From positions 1 through 64,000 of the forward strand of contig SVJE01000001.1 of NCBI GenBank assembly GCA_015069135.1: a stretch of DNA of 64,000 nt. The letters run 5' to 3'. Both the position numbers and the translations under genes were made by a program. This DNA comes from Oscillospiraceae bacterium (GTDB taxonomy: Bacteria > Bacillota > Clostridia > UBA1212 > SIG427). The first letter of the stretch is position 1. Every line of letters begins with the position of its first letter. The notes under the pieces are model-generated. The model saw nothing but the letters and a program-made list of their open reading frames with translations, made no database searches and had not been told where the DNA came from. Of the stretch, positions 1 to 64,000 are shown one piece after another.

Positions 1-695
1 AGCAAGAGGTAATAAGGAAATTCGCCAGTTGGTCATGCCATTACGGAACTTCCCATGAAATGTCTGTTCTCCTATACAATAATATTCCTAATTCTGGATT
101 TGAAAAAGTAACGGTAACTGTTGACGAGCTGAAAAACTTCTACGAAACACGCTGCCAATATATACAGCAAATAATAGATGCTATTGACAATATCGCTTTT
201 GATTACAAAAAAGAAATGCAAAATAGCGTTATTCCGAAATCAAATGATCTGATAGAGCAAATTACGATATTGAAAAATGCCTCGCAACAACGATTTGGCG
301 GCGGAATTCTTATTGAAGAACTGGAGCAAATGGAGCGGTTTCTCACAACAAATTTTTGTTGCGAGAAAAACACAGATGCTATTGAAGCATTTAGGCAAAA
401 AGTTATCTTGGGGATAGGCGAAATCTATGATTGCTTTCAAAATATGAATGTTGATTGTAATCTCGAAATCGAAAAACTATTGTTGCCACAATATATGCCG
501 CATGACAACCATTTTGGATATGAATTTGCAAATCTATATTCAAAAGCTATCCTTAAAACATGGAAGGCTTACGATGCAAATTCAATCAAAAAGCCATTAG
601 AAAAGTATATTTGTTTTGAATACAGAACCGAAGAAGAATTGTTTTGGCTGACTGTGATTGCACTAAATTTGGCACAGAAAAACTTAATACAATAA
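1..695 (+). CDS. Unrecognised protein, 5' end outside the window
   Basis: The frame is open from the first complete codon (position 3) to a stop at 693-695, so this is the C-terminal part (231 residues visible) of a gene that begins upstream. The ATG at 60 has no ribosome binding site, and the codons before it read as sensible protein, so it is unlikely to be the start. The visible part is probably mostly helical, soluble and acidic, with no membrane segment or signal peptide. I do not recognise the family. A strong terminator follows 8 bases after the stop. It sits beside a LexA-like repressor and a serine recombinase, so it is probably mobile-element cargo. That is inferred from position only. 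Confidence 0.6.
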   Translation, partial: QEVIRKFASWSCHYGTSHEMSVLLYNNIPNSGFEKVTVTVDELKNFYETRCQYIQQIIDAIDNIAFDYKKEMQNSVIPKSNDLIEQITILKNASQQRFGGGILIEELEQMERFLTTNFCCEKNTDAIEAFRQKVILGIGEIYDCFQNMNVDCNLEIEKLLLPQYMPHDNHFGYEFANLYSKAILKTWKAYDANSIKKPLEKYICFEYRTEEELFWLTVIALNLAQKNLIQ

Positions 696-703
696 AAGAA
701 CAC

Positions 704-736
704 CGAGGTTGCACTTAAAAAGTGCGACCTCGTTTT
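704..736 (+). terminator. Intrinsic terminator of the truncated gene
   Basis: A 13-bp stem (704-716 with 720-732, one G-U pair) with a 3-base A loop is followed by TTTT. It separates the truncated upstream gene from the lexA-like promoter. Confidence 0.85.
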
Positions 737-763
737 ATCGTTGCGAAATTTTTATGAAACCTA

Positions 764-814
764 TTGACAAACTTTTATTCGTATGCTATAATTACTACAC
801 GGTACAATTGTACC
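764..814 (+). promoter_or_regulatory. lexA-like promoter with palindromic operator
   Basis: TTGACA (764-769), a 17-bp spacer and an extended TGC-TATAAT (-10 at 787-792) form an almost ideal vegetative promoter. Nine bases after the -10 lies the perfect 14-bp palindrome GGTACAATTGTACC (801-814), covering the expected transcription start. A dyad there, in front of a LexA-family gene, is best read as the autorepression operator. It differs from the Bacillus SOS box core (CGAAC-N4-GTTCG), so this repressor probably has its own site specificity. Confidence 0.75.
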
Positions 815-835
815 TTGTGCGATTTGGAGGCATTT

Positions 836-1441
836 ATGAATAAGTGGAGTCCCGAAAGAGCGGAGGCGATCCGCCAATTTATAGACGAATATTTCATGGA
901 GAACCGCAAGTCCCCGACGGTGCGCGATATCGCGGCGGGAACGGGTATCTCCAAAACATCGGTGCAGAGATACCTCACCGATATGAAAGAGCACGGAGAG
1001 ATCGAGTACAACGGTCGACGCAGCATCGGAACAAATCTTTCTCGAAATATGTTTGAAACTACGCCCGCGATTCGATACGATTCCACCGTGTCCTGCGGGT
1101 TGCCGAGTGAACCGAACGTGGAAGAAGCGGAGATCATCCCGTTGCCGACTGCGCTTGTGGGAGAGGGAAAGTTTTTCATTCTTACCGCGAAAGGTGATTC
1201 GATGACGGGCATAGGAGTTGACGATGGCGACCTCGTTATCGTGCGAGAGCAGAATACTTGCAGGGACGGAGACTATACAGTTGTCCTTGTAAATGGAAAT
1301 GAAACGTTGCTCAAAACTATCACTTATCTTCCCGATAAAAAAGCATATTTGCTTCACGCAGAGAATCCAGATTACGATGATCGCATCGAGCGCAACGTAC
1401 AGATCCAAGGGATTGCTACACAAGTCATTAAGAAGCTTTAA
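836..1441 (+). CDS. LexA-like SOS-type repressor (S24 self-cleaving)
   Basis: The 201-residue protein has an N-terminal winged-helix DNA-binding domain (about 1-65) and a C-terminal S24 peptidase domain. The catalytic pair is Ser122 in GDSM and Lys160. The expected self-cleavage bond aligns with Cys87-Gly88, a Cys-Gly bond as in UmuD rather than the Ala-Gly of LexA. The ATG at 836 is chosen because TTTGGAGG lies 5 bases upstream; an earlier in-frame start would lie inside the promoter. By family, it represses target genes until RecA-ssDNA filaments trigger cleavage. Codons are clearly GC-richer than in the flanking host genes, which points to horizontal origin. It probably controls the downstream element genes, and may not be the host's own LexA. 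Confidence 0.88.
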   Translation: MNKWSPERAEAIRQFIDEYFMENRKSPTVRDIAAGTGISKTSVQRYLTDMKEHGEIEYNGRRSIGTNLSRNMFETTPAIRYDSTVSCGLPSEPNVEEAEIIPLPTALVGEGKFFILTAKGDSMTGIGVDDGDLVIVREQNTCRDGDYTVVLVNGNETLLKTITYLPDKKAYLLHAENPDYDDRIERNVQIQGIATQVIKKL

Positions 1442-1454
1442 CAACGTTCTGCTT

Positions 1455-1542
1455 GTCTATCAGTCTTAGCAAGCACTGGATTTGGGCATCCAAATCCGTC
1501 TATCAGTCGCAGCAAGCACTGCTTTTGTCATGACAGACAAAA
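1455..1542. repeat. Direct repeat - palindrome - direct repeat block
   Basis: Two 24-bp direct repeats (1455-1478 and 1498-1521, two mismatches) beginning GTCTATCAGTC flank a perfect 8-bp inverted repeat with a 4-base loop (GGATTTGG-GCAT-CCAAATCC, 1478-1497). A second hairpin, TTTTGTC/GACAAAA (1523-1542), follows immediately. The block sits between the lexA-like gene and the next start codon, so it could be an operator cluster, a leader structure or a recombination site. No T-tract follows, so it is not a classical terminator. Confidence 0.7.
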
Positions 1543-1562
1543 CCTTAGGAGGTAAATGTAAT

Positions 1563-1895
1563 TTGAAGGTCAAAGAAATGTTAAATAGAATGATCGATAT
1601 TCTCAAAGATAAGCACACCATGTGGGTTTATTTAGAGCTTCCACAAATTAACGTTGACGCGCTGCGCAAAAGGATCATTGCGATTCTAAAGGACAAGCAC
1701 GGCGGCGCGAATATGGGATTGGATATCCCCGATGATGAAATCGAAGCACTCGCTGATATGCTCCTTCCCGGTGTTATAAAATTCTTCTCCTCGGACGAAT
1801 GGCGTGCCGAGCTTGAAACATGGAAGAAGGAACAAAGTGTGGAAAACAAGTTGTTAGACTTAGCAAATAGCAAGATTGCATATAAAGAGGATTAA
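1563..1895 (+). CDS. Small unrecognised mobile-element protein
   Basis: About 110 residues, beginning at a TTG codon placed 10 bases after a perfect AGGAGG (1547-1552). Longer in-frame versions would start inside the repeat block and have no ribosome binding site; the alternative is the ATG at 1578. The protein is charged and helical, with two similar ILKDKH stretches (near residues 11-16 and 40-45) suggesting an internal duplication. No membrane segment or signal is present. It lies between the LexA-like repressor and another unknown protein, 6 bases upstream of the latter, so it is probably co-transcribed with it. No function can be assigned. Confidence 0.65.
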   Translation: MKVKEMLNRMIDILKDKHTMWVYLELPQINVDALRKRIIAILKDKHGGANMGLDIPDDEIEALADMLLPGVIKFFSSDEWRAELETWKKEQSVENKLLDLANSKIAYKED

Positions 1896-1901
1896 AAATT
1901 T

Positions 1902-2939
1902 ATGAAAAGTATGATTTATTATCCCGGTTTCGAAGTGAAAGATGAAACGTGGTTAAAGTTTGCTTTATTGTATTTTGAAGAGTTGCGCCCTATCATTCCG
2001 TATATGTGTGTCCGTGAGGAACAATACCTTTCGCAAACTGCGATAGAAATAATGAATGATACAAATTTAATTCGCCCATATAACCCAGAGTATGAAGAAG
2101 GCAACATTGCCTCGATCATAGCGTGTGAAGAATTTGAAAAATACTTAAATTATCCCGAAAGGTATTTATCATTCTTTTCACGCTCGCAATCATTAGAGTT
2201 GGTTAACAATTGGAGGAATACCCGATTTCAAAATTGCCGTTTGTATGAAGGCAAATTTTCTCCAGTGTTTTTTGATTTTTGTTTAGAAAATGGATTGGCA
2301 ACTCCTTTCGATTACGGAATTTTAATTTCGAATGATTTAGCTTTTGCCTATATGAGTTTTTTGGCGGATGTAATTGCAAAGAGACAAGAGTTTGAAATGT
2401 TTACAGATGTTAGTAAATACAATACCCTATTAGAAAAGAATGATAGAATAATTTGTAGATCTCAAAAATTGCATTATAAGATTGCCAAAACCCAAATAGA
2501 ATTTGCGATTCCATGTAGGATCAAAGATATTCCTATGAATCAAATTATAAAGTTAAGACAAAACAGAGACTTTGAAAATTGTCGAAGAGCTTATACCTAC
2601 GAGATTGAAAAATACTTAAAAGTTATAGATGATGACCCCAATATGTCATTTAATTCTCAATTAAAAATTCGAGAGGAGATTGCAAAAATACTACAATCTC
2701 TCGGTATTGCCACTGCATCGCTCTTCCTCTCTTGCTCAAGTGTTGCCTCATTGATTAATGGAAGTGTTGAACCTACTGCGGCTTTCGCTGCCGCCTTTTT
2801 GGATGTTTTGTCAGTAAAAGAAGTGCGTGCTGTACCTCAATATCTAAAAGAGATAAGAAGGAAAACCCAAGCAAACAGATACTTTGGCAAAATTCGAAAT
2901 AATGTTCCCGCAAATTGCATAGAAGGAGGGTTTGAATGA
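1902..2939 (+). CDS. Unrecognised mobile-element protein (possibly DUF6236-like)
   Basis: 345 residues starting at ATG 1902 with AAAGAGG upstream inside the end of the previous gene. The N-terminus (an IYYPGFEVKDETWLKFALLY-type segment) resembles my memory of DUF6236-family proteins, which open with a YYP...W...LYW segment, but I cannot verify this. The rest is helical, and a small Ala/Ser-rich segment near residues 270-300 could be buried. There is no signal peptide. The end overlaps the start of the serine recombinase by 4 bases, so the two are translationally coupled. The position between a LexA-like repressor and an integrase suggests element cargo, but its role is unknown. Confidence 0.7.
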   Translation: MKSMIYYPGFEVKDETWLKFALLYFEELRPIIPYMCVREEQYLSQTAIEIMNDTNLIRPYNPEYEEGNIASIIACEEFEKYLNYPERYLSFFSRSQSLELVNNWRNTRFQNCRLYEGKFSPVFFDFCLENGLATPFDYGILISNDLAFAYMSFLADVIAKRQEFEMFTDVSKYNTLLEKNDRIICRSQKLHYKIAKTQIEFAIPCRIKDIPMNQIIKLRQNRDFENCRRAYTYEIEKYLKVIDDDPNMSFNSQLKIREEIAKILQSLGIATASLFLSCSSVASLINGSVEPTAAFAAAFLDVLSVKEVRAVPQYLKEIRRKTQANRYFGKIRNNVPANCIEGGFE

Positions 2940-4493
2940 CAGGAGTAATATACGCTCGCTATTCCTCGGACAATCAGCGAGAGGAATCTATTGAAGGTCA
3001 GCTCCGGGAATGTCAGGCCTTTGCAAAGAAGAATGACATCACCTTGCTCGAGCCGTACATCGACAGAGCTTTGTCGGCAAAGACGGACAACCGTCCGAAC
3101 TTCCAAAAAGATGATCAAGGATAGTGCGGCAAAGAAATTCGATGTTGTCATTGTGTGGAAGTTGGATAGATTTGCCCGCAATCGTTTTGACTCGGCGCAT
3201 TACAAAAGTGTTCTCCGCAAGAATGGCGTGAAGGTCGTATCCGCAACCGAAGCGATCTCCGAAGGCGCAGAAGGTATCCTTCTTGAGTCAATGCTTGAAG
3301 GTATGGCTGAATACTACTCTGCCGAGCTCTCCGAGAAGGTTGTGAGAGGTCTGACCGAAAACGCGCTCAAATGCAAATACAACGGTGGAACACTTCCCAT
3401 CGGATACACCGTTGACGAAAATCAATTCTTTCAAGTTGATCCCGTTGCCGCACCTGCCATTCTTGATGCGTTCAAAAAATACGCCAAGGGGGCAACAATG
3501 CAAGAGATTACAGACGATCTTAACATAAAAGGTATCCGCACCGTCAGAGGTACGAAGATCAGCCTTAATACCGTTACACGAATGTTGCAAAACCGCCGAT
3601 ACATTGGTGAATACCAATATCGTGACGTAGTCGTTCCTAACGGAATCCCCGCCATCATTCCTGTCAAGTTATTTGAGCAAGTGCAAGAGCGAGCTGCCGC
3701 GAACAAGAAAGCTCCTGCAAAGCACAAAGCCGAGGACGAGTATTTGCTGACCACAAAACTGTTCTGCGGATATTGCAAGTGTCTGATCACAGGTGAAAGC
3801 GGAACGAGTCATACGATGGAAGTCCACCGCTATTACAAGTGCCGAGGAACTCGCAAGGGCGGCACGTGCAAAAAGAAAACGATCAAGAAGAAGTGGATCG
3901 AGGAAGTTGTGATCCTGCTCATTCAGAAGTTTATCTTTGACGATGAATTTCTCGACAGACTTGCAGATATGCTGATTGCCAAGCTCAATGCCGAGAGTAG
4001 CACATTGCCAATTCTTCGCAAGCAACTTGATGAAATAGAAAAAGGCATTGACAATCTCGTCAACGCCATTCAAGCGGGAATTCTTACCGCATCCACCAAG
4101 CAACGTCTTGAGCAGCTTGAAGCAGAAAAAAGCGAGATCTCGGTGCAGATTCTCAAAGAAGAAATTGCTAAACCCACAGTTACAAAAGAAGATATACTTG
4201 CATATCTTGTCAAGTATCGCAAGCTCAATATGAAACAGCTTGACCACCGCCGCCGTCTGATCGATAGCTTTGTCAACGCGATCTATATGTTCGACGATTA
4301 CTTGGTCATTACATTCAACTACAAGGAAGGCACAAAAACAATCACCTTTGCCGAAATCGAAGAGGCATTTGGTTCGGATTTATCATCACTCACTGCACCA
4401 AAAAGAGGTTCAACCAAACTGTTGAGCCTCTTTTATATTGCTTTCTTATTCTTTTTTTTATATAATAAAACAAAAATGGGGAAGGACGATTAA
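2936..4493 (+). pseudogene. Large serine recombinase, frameshifted
   Basis: The catalytic domain begins in one frame (YARYSSDNQ near the N-terminus, nucleophile about Ser10) and hits a stop at 3122-3124. The rest continues in the +1 frame from the A5 run at 3105-3109: remaining catalytic core, recombinase domain, zinc ribbon with CGYCKC and a second Cys pair (about 3768-3880), and a coiled-coil segment. Deleting one A restores a single protein of about 518 residues, the usual size for transposon-type large serine recombinases. It is therefore either a real inactivation, a sequencing error in a homopolymer, or slippage. The C-terminus runs through a terminator hairpin, giving a hydrophobic tail unlike the family. 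Base composition is GC-richer than in the host genes. Confidence 0.88.
4404..4435 (+). terminator. Terminator inside the recombinase 3' end
   Basis: AGAGGTTCAAC (4404-4414) pairs with GTTGAGCCTCT (4421-4431, one G-U pair) and runs into TTTTA. It lies within the last 100 bases of the recombinase reading frame, suggesting that the annotated C-terminal tail is read-through into flanking DNA. Confidence 0.7.
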
Positions 4494-4494
4494 A

Positions 4495-4779
4495 ATGAAT
4501 AAAATTATTGTTAAGATAGTTAGTGCAGATTATTATGATACAGTAAGTATTTTTGTTGACGGCGTTCCTTATGGCAAGAAACAGGGCAATAGTACTTTTG
4601 AAATTCCAGTTACTAATGGTGAACATTCAATTCATGGTATCTATGACAATATGGAACCGGATTTTGAAGGGATATCTCATGCACTTGACCCAATAGTTTT
4701 TTCTGTTGAAGATAGTGATGTAAATTTTGAAGTTAAGATTCGTAATATTTATTCAGGTGGAGATTTATCGAAGGTATAA
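4495..4779 (+). CDS. Small beta-rich protein (PEGA-like fold?)
   Basis: 94 residues starting at ATG 4495 with a GGGGAAGGA site about 8 bases upstream. The alternation of VDGVPYGK, ..STFEIPVTNGEHSIHG.. and a further strand resembles PEGA or carboxypeptidase-regulatory beta-sandwich modules, in which a short 'gvpyG' turn is followed by 'l.pGeH.i'. There is no signal peptide, so it is probably cytosolic or a fragment of a larger scheme. It stands alone between the recombinase and a strong terminator. The function is not recognised, and the similarity is based on pattern only. Confidence 0.55.
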   Translation: MNKIIVKIVSADYYDTVSIFVDGVPYGKKQGNSTFEIPVTNGEHSIHGIYDNMEPDFEGISHALDPIVFSVEDSDVNFEVKIRNIYSGGDLSKV

Positions 4780-4818
4780 AATAGTAAATCAGTAAGATAA
4801 TTAACTGATACTTAGAAG

Positions 4819-4855
4819 AGACTGCCTCAATTTCATTTTGGGACAGTCTTTTTTT
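4819..4855 (+). terminator. Intrinsic terminator
   Basis: AGACTGCCTCAA (4819-4830) pairs with TTGGGACAGTCT (4838-4849) with one mismatch and one wobble, followed by seven T. The same style of stem (GAGCTGYCTCA) recurs at 21368 and 52957. Confidence 0.8.
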
Positions 4856-4965
4856 ACATGAATATCTGATAGTGTTACAACTGATGCAAAGCAAAACGGG
4901 ATTTATACTGCAATTGAAAATGCTTTTTACGTATGTTAAAATGCAACAAAAGAAGGGAGACTATT

Positions 4966-5910
4966 ATGGGATTATTTGATTTTTTTAAGAAAAAAGAAAA
5001 AAAGCAAACTGTTCAGGCTGTGATAAATAAAGAACCGCAGCAAACAGAGAAAGTTATAGAAAAAGAGAATGAGACACCTGCTTGTAATCCGGAGGATTTT
5101 GTAATTGAAAATGGTGTACTTAAAGAATATATTGGTAAAGGTGGAGTAGTTGTTATTCCGGAAGGTATAACAGAAATTGGCGAGGATGCTTTTGACCAAT
5201 GCCGTGAGGTTACAGATGTTATTTTTCCAAAAAGTCTGATAAAGATTGGTGAATATGCATTTCACAAGTGTAGTGGGTTGACCAGTGTGGAATTTCCGGA
5301 AAATCTTACAGAAATAGATATGTATGCATTCTATCGATGCATTAATATAACCAAGATAAAATTTCCTAAAGGTTTACTTAAAATCGGCAATAATGCCTTT
5401 GATTATTGTAAAGGAATAGCAGAAGTTGATTTTCCAAACTGTAATATTGAATTTGGGCGACTTGTTTTTACCAATTGTGTTGGCCTTACCAAAGCTGTGT
5501 TTCCTGAAGGTGCTTTAAATATTCCTGACGCAATATTTTCTAACTGCTCCGGTCTTGTAGATGTTGTGCTTCCCAAAAGTTTGAAAAAAATTGATGAATT
5601 TGCTTTTTATAGATGCACAAATTTAGCCACACTTACTATACCGGAAGGTGTAACAGAAATCGGTTCCCACGCATTTGGCGATTGCACCGAGCTTAAACGT
5701 ATTGTTCTTCCGGAGGGTGTGGAAAGAATTTCCTATGGAACATTTAACGGGTGCACAGGTCTGACTGAACTTGTGGTTCCAAGTAGCTTGAAAGAAATCT
5801 GCCCGGGAGCACTTGGGTATTGCAATTCTCTCACAATCCACTGTCCGAAGAATAGTTATGCTGAAAATTATGCAAAGGAAAATAATATTCCGTTTGTGAC
5901 AATCTCCTGA
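4966..5910 (+). CDS. Cytosolic BspA-type leucine-rich-repeat protein
   Basis: 314 residues. ATG 4966 is preceded by AAGGGAG at optimal spacing; an upstream in-frame start would overlap this site. A short Lys-rich amphipathic N-terminus (MGLFDFFKKKEKK) is followed by a linker (about 15-45) and then eight to nine LRR_5 (BspA/TpLRR) repeats of about 23 residues with the pattern 'L..I.FP.gl..IG..AF..C..L'. Unlike the secreted relative at 33924 it has no signal peptide, membrane segment or dockerin, so it should stay in the cytosol or at the inner membrane face. The repeats imply protein binding; the partner is unknown. It is flanked by terminators or spacers and is probably monocistronic. Confidence 0.85.
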   Translation: MGLFDFFKKKEKKQTVQAVINKEPQQTEKVIEKENETPACNPEDFVIENGVLKEYIGKGGVVVIPEGITEIGEDAFDQCREVTDVIFPKSLIKIGEYAFHKCSGLTSVEFPENLTEIDMYAFYRCINITKIKFPKGLLKIGNNAFDYCKGIAEVDFPNCNIEFGRLVFTNCVGLTKAVFPEGALNIPDAIFSNCSGLVDVVLPKSLKKIDEFAFYRCTNLATLTIPEGVTEIGSHAFGDCTELKRIVLPEGVERISYGTFNGCTGLTELVVPSSLKEICPGALGYCNSLTIHCPKNSYAENYAKENNIPFVTIS

Positions 5911-6028
5911 TAGATTTAAATAGTATTGATATATATTAAGCTTGTATGTTATCATCTAATGTAAGAAGGATATCGATTGAGTTAAATATCCGGTGATGTT
6001 GACTTTTAATAGGATCGAGAGGACAGTA

Positions 6029-8233
6029 ATGAAAAATTTATCAAAAAGAATTTTCACCGGCATATTGGTAGTTGTTATGTTGCTGACAGCTGTCATGCCG
6101 ATATATGCCACAGAAGATAATCAGACTCCTTTGTCTGAAGAATCACATTTTAACATTGAAGGTAACTACATAAAAGGTATTCCTTCAAATGTTCCCGGCT
6201 CCACAATGTTGTTGAATCTGAAAAGTGATGCAACTTTGGAGAATCCTGAATCTCTTGTTGGCACAGGCAGCGAAATTTTATACAATGGTGTAAAATATAC
6301 AGCTGTTGTGCTTGCTGACGTATCAGGAGATGGTAAAATAGCTGCTTCAGACTATATGCTTCTTAAAGGCTATTTTAACGGTCAGCGTGATATGTCTGAT
6401 GCCGGCTGTGTGGCTGCTGACGTGAATGAAGATGGTAAAATTGCTACTATCGACTATATGCGAATCAAAAAGCAGATATCAGGTGATATAGATCTTTATA
6501 GATATATGAATGAATTACCTGACTGGGAAGGCCCTCATGTGAAGGAACTTACTATTGCTGACACAGATATCAGCAACTATGTGATTGTTATTCCCGATAG
6601 TGCAGAATCACCTGAGAATATTGCTGCAAATGATTTGCAGAAATATATTAAAATTGCCACAGGCATTGAGCTTCCTATAAAATCAGAAAGCTCATCCAAT
6701 GAATATGAAATCTGTATCGGTTCCACATCCAGAGATGTTCAGGAAGTAATTGATGCACGAGCAACTCTTGTAAATAACGGATACTCAATTATCTGCAATG
6801 ATGGAACATTGTACCTTTCAGGAAACGATGCTACAGGTACTTTGTATGCTGTTTACAGCTTTTTAGAGGATTATGTAGGTTGTAGATTCTATTCAAAACG
6901 ATACGAAACTGTTAAATATTCTCTGAAGCAGAATATAGCTGAAGGAACTAATGTAACATATTCACCATCAAACATATATCGTGAACCTTTGTGGTACTGT
7001 ACTTTTGATGCAGAATTTGCCGCAAAGCTTAAGATAAATGGTGGTATGGACAGAGATTTCACCGGACGCAGTGATTCAGTGTCATATTCAGGCGGTGCCT
7101 TTGTGCATACATTAGGTGGATTTTCCGGAGTGTCCGGTGTTGATAACCAGCCATGCCTTACTGACCCTGTGATTTATGAAACAGTGCTTAATAATGTACT
7201 GAATTGTCTTAGAAATGATCCTGATGAAAAAATTATTTCTGTATCACAGAATGATTCAACTGATGGAGCACTGGGTTGTCAGTGTGAGAATTGTAAAGCC
7301 ATAGATGAAGCAGAGGGAACACCAATGGGTTCATTACTTACATTTATAAATAAGTTGGCAGAAGATGTTGAGAAAGAGTTCCCGGATGTATATATCGATA
7401 CATTGGCTTACAAATATACAAGAAAAGCCCCTAAAACAATTAAACCAAGGGACAATGTTATTATTCGACTCTGTACTTCAAACTGTTGTTATTCTCATCC
7501 TTTAAATGATGAATCTTGTGAAGTTAATAAAGATTTCAGAGAAGATATTGAAGCTTGGGGAGAAATTTGCGATAACATATTTGTCTGGGATTATACAACA
7601 AATTTCTGGTTCTATAATGCTCCGTATCCAAATTTCCATGTGTTGCGTGACAATATGAAATTCTTTAAGGACAACAACGTAATCGGTATTCTTGAACAGG
7701 GTAACTATCAGGCAACCGGTGGAGAATTTGAGGAGTTAAGATCATATTTATTAGCTAAACTTCTCTGGAATCCTGATATGACAGAGCAGGAATATCAGAA
7801 TCTTATAGATGATTTCCTTGAGGGCTACTATGGTGATGGATGGAAGAATATAAGAGAGTTTATTGATATGACTTGTGAAGTAGCAGCTAAAGGACATATG
7901 GATTGGTCAATTAATCCTAAAAATATTTTTGCTATCAGCTATTTTTCAACCAGTACAGAACGTGTAAACTTCGCTAAAAAACTTGAGACACTTTTTGCGG
8001 ATGCACTTTTAGAAGCTGATGAAGAACATTACATGAATGTTGAAAAATCTTCAATACAGGCTACTTATGCATATTTGATTATGAGATGGAATATGAGAGA
8101 AGGTCCTGCTAAATTACAGACACTTTACGATCTTATGGTTAAGCATAATGTAGGTCGTCTTTCTGAAGGTCAGGGCTTGCCCGAAGTTCCAAACTTTAAT
8201 CAGAGTCTTGAAAATTGGCATTGGTTTAAATAA
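6029..8233 (+). CDS. Secreted DUF4838 protein with dockerin-like module
   Basis: 734 residues. ATG 6029 follows GAGAGGA by 5 bases. There is a signal peptide (1-27), then a short beta module, then two dockerin-type calcium loops at about 97-155 (DVSGDGKIAASDYM and DVNEDGKIATIDYM). A GH67-N-like segment follows (about 195-315) and then a DUF4838 domain (about 315-620), a family linked to carbohydrate-active enzymes and predicted hydrolases. By family, dockerins bind cohesins, but no cohesin is in the window. The dockerin lies unusually near the N-terminus. The same beta module-dockerin pair closes the protein at 33924. A role in extracellular polysaccharide attack is likely; the substrate is unknown. 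Confidence 0.85.
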   Translation: MKNLSKRIFTGILVVVMLLTAVMPIYATEDNQTPLSEESHFNIEGNYIKGIPSNVPGSTMLLNLKSDATLENPESLVGTGSEILYNGVKYTAVVLADVSGDGKIAASDYMLLKGYFNGQRDMSDAGCVAADVNEDGKIATIDYMRIKKQISGDIDLYRYMNELPDWEGPHVKELTIADTDISNYVIVIPDSAESPENIAANDLQKYIKIATGIELPIKSESSSNEYEICIGSTSRDVQEVIDARATLVNNGYSIICNDGTLYLSGNDATGTLYAVYSFLEDYVGCRFYSKRYETVKYSLKQNIAEGTNVTYSPSNIYREPLWYCTFDAEFAAKLKINGGMDRDFTGRSDSVSYSGGAFVHTLGGFSGVSGVDNQPCLTDPVIYETVLNNVLNCLRNDPDEKIISVSQNDSTDGALGCQCENCKAIDEAEGTPMGSLLTFINKLAEDVEKEFPDVYIDTLAYKYTRKAPKTIKPRDNVIIRLCTSNCCYSHPLNDESCEVNKDFREDIEAWGEICDNIFVWDYTTNFWFYNAPYPNFHVLRDNMKFFKDNNVIGILEQGNYQATGGEFEELRSYLLAKLLWNPDMTEQEYQNLIDDFLEGYYGDGWKNIREFIDMTCEVAAKGHMDWSINPKNIFAISYFSTSTERVNFAKKLETLFADALLEADEEHYMNVEKSSIQATYAYLIMRWNMREGPAKLQTLYDLMVKHNVGRLSEGQGLPEVPNFNQSLENWHWFK

Positions 8234-8238
8234 TATAA

Positions 8239-8271
8239 AACTCCCGGTCGCGATTTGACCGGGAGTTTTTT
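8239..8271 (+). terminator. Intrinsic terminator
   Basis: Perfect 11-bp stem AACTCCCGGTC/GACCGGGAGTT (8239-8249, 8257-8267) followed by T5-6. Confidence 0.92.
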
Positions 8272-8272
8272 G

Positions 8273-8301
8273 TTGACTGCATTTTGAAATATTGATATAC
8301 T
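8273..8301 (+). promoter_or_regulatory. glnA promoter
   Basis: TTGACT (8273-8278), a 17-bp spacer and TATACT (8296-8301) lie directly after the preceding terminator and about 32 bases before the glnA start. No riboswitch-length leader is present, so any nitrogen control should act on initiation or on the enzyme. Confidence 0.65.
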
Positions 8302-8332
8302 TTTTTTAGATTTTAAAAGCGAGGTGTTTTTC

Positions 8333-9757
8333 GTGGCAAAAAGCATAAAAGATGTACTTGATTTAATCAGAGAAAATAATATTCAGATGATTGACTTCAA
8401 AATGGTTGACATTAACGGTCAGTACAGACATGTAACTATTCCTGCAGAAAACTTTTCCGAAGATACAATGAAAAGCGGAATCGGATTTGATGCATCAAAC
8501 TATGGATATGCTGTTGTGGAAAAAAGTGATATGGTATTCATTCCGGATCCTGATACAGCGGTAATTGATCCTTTCTGTGAAATTTCAACATTATCAATGA
8601 CAGGTAATGCCATGATAATAGATAATCCTGAGAACCGACCATTGGCTCAGTATCCGAGAAACATAGTTCTTGCGGCTGAAAAATACATGCAGGATTCCGG
8701 TATTGCAGATACAATGCTCATTTTACCGGAATTTGAATTCTATCTTTTTGATGAAGTAGGTTGGGAAGTTCAACCTAACAGTATCGGTGTTTCTCTTGAC
8801 ACACAGCAATCTTACTGGAACAGTGGTACAGAGGGAAGAGGTTGCGTGGTTCCTAAGCAGAAGGCATATCACATAGCAAAGCCTTTTGACCAGGCATATG
8901 AGTGCAGAAGCGAAATGTGTTTACATATGAAAGACGCGGGTATTGCAATAAACTACCATCATCCTGAAGTTGCCGCATCCGGTCAGTTTGAAATCGAGCC
9001 TCAGCTTGGTAAAATGTCTGAGATGGCTGATGCCACAATGATGATCAAATATATTATTCATAATACAGCTATGAAATATGGCAAGACCGCTACATTTATG
9101 CCAAAACCTATCTACGGAGAAGCAGGAAGCGGTATGCACGTTCATATGTTACTTCTTAAAGATGGACAGCCTGTTTTTGCAGATGATAAAGGTTATGCAG
9201 GTTTAAGTGAAAATGCCCACTATTTTATGGGTGGTCTTCTTAAGCATATTGCATCTCTCTGCGCGCTTACAAATCCAAGCACTAACTCATTTAAGAGATT
9301 GGTTCCGGGATTTGAGGCTCCTGTAACAGTAGGTTATGCTACATCTAATCGTAGTGCTGTAATCAGAATTCCTGCATATGCAAAGAGTCCTGATAAACGC
9401 AGATTTGAGCTAAGAAACCCTGATGCCACCTGTAACCCATATTTCTGTTATGCAGCAATTTTGATGGCAGGTCTTGATGGTATAAAGAATAAAATTGATC
9501 CACATGCAAATGGTTGGGGCCCGTATGATATGAATCTTTATCATTTAAGTGATGAAGAAAAGGCTAAACTCCATCATCTTCCAACCTCATTGGATGAAGC
9601 ACTGGTTGCTTTGGAAAATGATTATGAGTACTTAACAGCGGGAGGAGTATTCCCTGAAGAGTTACTTAAAAACTTCATTGAGGCCAAGAAAGCTGAATGC
9701 AGAGAACTGGCAAAGATTCCTCATCCTGCTGAATTTGATAAATATTACAACCTGTAA
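8333..9757 (+). CDS. glnA: Glutamine synthetase, type I
   Basis: 474-residue ATP-dependent glutamate-ammonia ligase, the usual length for GSI. The beta-grasp N-domain is about 1-105 and the catalytic domain follows. Visible landmarks are the metal-binding EFEFYLF segment (133-139), the ATP-site region around GSGMHVH (265-271), the glutamate-binding flap NPSTNSFKRLVPG (314-326), and RRFELRNPD (356-364). Tyr403 in NLYHLS sits where GSI enzymes carry the adenylylated tyrosine, though no adenylyltransferase gene is visible here. GTG 8333 is chosen because GCGAGGTG lies 6 bases upstream; the GTG at 8324 is part of that site. It is monocistronic, with its own promoter and terminator. Confidence 0.95.
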   Translation: MAKSIKDVLDLIRENNIQMIDFKMVDINGQYRHVTIPAENFSEDTMKSGIGFDASNYGYAVVEKSDMVFIPDPDTAVIDPFCEISTLSMTGNAMIIDNPENRPLAQYPRNIVLAAEKYMQDSGIADTMLILPEFEFYLFDEVGWEVQPNSIGVSLDTQQSYWNSGTEGRGCVVPKQKAYHIAKPFDQAYECRSEMCLHMKDAGIAINYHHPEVAASGQFEIEPQLGKMSEMADATMMIKYIIHNTAMKYGKTATFMPKPIYGEAGSGMHVHMLLLKDGQPVFADDKGYAGLSENAHYFMGGLLKHIASLCALTNPSTNSFKRLVPGFEAPVTVGYATSNRSAVIRIPAYAKSPDKRRFELRNPDATCNPYFCYAAILMAGLDGIKNKIDPHANGWGPYDMNLYHLSDEEKAKLHHLPTSLDEALVALENDYEYLTAGGVFPEELLKNFIEAKKAECRELAKIPHPAEFDKYYNL

Positions 9758-9775
9758 TTATTATGCTTATAAAAG

Positions 9776-9805
9776 AGGCAATGTCTTTACGGCATTGCCT
9801 TTTTT
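9776..9805 (+). terminator. glnA terminator
   Basis: AGGCAATG (9776-9783) pairs with CATTGCCT (9793-9800), followed by TTTTT. Confidence 0.9.
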
Positions 9806-9844
9806 GAGTATAATATACTATAGAATTTTAAAGGAGGTACTTAC

Positions 9845-10834
9845 ATGAAAATTAAACATTTTTGCTGCCTGTTTATGATTTTAATATTGACTTTGACAAC
9901 TACCTCCTGCGTTAATAATCTGGTTCCGTCTTTCACTGGTGAGCCGGATTATGATTATAGCTATAATCCGGATGCTAATAAAAAAGAATCGGATATTACG
10001 CCGGTTTTATACAAAGTTTCTGATGAAAACGGCTTCTATGTTTGGTTGTTTGGAGCTATAAGCAATCCTAAACAATCATATTATACATTGCCTGATTATA
10101 TTAACGATGCTTTTAATGAGTCAGATTATCTTGCTGTAAAATACGATTCTATAGTCAGTTATCCTGCAGATGTTCAGCAGATGGCTATTTCTAAACTGTT
10201 TTACAATGATGACACCAGTTTGAAAGACCATGTGGCATTGGATGTTTATAATGAAACCATAAAAATTGTCAGTGACAACATTGTTTATTCGGAAAAATAT
10301 GATAAATATATTGCATCTTATTGGTCCACAACCATTGACTCAATTGTCAGAGAAGAGATTGGAATAAGAAATGATGCCGGGCTTGATAAAACTTTTCTTA
10401 CCAGGGCAAAAAATGTTGATAAACCCATAAAAGAGATTGAATATTATGCATATGTTTACGAAATGATTTCCGGGTATTCTTATCCTTTGCAGGAAGCAAT
10501 GCTTATTAATTCTCTCTATGAGCATAACAATCTTGACGATTTCAAGAAGAAGCGAGAGATGCTTTACGAAGCCTGGGAAAACGGAAGTGAGGCAGAACTT
10601 GATAAAGGCTTTGACTCGGATTTTTCAATGGAAATAGATGCAACTTTGTATGATGAATATGTGAAGGAAACTTACACTGATAGAAATTCGAGAATAGTAG
10701 CTCACATAGAAAATGAAATAGAGACAGGCGAAAAAGTATTCTACTGCCTTGATACTTTTAGTGTTTTTGGCAAAAATTCAGTGTTAGATATGCTGAAATC
10801 AAAAGGTTATATAGTGGAGGCTATCAAGTCGTGA
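9845..10834 (+). CDS. TraB/GumN-like lipoprotein, catalytic motif lost
   Basis: 329 residues with a lipoprotein signal (lipobox TTSC, Cys22). After a short linker, TPVLYKVSDENG..VWLFGAIS resembles the start of the TraB/GumN (ChaN-like) hydrolase fold, whose members read 'PLLWKV....YLFGTIH'. The GxxH motif is changed to GAIS, and the second conserved Gly/His site near the C-terminus (YCLDTFSVFGKNSVLDMLKSKGY) lacks the family's GxGH. This suggests a non-catalytic surface homologue. GGAGG sits 7 bases before ATG 9845. The last 4 bases overlap the acetyltransferase start (GTGA), so the two are coupled. Cell-envelope location is likely; the function is unknown. Confidence 0.72.
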   Translation: MKIKHFCCLFMILILTLTTTSCVNNLVPSFTGEPDYDYSYNPDANKKESDITPVLYKVSDENGFYVWLFGAISNPKQSYYTLPDYINDAFNESDYLAVKYDSIVSYPADVQQMAISKLFYNDDTSLKDHVALDVYNETIKIVSDNIVYSEKYDKYIASYWSTTIDSIVREEIGIRNDAGLDKTFLTRAKNVDKPIKEIEYYAYVYEMISGYSYPLQEAMLINSLYEHNNLDDFKKKREMLYEAWENGSEAELDKGFDSDFSMEIDATLYDEYVKETYTDRNSRIVAHIENEIETGEKVFYCLDTFSVFGKNSVLDMLKSKGYIVEAIKS

Positions 10835-11427
10835 AACAGAAAATGCACACTGGGGAGTTGTATCTTCCCGGAGATGAAGAAATAATGAAGGAACAGCTTC
10901 TTTGTTTGGAGAAGCTTTATGATTACAATCATACACGTCCCTCTGAGCAGGATAAAAGAGCAGAAATGCTTAAGGAAATGTTTGCTGAAATAGGAGAGGG
11001 ATGTTATATTGAGCCTCCCTTTCATGCTAATTGGGCCGGTAAATTCATTCATTTTGGGAAGAACATATATGCAAATTTTAATCTTACCATGGTGGATGAT
11101 ACTCACATATATGTAGGGGATTATACCATGTTTGGTCCCAATGTAACTGTGGCTACTGCGGGGCATCCAATTTTACCGGAATTAAGAGAAAAAGCTTACC
11201 AGTATAATGCTTCTGTAAAAATAGGCAGAAACTGTTGGATTGGTGCAGGAGCTATAATATTACCCGGGATTACCATAGGCGATAATGTCGTGGTAGGAGC
11301 AGGTAGTGTAGTAACTAAAGACTTGCCATCCAATGTTGTGGCTGTGGGAAATCCTTGCAAGGTATTAAGAGAGATAAATCAAAGAGATAAAGAGTTTTAT
11401 TTTAAAAATCGTAAAATAGATTTATGA
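10831..11427 (+). CDS. Maltose/galactoside-type O-acetyltransferase
   Basis: 198 residues of the left-handed beta-helix (hexapeptide) acetyltransferase family. The N-terminal Mac-type cap reads M.TGELYLPGDEEI, and hexapeptide coils run from about 60 to 180. The catalytic His lies in the ATAGHP motif (about 108-113), and the C-terminal VVAVGNPCKVLREI segment is typical of acetyl-CoA binding. It transfers acetyl groups from acetyl-CoA to a sugar hydroxyl, probably as a trimer. The start is GTG 10831, overlapping the stop of the lipoprotein gene; a ribosome site is provided by GTGGAGG upstream. The sugar acceptor cannot be judged. Confidence 0.9.
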   Translation: MKQKMHTGELYLPGDEEIMKEQLLCLEKLYDYNHTRPSEQDKRAEMLKEMFAEIGEGCYIEPPFHANWAGKFIHFGKNIYANFNLTMVDDTHIYVGDYTMFGPNVTVATAGHPILPELREKAYQYNASVKIGRNCWIGAGAIILPGITIGDNVVVGAGSVVTKDLPSNVVAVGNPCKVLREINQRDKEFYFKNRKIDL

Positions 11428-11459
11428 TTTTCCGGGAATACTAATCCGGGGTGATTTGT

Positions 11460-12761
11460 GTGAATTCAATATGGACAGAAACTTCGGAGCTTCCCGGCTT
11501 TTCTTCTCTTGAAGGTGATATAAGTACTGATGTGCTCATCATCGGGGGAGGTATGGCCGGGATTCTTTGTGCCTACATGCTATCAAAAGCCAGGGTGAAA
11601 TATGCTTTAGTTGAGGCACATAGAATTTGCAGCGGTATTACAAAAAATACTACTGCTAAAATTACAGTACAGCATGGTCTCATATATAGTAAAATACTAA
11701 ATGAATTCGGGTTAGAAAAAGGCTCTCTTTATCTAAAGGCGAATATTGGAGCTTTAAATAAATATACTGAATTGTGCAAAAAAATCAAATGTGATTTTGA
11801 AATTAAAGATTCTTTTGTTTACTCATTAAGTGACAGACAAAAAATAGAGAATGAAATAAGGGTTCTCGAAAAAATTGGCTTAAGAACAGACTTTGAAAAA
11901 GATTTACCACTGCCGTTTCAGGTTGCCGGTTCCGTAAAAATTAAAAATCAGGCGCAATTCAATCCGCTTAAATTTATTTCTGCAATTTCAAGAAATCTCA
12001 ATATATATGAAAATACAAAAGTGATGAGTCTTGCAAAAAACACTGCAGTGATACCAAATGGAACAATCAAAGCCAAGAAAATTATTATTGCCACTCATTT
12101 TCCAATAATCAACAAACACGGAAATTATTTTCTTAAAATGTACCAGCATCGTTCTTATGTGATTGGTTTAGAAAAAGGACCGCAACTTAATGGGATGTAC
12201 GTAGATGAAAACGAAAAAGGTATGTCTTTCCGAAATTATAAAGACATGCTACTGCTGGGTGGCGGTGATCATCGGACCGGTAAAAAGGGTGGAAATTGGG
12301 CCGAATTAAGGTCTTTTGCAAAGAAGTATTATCCTGATGCTAAAGAAAAATTTTTCTGGGCCACGCAGGACTGTATGACTTTAGATAGTGTTCCTTATAT
12401 AGGACGATATTCAAAGAATACCCAGGATCTTTATGTGGCAACAGGATTTAATAAATGGGGAATGACATCTTCTATGGTTGCAGCTCTGGTTCTGCTTGAT
12501 TTGGTTCAGGAAAAGGAGAATCCTTATGAATCTTTATTTCTGCCATCAAGAAGTATTTTAAGGCCTCAGCTTGCTGTAAATACTTTTGAAACAATAACTA
12601 ATTTTTTGTGTTTTACCGGTAAAAGGTGTCCTCATTTAGGATGTAGCCTTAAATGGAACTCTGCGGAAAAGTCCTGGGACTGTCCGTGTCATGGCTCCAG
12701 ATTTACAGAAGATGGTCAGCTTATAGATAATCCTGCAACAGATGATATGAAATCAAATTGA
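11460..12761 (+). CDS. FAD-dependent oxidoreductase with C-terminal Rieske domain
   Basis: 433 residues. An N-terminal DAO-type FAD domain carries the dinucleotide motif IIGGGMAG (about 27-34). The C-terminal Rieske [2Fe-2S] domain has CPHLGC and CPCHGSRF ligand motifs (about 381-415). This DAO-Rieske architecture is widespread in Firmicutes (YhfW-like), and its substrate is generally not known. GTG 11460 is used because GGGGTGA lies 5 bases upstream; the GTG at 11451 falls inside that site. The tail after the last Rieske ligand is short (about 20 residues). Electron transfer from an amine-type substrate via FAD to the cluster is a reasonable family-level inference. Confidence 0.88.
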   Translation: MNSIWTETSELPGFSSLEGDISTDVLIIGGGMAGILCAYMLSKARVKYALVEAHRICSGITKNTTAKITVQHGLIYSKILNEFGLEKGSLYLKANIGALNKYTELCKKIKCDFEIKDSFVYSLSDRQKIENEIRVLEKIGLRTDFEKDLPLPFQVAGSVKIKNQAQFNPLKFISAISRNLNIYENTKVMSLAKNTAVIPNGTIKAKKIIIATHFPIINKHGNYFLKMYQHRSYVIGLEKGPQLNGMYVDENEKGMSFRNYKDMLLLGGGDHRTGKKGGNWAELRSFAKKYYPDAKEKFFWATQDCMTLDSVPYIGRYSKNTQDLYVATGFNKWGMTSSMVAALVLLDLVQEKENPYESLFLPSRSILRPQLAVNTFETITNFLCFTGKRCPHLGCSLKWNSAEKSWDCPCHGSRFTEDGQLIDNPATDDMKSN

Positions 12762-12786
12762 CCACATTTTACAGCAATGATATAAT
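12758..12786 (+). promoter_or_regulatory. tsaE promoter giving a near-leaderless transcript
   Basis: TTGACC (12758-12763), a 17-bp spacer and TATAAT (12781-12786). The -35 overlaps the stop codon of the Rieske gene. With initiation 6-8 bases after the -10, the RNA would start only 2-4 bases before the tsaE ATG at 12796. Confidence 0.7.
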
Positions 12787-12795
12787 AAATCTGTT

Positions 12796-13263
12796 ATGAA
12801 GAAATATGTTTTTACCACAGAATCAGAAAATGAAACAATGAACCTGGGAAGAAAAGTAGGCGCTTTCTTAAAACCGGGAGATGTTATAGCAATGACCGGA
12901 GACTTGGGTGCCGGAAAAACCCATTTTACAATGGGTGTTGCAGAAACTCTGGGTATTACTGAATATGTAAGCAGCCCTACATTTACCATAGTAAATGAAT
13001 ACACTAAAGGTAAGATGCCACTATATCATATGGACGCATACAGATTGGGAGACCCTGATGAACTTATGGAAATAGGTTTTGAAGAATATTTATCCGGCGG
13101 CGGTGTGATTATAATTGAATGGGCTGATATTGTGGAAGATGTTTTACCTCCGGATACCATATGGGTTGAAATTCAACGTATGGATATGGTGGGGTTGAAT
13201 ACCAGAAATATTATACTAAAAGTTCCGGAAGGAGATGATCGTTTTGCTGATTTTGGGAATTGA
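12796..13263 (+). CDS. tsaE: tRNA t6A synthesis ATPase TsaE
   Basis: 155 residues, the normal length. The P-loop GDLGAGKT (about 35-42), the SSPTFTIVNEY switch (about 58-68) and a Walker B-like IIIEWAD segment (about 109-115) are diagnostic. TsaE hydrolyses ATP while working with TsaB and TsaD to make N6-threonylcarbamoyladenosine at tRNA position 37. tsaB overlaps its end and rimI follows, the classical tsaE-tsaB-rimI order; tsaD is not in the window. No Shine-Dalgarno sequence precedes the ATG, which agrees with the very short leader predicted from the promoter. Confidence 0.95.
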   Translation: MKKYVFTTESENETMNLGRKVGAFLKPGDVIAMTGDLGAGKTHFTMGVAETLGITEYVSSPTFTIVNEYTKGKMPLYHMDAYRLGDPDELMEIGFEEYLSGGGVIIIEWADIVEDVLPPDTIWVEIQRMDMVGLNTRNIILKVPEGDDRFADFGN

Positions 13264-13924
13264 TACATCCTGTGCTTGTGCTAAAGTTGCACTTTTGAAA
13301 GACGGTCGGGTTCTGGGGACTTCTTATGCTGATGATATGAAAACACATTCTGTTAAGCTTATGCCTATGGTGGATGAGGTTCTTAAGAGTAATAATGTGT
13401 TACCGGCTGATCTGAATCTGATAGGTGTAGTAACCGGACCGGGATCATTTACAGGACTTCGTATAGGCGTTACCACTGCAAAGGCTATTGCTTATGCAGC
13501 GGATACAAAGTTGGTGGGAGTAAACACACTTGATTTTTTGGCTGCTTCTGTTTCAGAAAAAGATGTGTTAATATGCCCTGTTGTTGACGCAAGAAATACA
13601 AATGTTTATTGCAATGCATATGAAAATGGAAGTCCTTTGTGGGAATGTGAAGTCCTTTCTTCTGAATGTCTGGCAAAAAAGCTAAAGGACCTTAATAAAG
13701 AGGTCGTTTTCACAGGTGACGGAGCTGAAAAATATTTTGAGATATACAGAGATATTTTAGGCGATTTGTGCAAAACAGCTCCGGCAAATGAAATCAAGGG
13801 CAGAGCAGAAGTGTTGTGCTATATTACTGAAAAGAAACAAGCTGAAGCTGAAAATGCTTTTGAACTTCAGGTTAATTATTACAGAATAACTCAGGCGGAG
13901 AGAATGAAAAATGGCGGAAATTAA
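13244..13924 (+). CDS. tsaB: tRNA t6A synthesis protein TsaB
   Basis: About 226 residues of the ASKHA-fold partner of TsaD. The start ILGIDTS, and VVTGPGSFTGLRIG at about 65-78, are typical of TsaB. TsaB bridges TsaD and TsaE in the t6A complex and has no catalysis of its own. A TTG at 13244 is preferred because GGAAGGAG ends 9 bases upstream and the product then begins MLILGIDTS like relatives. An ATG at 13235 is fused to the ribosome site and would add three residues. It overlaps tsaE by 20 bases and rimI by 14 bases, so translation is coupled. Confidence 0.94.
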   Translation: MLILGIDTSCACAKVALLKDGRVLGTSYADDMKTHSVKLMPMVDEVLKSNNVLPADLNLIGVVTGPGSFTGLRIGVTTAKAIAYAADTKLVGVNTLDFLAASVSEKDVLICPVVDARNTNVYCNAYENGSPLWECEVLSSECLAKKLKDLNKEVVFTGDGAEKYFEIYRDILGDLCKTAPANEIKGRAEVLCYITEKKQAEAENAFELQVNYYRITQAERMKNGGN

Positions 13925-14348
13925 GAAACTGGATGAAAGCTATATTTCAGAAATCGCTGGTCTTGAAGCTGTTTGTTTTTCTGACGGATGGTCAGAACAG
14001 ATGGTAAGGGAATCATTCAGATATCCAGGTGCTGAGGTTTTCGGGATTTTTTCAGAAAATAAGTTGGTAGGGTATTATGTTGCAGGACAGATACTGGACG
14101 AAGGTGAGCTTATGAGCATATGTGTGCTTCCTGATTATCGTGGCAATGGTTTTGGTAAAATGCTCATGAACCACATGGATCAGATTTTCATTGCTAAAAA
14201 GGCTTCTTGCGTTTTTCTTGAAGTAAGGGAAGGAAATACACCTGCAAGAAACTTATATAAAGATTCAAAATTCAAAGAAATTGGCTTAAGAAAAGGTTAT
14301 TATCAGGATAATGGAGAAAATGCTGTTATTATGATTAAAAACTATTGA
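13911..14348 (+). CDS. rimI: Ribosomal protein S18-alanine N-acetyltransferase RimI
   Basis: 145 residues of the GNAT superfamily. The acetyl-CoA pyrophosphate loop reads LPDYRGNGFGK (about 73-83), and the C-terminal ARNLYKDSKFKEIGLRKGYY segment is typical of RimI. It acetylates the N-terminal alanine of S18. The ATG at 13911 lies inside the end of tsaB with the upstream site GGCGGAGAG; the pairing with tsaB and tsaE is conserved in Firmicutes. RimI enzymes are promiscuous, so substrates beyond S18 are possible. Confidence 0.92.
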   Translation: MAEIKKLDESYISEIAGLEAVCFSDGWSEQMVRESFRYPGAEVFGIFSENKLVGYYVAGQILDEGELMSICVLPDYRGNGFGKMLMNHMDQIFIAKKASCVFLEVREGNTPARNLYKDSKFKEIGLRKGYYQDNGENAVIMIKNY

Positions 14349-14412
14349 TTTTACCGTGAAATGTGGTAAAATTAACTCAATATGGTTATTATTTGAAAAG
14401 GAGATGTTTTTT

Positions 14413-15381
14413 ATGCCATTAGTTAATACTAAAGAAATGTTTGAAAAAGCATATAACGGCGGATACGCTATCGGCGCATTCAACGTAAACAACATGGAAA
14501 TCGTTCAGGGTATCACTGAAGCTTGTGCTGAGGAGAACGCTCCTGTTATTCTTCAGGTTTCCAAAGGAGCAAGAGCTTATGCTAACCACAACTACCTTGT
14601 AAAGTTGGTTGAGGCTGCTATCGTTTGCAACCCTGATTTACCAATTGCATTGCATTTGGACCACGGTCCTGATTTCGAGACATGTAAAGCATGTATCGAC
14701 GGTGGTTTCTCTTCTGTTATGATTGATGCTTCTTCTAAGCCTTTCGAAGAGAATATAGAAATTACTAAGAAAGTTGTTGAGTATGCACATGCTCACGGCG
14801 TAACAGTTGAAGCAGAGCTTGGTACTCTGGCAGGTGTTGAGGATGATGTTCAGGTTTCTGCTGAAGATTCTTCTTACACAAGACCTGAAGAGGTTGAAGA
14901 GTTTGTTGCTAAGACAGGTTGTGACTCTTTGGCTATTGCTATCGGTACCAGCCATGGTGCATACAAGTTTAAACCAGAACAGTGCACAAGAAACGAAAAG
15001 GGTATTCTGGTTCCACCACCACTTCGCCTTGACATTCTTGATGAAGTTGCTAAGAAGCTTCCTGGTTTCCCAATCGTTCTTCATGGTTCTTCTTCTGTTC
15101 CACAGGACTACGTTAAGATGATTAACGACAACGGTGGTAAGATGCCTGATGCTGTTGGTGTTCCTGAAGATCAGCTTCGTGAAGCTGCAAGAAGAGCTGT
15201 ATGTAAGATTAACATTGACTCTGACTTGAGACTTGCTATGACAGGTACTATTCGTCAGTTCTACAATGAGCATCCTGACAAGTTCGACCCAAGAGAGTAC
15301 TTGAAACCAGCTAGAGCTAACATCAAGGAATTGGTTCGTCACAAGTTGATTAACGTTCTTGGTTGCAACGGCAAGGCTTAA
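14413..15381 (+). CDS. fba: Fructose-bisphosphate aldolase, class II
   Basis: 322-residue zinc aldolase that splits fructose-1,6-bisphosphate into DHAP and glyceraldehyde-3-phosphate. Visible landmarks are the zinc and catalytic segment ALHLDHGPDFETCKACIDGG (Asp-His near residues 82-85), VEAELGTLAG, the phosphate-binding SHGAYKF region, and VLHGSSSVP. Frequent Tyr, Asn and Asp codons of the abundant-tRNA type (TAC, AAC, GAC) suggest high expression. ATG 14413 follows AAAAGGAG by 8 bases; the longer in-frame ATG upstream lies in the intergenic region. Its own terminator follows. Confidence 0.96.
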   Translation: MPLVNTKEMFEKAYNGGYAIGAFNVNNMEIVQGITEACAEENAPVILQVSKGARAYANHNYLVKLVEAAIVCNPDLPIALHLDHGPDFETCKACIDGGFSSVMIDASSKPFEENIEITKKVVEYAHAHGVTVEAELGTLAGVEDDVQVSAEDSSYTRPEEVEEFVAKTGCDSLAIAIGTSHGAYKFKPEQCTRNEKGILVPPPLRLDILDEVAKKLPGFPIVLHGSSSVPQDYVKMINDNGGKMPDAVGVPEDQLREAARRAVCKINIDSDLRLAMTGTIRQFYNEHPDKFDPREYLKPARANIKELVRHKLINVLGCNGKA

Positions 15382-15400
15382 TATTAAAAATCGTTTAATG

Positions 15401-15434
15401 AGGCTGACTCTTTTGTGTCAGCCTTATTTTTTTT
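15401..15434 (+). terminator. fba terminator
   Basis: AGGCTGAC (15401-15408) pairs with GTCAGCCT (15417-15424), then an A and an eight-T tract. Confidence 0.92.
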
Positions 15435-15450
15435 GAAAAATTTATTCGAT

Positions 15451-15669
15451 CACCCCTATATAGAAGGGCTGGAATTGAATGCTTGTATGGGGAAAGTTGA
15501 TATTTTCCCCTATATAATTGCTGTTTTTAAAGGATTATATATAGGGAAATAAGGCCTAAAATGACCAAAACCCCTGGATGATATGGTTTGATTTAAATGT
15601 TTATATAGGGGTAATCGACACATTTCCCTATATAATTATAACTTTATAGAAGCTTGTGTAGGGGTAATG
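15451..15669. repeat. Array of alternating TATATAGGGG/CCCCTATATA palindromic units
   Basis: In 219 bp, a TTATATAGGGG(T/A)AAT-type motif occurs at least seven times in alternating orientation: minus 15453-15463, plus 15481-15497, minus 15503-15519, plus 15533-15550, plus 15600-15615, minus 15621-15637 and plus 15651-15668. A weak copy lies near 15571. Neighbouring units form hairpins, for example TTATATAGGG/CCCTATATAA (15601-15631). The array lies between two convergent genes, so it is not a promoter. It has no CRISPR-like regular spacing. Possible readings are a REP-like cluster, a degenerate MITE, or a protein-binding array. Confidence 0.75.
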
Positions 15670-15679
15670 TATATACTGA

Positions 15680-16882
15680 TTATTTTCTGATTCGAAGCTT
15701 GAATAGAATGAGCAAAGCTTCTATTGCAAGTAAAGCGAATATAATAAATGTAACCTGTCTGTTTTCAGACATAAGGTTTATAAGGTCGTTTATTCTGGAT
15801 GATTCAATGTATATAGTGTTTGCAGCTTCTACAGGTGTCGTTACAACACTGCCGTCGAAAAGCTGAATGTTTGCAATTCCAATATCTTCACCTTTATAAA
15901 TAGGTGGAGCTATTTCTTCGAAATCATACCCTTCGTTCATGATAAAACTGGTTTGTAAAATAGGGGTGTCTACATCAGCAGAAATGATACAGTAAATATC
16001 ATTAGTTGCTGAGATGTCTAATGTTTCACTTCCTAATTTGTATGAAAGAAGAATATCTCCTTTAGTTATTACTGTTTTTTTGTAATAGTGCTGAGATATA
16101 TTAGTGATTAAATTCTGTCCCAAAGTATTATGATCTATGCCATACATGTGGTCTGCCACAATAATCAGTTCTATAGGAAGATTATTGCTGATACTTGTTA
16201 TTCTTCCAAGATAGCTCATAGATGTGTACTTGCCATTATTATGGTGATAACTACAGGTTGTTCCGCCTACGTTTTTCGAGTTGCCGGCAGCCATTACCAT
16301 TTTGTTACTATTACTGATAAGTGTGCCATCTGTACTTAGCACGGTAGCCTGAGAACAGTAAAGTATCCTAAACTCCTTGTTGTTGAGAGCTTTGTAAATA
16401 AAAGTAGCAATATCTGTAAGTGTAGTGTTGGAATGTTGGAAATCCTGATTGTCTGCAGTCATTGTGTCTGCAAAAATAGTGTTATTAAGTCCCATTTCTT
16501 TTGCTCTGGTATTTAAGAGAACTATCTGATCATCTCTTGTAGGTGCGATCATACCGGCTAATGCTATAGTTGCATCATTTGTTTCTGTGAGCATAGTCAG
16601 TTTTATTAAGTCCGGAACCGGGTAAAATATTCCTTCCACCGGAGCTTTCAGTGTGGTACTTAAGGTTTCCAGCGCGATGAGAGAAACCATCATTTTATAA
16701 AGAAGGGAGATGTTTGCAGGTGAAGTACTGTCTCTTGATAATAGAACCTGTCCTGTTTCAGAGGACATTACTATATATGAGGGGGAATACTGGCTTCCGC
16801 TTAATTCATGTGCAGATACACCTGTTAAAGGATACATACACAAAATTAAAGCCAATACCAAAACAAGAAACTTTTTACCCAC
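15680..16882 (-). CDS. DacF/PBP5-like protein with lost active-site motifs
   Basis: 400 residues with a signal peptide (1-24), a D-alanyl-D-alanine carboxypeptidase-like domain (about 30-270), a PBP5-type C-terminal beta domain (about 280-365), and a final membrane anchor (about 378-395). In the family, SxxK, SxN and KTG are catalytic. Here the SxxK serine aligns to Leu60 (LLYK), SxN reads ETN (100-102), and the KTG region (VGGTTCSYHHNNGKY) has no KTG. It is therefore probably a pseudoenzyme, perhaps structural or peptidoglycan-binding. The GTG start has GGGAG 7 bases upstream. It follows ilvE on the same strand after 39 bases. Confidence 0.8.
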   Translation of the reverse strand: MGKKFLVLVLALILCMYPLTGVSAHELSGSQYSPSYIVMSSETGQVLLSRDSTSPANISLLYKMMVSLIALETLSTTLKAPVEGIFYPVPDLIKLTMLTETNDATIALAGMIAPTRDDQIVLLNTRAKEMGLNNTIFADTMTADNQDFQHSNTTLTDIATFIYKALNNKEFRILYCSQATVLSTDGTLISNSNKMVMAAGNSKNVGGTTCSYHHNNGKYTSMSYLGRITSISNNLPIELIIVADHMYGIDHNTLGQNLITNISQHYYKKTVITKGDILLSYKLGSETLDISATNDIYCIISADVDTPILQTSFIMNEGYDFEEIAPPIYKGEDIGIANIQLFDGSVVTTPVEAANTIYIESSRINDLINLMSENRQVTFIIFALLAIEALLILFKLRIRK

Positions 16883-16921
16883 AACTATCTCCCGAAAAGT
16901 TAAATATATAATATATATTGA

Positions 16922-17998
16922 TTATTTTACTTCAACTGTCCAGTTGAATGTATCGCTAAGCTTACCAAGCTGAATACCTGTAACTGTATCATAAAGCTTC
17001 TGGCTAAGCTGACCGATGCTACCATCTTTAATCTGGAATACATCATCTTCATAACGAAGGTGACCGACAGGTGAAATAACAGCAGCTGTACCTGTACCCC
17101 AAACTTCTTCTAAAGTTCCTGTACGTGCAGCTTCTTCTAATTCCTGAACAGAAACTTTACGTTCTTCAACTTCATAGCCCCATGATTTGCAAAGCTCGAT
17201 ACATGTTCTTCTTGTTACACCCGGTAAAATGCTTCCGTTAAGCATAGGTGTTACAACTTTGCCGTTAATCTTGAAGAAAATGTTCATAGCGCCAACTTCT
17301 TCGATGTATTTTCTTTCGACACCGTCAAGCCACAATACCTGGGAATATCCTTCGTCGTGAGCTTTAATCTGTGCAGCCAAAGATGCAACATAGTTACCAC
17401 CGGTTTTAGCTTCACCAATACCACCACGAACAGCTCTTACATATGTGTCTTCAATCCAGATCTTAACAGGGTTAAGTCCCTCCGGATAATATGCACCGGA
17501 AGGAGAAAGAATAATCATGAATTTGTATGTGTCAGAAGGACGAACTCCTAAGAATGGGTCAGTTGCAATAACAAATGGTCTTATATAGAGAGATGTGCCT
17601 TCTGCTGTAGGAATCCAATCCTCGTCAGCTTTAACAACAGCTTTGAGACCTTCTAAAAACAGATCTTCAGGGATTTCAGGAATCATAAGTCTTCTGTTGG
17701 AGTTGTTTGCTCTTTCGATGTTTTTGTCAGGGCGGAACAATAATGTACGTCCGTCAGCAGCTTTATAAGCCTTCATTCCTTCGAACATTTCCTGACCGTA
17801 ATGGAAAACCATTGCAGCAGGGCTTAAACTGATTTCGTGGAAAGGTACCACTCTTGGATCATGCCAACCAATACCTTTAGTATAATCCATTTCAAACATG
17901 TGGTCGGTAAAAATTTTACCGAAACCTAATTTAGACTGATCCTGAGGCTTCTCTTTAGGACTGTCTGTTCTGGTAATTTTAATTTCGTAATTACTCAT
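16922..17998 (-). CDS. ilvE: Branched-chain amino acid aminotransferase
   Basis: 358-residue PLP enzyme of fold type IV, the long 'group II' BCAT typical of Firmicutes. It interconverts Leu, Ile and Val with their 2-oxo acids using glutamate/2-oxoglutarate. Landmarks are [14 protein letters not shown] (about 66-79), YIRPFVIAT, the PLP-lysine region [13 protein letters not shown] (about 195-207), [12 protein letters not shown], and [10 protein letters not shown]. The ATG at 17998 is preceded by GGAGG (minus strand) at 6 bases. The short divergent upstream region has no room for a T-box, so control is probably by simple promoter regulation. Confidence 0.95.
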
Positions 17999-18145
17999 TT
18001 TATGCCTCCTGCATTTTACAATTAAATTATAACTTTATTATTATAGCACAGCATAACTAAAAGCAAAAGCTTTTATTTGCCTTTTTTACATTTTACAGTT
18101 ATACTTATTTTCATAAAATATATTTAATTTAAGGTGGAAATTGAA

Positions 18146-18790
18146 ATGACAAAAAAATTATTAATTTTCATATCAGTAGTTGTTTTATGTGTAGCTTTTT
18201 TGTGCGGTTGTTCAGGTAGTGAAAGAAAGCCTATAGAAGACAATTACTCTCTTGAGCAGTATGAAGGGGAGAATCCTGTCGCTGTTATTAAAGTTAAGGA
18301 TTTAGGTAATATCTATGTGGAGTTATATCCTGATGTTGCTCCTAACACAGTCAATAATTTCATATCTTTAGCGAAATCAGGTTATTACGACGGAGCTATT
18401 TTCCATAGAGTAATAGAAAACTTCATGATTCAGGGTGGTGATCCTGAAGGTACAGGCGGAGGTGGTCCGGGATATACAATAAAGGGCGAGTTCTCTTCCA
18501 ATGGTTTTACAAATGACCTTGACCATGAGCGGGGAGTTATTTCCATGGCCAGAAGAGGCGATAGCTACAATTCAGCAGGTAGCCAGTTCTTTATTATGCA
18601 TGTAAACTACCCTTATCTGAACGGGGATTATGCTACTTTCGGAAAAGTGATTTCCGGTATGGATGTAGTGGATGCTATTGCTACTACTGAAACGGATTCT
18701 TCTGACAAACCTGTAGAAGATGTTATCATGGAATCTGTTACTGTTGAAACATGGGGTGTAGAGTATCCGGAGCCTGAGAAAATTCAGTAA
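18146..18790 (+). CDS. Cyclophilin-type peptidyl-prolyl isomerase lipoprotein
   Basis: 214 residues. A lipoprotein signal ends at the lipobox FLCGC (Cys about 21). A linker is followed by a complete cyclophilin domain (about 50-205) with IFHRVIENFMIQGGDPEGTG, GVISMARRG and SAGSQFFI, which includes the catalytic Arg and the Phe/Gln binding residues. It should catalyse proline cis-trans isomerisation outside the membrane, helping secreted proteins to fold. ATG 18146 is used; the GTG at 18134 is part of the AAGGTGG ribosome site. It is divergent from ilvE. Confidence 0.93.
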   Translation: MTKKLLIFISVVVLCVAFLCGCSGSERKPIEDNYSLEQYEGENPVAVIKVKDLGNIYVELYPDVAPNTVNNFISLAKSGYYDGAIFHRVIENFMIQGGDPEGTGGGGPGYTIKGEFSSNGFTNDLDHERGVISMARRGDSYNSAGSQFFIMHVNYPYLNGDYATFGKVISGMDVVDAIATTETDSSDKPVEDVIMESVTVETWGVEYPEPEKIQ

Positions 18791-18795
18791 AATCG

Positions 18796-18824
18796 TTGAC
18801 ATTTACAGGGTGGTATGATATCAT
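18796..18824 (+). promoter_or_regulatory. rplU promoter
   Basis: TTGACA (18796-18801), a 17-bp spacer with a TG extension and TATCAT (18819-18824), placed directly upstream of the L21 leader. Confidence 0.75.
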
Positions 18825-18830
18825 ACACCT

Positions 18831-18925
18831 TGTGCCGCTCTGAGAAGGTTCTTAAATCCATGTCTTTTAATAAACGGCAGGTACCTTTTGAGCTTACGGG
18901 GCACCATACCGTAAGCTGCCAGGCG
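18831..18925 (+). ncRNA. Ribosomal protein L21 leader
   Basis: About 95 nt between the promoter and rplU. The 3' hairpin GCTTACGG/CCGTAAGC (18892-18899, 18909-18916) is extended by GGCAG/CTGCC pairing around it. The position, size and sequence style (AACGGCAGGTACCTTTTGAG) match the L21 leader of Firmicutes, which mediates feedback on the rplU-prp-rpmA operon. A covariance search would confirm this. Confidence 0.8.
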
Positions 18926-18954
18926 AGATAATATTAAATTAGGAGGTGCAAGGT

Positions 18955-19266
18955 ATGTACGCAATTATTGTAACAGGCGGAAAGCAGTACAAGGTTTCTG
19001 AAGGAGATGTAATCTTCGTAGAAAAGCTTAATGCTGAGGCTGAGGAAAAGGTTGTATTTGACAACGTTTTAGCAGTAGGCGAAGGTGAGGACATTGCTTT
19101 TGGTGCTCCTACAGTAGCAGGTGCTACAGTAGAAGGTAAGGTAATCAAAAACGGCAAGGGCAAGAAGATCCGCATTTTCAAGTACAAGCCAAAGAAGGGC
19201 TACAGACGTAGACAGGGCCACAGACAGGCTTATACTCAGGTAGCTATTGAAAAGATAGTAAAGTAA
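18955..19266 (+). CDS. rplU: 50S ribosomal protein L21
   Basis: 103 residues, full length. [18 protein letters not shown] at the start, and [17 protein letters not shown] near the C-terminus (the 23S rRNA-binding loop), are typical of bL21. ATG 18955 follows AGGAGG by 8 bases; the GTG at 18946 overlaps that site. It is the first gene of rplU-prp-rpmA and is preceded by the L21 leader. Confidence 0.97.
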
Positions 19267-19273
19267 TTTAATT

Positions 19274-19642
19274 ATGATTAAAGCTGTAATTTCCCGGAAT
19301 AAAGAGGGTCATATAACAGGATTTAGCGTGAAAGGTCACGCAGGATATGCTGAAGAAGGACATGATATTATCTGTTCGGCGGTTTCCGCAATAACATATA
19401 CAGCATTGGGTTATATTGATGAAGTTCTGATGAAGGAAAAAGGATGTAATGTTCAGTTTAATGAATCAGACGGCAATATTAAATGGGACAGATATTACGG
19501 TGAGTCTGCAATCGGAGATATTCGAAGCGCTGAAGTTAATGCAGTGTTAGAGGCTATGGTGATAGGTCTTGTGCAGATCAGAGAATCATATGGTGAGAAG
19601 TATTTGATGATACAATACGAGGAGGTGCATTCCAAATGTTGA
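19274..19642 (+). CDS. prp: Ribosomal-processing cysteine protease Prp
   Basis: 122 residues. [19 protein letters not shown] contains the catalytic His (about 22) and Cys (about 34). By family, Prp removes an N-terminal extension from ribosomal protein L27 in Firmicutes. The adjacent rpmA encodes exactly such an extension, so enzyme and substrate are neighbours. There is no strong ribosome site, so it is likely coupled to rplU. It overlaps rpmA by 7 bases. Confidence 0.95.
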
Positions 19643-19914
19643 AAATTAACTTGCAGTTATTTGCTCATAAGAAGGGTTTAGGTAGCTCTAAGAACGGTCG
19701 TGACTCTGAGTCCAAGAGACTGGGTGTCAAGAAGGCTGACGGTCAGCCTGTAATTGCCGGCAACATTATCGTAAGACAGAGAGGAACAAAAATCCATCCA
19801 GGTGTAAACGTTGGTGTGGGTACAGACTATACTCTGTATGCTTTGGTTGACGGAAAGGTTAAGTTCCACAGACTGGGCAGAGATAAGAAGCAGGTATCTG
19901 TAGTAGCTCAGTAA
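19636..19914 (+). CDS. rpmA: 50S ribosomal protein L27 with Prp-cleaved leader
   Basis: 92 residues. The N-terminal extension MLKINLQLF is followed by [15 protein letters not shown], the start of mature bL27. The cleavage site lies between Phe9 and Ala10, matching the Prp consensus. AGGAGG precedes ATG 19636 inside the end of prp. The mature N-terminus reaches the peptidyl-transferase centre, so uncleaved L27 is expected to be non-functional. Confidence 0.97.
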
Positions 19915-19951
19915 TTTTACAGAGCTGTGATACAGTTTTATTTGACTTGTA

Positions 19952-19984
19952 AAAGGGCAGGCTTAATATGCTTGCCCTTTTTTA
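19952..19984 (+). terminator. rplU operon terminator
   Basis: AAAGGGCAGGC (19952-19962) pairs with GCTTGCCCTTT (19970-19980, one wobble), followed by a T tract. It separates rpmA from obgE, which must use its own promoter or read-through. Confidence 0.88.
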
Positions 19985-20024
19985 CGTAAAATAGCAGTAA
20001 ACTATCTTAAAAGGAGGATGCCGG

Positions 20025-21350
20025 ATGTTTATTGACAGAGCCAAAATATTTATAAAATCAGGTAAAGGCGGAAACGGTATAGTTTCTTTCCGTCGTGAGA
20101 AATATATAGCAGCAGGAGGCCCTGACGGTGGTGATGGTGGTAATGGTGGTAATGTTATTTTTACCGTTGATGAAAACGAAACTACCCTGGCTGAATTCCG
20201 TTTTAAGAGAAAGTATGCTGCAGGAAACGGTGCTGATGGCGGTGCTAACAAGTGTAAAGGTAAAAGAGGAGAAAACATTGTTGTTAAAGTACCTAAGGGA
20301 ACGATTGTGAGAGACAGCGTAACCGGAAGACTTATTGCCGACTTAACATCCAAAGATCAGCAGGTAATAGTTGCTAAAGGCGGTAAAGGCGGTCTAGGCA
20401 ACATGCATTTTGCAACTTCCACAAGACAGGTTCCTAACTTTGCAAGAGCAGGTGAGGAAGGTGTTGAAATGGAGCTTAGTCTTGAACTTAAGCTTCTTGC
20501 AGATGTTGGTTTGGTAGGTTTCCCTAATGTAGGCAAATCAACTTTATTGTCTGTAACAACAGGAGCGAAGCCTGAAATAGCAGACTACCATTTTACCACT
20601 ATAGTTCCTAACCTTGGCGTGGTTTTTGGTGTGTACGGTCCAAGCTTTGTTATGGCGGACATTCCGGGTCTTATTGAAGGTGCTTCTGACGGATTAGGGC
20701 TTGGTCATCAGTTCTTACGTCACGTAGAAAGAACAAGACTTATAGTTCATGTAATTGACATTTCAGGTTCGGAAGGAAGAGATCCTTTTGAGGACTTCTT
20801 GCTTATTAATAACGAACTTTCAAAATATAACGGGAAACTGGCAGCCAGACCACAGATTATTGCTGTGAACAAGATTGATATGCCTGGGGCAGAGGAGAAT
20901 CTTGAGATATTCAAGAAGAAATTTGATGCATGGCTTAAAGAGCACAACGATGATGTGGCTGATGGGCTTGAAAAAGGTGCCTGGAGAATATTTGAGATTT
21001 GTGCGCCGATTTCCCACGGTACCAAAGAGCTTATCGCTTATGTTGAATCTGTTCTCGGTAAAATGCCTGTTGCTGAAATGGAGCAGCCCGGTGAAGAGTA
21101 TATTGTATATTCTCCTGAGGAAGAAGAAAATCTCTTTGAAGTTAACGTGGCTGAAGATGGTGCATACGAGGTTACCGGTAAGTGGATTAAAGGTGTTGTG
21201 GATTCTACTAACCTTTATGACAATGAGTCTGCTCAGTACTTCCAAAGACTTATCAGAAAGAAAGGTCTTGTGGCTGAATTGGAGAGACTTGGTATTCAGG
21301 ATGGAGATCTGGTCAGAATATACGAAACAGAATTCGAGTTCTACAGATAA
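20025..21350 (+). CDS. obgE: GTPase Obg
   Basis: 441 residues with all three family domains: the Gly-rich Obg fold (1-158, GGDGGNGG and similar loops), the GTPase domain (about 160-345: GFPNVGKST, the DIPG switch, NKID), and the OCT domain (about 365-435). Obg binds the 50S subunit, acts in ribosome assembly, and in spore-formers links GTP level to sporulation entry. AAAGGAGG stands 8 bases before ATG 20025. Its position after rplU-prp-rpmA is conserved in Firmicutes. Confidence 0.97.
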   Translation: MFIDRAKIFIKSGKGGNGIVSFRREKYIAAGGPDGGDGGNGGNVIFTVDENETTLAEFRFKRKYAAGNGADGGANKCKGKRGENIVVKVPKGTIVRDSVTGRLIADLTSKDQQVIVAKGGKGGLGNMHFATSTRQVPNFARAGEEGVEMELSLELKLLADVGLVGFPNVGKSTLLSVTTGAKPEIADYHFTTIVPNLGVVFGVYGPSFVMADIPGLIEGASDGLGLGHQFLRHVERTRLIVHVIDISGSEGRDPFEDFLLINNELSKYNGKLAARPQIIAVNKIDMPGAEENLEIFKKKFDAWLKEHNDDVADGLEKGAWRIFEICAPISHGTKELIAYVESVLGKMPVAEMEQPGEEYIVYSPEEEENLFEVNVAEDGAYEVTGKWIKGVVDSTNLYDNESAQYFQRLIRKKGLVAELERLGIQDGDLVRIYETEFEFYR

Positions 21351-21367
21351 AATCAGGACATTAAATC

Positions 21368-21409
21368 AAAGGAGCTGTCTAAAAATTAATTTTTTAAGAC
21401 AGCTCCTTT
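21368..21409. terminator. Bidirectional terminator
   Basis: Perfect 13-bp arms AAAGGAGCTGTCT/AGACAGCTCCTTT (21368-21380, 21397-21409) around an AT-rich loop. It lies between the convergent obgE and permease genes and can serve both. Confidence 0.85.
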
Positions 21410-21414
21410 AGTGT

Positions 21415-22734
21415 TTAGTTATCATCCTTTTTTGTTGGTTCCTCTGAAACCTCTTTTTGGGGTTCTGTTTTATCTTCTGTGAAAGGAATTATTTCAAGAG
21501 TTTCCGGGTCAATGCTTTTTGCATTATGATAATCTTCCTGGTTTAAGGGGAGCCCCTTTTCTCTTATGCGTTTATTTACTATATTTCTTACTATATAGTA
21601 AATTACTGCAAAAAGTGGTACACCTAAGACCATTCCCGTAAAACCAAATAATCCGCCAAATAACAACAGGGAAAAAGTAACCCAGAATTCTGATATACCC
21701 GTAGTAGTTCCTAATATTCTCGGACCAATAATATTTCCATCTATTTGCTGAAGAATAAATATGAAAAGAATAAACCAGAAACATTTTGAAGAATCTACAA
21801 TAAGGATAAGAAAGGCGCTTGGTATAGCTCCAATAAACGGACCAAAGAAAGGAATTATATTTGTAACGCCAATAATCACACTTATAAGAAGTGGGTAGGG
21901 CATTTTGAATACAATCATGAAAACAAAGGCTATAATTCCTACGATGAGTGAATCCAGAATTTTACCTGATAGAAATCCACCAAAAATTTTATGTCCGTGT
22001 CTTGCTGTTTCCAATATGGAGTTTGCTCTTTCTGTATTGAAAAGAGCATAAATGAGTTTTTTGGACTGACATATGAATTTATCTTTTTCTATAAGTGCAT
22101 ATACGGCAACAATTATTCCGATAACTATATTTATCAATACGGACAAAATACCCACGATACCATTAAATAAATATGAAAATGTGCTGTTAAGGCTATTCAT
22201 AAGGCTTCCGCTGTTCAACCATTTGTTTAGTGATTCTATTCCGGAATCAAGAGCATTTTTAACGTAAACCGTCCATTCGGCACCGGCATCCATCTGCTTT
22301 GTATACCAGTCCTGTAAATTTTTAAGCTGTAAAGGGGCAGAACTGATTAATTTTATTACACTGTTATACAGTTCAGGGATAATCATCCACAATAAAATCG
22401 TGATAAGTACTATAACAAAGCTTATTGACAAGAAAATAGAAATTCCTTTAGCTAACTTTTTACCACGGATTTTGTTTTTTATTTTACCGGTAAAAAAGTT
22501 TTCCAGAGGTTTTCTGATTTTTTCTGTCAGCGGATTTACCAGATAGGCGATGGCAACACCATAGACTATAGGGGCCAGTATTTTTGAAAATAAAGAAAAT
22601 ATACCAGTGAGATTGTCTGTCTTACTCAAAAGAAAGAAAGCGACAATTCCTACGAGTATTACTGTAACGTAGGTTATGATTTTTTTCTTTGTTTCTGTAG
22701 TGAAATATCTATTTTTTTCTGAATGTTTATCCAT
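21415..22734 (-). CDS. AI-2E family transporter (YtvI/PerM-like permease)
   Basis: 439 residues with about eight membrane segments: two near the N-terminus, a large extracytoplasmic/coiled segment (about 110-180), and a C-terminal block with the conserved IIPFFGPFIGAIPS and GVPLFAVIYY stretches. The family (PF01594) includes Bacillus YtvI and related permeases. Substrates are mostly unknown, and the 'AI-2E' label does not prove signal export. The acidic cytosolic tail (last ~45 residues) is Glu/Lys/Pro-rich. GGAGG precedes the ATG at 22734. It is monocistronic. Confidence 0.9.
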   Translation of the reverse strand: MDKHSEKNRYFTTETKKKIITYVTVILVGIVAFFLLSKTDNLTGIFSLFSKILAPIVYGVAIAYLVNPLTEKIRKPLENFFTGKIKNKIRGKKLAKGISIFLSISFVIVLITILLWMIIPELYNSVIKLISSAPLQLKNLQDWYTKQMDAGAEWTVYVKNALDSGIESLNKWLNSGSLMNSLNSTFSYLFNGIVGILSVLINIVIGIIVAVYALIEKDKFICQSKKLIYALFNTERANSILETARHGHKIFGGFLSGKILDSLIVGIIAFVFMIVFKMPYPLLISVIIGVTNIIPFFGPFIGAIPSAFLILIVDSSKCFWFILFIFILQQIDGNIIGPRILGTTTGISEFWVTFSLLLFGGLFGFTGMVLGVPLFAVIYYIVRNIVNKRIREKGLPLNQEDYHNAKSIDPETLEIIPFTEDKTEPQKEVSEEPTKKDDN

Positions 22735-22853
22735 TAGTTTTCCTCCGGAAATTCTTTATACACTATAGTATAGCACTAAAATAAATACCATTGCAAAATT
22801 CTCCAAAAAATATTATACTTTATAGGTAAAAAAACGAAAGGGGTTTATGTACA

Positions 22854-23546
22854 ATGAACTATTCACATGAAGTTGAAAATATGCGCTGTGTGAAGCAGGG
22901 ACCTAACCATGGACCAGCTCCTATTCCGGAGGAAGGTCGTTGGGTCAAAGCTAAAGAAATTACTGATATTTCAGGTTTGTCACACGGTGTGGGTTGGTGT
23001 GCTCCACAGCAGGGTACATGTAAGCTTACTCTTAATGTAAAGAACGGTATTATCGAAGAGGCTCTCGTTGAGACTTTAGGTTGTTCCGGTATGACACACT
23101 CTGCAGCTATGGCAGCAGAAATTTTGGGTGGTAAGACTTTGTTGGAAGCTCTTAACACTGACTTGGTTTGCGATGCAATTAACGTAGCAATGAGAGAGAT
23201 TTTCCTCCAGTTGGTTTACGGTAGAACACAGTCTGCTTTCTCTGAAGACGGTTTGCCAATCGGCGCTGGTCTTGAGGACTTAGGTAAGGGCTTAAGAACT
23301 CAGGTTGGTACTATGTATGGTACTAAGGCTAAAGGTGTTAGATACCTTGAAATGGCAGAGGGTTACGTTCTCAGCATTGGTTTGGATGCAGACGGAGAAG
23401 TTATCGGATATAAGTTTGTTCACCTTGGTAAGATGATGGAAGCTATCAAAAATGGCGTAGATCCTAAGGAAGCTTACGAGAAGAACATTGGTACATATGG
23501 TCGTTATGCTGATGCAGTTAAGACTATTGACCCAAGAAAAGAATAA
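22854..23546 (+). CDS. Iron-sulfur scaffold-like partner of the GGGtGRT protein
   Basis: 230 residues. The middle (about 45-110) has the NifU/IscU-like pattern VETLGCSGMTHSAAMAAEILGGKTLLEAL, with a Cys in the place of a cluster ligand, so databases tend to call it a scaffold protein. WCAPQQGTCKL upstream supplies further Cys. It is paired with the GGGtGRT gene (14-base gap), a pairing I recall as conserved in Clostridia. A role in metal or redox chemistry is plausible but unproven. ATG 22854 follows AAAGGGG. Rich use of preferred codons suggests strong expression. Confidence 0.8.
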   Translation: MNYSHEVENMRCVKQGPNHGPAPIPEEGRWVKAKEITDISGLSHGVGWCAPQQGTCKLTLNVKNGIIEEALVETLGCSGMTHSAAMAAEILGGKTLLEALNTDLVCDAINVAMREIFLQLVYGRTQSAFSEDGLPIGAGLEDLGKGLRTQVGTMYGTKAKGVRYLEMAEGYVLSIGLDADGEVIGYKFVHLGKMMEAIKNGVDPKEAYEKNIGTYGRYADAVKTIDPRKE

Positions 23547-23560
23547 GGAGGCGAGATACC

Positions 23561-24559
23561 ATGGTTAAATTTGAAGGTTATGACAGAAGAATAGATACTA
23601 TCAATAAAGCTATGGCTGAGTACGGAATTGCCTCTTTGGAAGATGCAAGAGATATCTGTGCTGCTAAGGGTATTGATGTTGAAGCTATCGTTAAGGGTGT
23701 TCAGCCTATCGCTTTTGAAAATGCTGTATGGGCTTACACATTAGGTTGTGCTATTGCAATTAAGAAGGGCGTTACAAACGCTGCTGATGCTGCTGAAGCT
23801 ATCGGTGTTGGTTTACAGGCTTTCTGTATCCCGGGTTCTGTTGCTGATGCAAGAAACGTAGGTTTAGGTCACGGTAACTTAGGCGCTATGCTGCTTCGTG
23901 AAGATACAAAGTGTTTCTGCTTCCTGGCAGGTCACGAATCTTTCGCTGCTGCTGAAGGTGCTATCGGTATTGCAAGAACAGCTAACAAAGTAAGAAAAGA
24001 ACCACTTCAGGTTATCTTGAATGGTTTAGGTAAAGATGCTGCTTACATTATTTCCAGAATCAACGGCTTTACATACGTTGAAACAGATTACGACTTCACA
24101 ACAAGAGAACTTAAGGTTGTAAGAACAAAAGCTTTCTCTGATGGTGAGCGTTCTAAGGTTAGATGTTACGGTGCTAACGACGTTAACGAAGGTGTTGCTA
24201 TCATGCAGCATGAGCATGTAGAAGTTTCTATTACAGGTAACTCTACAAACCCAACAAGATTCCAGCACTTAGTTGCAGGTACTTACAAGAAATGGGCTAC
24301 AGAAAACGGAGTTAAGTACTTCTCAGTTGCTTCCGGTGGTGGTACAGGTCGTACACTTCACCCAGACAACGTTGCTGCAGGTCCTGCTTCTTATGGTCTT
24401 ACAGACTCCATGGGTCGTATGCACGGTGATGCTCAGTTTGCAGGTTCTTCTTCTGTTCCTGCTCACGTAGAAATGATGGGTCTTATTGGTGCAGGTAACA
24501 ACCCAATGGTTGGTATGACTGTTGCTTGTGCAGTTGCTATTGAAGAAGCTTGCAAATAA
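23561..24559 (+). CDS. GGGtGRT protein (target of element insertion)
   Basis: 332 residues, recognised by the eponymous GGGTGRT motif (about residues 259-265) and glycine-rich loops such as GLGHGNLGAMLL. Biochemical function is unknown; it probably works with the scaffold-like protein just upstream. AAGGAGG lies 10 bases before ATG 23561. The last 94 bases (24466-24559) form the left attachment repeat of a 7.1-kb integrative element, so the C-terminal codons downstream of the crossover come from the element. The encoded protein is unchanged because the differences between the att copies are silent. Codon use indicates high expression. Confidence 0.88.
   Translation: MVKFEGYDRRIDTINKAMAEYGIASLEDARDICAAKGIDVEAIVKGVQPIAFENAVWAYTLGCAIAIKKGVTNAADAAEAIGVGLQAFCIPGSVADARNVGLGHGNLGAMLLREDTKCFCFLAGHESFAAAEGAIGIARTANKVRKEPLQVILNGLGKDAAYIISRINGFTYVETDYDFTTRELKVVRTKAFSDGERSKVRCYGANDVNEGVAIMQHEHVEVSITGNSTNPTRFQHLVAGTYKKWATENGVKYFSVASGGGTGRTLHPDNVAAGPASYGLTDSMGRMHGDAQFAGSSSVPAHVEMMGLIGAGNNPMVGMTVACAVAIEEACK
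24466..24559 (+). repeat. attL of the integrative element
   Basis: 94-bp copy of the 3' end of the GGGtGRT gene, repeated directly at 31464-31557. The block 24485-24559 (75 bp, ending in the TAA stop) is identical in both. The first 15 bases (CGTAGAAATGATGGG) are also identical, with only TCTT versus CTTG between them, and both versions encode Gly-Leu-Ile. The crossover must lie in the 75-bp identical block. Confidence 0.92.
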
Positions 24560-24625
24560 TAAGGATTTTCGGGGCTTTTGCGCTTTTGTAGGGTTCTTGT
24601 TATATAAAAACCAATAAGTGAAATG

Positions 24626-24673
24626 TTAGACACATTATTTTTGGGTTTTCCTGGATGATGTGTCTAATTTTTT
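24626..24673 (+). terminator. Element-supplied terminator behind the GGGtGRT gene
   Basis: TTAGACACAT (24626-24635) pairs with ATGTGTCTAA (24658-24667), followed by T6. The chromosomal terminator beyond attR (31604-31650) has the same stem sequence. Confidence 0.85.
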
Positions 24674-24687
24674 ATTGGAGGTTTGCT

Positions 24688-25623
24688 ATGAAAAAACTGC
24701 AGATGTTAATATCAAATACTATTACATTTGAAGAAGGCTGTAATAAGTATCTTGATAATTGTCGGCAAAGAAATTTAAGAGAGGGGACTATTAATCACTA
24801 CAAGCAAAGTTACACACAGTTTTATAAGTTTTTTAATCCTGAAATGCCAGTTTCAGAAATTACAGAAAGTTCGTACAATAATTATGTTTTGTATTTAAGA
24901 GAAAGTCTTAATAACGATATTAGTATTAACTCTTATCTTAGGGACTTAATAACAACACTGCACTTTCTTATGAATGAGGGATATATTTTACCTTTTAAGA
25001 TGAAAGCAATAAAAGTTGATAAAACGAGAGTTGAAACATATACAGAAGATGAATTACGTTTATTGTTACAAAAACCGAACATTAAAAATTGTAAGTATGT
25101 TGAATATCAATCGTGGGTAATGACGAATTTGCTTTTTTGTACCGGGGTAAGACAAAGAAGTCTTATGAATATTAAAATTAAAGATTTGGATTTTGATAAT
25201 AACTTAATATATGTAAGCGTTACAAAGAATAGAAAACCGCTTCTTGTTCCTATAAATAAAACTATGGGAAACATACTGTCTGAATTTATGAGGTATAGAC
25301 AATATAAAACTTCTGATGATTATTTGTTTTGCAATGTGTTTGGTCAACAGCTTGTCAAAAGCACTTGTTACCACATGCTATATAGTTATAACAAGCGTAG
25401 AGGGGTTAATACTACTGGAATACATAGATACAGACATACTTTTTCAAAACAATGGATTTTGAATGGTGGAAATGTTGTAACCCTCTCCCGCTTATTAGGT
25501 CACAGTTCCCTTCAGATAACACAAAATTACATAAATTTACTTGTTTCTGACGTTGCAAAACAAGTTGAAGAAATTAATCTGATTGATATGTTTAGTGACA
25601 AAAAATATATAAAAATGAGGTGA
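24688..25623 (+). CDS. int: Tyrosine recombinase/integrase
   Basis: 311 residues. A SAM-like N-terminal core-binding domain (about 10-100) is followed by the catalytic domain (about 120-300). The catalytic set is visible: Arg in CTGVRQRSL, Lys in VTKNRKP, HRYRH (His-x-x-Arg), LLGHSSLQIT, and the nucleophile Tyr in TQNYINL. The ATG at 24688 follows TGGAGG by 5 bases; an earlier in-frame ATG lies in the terminator stem. Adjacent to attL, it is the enzyme expected to have integrated the element into the GGGtGRT gene and, with a directionality factor, to excise it. Confidence 0.95.
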   Translation: MKKLQMLISNTITFEEGCNKYLDNCRQRNLREGTINHYKQSYTQFYKFFNPEMPVSEITESSYNNYVLYLRESLNNDISINSYLRDLITTLHFLMNEGYILPFKMKAIKVDKTRVETYTEDELRLLLQKPNIKNCKYVEYQSWVMTNLLFCTGVRQRSLMNIKIKDLDFDNNLIYVSVTKNRKPLLVPINKTMGNILSEFMRYRQYKTSDDYLFCNVFGQQLVKSTCYHMLYSYNKRRGVNTTGIHRYRHTFSKQWILNGGNVVTLSRLLGHSSLQITQNYINLLVSDVAKQVEEINLIDMFSDKKYIKMR

Positions 25624-25629
25624 AAAGAA

Positions 25630-25917
25630 ATGATTAAATTTACAGGGAAAAACGAAAATGAACAGTTTGTATCCATTTTGATTAATGATGAAATGTCAAC
25701 TAAAAAGGTATATGAGCACGTAAAATCTTTATATGATTCTATTAATTTATGTTTTTATAAGATGGATGATGAAGAAATTGTTTTAAAATTAACAAGCGAT
25801 ATTGAGTATGGCTTCTCACTTAATGAGTTGAGGCAAACTGTAAACAAAATAGCCAATGCTACGATTACATGCTTCTGTGTTGATTTACAGGTACCAAGCC
25901 AAAGATACATGTGGTAA
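25630..25917 (+). CDS. Small unrecognised element protein
   Basis: 95 residues, 6 bases after int and with AGGTGAAAAG before ATG 25630, so it is co-transcribed with int. It is an alpha/beta-like sequence, acidic in the centre, without membrane segments. A recombination directionality role would fit the position, but the protein has no obvious winged-helix motif. Its last 160 bases overlap the 3' part of the opposing XRE gene, and its final few residues may be read-through past a deletion junction. Confidence 0.6.
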   Translation: MIKFTGKNENEQFVSILINDEMSTKKVYEHVKSLYDSINLCFYKMDDEEIVLKLTSDIEYGFSLNELRQTVNKIANATITCFCVDLQVPSQRYMW

Positions 25918-26072
25918 AAGGATAATAATACCTCTGTACTTGGTGTTCTTTCACCGGTTTCATATCCTGATACAATTGAAGGGGAAATTCCTGTTTTTTC
26001 AGCAACTTGTTTTTGTGAATATCCATATTGCATACGTAAGTATTTTAAGTTTTCAGGTAATCCTTTAATCAT
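25755..26072 (-). CDS. XRE-family HTH repressor, probably truncated
   Basis: 105 residues in the open frame. The N-terminal helix-turn-helix is clear (residues 5-60: LKYLRMQYGYSQKQVAEKTG, SPSIVSGYETGERTPS). The ATG at 26072 has GGAGGTG 6 bases upstream on the minus strand. After about residue 65 the sequence no longer looks like an XRE protein and is simply the antisense of the opposing gene, so the original C-terminus may have been lost by a deletion. It probably regulates the divergent zinc-ribbon gene and int. A short CTTATTGT motif recurs at about 26090 and 26158 in the divergent region. Confidence 0.75.
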   Translation of the reverse strand: MIKGLPENLKYLRMQYGYSQKQVAEKTGISPSIVSGYETGERTPSTEVLLSFYHMYLWLGTCKSTQKHVIVALAILFTVCLNSLSEKPYSISLVNFKTISSSSIL

Positions 26073-26214
26073 TGTGTTCACCTCCAACACTTATTGTAAA
26101 CAAAGTGTCATTACAATGGGTTCTTATATGAAACTATTAAAGTGTTGATGATATCCGCTTATTGTGATAATATTTCTCTATGGAATATTATTATAGAGTG
26201 TTCAGGAGGATTAT

Positions 26215-27006
26215 ATGGCTTTAGTTAAATGTCCAGAATGTGGACGTGAAAATGTTTCAGATAGTGCAGAAAGTTGTCCAAATTGCGGGTATGCAATAAA
26301 GCAATATTTTGATGATATCAAAGAGCAAGAAAGAATTTTGCAAAGAAAGAGAGAAAAGCAAAAAGAGTGGGAAGAATTAGAAGAAATTAAAAAAGAAACT
26401 GCCGGAGATAGACAAAAGGAAGCAATAAAAGAATTGATGAATAAAATTTCTAAAGATAAGCAAGGTATTATATGTTCATTTGTTGGGTTACTTATTATTG
26501 TTCCATTATTTGTTTTTCTTTTGCATATAAGTGAAGAGAATAATTTTGGTGGCATTATTGTGTTTGAAGCTCTTTTGATTTTCTTTTGTTTGGCTTTATT
26601 GATAAGTTATATTTCTGACAAACGTAAAAATACTGAAAAATTAAAAATTGCAAAACAGGATTTTGATGAATATGAAAAACGTATTGTTGAATGTAAAATA
26701 GGAGAAATAATAGACTTTGAATGTCCGGAATGTGGTTATAATCAATCATATCGTAGTGTTACACCTTATTCAGAAGTTGGCATATGTGCGCGGTGTGGAG
26801 AAATGACATTTTATAATAGCAATAATGAAAATAACAATGAAAACGATACGCCTGTTCTAAAAAGTTTAAAATGTCCTGTTTGTGGTTCGTTAAACATCAA
26901 GAGAATTTCTACTCTTAATAGAACGATTTCTGTTGCTACAGTTGGATTGGCATCTTCTAAAATAGGCAAACAATACGAATGTAGAAATTGTAAACATAAA
27001 TGGTAA
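26215..27006 (+). CDS. Zinc-ribbon membrane protein
   Basis: 263 residues. The N-terminal zinc ribbon (CPECGRE...CPNCGY, 6-25) is followed by a charged coiled coil (about 30-85), two adjacent membrane helices (about 84-104 and 110-132), a second coil and a middle zinc ribbon (CPECG...CARCG, about 169-195), then a C-terminal ribbon CPVCGSLNIKRIST...CRNCKHKW. The C-terminal module is common in Firmicutes proteins of unknown function. AGGAGG lies 7 bases before ATG 26215. It could tether nucleic acid or protein to the membrane, but that is conjecture. Confidence 0.82.
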   Translation: MALVKCPECGRENVSDSAESCPNCGYAIKQYFDDIKEQERILQRKREKQKEWEELEEIKKETAGDRQKEAIKELMNKISKDKQGIICSFVGLLIIVPLFVFLLHISEENNFGGIIVFEALLIFFCLALLISYISDKRKNTEKLKIAKQDFDEYEKRIVECKIGEIIDFECPECGYNQSYRSVTPYSEVGICARCGEMTFYNSNNENNNENDTPVLKSLKCPVCGSLNIKRISTLNRTISVATVGLASSKIGKQYECRNCKHKW

Positions 27007-27073
27007 AAAAATAAAATTAATCTTTTATCAATAAATAAACATAAGTGTAAGAGAGTTAAATTTAAAAAATATA

Positions 27074-27102
27074 TTGACCTTTTCTGACCTTTATGGTATA
27101 AT
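27074..27102 (+). promoter_or_regulatory. Promoter of the element RNA
   Basis: TTGACC (27074-27079), a 17-bp spacer, and an extended TGG-TATAAT (-10 at 27097-27102). Transcription should begin near 27108, about 260 bases before the next start codon. Confidence 0.75.
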
Positions 27103-27106
27103 GTAA

Positions 27107-27319
27107 GTGTTGTTGCTCGAAGTCCAGAGCAAACCAAATAAACAACACAATTAATAATCTTTACCGCTTTTTAATGTAGGTTAGTGCTAGGAATGTTTTT
27201 CGAAAAGCACAAGCGGAGCAATTTCCTAAATGGCAATAGGCTATGCTGATTGAATATAGCGAATTAAGTGTATTGAAAGATATGCTTTGTTTGTTGTATT
27301 CAGTTTGCATAGCTTTTTT
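27107..27319 (+). ncRNA. Candidate structured RNA of the integrative element
   Basis: About 210 nt with no reading frame, between a strong promoter and a terminator. It starts with a two-part hairpin: GTGTTGTT/AACAACAC (27107-27114, 27141-27148) enclosing TTGCTC/GAGCAA (27113-27118, 27127-27132). Further pairings are GTGCT/AGCAC and ACCGCTT/AAGCGG (about 27170-27216). The 3' end closes with GCTATGC/GCATAGC plus TGAATA/TATTCA (27240-27313) and T6. It matches no RNA family I know. It may be an independent RNA or a regulated leader of the HNH-helicase pair. Confidence 0.55.
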
Positions 27320-27368
27320 GTTTTTTATAAAGCAGTACAAAAAAATTATTTAAGAAAGAGGTAGAAAA

Positions 27369-28139
27369 ATGAAAAATACAAATTTAAATGAATACGCAAC
27401 ATTATCAGAGGCTTCAAAGCGTAGTAGATACTCAAAAAAACAAATACAAAAATTAGCAGAGCTGGGAAACGAACGAATTAGGTCTAAAAAATTAAGTAAT
27501 GGTCACAAACTATATAATTTAATAGATATTCTACAATATTCTTCGGCTCATCCAAATGAAACAATATTAAATCCAGTATGGGATGCAATTAATCAACTTG
27601 AAGGGGAATATTTCTATCCGTTATTTGGATATGATTACAAATACTTCTTGTCAAATAAAGGTCGAATCATTAATGCCACTAATGGTCAAGTTTTAACAGC
27701 TCAGCCAAGAGGTAAAGATTCTTATAAACAGGTGTGTTTAATAAAATATGGAAAATCAAAACTTGAATATTTACATCGGTTAATTGCATTAACACAATGT
27801 CCAAATTCTTTATTCAAAGACATAGTTCATCACATAAAAATACATAATCCGTCTATAGATAAAGCAAGCAATTTAATATGGGTTTGGAAGTGGCAACATG
27901 ATGAATTACACAGGTTATTAAAAGAAAATAAAATGGAGGATTATAACAAAATGGTTAAAAAAATTAAAAATGAAAATCGTCAAAAAATATATAAAATACC
28001 ACATTTGGATTTTGAATCAGATGAACATTTCAATTATTTTATGTTTGTTACTGAAAATGGTTTTAGAGCCTATAAAGAAAGTAGAAATGTTCCAGTTAAT
28101 AGCATTATTAAAGAATCTGCTGAGGCAAAGGAGGTATAA
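27369..28139 (+). CDS. HTH-HNH endonuclease-like protein
   Basis: 256 residues. Residues 1-60 resemble a MerR/excisionase-type winged helix (YATLSEASKRSRYSKKQIQ..). Residues about 75-180 form a NUMOD4/HNH-like unit: a 'FYPLFGYDYKYFLSNKGRI' opening, LHRLIAL, then VHHIKIHNPSIDKASNLIWV with the His-Asn pattern of HNH_3 nucleases. The canonical 'vNHiDgn' is altered to VHHIKIHN, so activity is uncertain. The C-terminus is Lys-rich. GAAAGAGG precedes ATG 27369. The helicase gene starts 2 bases after its stop, so the two proteins are made together and probably act together. Confidence 0.72.
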   Translation: MKNTNLNEYATLSEASKRSRYSKKQIQKLAELGNERIRSKKLSNGHKLYNLIDILQYSSAHPNETILNPVWDAINQLEGEYFYPLFGYDYKYFLSNKGRIINATNGQVLTAQPRGKDSYKQVCLIKYGKSKLEYLHRLIALTQCPNSLFKDIVHHIKIHNPSIDKASNLIWVWKWQHDELHRLLKENKMEDYNKMVKKIKNENRQKIYKIPHLDFESDEHFNYFMFVTENGFRAYKESRNVPVNSIIKESAEAKEV

Positions 28140-28141
28140 TA

Positions 28142-29908
28142 ATGAATGTAGAATTAAAAAATTTTCTTGATACATACTTGGAAAAAGAAGTTGATACAAC
28201 AAAAATATCAGTGTTCCCTCTCCCTTGTGGAATTGGCAAATCAGAATATATTAAATATACTATTGCTGAGACTTTGCAAAATGGTAAGGGTTTGATTGTT
28301 GTAACAGACCAAATTGACCGTCTTAAGAATTATACAGTTGCACAGGATGAGGAATTAACAGAATATATCAACAAAAATAAAAAATTTATTGCTATTTTAA
28401 CTAGTGAAACAATTAAAGAAGAACTTAAAGATATACATAGTAAACCTGTTGTTTTAATGAGCACACAGCGTTATTTTAGTTTGACTAAAGATGAAATAAT
28501 AAATTATACCTCTAATCATTGGGTTAAAAGAAATAAAATTATATTTGATGAAAAACCATATATATTGGATGCTCGTAGAGTGACTATTAATTCACTAAAT
28601 AAAATTGATACAGCATTAAAACAAGCCTTAGATGATACAATTGACCAAAAAAATAAGGTTAAATTAATTGAGTGTTGGAAAGTTATTAGTGAAAAACTTC
28701 AGACGGCATTAGATGTAAACGAAGAACAGAACTCTGGTTATAAAAGGGAAGGATATTTCAATTTTAATGACTTAAAAACGGAAGATGATATATATATATT
28801 TTTGAAACTATATCCTAAATACAAAAGGCAATTAAACAAATATAATTTAGATGTAGTAAAAGATATTGAAGCAGTTATTCAGTTATTTAATGAAGGTGTA
28901 ATAACAAGTCAAAAGGTAAAAGTGAAAAAATCAGGAAAAGAATATAATAAGTATTTTACTGTTATTGTCAATCATGTGAACAAATTGTTCGAAATAAACG
29001 CAAAAATTTATGTATTAGACGGTACAGCTGATATATCACCTGAATATCAACTTAAATGTTTTGAATTGATTAATTGTGACAATTTTCAGCGTGATTTGAG
29101 CAATTTAACTATAAACATAATTGATGTTAATACAAGTAAAGAGAGATTGACAAAACTTGGCGCTAAAAGTGATAGTTTGATAACAACTATTATTGATTAT
29201 GTTAAATCATTACCGCAAAACATTGATACTGTTTTTACATATAAAGATATTTCCCAAAAGTTTGAAAACAATTTTAAAAATGTAAATTGGTTCGGCAATA
29301 TTAAAGGTTCTAACCAATATAGGGGAGTAAAACATATTTGTCAAGTTGGCTTACATAGATATTCTGAATTAATTTACATGCTATATGCAAATGCGATTAA
29401 TCAATTTAATGATAGTGATAAAACCTTTAATCAGCGTATTTATGATATGGAAACCATTGATAATATTAGATGCAATTTGATAATTACAGATATCGAACAA
29501 AATTTATTCAGATGTAAAATCAGAAACAATGATAATAGAGAACAGTGTACATATACTTTAATTTGTACAGTTAAAGAAAAAAATGAGTTATTTGAAGGTT
29601 ATCAGCCTATAATTAATATGATTAAATCACGATATGAAAAATTAGGTGCAATTGTAAATGTGGTTGATACACCAGCACAGTTTAGATTGTTTAAAATTAA
29701 AGAAAGAAAACAAGATACTTCTGCCAAAAAAATAATAAGATGGTTGGATGCTAAAGAAAAGGGATATGTGTTTAAAATTGCTGATATGTTAAAGGATTTG
29801 AAGATAAATCATAAACAATTCGATAAAATCAAGAGAAACAATGTTTCTATTATGGACTTGTTTAATAGTATAAAAACGGAGAAACGAGGATATTATGAAA
29901 TAAAATAA
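28142..29908 (+). CDS. Divergent SF2-type helicase/ATPase
   Basis: 588 residues. Helicase motifs are visible in order: Walker A PCGIGKSE (about 28-35), motif Ia TDQID, an STQRYF stretch, Walker B IIFDEKP (about 133-139), motif III-like DGTAD (about 298-302), motif IV FTYKDI, motif V NIKGSNQYRG, and motif VI EQNLFRCKIR (about 452-461). The C-terminal ~70 residues look like an extra DNA-binding helical domain. By family it should couple ATP hydrolysis to nucleic-acid translocation. Together with the HNH partner it may serve element replication, transfer or defence; the sequence alone does not decide. The start is ATG 28142 with AAAGGAGG upstream. Confidence 0.78.
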   Translation: MNVELKNFLDTYLEKEVDTTKISVFPLPCGIGKSEYIKYTIAETLQNGKGLIVVTDQIDRLKNYTVAQDEELTEYINKNKKFIAILTSETIKEELKDIHSKPVVLMSTQRYFSLTKDEIINYTSNHWVKRNKIIFDEKPYILDARRVTINSLNKIDTALKQALDDTIDQKNKVKLIECWKVISEKLQTALDVNEEQNSGYKREGYFNFNDLKTEDDIYIFLKLYPKYKRQLNKYNLDVVKDIEAVIQLFNEGVITSQKVKVKKSGKEYNKYFTVIVNHVNKLFEINAKIYVLDGTADISPEYQLKCFELINCDNFQRDLSNLTINIIDVNTSKERLTKLGAKSDSLITTIIDYVKSLPQNIDTVFTYKDISQKFENNFKNVNWFGNIKGSNQYRGVKHICQVGLHRYSELIYMLYANAINQFNDSDKTFNQRIYDMETIDNIRCNLIITDIEQNLFRCKIRNNDNREQCTYTLICTVKEKNELFEGYQPIINMIKSRYEKLGAIVNVVDTPAQFRLFKIKERKQDTSAKKIIRWLDAKEKGYVFKIADMLKDLKINHKQFDKIKRNNVSIMDLFNSIKTEKRGYYEIK

Positions 29909-30599
29909 TACCCCCCTATTCTCTATAGAAATATATATAAAAAATATGGGGGTAAAATAAACCATGAGCTGATGTGTTGGTTTATTAGACTGTCTGTCAA
30001 GACAAAAAGGATAAAAATACAATTATTGTATTTAACTTTGTTAAATAGTATACACGCATACATATACTATTTTTTGTAGGTTAAATGTATGTTGTATTAA
30101 ATAAATATAGTATATGTATTCCATTTAACTATTGCCTGATTCTAACTTGGTTTTATTCTTTTGGTTTTTCTTATCCGGAATAGTTAAATGATTAAACCAT
30201 AATAGATAATGTAATTAAAGATAATGTATAAATATACATTATATGCACTTTACTTATTTCTTCTATGGTTAATTAACATAATACATGTATTATTGTAAAC
30301 ACTGAAAAATTGAATGTTTATAAATTTATTCGGTAGTTTTCGGTAGTAGTATCAAAGGCTCAATAATTGAAGGTTTACTAAATTATAAAACCTTTTCGGT
30401 ATGCATACTTTTTACAGCATAAACACCCAATAATTGAGAGTTTGTATTTTAGTTTAAGCCTTTTCGGTCGGTAGTTTGAATTTTTAAGTGAGAGTGAAGT
30501 GAAACACATTAACAAAGGTTGTGTATTGGATAATCAAATATAAATGTAATATATCCCCTTATATACAGTATCGGTTTAATGGTTGTATTAAAATAATTG
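29908..30599. other. Gene-free, repeat-rich region of the element
   Basis: About 690 bp of AT-rich DNA without a convincing gene. It holds a hairpin TACCCCC/GGGGGTA after the helicase (29909-29954), the palindrome AATACAATTATTGTATT (30016-30032), an inverted repeat AATAGTATA/TATACTATT (30044-30052, 30063-30071), and two 40-bp direct repeats beginning CAATAATTGA and ending CCTTTTCGGT (30361-30400, 30428-30468). CGGTAG occurs three more times nearby. Iteron-like repeats beside a helicase and a resolvase suggest a replication origin and/or a res site. Confidence 0.6.
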
Positions 30600-30629
30600 T
30601 TGACAGGGCATGTATTAATACATTATAAT
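30600..30629 (+). promoter_or_regulatory. Resolvase promoter with spacer palindrome
   Basis: TTGACA (30600-30605), an 18-bp spacer and TATAAT (30624-30629). The spacer contains the perfect 14-bp palindrome ATGTATTAATACAT (30610-30623), a probable operator that would block polymerase directly. Confidence 0.72.
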
Positions 30630-30681
30630 AGTATTTGTTTTAAGGAACCTTAAAAATGATACAAAAGGAGTGCTGTATAAA

Positions 30682-31365
30682 ATGATTTATGGATATGCAA
30701 GAATATCAACACCGGCTCAAAGTATTGAAAGACAAATTAGAAATATTAAAGATTTTGATGAAACAGCAATAATATTTCAGGAAACTTACACAGGTACAAA
30801 ACAAGAACGTCAACAATGGTTAAAACTGCTTAAAAAATTAAAACAGGGTGATACCATTGTTTTTGATTCTGTTAGTAGAATGAGTCGTAATGCTGAAGAT
30901 GGTTTTAGGGAATATGAACAGCTTTATAATAAAGGTATCAATCTTGTGTTTTTAAAAGAGCGGTATATAGATACAAATACATACAAAAATTCATTAAATC
31001 AACACATTGCTACTACGGGAAATGAAATAGCAGATACATACATTGAAGCAACAAATAAAGTATTAATGATACTAGCCAAACAACAAATAAAATTAGCTTT
31101 TGAACAAGCAGAAAAAGAAGTTAAAGATTTACACACAAGAACGTCTGAAGGTATGAAAACAGCCAAATTAAACGGTAAGCAGATAGGTAGACAAAAAGGG
31201 GCTATTATAACAAGTAAAAAAAGTATTGAAGCAAAGAAGATTATTGAAAAACATTCCATTGATTTCGGCGGAAGTTTAACAGATAAAGAAGTTATGATTA
31301 TGATTGGAAAAATTGCAAGAAATACATTTTATAAATATAAAAAAGAATTGAAAAATGAATTGTAA
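30682..31365 (+). CDS. Small serine recombinase (resolvase/invertase)
   Basis: 227 residues. The catalytic domain (1-140) opens IYGYARISTPAQS with nucleophile Ser8 in the ARIS motif, and carries DSVSRMSRN with the catalytic arginines. A helix E region and a short C-terminal helix-turn-helix (about 185-225) follow. The ATG at 30682 follows AAGGAG by 11 bases; the GTG at 30670 overlaps that site. It probably resolves element multimers at a res site in the repeat region upstream, or performs a second recombination step distinct from int. Confidence 0.9.
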   Translation: MIYGYARISTPAQSIERQIRNIKDFDETAIIFQETYTGTKQERQQWLKLLKKLKQGDTIVFDSVSRMSRNAEDGFREYEQLYNKGINLVFLKERYIDTNTYKNSLNQHIATTGNEIADTYIEATNKVLMILAKQQIKLAFEQAEKEVKDLHTRTSEGMKTAKLNGKQIGRQKGAIITSKKSIEAKKIIEKHSIDFGGSLTDKEVMIMIGKIARNTFYKYKKELKNEL

Positions 31366-31463
31366 AAAAATTGGATTTTTGATATAATGTGTGCGGACAT
31401 TAATGTAAATAATGTGTATAAATCATTTGTTTGCTGGTTTTACATTCTTTGTTTTTTCAATCG

Positions 31464-31557
31464 CGTAGAAATGATGGGCTTGATTGGTGCAGGTAACAAC
31501 CCAATGGTTGGTATGACTGTTGCTTGTGCAGTTGCTATTGAAGAAGCTTGCAAATAA
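31464..31557 (+). repeat. attR of the integrative element
   Basis: Right copy of the 94-bp repeat; 31483-31557 is identical to 24485-24559. Upstream of the crossover this copy is element-derived and reads GGCTTGATT instead of GGTCTTATT, both coding Gly-Leu-Ile. Confidence 0.92.
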
Positions 31558-31603
31558 GAGGCTTTTATAGCGGTTTTAGACCACATTTATAAAAATTAAC
31601 ATT

Positions 31604-31650
31604 AGACACATCATATTCAGTGAAATGGCTATGATGTGTCTTGTTTTTTT
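31604..31650 (+). terminator. Original GGGtGRT terminator beyond attR
   Basis: AGACACATCATA (31604-31615) pairs perfectly with TATGATGTGTCT (31630-31641), followed by T7. A third, partial copy of the stem (CATCATATGATGTGTCTAA) lies at 31672-31690. Confidence 0.85.
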
Positions 31651-31766
31651 ATCTCCTTGAATTTCAGTACCCATCATATGATGTGTCTAAAAGAGCACTA
31701 TGTATTTATTGCTTTAAGAAGTGATTTTTATTATAATAATACAAAATAAACGGAAAGAGGAACATT

Positions 31767-32666
31767 ATGAAAATTAAAGCACCACTTTACAGAGATCCGA
31801 TTTATGATGGAGCTGCTGACCCCATGGTAATACGTAAAGAGTCAGACGGTAAATTTTATATGTTCTATACGCAACGTCGTGCAAATCAGCAAGTTGAGAA
31901 TGTTTCATTTTGCTATGGTACAAAGATTGGTGTTGCAGAATCAGATGATGGGGCTAATTGGCATTATCGCGGCGCTCTTGATCTTGATTTTGAGTTCGGA
32001 CACAATACTTTCTGGGCGCCCGAGGTTATTTATAATCCGGAGGAAAAATTGTACCATATGTATGTTTCATATATAGTTGGTGTGTATTCGGATTGGGGTG
32101 GGAATGCATCTATTGAACATTATACATCTACTGATTTGTTTTATTGGGATCATGTAGGAGGGCTTAGTTTTGGTTCTGCAAGAATCATAGATCCTTGCTG
32201 CTTCAGACTTCCTAACGGAAAATGGCGCATGTGGTTTAAGGATGAAAGACAGTATTCTAATACCTGTTATGCTGATAGTGATGACCTTTATGAATGGACA
32301 TACAGAGGTATGGCTACCCAGGACCAGCCACAGGAAGGCCCTAATGTTTTTGAGTTTGCAGGAAAGTATTGGATGATTGCAGATATTTGGGCAGGACTGG
32401 CTGTTTATTCTTCTGATGACTGTGAGAATTTTTCCAGACAGACATCTAATATACTTGTTGAGAATGGAACTCGCCCTGATGACAACCATAAAGGTGGCCA
32501 TGCGGATGTGTTTGTTACAGGTGAACGTGCCTTTATTATTTATTTTACTCATCCGGATGCAAGTATTCCTACCAGAAGTTCCGTACAAATGGCTGAGCTT
32601 AAGATAGAGAATGGTATTCTGAACTGTGACAGAAACCAGGAAATTGACTGTGATTGGCGCTGCTAA
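31767..32666 (+). CDS. GH43-type five-bladed propeller glycoside hydrolase
   Basis: 299 residues without a signal peptide, so cytosolic. The sequence has the repeating 'D..Wh..G' blades of clan GH-F/J-like propellers. Candidate acidic residues are Asp18 (AADPMV), Asp about 134 (RIIDPCC), and Glu in QEGPNVFEF (about 192). HKGGHADVFV near 240-250 provides the usual His. It should act on short oligosaccharides taken up by the cell; linkage and exact family (GH43 or a relative such as GH117) are open. It lies between attR and a degraded third att-like site, so it may be cargo of an older insertion. ATG 31767 follows AAAGAGG. Confidence 0.78.
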   Translation: MKIKAPLYRDPIYDGAADPMVIRKESDGKFYMFYTQRRANQQVENVSFCYGTKIGVAESDDGANWHYRGALDLDFEFGHNTFWAPEVIYNPEEKLYHMYVSYIVGVYSDWGGNASIEHYTSTDLFYWDHVGGLSFGSARIIDPCCFRLPNGKWRMWFKDERQYSNTCYADSDDLYEWTYRGMATQDQPQEGPNVFEFAGKYWMIADIWAGLAVYSSDDCENFSRQTSNILVENGTRPDDNHKGGHADVFVTGERAFIIYFTHPDASIPTRSSVQMAELKIENGILNCDRNQEIDCDWRC

Positions 32667-32719
32667 ACCGGTTTTAAAATATTAATAGTAATATGGTAAA
32701 ATGGATGAAGACACGCAAA

Positions 32720-32755
32720 CGTAGAAATTGTGGTATTGATTTGTGCAGGTAACAA
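32720..32755 (+). repeat. Degenerate third att-like site
   Basis: 36 bp starting CGTAGAAAT and ending TGTGCAGGTAACAA match 31 of 36 positions of the attR sequence (29 of 36 of attL), in the same orientation. It lies in the 113-bp gap between the GH43-type gene and the acyltransferase gene. A chance match of this length to att is very unlikely. Confidence 0.7.
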
Positions 32756-32779
32756 TAAAAGAAAGGGTGAAAAAAGGTT

Positions 32780-33784
32780 ATGGTTGAAACGAAAAAATCC
32801 GATGTTTATAACATAATAAAGTTTATTTCAATGCTCTTGGTAGTACTTGCTCATTCAACCAGAATGTATACTGAAAAGGGTGTTTTTCATCCTGTAAATG
32901 ATTCTATGGTTCTGGCATCTGTCACTGATTACATATATGTGTTTCATATGCCATTGTTCATATTGGTTTCCGGTGCGGTGTTTGGTTTATGTATTGAAAA
33001 AGGAAAGTATACTAATATTCCAGACTTTTTAATTAATAAAGCAAAACGGTTGTTGATACCGTACTTGTTTTTTGGCATAGCATATGTGGCCCCGGTTATG
33101 TGTTTATTAAGTATAACCAATCAAAGTTTCTTTGAGTATTGCTTAAAGGGGATTTTATTGTCTTCTGACTCAAGACATCTCTGGTATGTTCTTGCCTTGT
33201 TCCTAATTTTCGTAATGGCAATTATAATAAGACCTTTACTGGTTAAATCAAGAATGACTCGTTTTATTGTTCTTGCTTGCTCATTGTTGCTTTTTGTTGT
33301 TTCGTCAAAAATACCTAATCTGCTTCAGTCTTCAGCTGCATGTTCCTATCAGTTGTACTTCTTTATTGGGTTGATTCTACACTATGAATATGGGTTTGTT
33401 GAAAAGGTGTTCAGGAAACTGTTTTTAGTGTTTGTTTTGACTCCTTTTATTTTGGCAGGTATGTTCTGGTTTAATCCCAATAGTATATCTAACTTATGTT
33501 ACACATTTGTAGGTATAATTATGGTTGTTTTCATAGGATATTGTATTGATAGATGGTGTAAAAACTTTACAGGTTCTTTTGTGTTTAAAATTATAAATAA
33601 AAATTCATTTGGTATTTTCTTGTTTCACCCTATGATTATTTACATACTGTATTACTTCCTTGGGCCAATTGATATTAACCCTTATTTATTGAGTATAGGC
33701 ATAGCTCTCATATCTCTTGTAATGTCTGTTGGATTAACTGAGTTGATGCGGATGTTGAGGTTGAAAGTTCTTATAGGGGAATAA
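32780..33784 (+). CDS. Acyltransferase-3 family membrane protein
   Basis: 334 residues with about ten membrane helices. The N-terminal IIKFISMLLVVLAHSTRMY has the His in the first helix typical of the family (PF01757), and YIYVFHMPLFILVSGAVFG and RLLIPYLFFG follow the consensus. Members O-acetylate or acylate sugars and glycans at the membrane. A ribosome site GAAAGGG(TG) lies further upstream than usual, with GG at a shorter distance. It is probably monocistronic. The acceptor could be a surface polysaccharide, but nothing nearby identifies it. Confidence 0.88.
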   Translation: MVETKKSDVYNIIKFISMLLVVLAHSTRMYTEKGVFHPVNDSMVLASVTDYIYVFHMPLFILVSGAVFGLCIEKGKYTNIPDFLINKAKRLLIPYLFFGIAYVAPVMCLLSITNQSFFEYCLKGILLSSDSRHLWYVLALFLIFVMAIIIRPLLVKSRMTRFIVLACSLLLFVVSSKIPNLLQSSAACSYQLYFFIGLILHYEYGFVEKVFRKLFLVFVLTPFILAGMFWFNPNSISNLCYTFVGIIMVVFIGYCIDRWCKNFTGSFVFKIINKNSFGIFLFHPMIIYILYYFLGPIDINPYLLSIGIALISLVMSVGLTELMRMLRLKVLIGE

Positions 33785-33923
33785 AAATAATGATGAAATA
33801 TTAAGCAGTGTAAGAGGAGTATGCTTTATAAACTATTTGCCAAAGGCAAAACGCGTGTTATAATATTAACATAGATGATGTTACGAGACGAATTTAGTGA
33901 TAATTAAATAAGGGGAGAATAAA

Positions 33924-36404
33924 ATGAAGAGAAGTTTGATTGCTTTTTTGCTTACTACCATTATTTTAATAATATGCTGTGGTATTAACTTTGTGTCGGC
34001 TACTGAAATAAGTGAAAGTGATTCCAACGCTTATGTAACAGGAACACTGGAAAATGGTCTTGAGTTCATACAATATGATAGTTACTGTGAGATCACTTGT
34101 TATAACGGTATAAATAATTCTGTTGTGATTCCTGAAGAAATTAATGGTCTGCCGGTAACAAGCATAGGCAACTCTGCATTTTCTGGTTGTAGAGATTTGA
34201 TTAGCATTGAATTACCTGACAATTTAGTTAGTATTGGAGATTCAGCTTTTTATGGTTGTCAAGGGTTAACCAAACTGATAATACCGGAAAGTGTAACCAG
34301 TATAGGTGTTTCTGCTTTTCGTGATTGTTCACAATTAACGAGTGTTAATATTCCTGATGGAGTAACTAAAATTGAAAAATATACTTTTTATATGTGCAAA
34401 GCATTAACCGAGGTATCTATTCCTGATAGTATAAATAGCATAGGGAGTTATGCCTTTTATTGTTGCTATACGTTGTCTGATATTAAAATACCGAATGGTG
34501 TAACATATATAGATGATTATACCTTTTATATGTGTAAAGCTTTAATTGACATAGACTTGCCGGACGGTATAATCAGCATAGGTAAATATGCTTTTTCTCG
34601 CTGTGATATATTACCTAATTTGGAAATTCCGAGTACTGTTACAACAATAGGTGAGTATGCTTTTAGTGGATGCTACAAGTTAACTGATATTAAGCTGCCA
34701 GATTGTGTTACAAGTATAGAAAGTCATGTTTTTTACTGCTGTTACAAGTTGGATTCTATTAATATTCATAAAAATATAACTAATATCAGCGAAGGCGCCT
34801 TTTCGAGTTGTTTAAGTTTAATTGATATAGAAATACCCCAAACTGTTACTTATATTGATAGTTCAGCTTTTTCTGGTTGTAATAATTTAAGATTTGTATT
34901 TTACAGGGGAACAGAGAAACAATGGGAAAATTTTGCTGTTAAATTACCATTAGGAATGATTGCTGAACCGAAAGTGTTTTATAATGTGTCTGATTTTGGC
35001 GTTTTAAATGGTTTATGGAAATATGTATGTTTTGACACATACAGTGTTGTGCTTGATTATGTAGGTGATGAAGAAGTCGTTGTTGTTCCAGGTGTGATTA
35101 ATGGAGTACCTGTGACTTTATTAGGGGAATCAGCTTTTAGGGAATGTGAAATTGTAACCAGTGTAACAATACCTGAAGAGGTAATTGCTATAGAGAAAAA
35201 TGCATTTTATAATTGCACAAACTTAACTACTGTGGATTTACCTGGAAATTTAAAAAGCATAGGTGCAGATGTATTTTATAATTGTGATAGTTTGAAATCT
35301 ATAGCATTGCCGAAAAGTTTGTCTGATATGGGAGCTGGTGCTTTTTCTTATTGTGATAACTTAACCGAAGTGGATATACCGGAAAGTGTTACGGTTTTGA
35401 AGCCGGCTCTCTTTAGAGAATGTACCAGTTTGACTAAAGTAACGATACCAAATGATGTAACAGAAATTGGTAATTATGTATTTGATGGCTGTATCAGTTT
35501 GGTAGAGATAACAATACCCAAAGGTGTAACGGTAATAAATAGTGGTATATTTTACAATTGTAACAGTTTGGAAAATGTAACAATACCAGAGGGCGTAACA
35601 AGTATTGGAGCGAGTGCGTTTTATGGTTGCGATAATTTGAAGAGTGTGAATATACCTGATAGTGTAATCAAGATAGGAAAGAGCGCGTTTGCTGGTTGTG
35701 ATAATTTAACCAGTATAGAATTACCTCCGGAAATAACTATCATACCGGAAAGTCTTTTAGCTTCCAGCGGTCTGATTAGTATAGCAATACCTGAAAAAGT
35801 AACAACAATTGAGAAAAATGCATTCTATAATTGTGCAGGATTGAAAATAGTAGAAATTCCGGCGTCGGTTACGAGCATAGGAGAATATGCTTTTAGTATT
35901 GTGGAAGATAGAGACAAGATTAAAGTGTATTATGAGGGAACTCGTATCAGATGGGACAATATTACCAAGGGAAAATATTACGGTTTAGATGGTGATGAGT
36001 TTATTTTTCTTTTGGAACCAGACTTGAAGCGACAGGTTAAAGAAAAGACTCATGTTTCTGAATTTGCATCAGCTCTGGGAGATGACTTTGTCTGTGTTGT
36101 ATATAAAGGTGATATCGTTGTTTCCTCTGATACATTTATTGGCACAGGAATGAAAATAGTTGTTACCAGTAAGACAACAGGAGAAACCTATAATAAGGAG
36201 CTTGTAGTTATTGGTGATACTAACGGGGATGGCAGAGTGACGAGTGCCGATTACATGAGAACTAAGAAGGCTGCAAGAGATTATAACTATTTATCCGCAA
36301 CCCAGAAAAAAGCAGCCGATATTAATGGTGATGGACTGATTAAAACTGCTGATTATATGAAAATAAAAAGATATACAAAAGGCGAATTCGATATATACGC
36401 ATAA
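33924..36404 (+). CDS. Secreted BspA-like LRR protein with C-terminal dockerin
   Basis: 826 residues. After a signal peptide (1-27) come two arrays of BspA/TpLRR repeats of about 23 residues ('L..I.IP..VT.IG..AF..C'), one at about 60-340 and one at about 385-670, each opening with a 'yngv/vGd-v.iP..inG.PVT.iG' cap. A beta module (about 695-770) and two dockerin-type calcium loops (DTNGDGRVTSADYM and DINGDGLIKTADYM, about 770-822) end the protein. BspA-like proteins mediate adhesion; the dockerin predicts docking to a cohesin elsewhere in the genome. GGGGAG precedes ATG 33924. The C-terminal module matches the one in the DUF4838 protein at 6029. Confidence 0.9.
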   Translation: MKRSLIAFLLTTIILIICCGINFVSATEISESDSNAYVTGTLENGLEFIQYDSYCEITCYNGINNSVVIPEEINGLPVTSIGNSAFSGCRDLISIELPDNLVSIGDSAFYGCQGLTKLIIPESVTSIGVSAFRDCSQLTSVNIPDGVTKIEKYTFYMCKALTEVSIPDSINSIGSYAFYCCYTLSDIKIPNGVTYIDDYTFYMCKALIDIDLPDGIISIGKYAFSRCDILPNLEIPSTVTTIGEYAFSGCYKLTDIKLPDCVTSIESHVFYCCYKLDSINIHKNITNISEGAFSSCLSLIDIEIPQTVTYIDSSAFSGCNNLRFVFYRGTEKQWENFAVKLPLGMIAEPKVFYNVSDFGVLNGLWKYVCFDTYSVVLDYVGDEEVVVVPGVINGVPVTLLGESAFRECEIVTSVTIPEEVIAIEKNAFYNCTNLTTVDLPGNLKSIGADVFYNCDSLKSIALPKSLSDMGAGAFSYCDNLTEVDIPESVTVLKPALFRECTSLTKVTIPNDVTEIGNYVFDGCISLVEITIPKGVTVINSGIFYNCNSLENVTIPEGVTSIGASAFYGCDNLKSVNIPDSVIKIGKSAFAGCDNLTSIELPPEITIIPESLLASSGLISIAIPEKVTTIEKNAFYNCAGLKIVEIPASVTSIGEYAFSIVEDRDKIKVYYEGTRIRWDNITKGKYYGLDGDEFIFLLEPDLKRQVKEKTHVSEFASALGDDFVCVVYKGDIVVSSDTFIGTGMKIVVTSKTTGETYNKELVVIGDTNGDGRVTSADYMRTKKAARDYNYLSATQKKAADINGDGLIKTADYMKIKRYTKGEFDIYA

Positions 36405-36413
36405 ATATTAACT

Positions 36414-36460
36414 TACATCTCAGGTATCAAGGCTTAACCGATATCTGAGATGTATTTTTT
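36414..36460 (+). terminator. Intrinsic terminator
   Basis: TACATCTCAG (36414-36423) pairs with CTGAGATGTA (36445-36454); additional TATC/GATA pairing lies inside, and T7 follows. Confidence 0.9.
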
Positions 36461-36543
36461 TGGATAAGAAATCTATTAGTGTATAGCTTTTTGCCTCTCG
36501 ATATGTTATCCTTAACCATAGATTTATCAATGGTGATTTTTGT

Positions 36544-38730
36544 ATGACAATAAGAGAATTAGAACCATTTGCATATGGTTATTACAATTCTAAAAGTGAA
36601 AATATAAGCATGAGAATTGCAGAGGGTATATACACCTTGTGTGAATGTTACCCACTTACTATTGATACAGACGTAGGGTTGATTGCTTTGGACTATTTTA
36701 ATGGTGGAGCAATAACAAATCTTGCTGTATACTTTGACTTTGGTAGTGGTATAAATGTAAGACGGGATGTGTTTGAAAGATACGAAGAACAGTATCCGGA
36801 AATTAAAGAAGAAATTGAAACTTACAAAAATTACTTTGATAAAGTTGCTACAGATGGTTCTTTCAGAAGAACCTGGACAGAAAAAGAAAGTGCCCTGTAT
36901 TGGGTGGAAAGCTTTTCCTCCGGTGACTGGATAGGTCACAGCAATCCTGATTTCGGTAAGATAGTGAGACTTGGAACAAGCGGAATCCGAGAAGAAATAG
37001 AGAACTGCCGTAAAAACCATCCTGAAAAAGATGAGTTTTACAAAGCATCTCTTCTTGTTTTAGATGCAATAGATTTGGTGTCTGAAAGATTTAAAGTAAA
37101 AGCTTTGGAGCTTGCTGACTTAAACGACGAACATAAGCCTTTATACTTAAGAATAGCAGAGGCTCTTAACACAGTGCCGAAACTTCCGGCTACAGACTTT
37201 TTTACAGCCTGTCAGTCATTTTACCTTTTGTACACATTGGACGGTAAGGATTCCCCCGGATGTTTTGATCAGTATATGATTGACTATTACAGGAAAAGTG
37301 ATTCTGAGGATGCCAGAGAAATACTGGAGAAAATGTGGGTAGGTTTCCTTAAAATGAGAGCCTGGAACCTTTGTATCAGCGGAAGCGATAAGGATTGGAA
37401 TGACCTTACCAATGAGCTTACATATTTAATCCTGGATGTAGCAGAAAAGTACAAATTTGTTACACCAAATCTTACTATGCGTGTACACAGAAACACACCT
37501 GATAAGCTTTTGAAAAGAGCTGCTGAAGTTATAGGTTCCGGTGTTTGTATGCCTGTTTTATACAATGACGAAGTTGTTTGTCCGGCATTAGAAGCTTTGG
37601 GTATTCCACCTGAAGACTCTCACCTTTATGTTATGAACGGATGTAACCAGATAGATATATTCGGTAAGTCTCATATGGGATTGGAAGATGGTGAAGTTTG
37701 TCTTCTTAAATGCCTTGAGTTTGCATTGTCCCGCGGTAAGTGTCTTGTTAAAAATCAAGTTGTAAGTATTGATACAGGAGATCCTGCTGAGTTTAAGACC
37801 TATGAGGATTTGTGGGAAGCCTACAAAAAGCAGGTTGAGTATATAACAGGGGTATGTGTGAATTTAGCTAATAAATATCAGAAGCACTTATCTTTAAATG
37901 CGCCTAACCCTTTAAGAACTATGTTTATAGAAGGTTGTCTTGAAAAGGGTGTGGACTACAAAGCCGGAGGACCATTATACAACCATGGTCAGATTTTAAT
38001 AGAGGCTATGTCTGATACTGCAGACTCCTTTGCTTGTATTAAGCACTTTGTTTTCGAAACAGGAAAGTATACAATGGCTCAGGTGGCAGAGGCCTTAGAA
38101 AAGAATTATGAAGGCTATGAAGAAATGTTTGAGGACTTCAGAAAATATCCTAAGAAGTTCGGAAATGACATAGAAGAAGTAGACAATATAGCAGGGGAAC
38201 TATTCTCGCACTTTGCATCTGTTTTAAGTTCTCATACCACTTTCCGAAGCGGTAATACGGGTATTTACGGTCCCGGTATGAGTACCTTTGACAGAACCGG
38301 CAGATACGGTATGGCTTTAGGTGCTTCTGCTAACGGCAGAAAAGCCCGCGATATAACTATAGCTGATAGTATAGGTCCTGTTCCCGGAAGAGATGTGAAA
38401 GGCCCTACTGCAGTGGTTAAGTCTGCTCTTAAGTACGATCAGAAACTTGCTAAAAGCGGTTTTGTATTGCAACTTAAATTTGATAGAGAAATGTTTATGA
38501 CGGAAAATGGCATTAACGGTTTTGTGGCATTGGTTAAAGCATACTTTAAGAATGGTGGCCAGCAACTTACTGTTACTGTTGTAAATTCTGATGAACTTAT
38601 AGACGCACAGAATCGTCCTGAACTTTACGGCCACCTTATTGTAAGAGTAGGCGGATATTCTGATTACTTTATATATCTTCCTAAAGATTTGCAGGATAAT
38701 ATTATTGCAAGAACTACTCATTTGTTTTAA
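36544..38730 (+). CDS. Glycyl radical enzyme of unknown specificity
   Basis: 728 residues of the pyruvate formate-lyase-like superfamily. The C-terminal radical loop RVGGYSDYF places the glycyl radical at about Gly704. The thiyl cysteine is Cys367 in MNGCNQID. Most eliminase-type members (glycerol, propanediol, hydroxyproline, choline enzymes) have GCVE, where Glu is the general base, and PFL has CC; here the motif is GCNQ, so it belongs to neither group. The activase follows directly. The enzyme is oxygen-sensitive and cytosolic. The substrate cannot be named; the neighbourhood has no microcompartment genes. Confidence 0.9.
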   Translation: MTIRELEPFAYGYYNSKSENISMRIAEGIYTLCECYPLTIDTDVGLIALDYFNGGAITNLAVYFDFGSGINVRRDVFERYEEQYPEIKEEIETYKNYFDKVATDGSFRRTWTEKESALYWVESFSSGDWIGHSNPDFGKIVRLGTSGIREEIENCRKNHPEKDEFYKASLLVLDAIDLVSERFKVKALELADLNDEHKPLYLRIAEALNTVPKLPATDFFTACQSFYLLYTLDGKDSPGCFDQYMIDYYRKSDSEDAREILEKMWVGFLKMRAWNLCISGSDKDWNDLTNELTYLILDVAEKYKFVTPNLTMRVHRNTPDKLLKRAAEVIGSGVCMPVLYNDEVVCPALEALGIPPEDSHLYVMNGCNQIDIFGKSHMGLEDGEVCLLKCLEFALSRGKCLVKNQVVSIDTGDPAEFKTYEDLWEAYKKQVEYITGVCVNLANKYQKHLSLNAPNPLRTMFIEGCLEKGVDYKAGGPLYNHGQILIEAMSDTADSFACIKHFVFETGKYTMAQVAEALEKNYEGYEEMFEDFRKYPKKFGNDIEEVDNIAGELFSHFASVLSSHTTFRSGNTGIYGPGMSTFDRTGRYGMALGASANGRKARDITIADSIGPVPGRDVKGPTAVVKSALKYDQKLAKSGFVLQLKFDREMFMTENGINGFVALVKAYFKNGGQQLTVTVVNSDELIDAQNRPELYGHLIVRVGGYSDYFIYLPKDLQDNIIARTTHLF

Positions 38731-38744
38731 TGGTGAGGTTATTA

Positions 38745-39650
38745 ATGTCAGACACAGCAGTTGTATTTAATATTCAGAGATATTGTATAAATGACGGCCC
38801 GGGAATAAGAACTACCGTGTTTCTTAAAGGCTGTCCTTTAAGCTGTGTTTGGTGTCATAATCCTGAATCAAAGAATGTAAGCCCGGAAGGCATATTAAGA
38901 GTTAATTTATGTGCTTCTTGCGGCGAATGTGTAAAAGTATGTGAAGCTGACTGCCATAGTATAACAGAAGAGGGAAAGCATATTTTTGCGCCGGTAAAAT
39001 GCACCATGTGTGGTGAATGTATTAAGTCTTGTCCTAAAAATGCCATGGAACTTACAGGCAAGGAAATGTCCGTAGAGGAAGTTATGGCAGAAGTTTTGCA
39101 GGATAAAATATTCTACGAAGCATCCCAAGGGGGAATGACAGTTTCCGGTGGGGAGCCATTTTACCAGAGCGAGTTTTTGTGTAAACTTCTTAAGGCCTGT
39201 AAAATGGCAGGTATCTCTACAGCGGTGGAAACCTGTGGTTTCGTTTCACCTGAGAAACTTTCTAAAGCATCACCTTTTGTGGATTTGTTTTTGTATGATT
39301 ACAAGCTTACAGACAGTGATCTTCATAAAAAATATACCGGTGTTGATAATGAGCTTATACTTTCTAATCTTAAGCTGTTAAATTCTTTGGGTAACGATGT
39401 GATTTTAAGATGTCCCATAATTCCTGGAGTTAATGATAATGAGGAGCATTTTAAAAGTATCGGTGCTTTAACCGAAAAGTACTCTAATATTTTGAAAGTA
39501 GAAGTGGAGCCTTATCATAGATTAGGGGAGAATAAGTATGCAGGACTTGGAAGAAAGGCTGAAAGTTATACTGTGCCGGATCAGGAAATGAAGGATATGT
39601 GGCTTCATAAGTTGGAGAAACTTTGTAAGTGTAGGGTGGTTGTGAATTAA
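38745..39650 (+). CDS. Glycyl radical enzyme activase
   Basis: 301 residues. The radical-SAM motif CPLSCVWC (about 29-36) is followed by an inserted pair of ferredoxin-type clusters (CASCGECVKVC and CTMCGECIKSC, about 55-100), the layout of GRE activases other than PFL-AE. VSGGEPF is the SAM-binding GGE motif. It abstracts a hydrogen from the conserved glycine of the upstream enzyme. ATG 38745 is chosen because GGTGAGG lies 6 bases before it; the ATG at 38730 overlaps the preceding stop and lacks a site. It forms a two-gene operon with the GRE. Confidence 0.93.
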   Translation: MSDTAVVFNIQRYCINDGPGIRTTVFLKGCPLSCVWCHNPESKNVSPEGILRVNLCASCGECVKVCEADCHSITEEGKHIFAPVKCTMCGECIKSCPKNAMELTGKEMSVEEVMAEVLQDKIFYEASQGGMTVSGGEPFYQSEFLCKLLKACKMAGISTAVETCGFVSPEKLSKASPFVDLFLYDYKLTDSDLHKKYTGVDNELILSNLKLLNSLGNDVILRCPIIPGVNDNEEHFKSIGALTEKYSNILKVEVEPYHRLGENKYAGLGRKAESYTVPDQEMKDMWLHKLEKLCKCRVVVN

Positions 39651-39660
39651 AATTTTCATG

Positions 39661-39688
39661 TTGATTTTCAATATTATTTGAGTATAAT
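39661..39688 (+). promoter_or_regulatory. Promoter of the 39.7-kb RNA
   Basis: TTGATT (39661-39666), a 16-bp spacer and TATAAT (39683-39688), 10 bases after the activase stop codon. The predicted start is near 39695. Confidence 0.65.
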
Positions 39689-39694
39689 AAATAT

Positions 39695-39948
39695 AGAGCA
39701 GAAATGTTCTCGATGAAAGAGCATCGTAAAAAGTTGGGCTGCAGATGGAGCAGGGTAATTTTCCATCTCGCTAAATGTCGTTATAGACATTGAGCTCTGC
39801 AACAGGGATACTGTTGTAGTCCACGTGGAGGACTTAATGATTTCCACGCCGTTTATGATATCTTAACTGGATATCGAGGCTGACAACCAGCAGAAAACTC
39901 TATTAATAAAATATTTTTTGAGGAGTGTGAGTAATCACACTCCTCTTT
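39695..39948 (+). ncRNA. Candidate ~250-nt structured RNA
   Basis: No reading frame, but dense local hairpins: AGATGG/CCATCT (39743-39769), AATGTC/GACATT (39774-39791), CAACAG/CTGTTG (39800-39816), CGTGG/CCACG (39823-39850), and GATATC/GATATC (39857-39876). GGGCTGC near the 5' end can pair with a GCAG-containing 3' segment. A promoter precedes it and an 11-bp terminator hairpin closes it. Size, hairpin number and clostridial host make a raiA-type RNA possible, but I cannot confirm that. It ends 14 bases before a nuclease-like gene. Confidence 0.65.
39920..39948 (+). terminator. Terminator between the RNA and the PBECR4 gene
   Basis: Perfect 11-bp stem GAGGAGTGTGA/TCACACTCCTC (39920-39930, 39935-39945) with a GTAA loop and only TTT after it, so partial read-through into the next gene is likely. 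Confidence 0.75.
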
Positions 39949-39962
39949 GCATATGAGGTAAA

Positions 39963-40583
39963 ATGTCGAAAAAAAGTGAAAAGAAAAATAATATACGTAA
40001 AGAAATAATAGATGCTGCAAAGATTTACAGTGCTAATTTAGCAGGTAAAGATTTTTTATATGTTTATGGGTCAGAATACTTTGAAGTGTCTTTTCCTGTA
40101 ACTCATTTTCTTCATTTAACAGGTGTAAAAACTGATTTGAACGCAAAAGATTTTTATAAAAATGCAAAAAATGGGAAGCTGTCGGATAAACAATTCTTTT
40201 TTGATAAAAGACATCCTTTCGCTAATGCTAAAAGAAAATTACCTTGTTTGAAAAAGTTGCCTGAATTAACCGATAGTGTGGTTTGTATTCTTAAAGATAT
40301 GACAACTCTTTCTATTACATATAAATTGAGTATAACAAATTTGGAGTTTACGTTAGGTTTGACAGAAAATATAGATAGGAAAGGAAATAAAGTTAATGAA
40401 TTCTATCTTCCTATGTCTTTAAGAGTAGAAGACTCTTCTGTCGAAAAAAGTAATGGGGGAGATATTGTTGATTTTATTTTTTGCAAAGATGCAAGTTTAG
40501 AGAAATATAACAAAATTCTGGTTAGTGATAACAATAAAACTATTCCGGAGAGCGTAAAAGAAATGATTAGTGATATTTTATAG
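39963..40583 (+). CDS. PBECR4-type nuclease-like protein
   Basis: 206 residues. The pattern AAKIYSANLAGKDFLYVYG...YFEVSF...FLHLTGV..LNAKDFY..A.NGKLS with a final YLPMSLRVED matches my recollection of PBECR4, a barnase/EndoU/colicin E5/RelE-like RNase superfamily domain mostly found in phages and mobile elements. No signal peptide or membrane segment. GAGGT lies 6 bases before ATG 39963. It follows a structured RNA and a weak terminator without any other promoter, so its expression probably depends on read-through. A toxin-like RNase role is inferred from fold assignment only. Confidence 0.72.
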   Translation: MSKKSEKKNNIRKEIIDAAKIYSANLAGKDFLYVYGSEYFEVSFPVTHFLHLTGVKTDLNAKDFYKNAKNGKLSDKQFFFDKRHPFANAKRKLPCLKKLPELTDSVVCILKDMTTLSITYKLSITNLEFTLGLTENIDRKGNKVNEFYLPMSLRVEDSSVEKSNGGDIVDFIFCKDASLEKYNKILVSDNNKTIPESVKEMISDIL

Positions 40584-40669
40584 AATGACTTTCAATGTTC
40601 TCATTGACCCACACCCCTAAAAATTATATAATTACAAAGGTTAATAATTAAGAATGACGGAGAAACAAA

Positions 40670-42517
40670 ATGAGTTACATCCCTGATAATATACTGCTTT
40701 CAGTAGAAAAGCCTTCCCGTTACACAGGTGGCGAGTGGAATGCAGTAATTAAAGATAAGAATAAAGTGGATATAAGAGTAGGCTTTTGCTTTGCAGATAT
40801 TTACGATATAGGAATGTCTCACCTGGGCATGAAGCTTCTTTATCATATGATGAATGAAAGACCTGATACATGGTGTGAAAGAGTATTTGCTCCATGGCCG
40901 GATTTAGAAGCAAAAATGAGAGAAGGGGGCTACAAGCTTTTTGCATTAGAGTCTCAGGAGACTGTAGATAAATTCGATATATTAGCATTCACATTACAAT
41001 ATGAAATGGCATATACCAACATACTTAACATGCTGGATTTAGCAGGTGTACCTGTATTCTCCAAAGACAGAGGTGAAGGTGTTCCTTTTGTTATAGCAGG
41101 CGGCGGTGTTGCAAACAACCCTGAGCCACTGGCTGACTATATTGATATATTCAACCTTGGCGAAGGTGAAGAAGTCCTTAACGAAATACTTGATACATAT
41201 AAAGAGTGGAAAAAAGCAGGCCTTTCAAGAAAAGAATTTCTTAAAATGGCAGCTAAAATTCCCGGTGTGTATGTTCCTGCTTTCTATGAAGAAACATATA
41301 ACGAAGACGGAACAATAAAAGAATTCAAGGCGATTGAGCCGGATGTTCCTGCTACAATAACAAAACGTGTAGTTGAGTCCTTTGATAAAGCATATTTCCC
41401 GGACAAGTTGGTAGTGCCTTACGGAAATGTTGTTCATGACAGAATAATGATTGAAGTAATGCGTGGTTGTAGCCATGGTTGCCGTTTCTGTCAGGCAGGC
41501 TTTATTTATCGTCCTGTTAGAGAGCGTAGCGTAGATACAATAATGGATTTAGCAAAAAAATTGGTAGACTCCACAGGCTATGAGGAAATTTCTCTTCTTA
41601 GCTTAAGTACCTGTGACTATACAAATTTAGAGCAACTTACAGATGCCCTTTTAGATGAATTCCAGGAAAGAAGAGTGAACTTAGCTCTTCCAAGCACAAG
41701 AGTAGATGCCTTTACATTAGGGCTCATGGAAAGAGTTTCAAAAGTTAGAAAGAGCGGTCTTACTTTTGCTCCTGAAGCAGGAACTCAGAGAATGAGAGAT
41801 GTTATAAACAAAGGTGTTACAGAAGAAGACCTTATCAGATCAGTAAGACTGGCTTTTGAAGGTGGCTGGAACAATGTAAAACTTTACTTTATGATTGGTC
41901 TTCCTTACGAAACAGATGAAGATGTATTGGGCATTGCTGACCTTGCTAAAAAAGTTCTTGATCAATATTACGATGTTCACGCAGGCAGAAAATGCAGAAG
42001 ACCTGAAATTACAGTCAGTGTTTCTACATTTGTACCAAAGCCGTTTACACCTTTCCAGTGGGCGGCACAGCCGGATATAGAGGAAATAAAGAGACGACAG
42101 CAACTTCTTAAAGGAGCTTTGGACAGAAGAATCAGATTTAGCTGGCATACACCTGAAACATCAGTATTGGAAGGCACACTTTCAAGAGGTGACAGAAGAA
42201 TAGGTAAAGTAATATATGAAGTGTGGAAAGCAGGAGGTACATTTGATGCCTGGGACGACTACATGGATTATGACAGATGGATGGAAGCTTTCTCAAAATG
42301 CGGATTAAGTCCTGCATTTTACAACTGTCGTGAAAGAGGCCTTGATGAAAACCTGCCTTGGGATCATGTCAGTGTTGGCGTAACCAAAAAGTTCTTCCAA
42401 AGAGAATATGAAAAGGCTCAGAAGGGTGAACTTACGGCACCTTGCGGTAAAAACTGTGCAGGTTGCGGTGTAGCAAAATACGGAAGGGGTGTTTGTGTTG
42501 GCGACATACAGAATTAA
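40670..42517 (+). CDS. B12-binding-type radical SAM protein (TIGR03960 family)
   Basis: 615 residues. An N-terminal cobalamin-binding-like domain (about 35-180, DIYDIGMSHLGMKLL) is followed by a radical-SAM domain with CSHGCRFCQAGFIYRPVRERS (about 265-285). The C-terminal tail has a Cys cluster CGKNCAGCG (about 597-605). Family members occur with TIGR03936 proteins, and in Firmicutes usually beside rng and rplU. The reaction is not established; RNA or protein modification linked to ribosomes is inferred from context. A GGAG site lies 8 bases before ATG 40670. The 3' end overlaps the next gene. Confidence 0.92.
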   Translation: MSYIPDNILLSVEKPSRYTGGEWNAVIKDKNKVDIRVGFCFADIYDIGMSHLGMKLLYHMMNERPDTWCERVFAPWPDLEAKMREGGYKLFALESQETVDKFDILAFTLQYEMAYTNILNMLDLAGVPVFSKDRGEGVPFVIAGGGVANNPEPLADYIDIFNLGEGEEVLNEILDTYKEWKKAGLSRKEFLKMAAKIPGVYVPAFYEETYNEDGTIKEFKAIEPDVPATITKRVVESFDKAYFPDKLVVPYGNVVHDRIMIEVMRGCSHGCRFCQAGFIYRPVRERSVDTIMDLAKKLVDSTGYEEISLLSLSTCDYTNLEQLTDALLDEFQERRVNLALPSTRVDAFTLGLMERVSKVRKSGLTFAPEAGTQRMRDVINKGVTEEDLIRSVRLAFEGGWNNVKLYFMIGLPYETDEDVLGIADLAKKVLDQYYDVHAGRKCRRPEITVSVSTFVPKPFTPFQWAAQPDIEEIKRRQQLLKGALDRRIRFSWHTPETSVLEGTLSRGDRRIGKVIYEVWKAGGTFDAWDDYMDYDRWMEAFSKCGLSPAFYNCRERGLDENLPWDHVSVGVTKKFFQREYEKAQKGELTAPCGKNCAGCGVAKYGRGVCVGDIQN

Positions 42518-43130
42518 GTACGGACGCTATGAAGGCGTAAAATATATAGCTCACTTAGATATGTTAAGACTTTTTGCCAGAGCTGCAAGAAGATGTTATT
42601 TACCAATGGCTTACTCCCAGGGTTTTAACCCACATCCATTGTTTGTTTTTGGTATGCCTATACCTGTAGGAACCACCAGTGAAGATGAATATGTAGATAT
42701 AACACTTACGGAAGATTTAGAGCCACAACAGATTATTGATAAAATGAATGCTGTAATGCCAAAGTCAGTAAGACTTTTAGGAGCAAAGCTTCTACCTGAT
42801 AATGCACCTAATATTATGAAAAGTGTAGTAGCTTCCAAGTACAGAGTAAGCGGTAATTTTACCGAAGAAGAGTACGAAAGTATTTTGAAAAAGGCGAAAG
42901 AAACCGAGCCGTTAGTTGTAGAAAAGAGAACAAAGAGTGGTACCCGCCCGACAGATATTCGTCCTATGATTTTCAAAGTGGAAAGACAGGGTGATTACCT
43001 TATTGTTACCACAGCTGCAGGAAATGAGATGAACTTAAGACCTGAGCTGGCTGTAAATTCATTGGCAGGCCATGAAACTGAAATAACAAAGATTCACAGA
43101 CTGGCACTTTTGGATAAGGAAGATTTATGA
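42495..43130 (+). CDS. TIGR03936/DUF2344 radical SAM-associated protein
   Basis: About 211 residues. YRIKYGRYEGVKYIAHLDMLRLFARAARR and YSQGFNPHPLFVFG are hallmark family stretches. It is the obligate neighbour of the TIGR03960 radical-SAM protein and overlaps its 3' end by 23 bases. The start is uncertain: GTG 42495 gives a normal N-terminus with AAGGGG 5 bases upstream, GTG 42489 overlaps that site, and TTG 42498 is also possible. The last 4 bases overlap rng (ATGA). Function unknown, presumably part of the same modification step. Confidence 0.88.
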   Translation: MLATYRIKYGRYEGVKYIAHLDMLRLFARAARRCYLPMAYSQGFNPHPLFVFGMPIPVGTTSEDEYVDITLTEDLEPQQIIDKMNAVMPKSVRLLGAKLLPDNAPNIMKSVVASKYRVSGNFTEEEYESILKKAKETEPLVVEKRTKSGTRPTDIRPMIFKVERQGDYLIVTTAAGNEMNLRPELAVNSLAGHETEITKIHRLALLDKEDL

Positions 43131-44185
43131 CAAGAGAAGCCCTTATACAGGGGAAAAATCAAATAGCAATTTTAGAAAATGGAGTGCTGGTAAATTATTA
43201 TCAGCACTCTGACTCTTGCAGTTACGGTGATATATATTGGGGCAGAGTAGTAAAATGTGCTTCCGGCAACAGTGATGCCTGCTTTGTAGATATAGGCCTT
43301 TCTGAGAATGCTTTTTGTCCTGACAAAGATAAAATGAAACAGGATGATTTCGGACCATTTATGGTGGAAACATCTGCTCATGATAATAAAGCAGTAAGGG
43401 TAAGTAATAAAATTAAAATCACAGGAAAATACATGGTTTCTTTGAGCCAAAAAGGGGTGATAAATATATCATCCAAAATTATAGATACGGAGTCAAGAAA
43501 TAGAATCAGAAGCCTGGGAGAGGCCGTTTTGGACAAATTCACTCACCTTGAAGGCCTTTTGTTTAGAACAGAGGCATCTGAAGCCAATGAAGAGGTGCTT
43601 GTTGCAGCAGCGAGAGAGCTTAATAGCTTGCTTGGAACAATAAACCAGGGGAAACCATCACCGGGTCTTATGTATCGTCCGGACTTCGTCATTTCAACAT
43701 TATCAAAGTACAACAAATACGATAATATAGTAACAGATGATGTAGAGATATACGAAAAGATAAAGGGTTTATATCCTGAAGTCAGATTCAGACAGGCAAA
43801 AGAGTATGATCTTTTTGATGTAAAAGATATATCTTCAAAGTTGGTTTCATTAACCGGAAAAAGAGTATGGCTTCCATCAGGAGGAAACATAGTAATTGAA
43901 ACAACAGAAGCCATGACTGTTATTGATGTTAACTCCGGTAAAGCAACCGGTAATAAGGCCTCAAAAGATGCAGTGAATAAAGAAGCAATAACTGAAATAA
44001 TGAGACAGTTAAGGCTAAGAAATATTGGAGGAATAATTATTTGTGATTTAATAAGCTCCCATAAAGAGGCGGAAGAAGAAATACTTAAGCTTTCAAAAGA
44101 ACTTTCCCAAAATGATCCCGGCAAACCTGTAATTCATGGTTTTACACATTTAGGCCTCTTAGAAATCAGCAGAAAAAGAACTTAA
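43127..44185 (+). CDS. rng: Ribonuclease G/E family protein, short form
   Basis: 352 residues. The S1-like domain (about 35-115) contains GDIYWGRVVK and FVDIGLSENAF. The DNase I-like catalytic core carries TVIDVNSGKATG (about 263-274) and GGIIICDLIS (about 301-310) with the metal-binding aspartates. It ends at LGLLEISRKRT, just where longer relatives continue into the Zn-link Cys pair and small domain, so it lacks the zinc-bridged tetramer interface. It should process rRNA or mRNA 5' ends. It overlaps the upstream gene by 4 bases. Confidence 0.9.
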   Translation: MTREALIQGKNQIAILENGVLVNYYQHSDSCSYGDIYWGRVVKCASGNSDACFVDIGLSENAFCPDKDKMKQDDFGPFMVETSAHDNKAVRVSNKIKITGKYMVSLSQKGVINISSKIIDTESRNRIRSLGEAVLDKFTHLEGLLFRTEASEANEEVLVAAARELNSLLGTINQGKPSPGLMYRPDFVISTLSKYNKYDNIVTDDVEIYEKIKGLYPEVRFRQAKEYDLFDVKDISSKLVSLTGKRVWLPSGGNIVIETTEAMTVIDVNSGKATGNKASKDAVNKEAITEIMRQLRLRNIGGIIICDLISSHKEAEEEILKLSKELSQNDPGKPVIHGFTHLGLLEISRKRT

Positions 44186-44254
44186 TATTGAAAGTAATTA
44201 AAAACACTTTTCGAGCATACATTTTACAGAAATTATGTGAGGGGAGTGCTTTTT

Positions 44255-45802
44255 TTGATTAGTTTAAAAAAAGGAATGATTATTGTTCTTTGTCTTCTTT
44301 TATTATCTCTCATGGCCAGTGGTGCTGTTGCACCGGGAGAGAAAGTAGGACAAGTGTGCCTTAAGGACAGCTGGTTGAATGTCAGAGACGGCGCCGGTAC
44401 TGAATACAGAGTTATTGATGCTTTATATGATGATGAATTGGTAAAAATACTGGATGTCTGCAAAAGTGGTAAAGGTGAACTTTGGTATAAAGTGTTTTTT
44501 GCCCGAGATGGTTATGAGCGCATTGGTTATGTACATTCTGATTATGTTGAAATTAAATCAGATGAAGTATTTTCCTATGATGCTGATTTCGAATCTGAGC
44601 TTAGTGCAGAAGGTTTTCCGGAGAGCTATAAAGAATCCTTAAGAAAACTGCATACACTTTATCCTCAATGGAAATTTGAGGCATATCATACAGGTCTTGA
44701 CTGGCAGTCTGTAATAGAGGCTGAATCTGAAAACGGACGGAATCTGGTTCCGGATTACAGTACAGTACCTTCTTCCTGGAAGTCAACTCAGAAAGGGGCC
44801 TTTGATTGGAAAGCAAACAGATGGATTGTATTTAGTGGTAACCATTCAGTACAGGCTTCTGAAAAAGTAATAGGTTACTACATGGACCCCAGAAATTTTC
44901 TTACGGAAGAAGGAATTTTTCAATTTGAAAAACTTACATACGATGAGTCTCAGACTGTAAAAGGTGTTGAGGGTGTGTTATCAGGGACCTTTATGAGTAA
45001 CAAAAAACTTCCTGGAAGCAGCATAAAGTATAGTGAGGCTTGTGTCAGTGTGGGTAAAAAGCTTGGAATAAGTCCCTATTTCCTAGCAAGCAGGTTAAGA
45101 CAGGAACAGGGTGTAAAAGGGGATTCAGCCCTTATTTCAGGCTCTCGAAAAGGTTATGAAAGTTATTACAACTATTTCAATGTAGGAGCATCCGGAACAG
45201 GTGATTCTGTTATTACAAACGGTCTTTCAAGAGCTGTTTCAGAAGGTTGGAATACTCCATATAAATCAATAGAAGGTGGAGCTGATATTATAAGCAAAAA
45301 CTATATTTTATCAGGTCAGGACACTTTGTATTTGCAGAAGTTTGATGTTGAAAGTACTTATTGGGACCTTTATTGGCACCAATACATGCAGACCATTTCA
45401 GCACCATCTTCTGAAGCGTTAAGTGTGTATAAGGCATACAAATCAAAAAATCTTCTGGATAGTTCTCTTATATTCAAAATTCCGGTGTATGAAAATATGC
45501 CTGATGAAAAGGTAACAGCACCTACAGGGGATGGTAATCCCAATTGCAGACTGGCAGGACTTAAGGTGAAGGGATATGAAGATGCATTTACTTTTGACAT
45601 GCATAATCATAGCTATAAAATGGAAGTGAGTAAAGGTGTATCTAAGATAGAAGTTGTTGCTGAAGCTGTTGATAGGGGAGCTACTATTGATGGTACCGGA
45701 TTGGTTGAACTATATCATGGTATGAATGTTATAGAGGTAAAATGTACAGCAGAAAGCGGAGCTAACTGGGTGTACAGGATATATGTTACAAGAGCATATT
45801 AA
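44255..45802 (+). CDS. Secreted SH3b - glucosaminidase - cadherin-like protein
   Basis: 515 residues. A signal peptide or N-terminal anchor (1-30) is followed by a bacterial SH3 domain (about 35-105), then an endo-beta-N-acetylglucosaminidase domain of the LytB/GH73 type (about 125-395; LTEEGIFQFEKLTYD, SPYFLASRLRQEQG with the catalytic-Glu region, YYNYFNVGASG), and a C-terminal cadherin-like beta-sandwich (PF12733 type, about 430-513). It cleaves glycan strands of peptidoglycan, probably in cell separation or spore-wall work. A TTG at 44255 is preferred: GGGGAG ends 8 bases before it, whereas two upstream GTG codons overlap that site. Confidence 0.88.
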   Translation: MISLKKGMIIVLCLLLLSLMASGAVAPGEKVGQVCLKDSWLNVRDGAGTEYRVIDALYDDELVKILDVCKSGKGELWYKVFFARDGYERIGYVHSDYVEIKSDEVFSYDADFESELSAEGFPESYKESLRKLHTLYPQWKFEAYHTGLDWQSVIEAESENGRNLVPDYSTVPSSWKSTQKGAFDWKANRWIVFSGNHSVQASEKVIGYYMDPRNFLTEEGIFQFEKLTYDESQTVKGVEGVLSGTFMSNKKLPGSSIKYSEACVSVGKKLGISPYFLASRLRQEQGVKGDSALISGSRKGYESYYNYFNVGASGTGDSVITNGLSRAVSEGWNTPYKSIEGGADIISKNYILSGQDTLYLQKFDVESTYWDLYWHQYMQTISAPSSEALSVYKAYKSKNLLDSSLIFKIPVYENMPDEKVTAPTGDGNPNCRLAGLKVKGYEDAFTFDMHNHSYKMEVSKGVSKIEVVAEAVDRGATIDGTGLVELYHGMNVIEVKCTAESGANWVYRIYVTRAY

Positions 45803-45833
45803 GTACTAATAGTCAACTTCGCAAATTGAATTT

Positions 45834-46847
45834 TTATAAATCATATTCCTGTCCGCCATAGGGCAGGAATAATCTCACTTTATCCGGAGTATCAGTTGCC
45901 ACGGATAATAAGAAATTACCAGAATCCAAAGAAATACCGGTAGTATAAAAAAACTTATCAACAACCTGGATTTTACCGGGAGAAAAAACTTTTTCATTAC
46001 CTTTCTTGAACAAAGCTTCTTTCTGTGTCCAGGCCGCAAGCAGAAATTCGTCTTTTGAATCAGAGTCAAGACTATTGTAGTGAGAAAGCTCTTTTTCGGT
46101 TAAAATTTTCTCAGCCAGCTTTAATGTAAAATCCCTGTTGCAACTTTCAATATCCACACCAACAGCGGCTCTTGATATTACAACAGCCACAGCTTTATTA
46201 CTGTGAGATAAAGAAATGTTACACTTATCACATTGCCAGCCTCCGGTTGGGGCAGGTTTAAGTCCTGCTTTAGCAATATCAATTCCTAAAGATCTTTCAA
46301 GTCCGTACTCCAGCAGCTTCCAGACATAGTGCTTCTGCTGTTTCACATCAGGATGTGTACAGCTGTTTATTTCATCGGACCGTGTTTTTGGGAAAATATT
46401 ATCCGATTTACACGTAAAAGGATATTCTGCCACATAAACATCTACTAAAGGCATGGTTCTCCACATTTCTTTAAACCTATCTACAATAGAGCATTGCTTT
46501 TCTCCAAAAACACATTCGTTGACAAAGTGTTCGCAGTTGTTGTGTAAAATATTATATCCTTTTTCGCCGATGCGACTACGGGCAATGGCAACTACTTCCT
46601 GTGGGTTTCGGGCGCTTCTTTTTTCTTTGCGGTCGTAATCAGCAACTTCGAGCATTTTACCGCAAAGAAAACTCTCAATGTCAGTAACACATACTTCTAT
46701 ATCTGCATCATTTCTTTTTAAAGTTACAGGAGGTGGACCAAACTGAATAATTTCTTCATCGCTGACATAAATACCATAGTGGTAAATGGGGCCCAGCTGA
46801 ATTCTAATTATATCTCCCGATTTAACTTCTCTAAAAGTCCAGTTCAT
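45834..46847 (-). CDS. LRAT-like / 4'-phosphopantetheinyl transferase fusion
   Basis: 337 residues. The N-terminal half (about 8-112) is an LRAT/NlpC-like papain-fold domain: GDIIRI..PIYHYGIYV with His23, and NNCEHF with the nucleophile Cys105; the second family His aligns to Gln35. The C-terminal half (about 165-335) is an Sfp-type phosphopantetheinyl transferase: SLSHS (about 212-216), GVDIE (230-234), WTQKEALFK (273-281). The Sfp half should load the ACP encoded immediately upstream. The LRAT half may transfer acyl chains from or to phospholipid. Last gene of a six-gene operon, overlapping the ACP gene by 1 base. I know of no described protein with this fusion. Confidence 0.85.
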   Translation of the reverse strand: MNWTFREVKSGDIIRIQLGPIYHYGIYVSDEEIIQFGPPPVTLKRNDADIEVCVTDIESFLCGKMLEVADYDRKEKRSARNPQEVVAIARSRIGEKGYNILHNNCEHFVNECVFGEKQCSIVDRFKEMWRTMPLVDVYVAEYPFTCKSDNIFPKTRSDEINSCTHPDVKQQKHYVWKLLEYGLERSLGIDIAKAGLKPAPTGGWQCDKCNISLSHSNKAVAVVISRAAVGVDIESCNRDFTLKLAEKILTEKELSHYNSLDSDSKDEFLLAAWTQKEALFKKGNEKVFSPGKIQVVDKFFYTTGISLDSGNFLLSVATDTPDKVRLFLPYGGQEYDL

Positions 46848-47098
46848 TAGTTTTTCTTTCCGTAGATATATTCTACAACATCATTAACGGTTTTAAAATC
46901 ACCAAAACTTACATCATCAAAGCTTATTGCAAAAAACTCTTCCACAGCAATAACCATGTATAAAACACCAATAGAAGTAAGTCCTAAATCAGTATTTAAA
47001 TTTGTATCACCGGTAATAGAATCCACATCAATTTCAGGATTACTGACGGCCAGTTTAAATATATCTTTTAATTTTAATTCTATTTCTGCTTTACTCAT
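46847..47098 (-). CDS. Dedicated acyl carrier protein
   Basis: 83 residues, four-helix ACP. The attachment site is Ser42 in DLGLTSIGV, variant of the usual D-S-L. It is acidic (helix II VEEFF). It overlaps the ligase and LRAT-PPTase genes by one base each, so it is clearly tied to them rather than being the fatty-acid-synthesis AcpP. It should carry acyl groups from the AMP-ligase to the PlsC acyltransferases or to the LRAT domain. Confidence 0.93.
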   Translation of the reverse strand: MSKAEIELKLKDIFKLAVSNPEIDVDSITGDTNLNTDLGLTSIGVLYMVIAVEEFFAISFDDVSFGDFKTVNDVVEYIYGKKN

Positions 47099-48606
47099 TA
47101 TTTTGGTCTCACTTTCTTCATAGCGGGAGTTCTTTCGAAATCACTGTCACGGATTATAATCTTACTTACGCGCTGAAAAGCAGGCAGTGTATGGTTAATT
47201 TTACCCAATTCTTCCTTCATATATGAAACTTTATCTTCAGCAGGTAGTTTTGCCATTTCGCCGGCTCTTGGAACAACTTCAAGGACAAGGACCTGTGTGC
47301 CGTTTTCTGTGTCAGTTCTTACCATTGCATCCTGAATAAAATCCAGCTGACAGAACTTTGCTTCCAGTTCTTCAGGAGAAATATTTTCACCGGTAGGGAG
47401 CACAATTACATCTTTAATTCTACCTACTATGTACATATATCCTTCTTCATCAAAACGAACAAGGTCGCCGGTTTTGAACCAGCCGTCTTCGTAAGCTTTT
47501 TCTGTTTCTTCAGGTGCACCCACATAGCCCATCATCATATTGTCACCTTTAATCCAGAGCTCTCCGTTTTCCAGCCTGAACTTTTGGCCAGGATAGGGAA
47601 GCCCTACTGAATCAGGCTTTCTTTTAGCTTCCGGATTTCCGGAAACTAAGTTGGAACTTTCGGTGAGTCCATAGCCGGGCAAGAGATCTACGCCCATTTC
47701 TGAATATTCGTTTACCAGGTGTGGGGGAACTTGCGCTGCACCACAAATAATTGTTTTAAGCTGACCACCAAGAATATGAGGACCAATCTGTTTTGAAAGG
47801 TTAAGAGCCATTTCAGCCAGTGCCGGCACCAGAATCAGAATAGTTGGTTTATACACAGGCATTATCTTAAACATATCCTTAGGATTATGACATATGTAAA
47901 GACAGCTTCCGGTGTAAAGAGAAGTAAGGCAGTTTCTGATAAGCCCAAACACATGAGTGAGGGGAAGAATCAGGAAATATCTCTGATTAAATACTTCCGG
48001 ATAGCCATAACATCCGTTTATTGTTCCTGCCATAATATTACCATGACTTAAGAGGGCACCTTTGCTCTTGCCACTTGTTCCGCCTGTAAAAAGAATTGAA
48101 CAAGGATCTTTTTCCTCGTTGTAAAATGCCGGGGTTAATGTGTCGCTTTTTTCATCTGAAGAAATCAAAGCCACACCGGGATTAAGTTGTGATACTAAAA
48201 TAGTTTGTTCTTTTGTTGAATCGGCATATATAACAGCAGTTAAACCGAACATCATAGAAAGACCGTAAACACTTTTCTGATCAAGATGAACAGGCAACAG
48301 TGCTGCTACCGCTCCTGAAGTTGTTACAGCTAAATATGTCTTTATAAATTCATAGGAATTTGGCATAAAAAGTCCGACTTTGTCCCCCGGTTTAACACCT
48401 TTTTCTTTCAGAATGGTTCTTAATGAAGCCACATCTTTGTTAAGCTGGGAAAAAGTGTATTTTTCTCCGTCTTCAACAGCAGGTAAATCTCCGTATTGAG
48501 AAACACAGTTTTCCCACATGTGAGAGATAGAAGGAAATTTTACAATTTTATCAAGTGTTTCTTTAGACGCATATTTAAGAAATTTGTTTTCATTAATCTC
48601 AATCAT
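47098..48606 (-). CDS. Acyl-CoA/acyl-ACP synthetase (AMP-forming)
   Basis: 502 residues of the ANL superfamily. The P-loop LFTGGTSGKSKG (about 174-185), GYGLTESS (about 313-320), TGDLVRF and GRIKDVIV are present, and the C-terminal catalytic Lys lies in RTPAMKKVRP. It activates a carboxylic acid, most likely a fatty acid, as acyl-AMP and transfers it to the neighbouring ACP. The ATG at 48606 has AAGGAG 7 bases upstream; the ATG at 48612 overlaps that site. It corresponds to the ligase half of E. coli Aas. Confidence 0.9.
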   Translation of the reverse strand: MIEINENKFLKYASKETLDKIVKFPSISHMWENCVSQYGDLPAVEDGEKYTFSQLNKDVASLRTILKEKGVKPGDKVGLFMPNSYEFIKTYLAVTTSGAVAALLPVHLDQKSVYGLSMMFGLTAVIYADSTKEQTILVSQLNPGVALISSDEKSDTLTPAFYNEEKDPCSILFTGGTSGKSKGALLSHGNIMAGTINGCYGYPEVFNQRYFLILPLTHVFGLIRNCLTSLYTGSCLYICHNPKDMFKIMPVYKPTILILVPALAEMALNLSKQIGPHILGGQLKTIICGAAQVPPHLVNEYSEMGVDLLPGYGLTESSNLVSGNPEAKRKPDSVGLPYPGQKFRLENGELWIKGDNMMMGYVGAPEETEKAYEDGWFKTGDLVRFDEEGYMYIVGRIKDVIVLPTGENISPEELEAKFCQLDFIQDAMVRTDTENGTQVLVLEVVPRAGEMAKLPAEDKVSYMKEELGKINHTLPAFQRVSKIIIRDSDFERTPAMKKVRPK

Positions 48607-49267
48607 TGCCATTCTCCTTAATGTATAATTCCATTAGTTCAATTTCTTTTTTTCTTAAAGTTTCAGCTGCATTTTCAATAGCTTTTATATCAGGTATTTT
48701 ACCACATAAAGCTTTAATATCAATTGGTTCACCTATAACCACATTTTGTCTGCTCCAGATACTTTTCTGAGGTGCCATGTATATAGGAATAATAGGTACG
48801 CCTGCTCTTAAAGCCATGAGAATCATACCGGATTTGAATGTGTTTATGGCTTCATCTCCCAGGGTTATATGTCCTTCCGGGAAAATGCAGGTGATTCCGC
48901 CTTCTTTGGAAACATCCATTACCTTTGAAAAAGTACTCATGTTAAAATTCTCTCTGTCAACAGGTATGCAATGCATTTTGCTGAAAAACCAACCTTTTAC
49001 TTTGGTGTCAAAAAGTTCTTTCATAGCCACGAAGTTAAGACGCCTGTACCAAAGAATACAGTGCACTCTTATTGGATCCAAAGGTCCCAAATGATTGGAA
49101 ATTACAATGGCTCCGCCTTTGATTTTCCGTGCTGCCGAGGGAGTTTCGTAATGATATTTTATCCTGTATAATATCATGGCAGGAACAGCTCCGGTGAGCT
49201 TAACAAAATCATAGCAGAAGTTTTTAAATAAACGTTTTTTACTTTTTTGTTTGTCTTTTAAGCTCAT
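48599..49267 (-). CDS. PlsC-type acyltransferase 2 of the operon
   Basis: 222 residues. Acyltransferase motif I NHLGPLD (HX4D) lies at about 59-65, motif III FPEGH at about 129-133, and motif IV VPIIPIYM. A hydrophobic N-terminal helix (about 18-35) suggests membrane association. It should acylate a glycerol-phosphate or lysophospholipid using acyl-ACP or acyl-CoA. It overlaps the preceding acyltransferase by 29 bases and the ligase by 8 bases. The two PlsC proteins differ in the residue after FPEG (His versus Arg), suggesting different acceptors. Confidence 0.88.
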   Translation of the reverse strand: MSLKDKQKSKKRLFKNFCYDFVKLTGAVPAMILYRIKYHYETPSAARKIKGGAIVISNHLGPLDPIRVHCILWYRRLNFVAMKELFDTKVKGWFFSKMHCIPVDRENFNMSTFSKVMDVSKEGGITCIFPEGHITLGDEAINTFKSGMILMALRAGVPIIPIYMAPQKSIWSRQNVVIGEPIDIKALCGKIPDIKAIENAAETLRKKEIELMELYIKENGND

Positions 49268-49877
49268 GTTCCAGCTCCACTATTTTATTTCTGAAAACTG
49301 TGTTCAGTTCTTGTATTTTATCTTTATCACTCATGTCTGAATTAATATGATCTTCAGGATGTATAGGTGTGCCTATTATTATTCTTGCTCTTTTTCTTTG
49401 AAAATAGCTTCCGTTGGTATATATAGGAATAACAGGTACTCCCGTTTTCATTGCCAGGTAGGAAGCTCCCGGTCTGAAGGGAAGGGGTCTTTCTTCACCT
49501 TTTAACGGAAGACGTCCTTCAGGGAAAATTCCCACTACACCACCATTGTAAAGAATGTCTTCCGATTCTCCCATAAATGTAAAATCATGTGAGTTCCGAT
49601 CTACTAATATACCACCAAGGTTATTCAGTGTAAACGTAACAAATTTGTTTTTCTTAAACATTATTTCTGCCATCTGATAGCGGAGGATACATTTTCTGAA
49701 AGTAAAAAGAAAAACAGCATAGTCAAATACTGATGTATGATTGGATATGAGTATGGCAGGTCCCTGTAGGTTTCGTCCCTGTATATTTTTATTCTGATAA
49801 TATGTTTTTGTACGGAAACAAATAAGTTGTGGAAGCCAGCCTGTAAATTTCACAAAACCTATAAAAAATCTATTCAT
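49239..49877 (-). CDS. PlsC-type acyltransferase 1 of the operon
   Basis: 212 residues. Motif I NHTSVFD (about 47-53), motif II around NNLGGILVDR, motif III FPEGR (about 118-122) and motif IV VPVIPIYT are all present, so it should be active. The N-terminal hydrophobic segment (about 1-22) is likely a peripheral membrane anchor. It overlaps the transporter gene by 8 bases and the second acyltransferase by 29 bases. Canonical FPEGR favours lysophospholipid or lysophosphatidate acceptors. Confidence 0.88.
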   Translation of the reverse strand: MNRFFIGFVKFTGWLPQLICFRTKTYYQNKNIQGRNLQGPAILISNHTSVFDYAVFLFTFRKCILRYQMAEIMFKKNKFVTFTLNNLGGILVDRNSHDFTFMGESEDILYNGGVVGIFPEGRLPLKGEERPLPFRPGASYLAMKTGVPVIPIYTNGSYFQRKRARIIIGTPIHPEDHINSDMSDKDKIQELNTVFRNKIVELEHELKRQTKK

Positions 49878-51711
49878 ATTTAGCCTTCAGTATTTTATTT
49901 ATATCATATTGCATTACCGATAGTCCGATTATATTTAATGGTAATATAGGGAAAAATATTCCGGTTATAATGTAAAGTGCTTTGCTGCCTGTAAGATTAA
50001 TGTCTAATTCCTTGGCTTTTTCCTCAAGCTTTTTGTGAGCAATGATATTAGTTGCAACAGACGCAAAAGGAATAATACAGGATATAATGAAATATCTGAC
50101 ACGACAGAATTTCTCTGTTATTCGCTTAATATATCCGCTTAAGATGGCTGTCCATATAAAACCGAAAATGAAGCCTGACAGTATTGTAAGGGCAATCTGA
50201 ACAAAAAGAGTTTCTCCTTCTTCTTTTTCGTTTTCAGAATCTTTAACTGAATCTGAATTATGTCCCAGTGACTTTGCAATAGCTTCAGGGGAGTAATCCT
50301 TAGGCATCTTAAATGCAACAAAGAAACCTAAAATACATGTAGCACATGTAATTATCGGAACCAACAAAGTCCCTAAGTTAAATACAGCTGCTTCAGCAAC
50401 TCCAAATTCTGTGGCTGCATCGGTAAAACTTTCAGCATATACAACTCCGGACGCTTCTTTGCTTATAAACAACATCTTAATGTTTTCGTATACCAGAGAA
50501 GATGCAACAGCACCAACGATAGAAGTTGTTACAGCCTGTGCGGCAAAATACATGGCAGAGTGGTTCTTGCCCGTGATTTTTTCTTCAACACCTGCAATCT
50601 GTGCCGGAACCAAATAAGACATCATAAAGAAAGCTCCTATAGCCCAACTGCCTAAAAGCCCTCCTGAAATACCTATCACCATCTGAAGTGTTTTGTTGTT
50701 TTCTCCCATTATGTAAAGGCTGGCTGCGTCAAATGAAAGAATTGCTAAAGCAAAAGAAATAAGACAGGTCTGGAATGTAAAACGGATACCTTTTTTCTGT
50801 TTCAGCTTGTTAAAAAGATAAAGCATTACAGGGACAGGTCCAAAGGCAGATGTGTTAAATATTGCCATTTCAGTACCGCTCATTCCCATACCGCCGATAA
50901 TCATAGAATTCATACCAACAAGAAACATCTGTAAACCAAAGAAGGAACAACAGTTTACCAGTATCCAGGTTGTAAACATCTTATTACCAAAAGTAAGCCT
51001 GAGGCTTTCTTTGATTTTGATTCTCTCGCTTTTACCATCTTTAAGTTCAGGGAAACCGTATTTTTCTCCTTCTTTAATCATAAAAAGAGGTATTACCATT
51101 GTTAACATTAAAGGAAGACAAATTAAAGCAAATTTATCAATATGTAATTTGAAGATATCCAGGAAAAGAGGAACTAGTGCATATACAATACAGTAAGATA
51201 TTGTATCAAAAAAAGCTTTGTAACTTGATACATTCAGTCGCTGTTTTTCATTGACACATACGGTGGCAAAACTTCCGTAAAATGCTACTAAATTCATTGT
51301 GTAGCATGTAAAAAATAAAAGGGCCCAGCAAACAATCCAGATTGTGTTTACAAGTTGATTATCACCACCGACTGGAATCCAGCACATTGCATAGGAAATA
51401 ATCATCGGGACAAGGAAAATTGCTATAGCAGGTCTTCTGCGTCCCCATTTAGTTGAAAGATTATCAGTAATAGAAGCCAGAGGAATATCGACGATTCCGT
51501 CGAAAGCTTTTGCTATTGTCCAAAGAATAGGGAAAATAGCCGGGAGAATCAGACAGGTACCTGTTATTGCCTGGAATGAGTTTTCGCCTAAAGCGGCAGG
51601 GTTAATGGCATCCGTAAAATATGCGCCCATAAGAACCATAAGTAAGTTTGGTCCCAGTCCGGATGCAGAGAACAATAATTCTTTCCATTTTTTATCTAAA
51701 GATTTTACCAT
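49870..51711 (-). CDS. GPH/MFS_2-family transporter with extra C-terminal domain
   Basis: 613 residues, first gene of the operon. The MFS_2 (glycoside-pentoside-hexuronide) core has about 12 membrane helices, with KAFDGIVDIPLASITDNLSTKWGRRRP (cytoplasmic loop 2-3, near residues 67-94) as signature. The last ~90 residues add two or three helices resembling a DUF4234-type module, with an amphipathic linker containing KLEEKAKELD. GPH proteins are usually sugar:cation symporters, but MFSD2A of the same superfamily carries lysophospholipids, and the acyl-activating neighbours point that way. GGAG precedes the ATG at 51711. Substrate is inference. Confidence 0.82.
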   Translation of the reverse strand: MVKSLDKKWKELLFSASGLGPNLLMVLMGAYFTDAINPAALGENSFQAITGTCLILPAIFPILWTIAKAFDGIVDIPLASITDNLSTKWGRRRPAIAIFLVPMIISYAMCWIPVGGDNQLVNTIWIVCWALLFFTCYTMNLVAFYGSFATVCVNEKQRLNVSSYKAFFDTISYCIVYALVPLFLDIFKLHIDKFALICLPLMLTMVIPLFMIKEGEKYGFPELKDGKSERIKIKESLRLTFGNKMFTTWILVNCCSFFGLQMFLVGMNSMIIGGMGMSGTEMAIFNTSAFGPVPVMLYLFNKLKQKKGIRFTFQTCLISFALAILSFDAASLYIMGENNKTLQMVIGISGGLLGSWAIGAFFMMSYLVPAQIAGVEEKITGKNHSAMYFAAQAVTTSIVGAVASSLVYENIKMLFISKEASGVVYAESFTDAATEFGVAEAAVFNLGTLLVPIITCATCILGFFVAFKMPKDYSPEAIAKSLGHNSDSVKDSENEKEEGETLFVQIALTILSGFIFGFIWTAILSGYIKRITEKFCRVRYFIISCIIPFASVATNIIAHKKLEEKAKELDINLTGSKALYIITGIFFPILPLNIIGLSVMQYDINKILKAKYE

Positions 51712-51797
51712 GATTTATAACTCCTGAAAAAACAAATTACTATGGAATTTTAAAAATGATACGAAAAAATTATATAACTTTTTACCCAAAATAACAA

Positions 51798-51818
51798 GAC
51801 GGGGACCTGCCCCCCGTC
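51798..51818. repeat. REP-like GGGG/CCCC palindrome
   Basis: GACGGGG (51798-51804) pairs with CCCCGTC (51812-51818) in the divergent gap between the transporter operon and the PTS gene. No T-tract follows, so it is not a terminator for the plus strand. Its composition is unlike the AT-rich surroundings. Confidence 0.55.
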
Positions 51819-51861
51819 CTGAATTTGTGTTATAATCCTAAGGAAGGAAGGTGCTTATGTT

Positions 51862-52923
51862 TTGAAAGAAAAAATAAAAACTTTTTTGGAAAGAAAAAAT
51901 ATAGTTATTTCAGCAAAAAGATATTTTATTGATGCAATGGGGGCAATGGCTCAGGGGTTGTTTGCGTCTTTACTTATCGGTACAATTATTTCGACAATAG
52001 GTGAACAGACAGGATGGCAAGTTCTAGTAGATATAGGAGGCTTTGCAAAGACTGTTTCAGGTCCGGCTATGGCAGTTGCCATAGGTTATGCGTTGCAGGC
52101 GCCACCGCTGGTTTTGTTTTCATTGTTAGCTGTAGGATGGAGTGCTAATTCATTAGGTGGAGCAGGAGGACCTCTGGCAGTTTTTGTTATAGCTCTTATT
52201 GCCTGTGAATTAGGTAAAATAGTTTCTAAGGAAACAAAAGTTGATATTATTCTTACACCTTTGATTACGGTTTCGTCAGGTGCTTTACTTTCAATGTGGC
52301 TGGCACCCGGAATAGGAGCAGCAGCAAGCTATGTGGGAAATCTTATAATGTGGGCTACAGAATTACAGCCACTTCTTATGGGTATTTTGGTATCTGTTAT
52401 TGTAGGTATTGCTCTTACATTACCAATAAGTAGTGCTGCCATATGTGCAGCATTAGGGCTTACAGGTCTTGCCGGTGGAGCTGCTGTGGCAGGTTGCTGT
52501 GCTCAGATGATAGGCTTTGCCTTTATGAGTTATAAAGAAAACAAAGTAGGTGGACTATTATCCCAGGGGATTGGAACCAGTATGTTGCAAATCGGAAATA
52601 TAGTTAAAAATCCTAAAATCTGGATTCCGCCAATTCTCACTTCAGCAATTACAGGACCTTTGGCTACATGTGTGTTTGGTCTGGAAATGAATGGTGCTCC
52701 GGTAGCTTCCGGAATGGGTACTTGCGGACTGGTAGGTCAGATTGGAATATATACAGGCTGGGTAAGCGATGTTGCTGCAGGTACTAAAGATGCCATAACA
52801 GCTTTTGATTGGATAGGTCTTATCCTTATATGTTTCGTGCTTCCTGCTGTGCTCACCAGTTTGTTCGGCTTTATTTTAAGAAAAATCGGTTGGATAAGAG
52901 AAGGAGACCTAAAATTGTCCTGA
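51862..52923 (+). CDS. PTS-type IIC membrane protein (PTS_EIIC_2 family)
   Basis: 353 residues with eight to ten membrane helices and many Gly/Ala-rich loops (GWSANSLGGAGGP; MNGAPVASGMGTCGLVGQIG). The sequence fits the PF13303-type 'PTS sugar transporter subunit IIC' family, which is often encoded without IIA or IIB partners, as here; the substrate is unknown. The start is TTG 51862 with GGAAGGAAGG upstream; the nearby ATG (51857) runs into a stop after two codons. It is monocistronic, with a terminator after it. Confidence 0.85.
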   Translation: MKEKIKTFLERKNIVISAKRYFIDAMGAMAQGLFASLLIGTIISTIGEQTGWQVLVDIGGFAKTVSGPAMAVAIGYALQAPPLVLFSLLAVGWSANSLGGAGGPLAVFVIALIACELGKIVSKETKVDIILTPLITVSSGALLSMWLAPGIGAAASYVGNLIMWATELQPLLMGILVSVIVGIALTLPISSAAICAALGLTGLAGGAAVAGCCAQMIGFAFMSYKENKVGGLLSQGIGTSMLQIGNIVKNPKIWIPPILTSAITGPLATCVFGLEMNGAPVASGMGTCGLVGQIGIYTGWVSDVAAGTKDAITAFDWIGLILICFVLPAVLTSLFGFILRKIGWIREGDLKLS

Positions 52924-52956
52924 TGATATTTATCGGTAAAAAGAAATAAAAAAATT

Positions 52957-52994
52957 GAGCTGCCTCAGTCTGATTACTGAGACAGCTCTTTTTT
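52957..52994. terminator. Bidirectional terminator (PTS gene / rpsT)
   Basis: GAGCTGCCTCAGT (52957-52969) pairs with ACTGAGACAGCTC (52976-52988, one mismatch). T6 follows on the plus strand and a T-rich tract follows on the minus strand. Confidence 0.9.
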
Positions 52995-53016
52995 GATTTT
53001 GCGCAAAACCAAAAAA

Positions 53017-53277
53017 TTACTGTGCTTTGTTTAATGCCTTTGCTAATCTTGATTTCTTACGATCTGCTGTTTTCTTGTGGATGAGACCCTTAGAAGCAGC
53101 TTTATCCAAATCAACAGAAGCAACCTTTACAGCAGCTGCTGCATTTTCGTCTTTTGCTTCGATAGCAACTTTAGCTTTCTTTACGGAAGTTCTGAGCGCA
53201 GATTTCTGAGCAGAATTTTTAGCGTTCTTCTTTTCTGTAACCAAAACTCTCTTTTTAGCTGATTTAATATTAGGCAA
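53017..53277 (-). CDS. rpsT: 30S ribosomal protein S20
   Basis: 86 residues, the usual length. LPNIKSAKKRVLVTEKKN at the start, and an Ala/Lys-rich three-helix pattern ending in KTADRKKSRLAKALN. The start is a TTG codon (53277) that gives MPNIKSAKKRV like all relatives; GGAGGTG lies 6 bases upstream on the minus strand. A long open extension upstream is not coding. It is divergent from gpr, an arrangement common in Bacillus and Clostridia. Confidence 0.96.
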   Translation of the reverse strand: MPNIKSAKKRVLVTEKKNAKNSAQKSALRTSVKKAKVAIEAKDENAAAAVKVASVDLDKAASKGLIHKKTADRKKSRLAKALNKAQ

Positions 53278-53342
53278 AACATTCACCTCCAGGAATAAAA
53301 TACCATGCCCTAAAAGACACAATGACGATTTTAACATAAAAA

Positions 53343-53372
53343 GAATACAAATGCAAGAATAAAGAGATAATA
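53343..53372 (+). promoter_or_regulatory. Sigma-G/F-like promoter of gpr
   Basis: GAATA (53343-53347), an 18-bp spacer and GATAATA (53366-53372). The sigma-G consensus recalled from B. subtilis is GHATR-N18-CATWHTA; only the first base of the -10 differs. This fits forespore expression of gpr. Confidence 0.55.
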
Positions 53373-53401
53373 ATTTTACCAAAATATCCGGGAGGTAGAA
53401 A

Positions 53402-54316
53402 ATGGAGATAAGAACAGACCTGGCCATTGAAGCCGGAGAAATTTTCGGCAAAGATAATTTACCTGATGGTGTAAAAGTGCAAAGTCAGGAGGGCAACAAC
53501 ATTACCATAACCAGAATTGATGTTATCAATGAAGAAGGGGAAAAGGCTTTAAACAAAAAACAAGGTGCATATATTACCATTGAATTAAAAGATGTGGAAC
53601 TGAACACATTGGAAATTCACAATGAAGTGGCGGAAGCCATTGATAAAGAACTGGAACCATTTATAGCCAAGACAGGGGGCAGACCCTCGGTTATGGTTGT
53701 TGGGTTGGGTAACAGGTACATTACACCGGATGCGTTAGGTCCTAAAGTTGTAGAAAAAATAGTTGTAACAAGACATGTTCAGAAATTATCCGGAGGCAGT
53801 AATGATATAGATTCAAGGTTAGGTAATTTGTGTGCTATAGCTCCCGGTGTAATGGGTGTCACAGGTATTGAAACAGGGGAAATAATACTGGGATTGGTGG
53901 AAAAAGTACATCCCGACATTATTATTGCAGTGGATGCTCTTGCAGCCAGAAAAACATCACGTATAAATAGAACAGTACAGATATCCGATACAGGAATAGT
54001 TCCCGGATCCGGAATAGGTAACAGACGAATGGAATTATCAGAAGAAACTTTGAATATTCCGGTAATTGCAATTGGTGTGCCTACTGTTGTAGATACACTT
54101 ACTTTAGCCAGAGACCTTATTGAAAATGCCACCGGGGACTCTCTCCGGGAGAACATTGAAAAAGATATGTTGAATTCCTGTGGGGCTGATAATATTGTAA
54201 CTCCCAAAAATATAGATATGGCCGTTGCAAGAATGGCTAATGCAATCTCCAACGGCCTTAACATGGCGGTTCATAAGGGGTTTGATTTTAATGATATAAG
54301 CGATTATTTATTGTAA
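53402..54316 (+). CDS. gpr: Spore germination protease GPR
   Basis: 304 residues. By family it is made in the forespore as an inactive zymogen and cleaves small acid-soluble spore proteins at germination. RTDLAIEA at the N-terminus resembles its own autoprocessing site. GLGNRYITPDALGP, CAIAPGVMGVTGIET and DALAARKTSRI are conserved stretches. A GGGAGG site lies 7 bases before ATG 53402. It is divergent from rpsT and overlaps the convergent lipid kinase gene by 13 bases. spoIIP, a frequent neighbour in Bacillus, is not here. Confidence 0.96.
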   Translation: MEIRTDLAIEAGEIFGKDNLPDGVKVQSQEGNNITITRIDVINEEGEKALNKKQGAYITIELKDVELNTLEIHNEVAEAIDKELEPFIAKTGGRPSVMVVGLGNRYITPDALGPKVVEKIVVTRHVQKLSGGSNDIDSRLGNLCAIAPGVMGVTGIETGEIILGLVEKVHPDIIIAVDALAARKTSRINRTVQISDTGIVPGSGIGNRRMELSEETLNIPVIAIGVPTVVDTLTLARDLIENATGDSLRENIEKDMLNSCGADNIVTPKNIDMAVARMANAISNGLNMAVHKGFDFNDISDYLL

Positions 54317-55290
54317 AATACACTGTCTACAAAATTTTCTTCCTCGCTGGCAGCTGTTTCCTTCATAACCAGTCTCAGGTTTTCGTTGGGGACAACCAAT
54401 TTTATTGCCTGGTTGCATGTTTCAACACATATAGGTAAAATGCCTCCATTTTCACCATCAAAGTCAACCGGAAAACTTTTAGTGACATCTGAAGCAGGAG
54501 AAACCTTTATATTAGACGACTGGTAATATGAAATCCAAGGACTGTCTATGTGTGTACCTGTCTGGATTTTAAGAGCTGCAGGAAGCATTTCCAACGGATC
54601 AATTTTCTTCAGAATACAAAGGTCAAGTTTGCCGTCATTAATTTTTGCCTTTGGTGTTATTCTGGCAAAACCACCTACACTACTTGTGTTTGCAATAACA
54701 AAACAAAAAACATCTTCCACAAATGTAATCCCGTCATCTAATTCGAATTTAAGTGGAGTAGTGTCTAGTTTTAATGAAGTAAGGTCTTTAAGACCTGCAA
54801 AGTAATATGCCATTTTACCAAAAGATGTTTTAAGGTCGGAACTTACGTTATGTGCAACTTCAGAAAGAATTCCGCCGGCGGCAACATTAAGGAAATAATT
54901 GTCGTTGATTTTACCTACGTCTGAAAGTACTGTATTCATGTTTTTAACCATTTCACAGATATGTACAGGCTTTTTTGGTATTGCCATTGCTGTTGCATAG
55001 TCGTTAATTGTTCCGGCACCTACAATAACAAGAGGCGTTTTTGTTCCGCTGTTAACAAGGCCATTGACAACTTCATTTACTGTACCGTCTCCGCCAACGG
55101 CCATTACAAAATCATATTCGCCTTTTCTAATTTCAGCCACACGATTTTTGCCGTCGTTTTTTTTCTGTGTGTAGAACAGATGTATTTCTTTAGCGACACC
55201 TTTAGAAAGCATCATGCTTATGGCATCAAGCGCATTTTTTTGAACCATTTGTTTTCCTGAAGAAGGATTTATGATTGCAAGACCTTTCAT
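54304..55290 (-). CDS. YegS/DgkB-type lipid kinase
   Basis: 328 residues. The DAGK-catalytic domain (1-130) has the nucleotide motif VGGDGTVNEVV (about 65-75) and GAGTINDYA (about 92-100; family PxGTxNDFA). The rest is the beta-rich second domain. It phosphorylates diacylglycerol or a related lipid using ATP, feeding phospholipid turnover. The ATG at 55290 has GGAGGTG upstream. It lies 21 bases after the sigma-propeller gene on the same strand, so the two may be co-transcribed. Confidence 0.92.
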   Translation of the reverse strand: MKGLAIINPSSGKQMVQKNALDAISMMLSKGVAKEIHLFYTQKKNDGKNRVAEIRKGEYDFVMAVGGDGTVNEVVNGLVNSGTKTPLVIVGAGTINDYATAMAIPKKPVHICEMVKNMNTVLSDVGKINDNYFLNVAAGGILSEVAHNVSSDLKTSFGKMAYYFAGLKDLTSLKLDTTPLKFELDDGITFVEDVFCFVIANTSSVGGFARITPKAKINDGKLDLCILKKIDPLEMLPAALKIQTGTHIDSPWISYYQSSNIKVSPASDVTKSFPVDFDGENGGILPICVETCNQAIKLVVPNENLRLVMKETAASEEENFVDSVFYNK

Positions 55291-55311
55291 TATGGCACCT
55301 CCTAATTTATA

Positions 55312-57033
55312 TCAGAAAATAGTTAAGCAATCAGAATAGTTATCGAGAGATAAGGCTGTTAATGTCTTATCTGCATTTTCTGCATCCCCAGGGTAATAAA
55401 GATACAATTTATTTCCGTACACATATATATCTGATGCACGTAAATCGCTTATTTTTTCCGGAGTTACAGTATTTTTGGATAAATCCACTTTGAAAATACC
55501 GGTTTCATCCCCATCAATACCATCGTAGTACATTACGGAACCATCAAGGTAAAATGCTCCTGTTCCCATAATTATCCCTTCTACAGACGAGGTTAACTGA
55601 GTTTCCATGTCTGCTTTGTAAAGATATATTGTTCCGTTGGAATTTTCGTCAAGTATTTTGTAGTCGAAATATACATTGTTGTTGTAGAAGTCAAATGTGT
55701 ATATTTCCAATAAAGCTAAGGCTTCAATACCCGTACCTTCGTTAAAATCGGTTACATAGAAAAGCCCTTTACCAGCACCGGAAGAAAAGAAAAGTGTTCC
55801 GTCAGGTGCAAACTTCATGCTGTATCTGAAAGGTATGGATTCCTGAGTTTCATAATATTTATAGTCCTCAGAATCTTCAGAAATGTCTATGATAAGATTT
55901 TCTTCGGAACCGTCAAGGTTTATGGAACTGATTCCAATTCCGGTGGAGAAATATATTTTACCGTCTTTGTAATTAAGACAGGTTCCCGGAGTTTTTGTAA
56001 GAAGCTTTTTATTGGAACCATCTTTGTTGATAACATATATTTTACCGTCATCTAAGTTCCTGTAATAGAGTTTCTCTCCGTCAGTTATAAGCTCTTTAAG
56101 TCTGTCGGCACAAACTTCTGTTGCTTTTTTAGTGTCATAATCATAACACCAGAGATGGTTATTTTTATCGTTGTTCTGATAATAAACTTTGTTGCCCAGC
56201 TGTACCAGAGAAATTTTGTTACCGAACTGTACATCTACAGTTATTTCTTCAGGTTTATCTTTAAGAAAATTGTTAACCAGAAGGGCAGTCAATCCCGACA
56301 AAACTATTACTCCCAGAGCTATTGCTACAATAATCAGTCTTTTTTTCTTACGCTTTTGCTGATTGTGCTTTTCTTCAAGAGCATTTTCCATGTCTTTATC
56401 GGAATATATAAGCTCGTTGGACTCAAGGTTTAACTCCTCGTGACTGATGTGAGCCAGTGGACCATCTGCTTTGCTGATTATTTTATTCCATACATCAGGA
56501 CAGGTGTTTTCAATGTCATTTTTTATACTTAAAGCAATCTCAGCTTTATTTGCAACTGTGAATTTTTCAGATAAACGGTTTAGACCTCGTTTGTATTCTT
56601 GCTTGCAGGCGCCTGTTTTGTACCACAAAAGTCTGGCAATGTCTCCATTAGATAATCCTGACATTACTGTTGTAATTATTATGGCAGCTCTGTCATCTTT
56701 ACCGTTATTAACTAACTCCATAAGCATTTTCGACATGTTATCCTGCTTTGGAGTTATAAGATTTTCCTGAACAGAAGGGTCATGAAGCGCATTTGTTGCC
56801 AGATTTTTAGCTGTATCCAGCAGCCAGTATTCAGCTGACATTTCTGTGTTGAAAAGATATGCAAGGGTAGAGATTCTTTTATATGTTTCTGCCAGTATTT
56901 CTGCAGCATAATTTGTGTCTTTTACAATTGAAAGTGCAGTTCCGTAAACTTCAGGTGCGGTTTTTTCATATAAACTATGTAAATCTTCCTGAGAGCCTTT
57001 TGCAATACCGACTATTAAAAATTCCAAATCCAA
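55312..57033 (-). CDS. Sigma-factor-like / transmembrane / beta-propeller fusion
   Basis: 573 residues. Residues 1-160 look like a divergent ECF sigma factor: a sigma-2-like part (EDLHSLYEKTAPEVYGTALSIVKD) and a sigma-4-like helix-turn-helix (GLSNGDIARLLWYKTGACKQEYKRGLNRLSEKF, about 126-158). A basic stop-transfer segment precedes one membrane helix (about 233-255). The outer 300 residues form a DUF5050-type propeller ('D..K.YY.n..dg.iY..n.DGs..k.l'). This puts a DNA-binding-like domain and a sensor on one membrane protein, avoiding a separate anti-sigma factor. The start is TTG with GAGGTGA upstream. Function inferred. Confidence 0.82.
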   Translation of the reverse strand: MDLEFLIVGIAKGSQEDLHSLYEKTAPEVYGTALSIVKDTNYAAEILAETYKRISTLAYLFNTEMSAEYWLLDTAKNLATNALHDPSVQENLITPKQDNMSKMLMELVNNGKDDRAAIIITTVMSGLSNGDIARLLWYKTGACKQEYKRGLNRLSEKFTVANKAEIALSIKNDIENTCPDVWNKIISKADGPLAHISHEELNLESNELIYSDKDMENALEEKHNQQKRKKKRLIIVAIALGVIVLSGLTALLVNNFLKDKPEEITVDVQFGNKISLVQLGNKVYYQNNDKNNHLWCYDYDTKKATEVCADRLKELITDGEKLYYRNLDDGKIYVINKDGSNKKLLTKTPGTCLNYKDGKIYFSTGIGISSINLDGSEENLIIDISEDSEDYKYYETQESIPFRYSMKFAPDGTLFFSSGAGKGLFYVTDFNEGTGIEALALLEIYTFDFYNNNVYFDYKILDENSNGTIYLYKADMETQLTSSVEGIIMGTGAFYLDGSVMYYDGIDGDETGIFKVDLSKNTVTPEKISDLRASDIYVYGNKLYLYYPGDAENADKTLTALSLDNYSDCLTIF

Positions 57034-57152
57034 ACTGATTCACCTCGTATAATTAATACACAGTAATTGTAGCATAAAAAGGTTACTTCTGTAAAATTTG
57101 ATATTTTTATATTGTTTATGTATAATAGCCCGGGAAAGGAAGTTATTCTAAA

Positions 57153-58400
57153 ATGATTCTTAATTTTATAATTATAATATTGTTAGTTGGTTTATCAGCT
57201 TATTTTTCAGGCAGTGAGACTGCCTTTTCTGCTGTGAACAGATTACAATTAAAGAAACTTGCGGATGATGGAAATAAAAAAGCAAAAAGAGTACTTAAAC
57301 TTACTGATAAATATGATGCCCTTATATCTACTATTCTTATAGGCAATAACATTGTTAATTTAAGTGCATCTTCATTAGCAACAATTACTGCTGCTAAAAT
57401 TTCTGACAGCAACTGGTCTGTTACGATTGCAACTGCAACTCTTACTGTTGTAGTTTTGGTTTTTGGTGAAATTTCACCTAAGAGCATGGCAAAGGAATCT
57501 GCAGAAAATTTTGCAATGTTTTCTGCCCCTTTTATGCAGCTTTTAGTTTATGTGCTTACTCCTTTAAACATTATCTTTATGGCTTGGAAAAAACTTATGA
57601 CTAAAATTATCAAGCCTAAGAAAATTGAACTTGAGATTGAAGAGGAACTTCTTACTTTTGTTGATGAGGCAGAAAATGAAGGTGATCTTAACGAAGATGA
57701 GAGTGACCTTATCCGTAATGCTATCGAATTTAATGAAACTGTAGCTGAGGATATATACACACCACGAGTTGATATGGTTGCTGTAAATATTGAGGACGAT
57801 AGGGAGAAAATTCGTCAGACGTTTATTGACAGCGGCTTCTCAAGACTTCCTGTTTATGAAGGTACCATTGATAATATAATTGGTGTGATAAACTATAAAG
57901 ATTTTACAAATCCTACTGCTTCTTCTTTGTCTGTTGCAGAAATAATGAGTAAACCACTTGTTATAGTTCCGTCAGTTAAGCTTACAAAGCTTCTCAGCAT
58001 TTTACAGAAAAAGAAAAGTCACATTGCTATTCTTGTTGACGAATATGGTGGCACTATGGGTATGGTAACAATGGAAGACGTGGTTGAGGAACTTGTTGGT
58101 GAAATCTGGGATGAACATGATGAAGTGATTGAAGAATTCACCAAATTAAGTGACAACAGATACAGAGTATTATGTACTGCGTCCCTTAAAGATATGTTCG
58201 ATTGTTTTGATATGGACAATCCCGATGAAGAACAGGAAGCAGTATCTGTTAGTGGTTGGGTTACTGAGATCCTGGGCAAAATACCTCAGGTAGGTGATAG
58301 CTTCAAATATAGCAATTTATATGTATCTGTTATAAAATGTGATGAAAGACATGTTGAAGAAATTATTGTGGAAATAAGAGAGGTTGAAGAAGATGTGTGA
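57153..58400 (+). CDS. CorC/HlyC-type DUF21-CBS membrane protein
   Basis: 415 residues. The DUF21/CNNM transmembrane domain (about 1-140; SGSETAFSAVNR) is followed by two CBS domains (about 195-320; TPRVDMVAV, VDEYGGTMGMVTMEDVVEELVGEIWDE) and a CorC_HlyC C-terminal domain. Members are linked to magnesium or cobalt efflux; the 'haemolysin' name is historical. GGAAAGGAAG precedes ATG 57153. It overlaps proB by 8 bases. Confidence 0.93.
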   Translation: MILNFIIIILLVGLSAYFSGSETAFSAVNRLQLKKLADDGNKKAKRVLKLTDKYDALISTILIGNNIVNLSASSLATITAAKISDSNWSVTIATATLTVVVLVFGEISPKSMAKESAENFAMFSAPFMQLLVYVLTPLNIIFMAWKKLMTKIIKPKKIELEIEEELLTFVDEAENEGDLNEDESDLIRNAIEFNETVAEDIYTPRVDMVAVNIEDDREKIRQTFIDSGFSRLPVYEGTIDNIIGVINYKDFTNPTASSLSVAEIMSKPLVIVPSVKLTKLLSILQKKKSHIAILVDEYGGTMGMVTMEDVVEELVGEIWDEHDEVIEEFTKLSDNRYRVLCTASLKDMFDCFDMDNPDEEQEAVSVSGWVTEILGKIPQVGDSFKYSNLYVSVIKCDERHVEEIIVEIREVEEDV

Positions 58401-59202
58401 GGATTTTCAGCACGACAGAGATATATTGTCAGAGTCTAAGAGAATTGTAATTAAGATAGGTACTTCTTCTCTTACTTACGAAAACGGAAGAACTAATTTA
58501 AGACGCATAGGCACTCTTGTAAGGGTTATTTCTGACCTTATGAATCAGGGAAAGGAAGTTATACTTGTTTCTTCCGGCGCTATAGGTATTGGCGTAAACA
58601 CCCTTAAAATGGCCGAAAAACCGTCCAGTGTTGCAGGTAGACAGGCTGTTGCCGCGGTAGGTCAGTGCAATCTGATGCAGATTTATTCTCAGATTTTTTC
58701 TGACTACGGATACAATGTAGGTCAGTTACTTCTGACAAGAGATATTCTTGAAAGAAGTGATATGAAGATTAATACCATTAATACCTTCAATGAACTTCTG
58801 GATCTTAAGATTATTCCTATTGTAAACGAAAATGATAGTGTTGCTGTTGATGAAATTAAGTTTGGTGATAACGATAATCTGTCTTATGTTGTTGCGACTC
58901 TTACTGAAGCTGATTTATTGGTTATTCTTACGGACATTGATGGCTACTATGATAAGAATCCGGAAAGTCCTGATGCAAAGCTTTATCACAATGTATATGA
59001 TTTGTCCGAAGAAATTGAAAAAGCTGCCGGTGGCGCAGGTAGTAAACTCGGAACCGGCGGTATGCTTACTAAGGTTCATGCATGCAGATTAGCTGCAGAG
59101 CGGGGAATTAATTCAGTTATTGTAAATGGTTCAGATCCGAGAGTAGTTTTTGATATCATTGATGGTAAGGATATAGGAACTTTGTTTGTAGCAAGAAAAT
59201 AA
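58393..59202 (+). CDS. proB: Glutamate 5-kinase
   Basis: 269 residues, the short form without the C-terminal PUA domain. It phosphorylates glutamate in the first step of proline synthesis. IVIKIGTSSL, LVSSGAIGIG, NENDSVAVDEIKFGDND and KLGTGGMLTKVHA are the kinase landmarks. The ATG at 58393 is used because GAGAGG lies 9 bases upstream. proA does not follow; after a terminator the next gene is on the other strand. Confidence 0.95.
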   Translation: MCEDFQHDRDILSESKRIVIKIGTSSLTYENGRTNLRRIGTLVRVISDLMNQGKEVILVSSGAIGIGVNTLKMAEKPSSVAGRQAVAAVGQCNLMQIYSQIFSDYGYNVGQLLLTRDILERSDMKINTINTFNELLDLKIIPIVNENDSVAVDEIKFGDNDNLSYVVATLTEADLLVILTDIDGYYDKNPESPDAKLYHNVYDLSEEIEKAAGGAGSKLGTGGMLTKVHACRLAAERGINSVIVNGSDPRVVFDIIDGKDIGTLFVARK

Positions 59203-59218
59203 TTGTTTATGAGATTTA

Positions 59219-59244
59219 AGGCTGTCTTTCAGATGGCTTTTTTT
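59219..59244 (+). terminator. proB terminator
   Basis: GCTGTCT/AGATGGC stem with two wobble pairs (59221-59237), followed by T7. Confidence 0.75.
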
Positions 59245-59293
59245 ATTGCTGTAATAATACTTTCTACGTGATATTGTCGATTTTAAGGGAAAC

Positions 59294-59323
59294 AAAAATG
59301 GACTGGGTTTAATCAGTCCATTT
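59294..59323 (-). terminator. Terminator of the class A PBP gene
   Basis: Read on the minus strand: AAATGGACT, a 10-base loop, AGTCCATTT, then TT and a T/G-rich tail. Confidence 0.75.
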
Positions 59324-59337
59324 AATAATATATATAA

Positions 59338-61722
59338 TTATGCAGCAACAACCTGCTGTTGCTCTTCAGGAGAACTTTCGCCACCTTCAGGTGTAGGTTC
59401 AGGTGGGATTTCCGCTGTTGCTTCCGGTGTAGGCTCAGGAACCGGTGTTGTTATAGCTTCCGGTGTAGGAGCTACAGTAGGTGATGGTTCAGGAGTAACA
59501 ATAACTTCAGGGGTTGCTGTTATTGTAGGTTGCTGGGTAGGAACTGAGTGAACCGTACATACTGTTGTAGGCTGTGTTCCTGCAATAAAGCTTTGTACAC
59601 CTGTTGAAGGACAGCCCGGATTTGCTACATTACCTGTTTCGGAACAAATGTTTACCTCTACCTTTTCAGGAGCAGAAGTGGATTGTGGAGTAAGGGTAGC
59701 CTGTGCAATACTATTGGTTGTATGGGTATAGTTTACAACAGGAAGATTTGCATGAATTCTATCCATAACTTTATCCCAAAGGTTTACAGCGCAATAGTAT
59801 TCAGAAGAATTAATGTATGTGTTGTTATCATAACCATACCATACAGCTGCTGCGTAATATGGGGTATAACCTACAAACCATCTGTCATAGTTGTTTGTTG
59901 TAGTACCTGTTTTACCGCAAGCTTTCATTTCTTCTCCATTAGCGTTTCGTACATCAATGTGTCCGGCGGCAGTACCCTGAGTGACAACATCACGAAGCAT
60001 AGAAGTCATAACTTCCGCGGAATTCTTGCTATATAATTTAGTGCTTGTATTTGGATTTGTAAACAACAAATCACCATTTCTGTCGTAAATATGTGTATAT
60101 GTTATAGCAGGGTTATATGTTCCGTCGGTAACAAAAGGACTGAATGCACCAACCATTTCTCTGGTACTCATTCCTTCAGTGAAACCACCCAGACAAGCAG
60201 AAATTTGTGTTTCTGTAGTTCTGTCGATACCGGAAAGTTTCAGGTAATTAAGACAATCATTTCTCTTGTCTTCGTATCTGTCATAAAGAATAGCTGCTAC
60301 AACGTTCTGTGAACGGAATATTGCCTGTCTTACTGTAGTGTTACCGTAAAATACATTACCGGAGTTTTTTGGCCAAGGTACATCAGGCGTCTGAGGATTT
60401 AAATATACTTGTCTGTCTTCGACTACAGTATCTGCTGAAATCAATCCCATATCAAGAAGGGGGCCGAAAAGTATAATTGGTTTTATAGAAGAACCGGGCT
60501 GACGCTTTGCATCAGTTGCTCTGTTAAACCACCAGTTACCGGTTTTTTCTCCATAACCTCCGTACATAGCAACTACATATCCGGTATAGGGATCTGTAAT
60601 TGTTATTGCAGCCTGCGCCATGGTATCACCATAGTATTTATTTGCATTTGTAGGGAAGTTATCCACGTTGCAGAATTCTTCGTCTACAATTGCCTGTATA
60701 TGGGGATCCATTGTTGTTTTGATGGATATACCGCTGTTGTAGATAAGATTATTAGCCTGTGCCTCAGTATATCCTAATGTGGTCATAAGGTCTTTTCTCA
60801 AATCTCTTACAGCAGATTCCATAAAGTATGAATAAATATTACTACCGGTGGAGTTGTTTTCTTTTTTGTAGCTTTCATTAAATTCAAGCTTTGTCTGAAT
60901 AGCATCCATGTATTCAGCTTCTGTTATATAGCCCAGTTCGAGCATTTTATCCAGAATGATAACTTGTCTCTTATATGCATTGGCACGACCTTTTGTTGTC
61001 ATTGGGTTATACTTACTGGGGCTGTTTGTAATACCTGCCAGCAAAGCACATTCAGCCAGATTAAGATCAGAAAGCTCTTTGTTAAAATATGCGTCTGCGG
61101 CAGTTTTTACACCGTAAACATCATTGGCCATAAAAATAACATTACAGTAAAGTTCCAAAATATCTTTTTTGTTATGTTCTTTTTCCAGTTGAAGGGCACG
61201 CCATTGTTCGCGGATTTTTCTCGGAATACTTCTGGCGTCATCTCCCGTAATGTTTTTTACAACCTGCTGGGTAATAGTACTTCCGCCGAACTTTGGAAAT
61301 CCCGGAATAAAATAGCTTAAGCCGGCACCAATAGTTCTTTTAAAATCTATACCTTCGTGTTCGTAAAATCTTTCATCTTCAATTGAAACCAGAGCATTTA
61401 TAAGATTCTGAGGTATTTCGTCATATTCCGCTAATTTACGATTTTTACTTTCAGAGCCCTTCAAGGTTCCTATTATGTTATCATCACTATCGTAAATATA
61501 GGACACGAAACCGGTAACGTAAAGGTCTTCGTCTTCCAATGTGTCAGTTGTAATGATACAGCCGGCGAATATGCCAAGAAGTAATCCCACTGCAATACAC
61601 ATGAACACAACAGCTGTTATAAGACCTGCTTTACAGAGACCTTTAAAAGAAATCCAGGCAATATGCAGTTTTTGTTCCTTTGTCAACTTTGTTTTTCTTT
61701 TTTTCTTTACGTTCTCTGCCAT
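59338..61722 (-). CDS. Class A penicillin-binding protein (PBP1a-like)
   Basis: 794 residues. A basic cytosolic head and one membrane helix (about 30-58) are followed by a GT51 transglycosylase domain (about 90-270) with EDERFYEHEG and GGSTITQQVVKN, then a transpeptidase domain (about 370-650) with SSIK, SQN and KTGTT, all intact. The last ~80 residues are a Pro/Thr/Glu-rich tail ('TPEPSPTVAPTPE'). It polymerises and cross-links peptidoglycan. AAGGA precedes the ATG at 61722. Monocistronic. Confidence 0.95.
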   Translation of the reverse strand: MAENVKKKRKTKLTKEQKLHIAWISFKGLCKAGLITAVVFMCIAVGLLLGIFAGCIITTDTLEDEDLYVTGFVSYIYDSDDNIIGTLKGSESKNRKLAEYDEIPQNLINALVSIEDERFYEHEGIDFKRTIGAGLSYFIPGFPKFGGSTITQQVVKNITGDDARSIPRKIREQWRALQLEKEHNKKDILELYCNVIFMANDVYGVKTAADAYFNKELSDLNLAECALLAGITNSPSKYNPMTTKGRANAYKRQVIILDKMLELGYITEAEYMDAIQTKLEFNESYKKENNSTGSNIYSYFMESAVRDLRKDLMTTLGYTEAQANNLIYNSGISIKTTMDPHIQAIVDEEFCNVDNFPTNANKYYGDTMAQAAITITDPYTGYVVAMYGGYGEKTGNWWFNRATDAKRQPGSSIKPIILFGPLLDMGLISADTVVEDRQVYLNPQTPDVPWPKNSGNVFYGNTTVRQAIFRSQNVVAAILYDRYEDKRNDCLNYLKLSGIDRTTETQISACLGGFTEGMSTREMVGAFSPFVTDGTYNPAITYTHIYDRNGDLLFTNPNTSTKLYSKNSAEVMTSMLRDVVTQGTAAGHIDVRNANGEEMKACGKTGTTTNNYDRWFVGYTPYYAAAVWYGYDNNTYINSSEYYCAVNLWDKVMDRIHANLPVVNYTHTTNSIAQATLTPQSTSAPEKVEVNICSETGNVANPGCPSTGVQSFIAGTQPTTVCTVHSVPTQQPTITATPEVIVTPEPSPTVAPTPEAITTPVPEPTPEATAEIPPEPTPEGGESSPEEQQQVVAA

Positions 61723-61818
61723 ACGGAAAATCCTTTCGAATTCAACCTAACATATATTCGAGTCTATTATACCAAAAAATTTTCCATTTGCATAATATAT
61801 TATTGAGGAGATGTTTTT

Positions 61819-61935
61819 ATGACTGCATACAACAAATTTTTATGGGAGCAGAAAAGACCATTGATGCTGAATGTAATAAGGATTATTCTGATTTTCATAA
61901 TTGCGTTTTACCTTTTTGTGTTTAAAAAATTTTAA
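61819..61935 (+). CDS. 38-residue membrane protein upstream of spoIIA
   Basis: Short frame with a well-placed GAGGAG 8 bases before ATG 61819. The product begins MTAYNKFLWEQKRPL, has one hydrophobic helix (about residues 17-35, rich in Ile, Leu and Phe) and ends FKKF, so a single-span membrane peptide with a basic C-terminus is predicted. It lies between the PBP gene (divergent) and the spoIIA operon (93 bases downstream). No family recognised. Confidence 0.6.
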   Translation: MTAYNKFLWEQKRPLMLNVIRIILIFIIAFYLFVFKKF

Positions 61936-61940
61936 TAAAA

Positions 61941-61977
61941 ATTATTTCCCAAAATGTACCAATTTCCGGGAAATAAT
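61941..61977. promoter_or_regulatory. Inverted repeat before the spoIIA operon
   Basis: Perfect 10-bp arms ATTATTTCCC/GGGAAATAAT with a 17-base spacer, 52 bases before spoIIAA. Could be an operator or a weak terminator of the small upstream gene. Confidence 0.55.
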
Positions 61978-62028
61978 ATATACTTAAAAAAATAACATTT
62001 TACAAAAGAGAAAGGCAGGAGATGTAAA

Positions 62029-62373
62029 ATGCAGATACGTATCAGACGAGAAAATAATATTTTGACTTTTTCACTTTCAGGAGAATTGGATCACCACAGT
62101 GCAGATGAGGTAAGACGAAGAATGGACACTGCATTGCTGGCTAATGTATGCAAACATGTAATTTTTGATTTTACCGGATTAACTTTTATGGACAGTTCCG
62201 GAATCGGTATGCTGATGGGGAGAAATAAGAGCGTGGAAATTCTGGGTGGCAAGGCGTTTATTGTGTGTAACGGCACAGTTGAAAAATTGCTTGCCATGTC
62301 AGGTGTTTTTAGTCATATAAAAAAAGCTGACAGCGTTGAGATTATAAAAGAAAGTTTAAGAGGTGAGGGTTAA
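62029..62373 (+). CDS. spoIIAA: Anti-sigma-F factor antagonist
   Basis: 114 residues, STAS domain. FTGLTFMDSSGIGMLMGR contains the regulatory serine (the second Ser of DSSG) phosphorylated by SpoIIAB. When dephosphorylated in the forespore it binds SpoIIAB and frees sigma-F. GCAGGAG precedes ATG 62029. The stop overlaps the spoIIAB ATG by one base. Confidence 0.96.
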   Translation: MQIRIRRENNILTFSLSGELDHHSADEVRRRMDTALLANVCKHVIFDFTGLTFMDSSGIGMLMGRNKSVEILGGKAFIVCNGTVEKLLAMSGVFSHIKKADSVEIIKESLRGEG

Positions 62374-62816
62374 TGGAATACATAAACAGGTTAAGTTGTG
62401 AGTTTGAAGCAAGATCTTCAAATGAAGGACTTGCAAGAACAATCGTGGCGTCTTTGGCTTTATCATTGGATCCTACTCTTGATGAACTGGATGATCTTCG
62501 TACTGCTGTAAGTGAAGCTGTTACAAACAGTATTATCCATGGATATAATCAGGAATGTTGTCCTGAAAACATAGTATATATGGATTGTATTCTTTATGAA
62601 GACAGGATTTCTGTTACAGTAAGGGACAAAGGTTGTGGTATTGAAGATGTAAATAAGGCCATGCAGCCACTTTATACTTCTGCACCGGAGATGGAAAGGT
62701 CAGGTATGGGTTTTACCGTAATGGAAACTTTTACTGACAGACTAGTGGTTAAATCAACGCCGGGGGAGGGAACTTCTGTAACAATGGTTAAGATTTTTTC
62801 TAAAAACAGGGAGTGA
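62373..62816 (+). CDS. spoIIAB: Anti-sigma-F factor / serine kinase
   Basis: 147 residues, GHKL-type ATPase. The N box reads AVSEAVTNSIIHGY (about 46-59), the G1 box VRDKGCGI (about 88-95), the G2 box SGMGFTVM (about 110-117). It binds sigma-F and phosphorylates SpoIIAA. Second gene of spoIIA, coupled to spoIIAA; sigF follows after 6 bases. Confidence 0.96.
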   Translation: MEYINRLSCEFEARSSNEGLARTIVASLALSLDPTLDELDDLRTAVSEAVTNSIIHGYNQECCPENIVYMDCILYEDRISVTVRDKGCGIEDVNKAMQPLYTSAPEMERSGMGFTVMETFTDRLVVKSTPGEGTSVTMVKIFSKNRE

Positions 62817-62822
62817 CCTTCT

Positions 62823-63536
62823 ATGCAACCTAAAGACATGGATTTGCTGAAGTTGGCAGCTTCTGGTGACAATGTTGCTTTAGAAAAATTAGTGGAACAG
62901 AATTATGGATTGGTACTTAGTATTGTAAAAAGATTTTCTAACAGAGGTGTTGACAGAGAAGATTTAATACAGATTGGATCTATAGGGCTTATTAAAGCAA
63001 TTAAGAACTTTAATACAGATTATGACGTAATGTTTTCTACTTATGCTGTGCCTATGATTGCAGGTGAAATTAAACGATTTTTAAGAGATGATGGACCGGT
63101 AAAGGTATCAAGAAGTCTTAAAGAACTATACATGAAAGCCAGGGCAGCAAGTGTTGCTTTAAGCATTAAACTGGGGCGGGAACCTGGACTTTCTGAAGTT
63201 GCAGAATCTTTAAATGTTTCTGTGGAAGACCTTACGTTGGCTATGGAGGCTCAGGAAAGTCCGGAGTCATTTTACAGTATGTGTGAAGGAGAAGAGGTTT
63301 ATCTTCTGGACAAGCTATCTGCAGAGAAAGAATCTGAATTTGAGGGTATTCTTGACCGGATGACAGTGGTTTCTTTGTTAAAATGTCTTGATTCTGAGGA
63401 AAGGAACATAATTACTTTACGTTATCTTAAAAATAAGACTCAAAGTGATGTAGGTAGAGTTATGGGAATTTCTCAGGTTCAGGTTTCGAGAAGAGAGAAA
63501 AGAGCTCTTAAGAAGATGAGAGAACATGCTGATTAG
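62823..63536 (+). CDS. sigF: RNA polymerase sigma-F factor (forespore)
   Basis: 237 residues. Sigma region 2 (GLVLSIVKRFSNRGVDREDLIQIGSIGLIKAIKNFN), region 3, and region 4 with RYLKNKTQSDVGRVMGISQVQVSRREKRALKKM. First compartment-specific sigma of the forespore. GGGAG lies upstream of ATG 62823. The stop codon overlaps the first base of the putative sigma-G -35 of the next gene. Confidence 0.96.
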   Translation: MQPKDMDLLKLAASGDNVALEKLVEQNYGLVLSIVKRFSNRGVDREDLIQIGSIGLIKAIKNFNTDYDVMFSTYAVPMIAGEIKRFLRDDGPVKVSRSLKELYMKARAASVALSIKLGREPGLSEVAESLNVSVEDLTLAMEAQESPESFYSMCEGEEVYLLDKLSAEKESEFEGILDRMTVVSLLKCLDSEERNIITLRYLKNKTQSDVGRVMGISQVQVSRREKRALKKMREHAD

Positions 63537-63565
63537 AATAAATGTTACTTTAACCTGACATAATA
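63536..63565 (+). promoter_or_regulatory. Sigma-G-like promoter of the spoVA operon
   Basis: GAATA (63536-63540), an 18-bp spacer and CATAATA (63559-63565) match the sigma-G consensus (GHATR / CATWHTA) at every position. It lies directly before spoVAC. Confidence 0.7.
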
Positions 63566-63595
63566 GAGATATGTTATGTGGGAGGTAAGTTCATT

Positions 63596-64000
63596 ATGGA
63601 TATTAATCTTAAAAATATTGAGGTTAAAGAATTTTCGCAGCTTGCAGCTAAAAAAGCAAAAAAGACACCTATATTAAAGAACTGCATCAGAGCTTTTTTG
63701 TTTGGTGCAGGCTTTTGTGTTATTGCACAGATTTTTAAGGATTTTATTATGTACAAAGGTGTATCCGAAGAGGATGCTTCAACCTATACAACGATATTTA
63801 TGATTTTTCTGGGGGCTATACTTACTACATTCAATGTGTATGATAACATTGGCAAAGTAGCCGGAGCAGGTTCAGTAGTGCCCGTAAGTGGTTTTGCCAA
63901 CTCAATTGTTTCACCTGCCATGGAGTTTCGCAGTGAGGGTAGAATTTTGGGTTCTGGTGCTCAGATGTTTGTGGTGGCAGGACCTGTTATTGTATATGGT
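63596..64000 (+). CDS. spoVAC: Stage V sporulation protein AC (3' end outside the window)
   Basis: The first 135 residues are visible. An N-terminal basic region is followed by membrane helices with RAFLFGAGFCVIAQ, TIFMIFLGAILTTFNVYDNIGKVAGAGSVVPVSGFANS and GAQMFVVAGPVIVYG, all typical of SpoVAC, the mechanosensitive-type channel used for dipicolinic-acid uptake and release. GGGAGG lies 10 bases before ATG 63596. Confidence 0.95.
   Translation, partial: MDINLKNIEVKEFSQLAAKKAKKTPILKNCIRAFLFGAGFCVIAQIFKDFIMYKGVSEEDASTYTTIFMIFLGAILTTFNVYDNIGKVAGAGSVVPVSGFANSIVSPAMEFRSEGRILGSGAQMFVVAGPVIVYG

Follow-up and report, generated by a model that had tools for sequence, protein, structure and literature searches.

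Integrative elements that replace the end of the gene into which they insert have long been known. The strategy is documented for icd, guaA, trmE and the streptococcal ICEs (PMC10111431, PMC12884075, PMC8409611, PMC4701971), and an attP-borne replacement gene end has been described for icd and for tRNA genes (PMC10111431). A sequence-only reading of the locus studied here had proposed an integrative element at the 3' end of a protein-coding gene, GGGtGRT, and had stated that no described element with this target was known. No paper naming GGGtGRT as an integration target was found in the literature.

The locus lies in a 64,000-nucleotide stretch of contig SVJE01000001.1 from an Oscillospiraceae bacterium (hereafter the window; features are on the forward strand unless stated otherwise). 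The region is very probably an integrative mobile element of about 7.0 kb, whose tyrosine recombinase targets the GGGtGRT 3' end and whose attP brings a replacement for that end. The target gene (23561–24559; PF14057, Pfam E 5e-193) ends in a 94-bp repeat, attL (24466–24559), which is the element-side copy of the gene end and stands in the host frame. The second 94-bp copy, attR (31464–31557), was identified by repeat comparison as the displaced gene end and follows at a spacing of 6,998 bp. These two are the only strong matches to the gene end in the whole genome, and GC content between them is 25–31%, against about 40% in the GGGtGRT flank. Each repeat spans one base and 30 full codons, the stop among them, and not the 31 codons first proposed. 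As had also been noted, the last 75 bp (24485–24559) are identical between both copies, and none of the three mismatches in the TCTT/CTTG block changes the protein in the host frame (GGT CTT becomes GGC TTG, both Gly-Leu). No tRNA or tmRNA was found in the window, in agreement with the earlier view that the target is not a tRNA, and the element is thus not a tRNA-associated genomic island.

A tyrosine recombinase gene (24688–25623; PF00589, 1e-29) begins about 130 bp beyond the GGGtGRT stop codon. Its start is likely the ATG at 24688, which follows a GGAGG at 24677–24681; a longer open reading frame from 24655 is a less likely choice because it overlaps an arm of the leader repeat described below. 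The catalytic residues R166, H257, R260, H283 and Y292 (numbered from 24655) are invariant among relatives. The recombinase would act on a short core within GARATGATGGG (Glu-Met-Met-Gly) near the GGGtGRT 3' end and on the same core in a circular attP. We place the crossover at about 24470–24480, and ATGATGGG is identical in 16/16 attL/attR-type pairs. From the core onward attP is predicted to hold a complete replacement of the last 28–30 or so codons, the stop codon and a downstream hairpin; its junction would join the element end ...TTTCAATCG to CGTAGAAATGATGGG and continue into the int leader. Since attP carries a complete end, integration would leave a full-length gene upstream, at attL, and shift the native end of the host gene across the element, to attR. 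The attL/attR comparison accordingly assigns the last 30 or so codons of the present gene to the element. The att anatomy, the integrase, its recurrence at the same gene, the coding constraint on the copies and the tandem stacking are read directly from the sequences; the recombination chemistry, the circular form and excision are what we infer from them.

Beyond the integrase gene, a Cro/C1-type HTH regulator (25755–26090, reverse strand; PF01381, 1e-13; phrog_8, transcriptional regulator) is followed by a zinc-ribbon cargo protein (26215–27006; PF13248, 7e-8), a NUMOD4/HNH endonuclease-like protein (27369–28139; PF07463; phrog_59, 8e-15) and an orphan 588-aa protein with a Walker-A-like motif, CGIGKS (28142–29908), for which no relatives were found in PDB, Pfam, IMG/VR or 291 genomes of the class. 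No relaxase or mating genes were recognised in the element, which is therefore not classed as integrative mobilizable or conjugative, and the lack of terminase, portal, capsid and tail genes sets it apart from prophages. A PICI-like phage satellite would be a small element with int, repressor and replication module, packaged by a helper; the element here has the integrase, an HTH regulator and the orphan P-loop-like protein, but no primase or packaging gene was recognised. Given the absence of recognised relaxase and virion genes, it may travel between cells as a phage satellite, be mobilized through a relaxase that escaped recognition, or be carried along during conjugation or transduction.

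Close to attR lies a serine recombinase of the DNA invertase/resolvase type (30670–31365; PF00239, 6e-23; phrog_125, 3e-37). Relatives of it occur in several related elements, with 53–54% identical copies in two of them (L071 and L093), and genomic islands with 'Serine Core' recombinases have been reported as possible integrases or false positives (PMC12424338). We nevertheless consider it very improbable that this enzyme, rather than the tyrosine recombinase, moves the element. Most elements at the site either lack it or have no more than a distant relative, and it matches invertase/resolvase families without an integrase C-terminus, whereas the tyrosine recombinase is found next to attL in all intact elements and its phylogeny follows the target. 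The serine recombinase could contribute to the movement of the element.

The integrase was compared with those of other genomes, mostly MAGs. In all scans run, every integrase with at least 46% identity adjoined the 3' end of a GGGtGRT gene, and these cases span many genera; in the scan of genome contigs, 15/15 integrase loci adjoin the gene. The GGGtGRT integrases are monophyletic (100/100 support) among tRNA- and guaA-associated integrases. The next relatives are at most 41% identical (32–41% for the nearest outgroup) and lie mostly at tRNA 3' ends, with guaA as an occasional site; the guaA-associated members of the same larger family are L065 and L134. Phage and plasmid records yielded only integrases below 60% identity, and below 30% at the best places listed.

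Second gene-end copies occur in the relatives at 1–49 kb, with a constant 5' boundary and the same integrase clade. The displaced copies begin at a common point, GARATGATGGG, in 16/16 pairs. Of the codon differences separating the copies, 50 are synonymous and 4 non-synonymous, whereas random changes would be expected to be 24% synonymous; the exception is the final residues, at which an insertion can exchange the C-terminal tail. Insertion leaves the protein unaltered in the window, as had been claimed, but it is not always neutral, because the end brought in by attP alters the final residues in several relatives. The further suggestion that the host gene is highly expressed gains indirect support from the detection of GGGtGRT proteins in a rumen metaproteome (PMC7035244). 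Elements using the site range from 5.7 kb up to a 48.7-kb prophage, the latter, with its prophage genes, lying between near-identical att copies in a single-contig genome (G194).

The second copy might instead be a leftover of ordinary GGGtGRT duplication or homologous recombination, with the integrase a bystander, and five genomes (G010, G021, G026, G028 and G029) do contain copies without a nearby full-length integrase. Some of these cases retain the leader repeat or int fragments and so resemble decayed elements. In simple attL/attR pairs the extra copy has the same starting codons and includes no further part of the gene, and all members of one integrase clade adjoin GGGtGRT. Ordinary gene duplication was rejected on the constant boundary and the integrase association, and we give this explanation almost no credence. 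Site-specific integration at a protein-gene 3' end with a coding-equivalent replacement is strongly supported by the same integrase lineage at the same gene in many genera.

The GGGtGRT gene is present in 184/391 genomes of the class, mostly in single copy, and the clade's integrase in only six; single-copy sites without this integrase are thus the rule. A conspecific strain with the exact empty site was not found, there being no same-species pair with identical flanks. Same-genus pairs gave only a partial match: in the best of them, G101 (a single-contig genome with integrase, and with no second gene-end copy) and G174 (without), the common flank resumes about 42 kb and about 6 kb downstream instead of at the stop codon. 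The analysis found no attP circle, IMG/VR included. That database held a tandem pair (L089) and two further contigs (L136 and L137); L089 is 99.99% identical to G413 over 14.4 kb and so adds nothing on excision.

Tandem arrays of up to three elements, with one int per unit, occur in relatives. Because the target is restored in attL, a later element can go in ahead of an earlier one, and tandem integration is known for SGI1 (PMC2297512). The window itself contains a third, degraded att copy of 36 nt (32720–32755), 31/36 identical, where the best of 20 shuffled windows reached 24/36. The segment before it (31558–32719) contains a GH43-like ORF (31767–32666) and a second leader-type inverted repeat (31602–31643), which we read as left over from an older element that has lost its int. 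By comparison with the arrays in relatives, the window probably holds one intact element and the remnant of an older one (31558–32755) that ends in the third att copy.

The leader repeat, which like the third att copy had escaped the sequence-only reading, is present after the first and the second gene-end copy alike; it has the form TTAGACACATTAT-(16)-ATGATGTGTCTAA followed by T6 in front of int (24626–24667). Its right arm matches attB ATGATGGGTCTTATT at 13/15 positions. The repeat matches no Rfam family. It is a candidate integrase operator and/or terminator; int would be controlled by integrase binding to the repeat and/or by GGGtGRT transcription ending there. A host terminator as sole origin of the repeat was rejected, the repeat being missing at most single-copy integrase-free sites. 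That it serves only as an intrinsic GGGtGRT terminator, with no link to binding of the integrase, is nearly an even proposition. The T run, the strong RNA fold (z -5.4) and the covariation of the outer base pairs (6 pairs changed on both sides; 0/500 shuffles) favour a terminator, although covariation is also expected for a palindromic protein site. The inner eight pairs (CACATCAT/ATGATGTG) are nearly invariant, a constraint not needed for a plain terminator, and across 13 target groups the leader arm is closer to its own element's attB half-site than to those of others (p about 2e-4; 1e-3 without the GGGtGRT group), a p-value that is exploratory because the resemblance was noticed ahead of the test. 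Among the tRNA cases, Arg, Pro and both Thr lacked own-target similarity, and in some such cases an apparent tRNA terminator was picked instead.

More generally, inverted repeats between att and int in this integrase superfamily may be copies of attB core half-sites, forming an integrase operator (and terminator) obliged to change with target specificity. We regard this as a tentative idea, more probably wrong than right. If true, the GGGtGRT clade would be a documented target switch, from tRNA anticodon arm to protein gene with the operator changing alongside, and the attB of an uncharacterised integrase could be predicted from its leader. The proposed link between int leader and target is a testable rule. 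The clade is also a natural experiment in tyrosine integrases moving from tRNA to protein-gene targets, and it shows that an element can exchange the C-terminus of a host protein. In gut Clostridia, GGGtGRT is a recurrent chromosomal integration hotspot for prophages as well as small defence-carrying elements, and the defined core (Glu-Met-Met-Gly codons) and clean integrase clade offer practical att/integrase pairs for hard-to-engineer anaerobes.

Among known systems, the icd-targeting prophages (phage 21, e14) share with these elements an attP replacement end that keeps the target functional and a long identity block, but differ in target gene, in hosts unrelated to Clostridia and in a separate integrase clade. 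Islands of the guaA, trmE and rpmG 3'-end types and ICEs/IMEs (SGI1, streptococcal) likewise place a tyrosine recombinase at the 3' end of a conserved protein gene; in the GGGtGRT elements the gene is another one, and the replacement, about 95 bp, can alter the C-terminal tail. The outgroup islands of the same superfamily lie directly after tRNA-Ser, -Leu, -Gln, -Arg, -Thr, -Trp and -Pro genes; they share the gene-att-leader-int order, and in several of them the leader repeat resembles the half-site in the anticodon arm, but they differ from the window element in targeting a tRNA and not a protein gene. In the KplE1 prophage (PMC2951348), intS is read away from attL as here, attL overlaps the autoregulated int promoter and integrase sites lie in the int leader, a precedent for autoregulation; the putative site of the GGGtGRT elements differs as a separate palindrome with half-site-like arms and a 15–22 bp spacer between att and int. 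The leader site is perhaps new, and the target and integrase clade seem new, while the gene-reconstituting principle is well known.

The two 94-bp repeats that the sequence-only reading had placed at 24466-24559 and 31464-31557 were confirmed at these positions, 6,998 bp apart from start to start, and are the only strong matches to the repeat in the whole genome. They differ at 3 positions only, all of them silent (GGT CTT / GGC TTG). The first copy forms the 3' end of the GGGtGRT gene (PF14057, 5e-193), in frame, and no tRNA was found in the window, which bears out the same reading's claim that the target is not a tRNA. GC content is 25-31% between the repeats versus ~40% upstream. The genes between them encode two recombinases, one tyrosine and one serine recombinase, together with an HTH regulator, a zinc-ribbon protein, a NUMOD4/HNH protein and an orphan protein of 588 amino acids. 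The orphan protein (28142-29908) includes a Walker-A-like motif and has a marginal PHROGs match only; no relatives were found in Pfam, NCBIfam, PDB, IMG/VR or 291 genomes of the class. Further downstream, 33924-36404 encodes what was judged by eye to be a leucine-rich-repeat protein of the BspA type, whose C-terminus is dockerin-like and includes repeated DxNxDGxxxxxD segments.

The genomes of relatives, mostly MAGs, were searched with the 31-residue C-terminal GGGtGRT peptide for duplicated gene ends, and more genomes with an extra partial copy were found. Where an integrase like that of the window (24688..25623, + strand) is present, it adjoins an in-frame GGGtGRT copy. In genomes G047 and G046 the integrase is 78% and 74% identical to the window's, and the GGGtGRT copies are 15 kb and 9 kb apart, respectively. 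Among 391 genomes of the same class, all integrases at least 46% identical to the window's lie beside GGGtGRT, and none at or below 41% identity does. A scan of genome contigs identified 15 integrase loci in Clostridia/Oscillospiraceae MAGs, many of them from the ruminant gut, and 15/15 are beside GGGtGRT. As the gene is present, mostly in single copy, in 184 of the 391 genomes and a GGGtGRT-clade integrase in six, occupation of the site is a few percent. Sequence comparisons (genomes, IMG/VR) found neither a same-species empty site nor a circular form; the best pair with and without the integrase, G101/G174, shows further differences between both genomes, and no attR is recognisable in G101.

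The GGGtGRT integrases form a single clade in the tree (n=15, support 100/100). The nearest relatives of these integrases are for the most part located immediately 3' of a tRNA gene (Ser, Leu, Gln, Arg, Thr, Trp, Pro) or of guaA, and the guaA-associated integrases (L065, L134) share one larger family with those associated with tRNA genes and with GGGtGRT. This position in the tree points to a probable shift of target from tRNA to protein gene within a family that keeps the order of gene end, leader repeat (24626..24667, + strand, in the window) and int. We infer the direction of this shift, the branching order outside the GGGtGRT clade being poorly resolved.

In 16 attL/attR-type pairs, arrays included, the displaced copy starts at about GTNGARATGATGGG. 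ATGATGGG is identical in 16/16 pairs, the leucine codon that follows it differs in about half, and the flanks upstream of GTNGA are mostly unrelated. Together these features place the putative crossover within GARATGATGGG and account for the supply of all sequence downstream, tail and stop included, by the element. Between copies, repeat codons 3-26 exhibit 50 synonymous vs 4 non-synonymous differences (random expectation, 24% synonymous) and the last codons 10 vs 11; the copies are therefore coding-constrained and the tail exchangeable. Tail variants between copies include ...EESNK vs ...EESSK (G047) and ...VSEAMNK vs ...VQEAMNK (G046), so the description of the repeats as coding-neutral holds for the window but not for these two genomes. 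GGGtGRT C-terminal tails also differ among the members of a single genus (g9), in keeping with an exchange of tails.

A 48.7-kb prophage occupies the site in a 5.1-Mb single-contig genome and encodes terminase, portal, major head, tape measure and tail fibre; elements of G413 and G412 also bear phage genes (portal in both, tape measure in G413). Small-element cargo includes a type III restriction system in G046 and a UvrD helicase in G047, and the proteins of small and mid-size elements include a GajB-like helicase, a bSEFIR-type protein and WYL regulators. The small elements L033, L032, L072, L073 and L090 bear WYL-domain regulators as well as defence-like cargo, which includes type III restriction-modification, a UvrD/GajB-like helicase and a bSEFIR-type protein; several of these genes lie at the attR-side end.

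Four GGGtGRT-end copies were found in the G413 array (L092-L094), with an intact int behind each of the first three, and five in the G409 array (L090-L091); each has three or more different elements in tandem at one GGGtGRT gene. Decayed elements, i.e. leader repeats and/or integrase fragments behind GGGtGRT without an intact integrase, were observed at L035, L040, L042 and L051. In the window, a leader repeat without int lies at 31602-31643 behind the displaced copy (31464), and the att core occurs a third time, in degraded form, at 32720-32755 (31/36 identical), beyond the interval of the sequence-only reading. These two features suggest that the window is itself an array, in which the older of the tandem elements has decayed and its integrase is gone.

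In elements of the clade, the interval between the GGGtGRT stop codon and int includes the leader, an inverted repeat that is typically TTAGACACATCAT-(15-19)-ATGATGTGTCTAA followed by T's and is divergent in L137. Its outer pairs covary (6 pairs changed on both sides, 0/500 shuffles), and the inner CACATCAT/ATGATGTG hardly varies. The right arm in the window matches attB at 13/15 positions (ATGATGTGTCTAATT / ATGATGGGTCTTATT). In several tRNA-associated relatives the leader arm likewise resembles the anticodon-arm half-site of its own target (Ser, AATCGTGTG; Gln, ATCAGTTT; Leu, AATCAAGTAT; Trp, AATCYTGGTGT). Likeness to the own target exceeds that in permuted pairing over 13 target groups (p ~2e-4), also with the GGGtGRT group left out (p 1e-3) and with an unconstrained spacer (p 3e-4 to 5e-4). 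Since no resemblance was found in several of the 13 groups and the test was devised after the pattern had been noticed, the apparent relation between leader arm and attB half-site is a lead.

Replacement sequences borne on attP for tRNA or protein targets are established (PMC10111431; PMC12884075), and 43% of mapped islands are in protein-coding sequences (PMC12424338). A literature search, with the TIGER/Islander table outside its coverage, revealed no apparent report that names GGGtGRT as an integration site; nine papers use the word, and judged from title and abstract none of them deals with integration. To that extent the earlier claim that no element with this target had been described stands, but the replacement principle itself is not new. 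We therefore call the GGGtGRT target and the integrase clade new, and the attP-replacement strategy known. The putative relation of the leader to the half-site would be the most novel point; for integrase genes with a promoter overlapping attL, KplE1 intS provides a precedent of negative autoregulation (PMC2951348).
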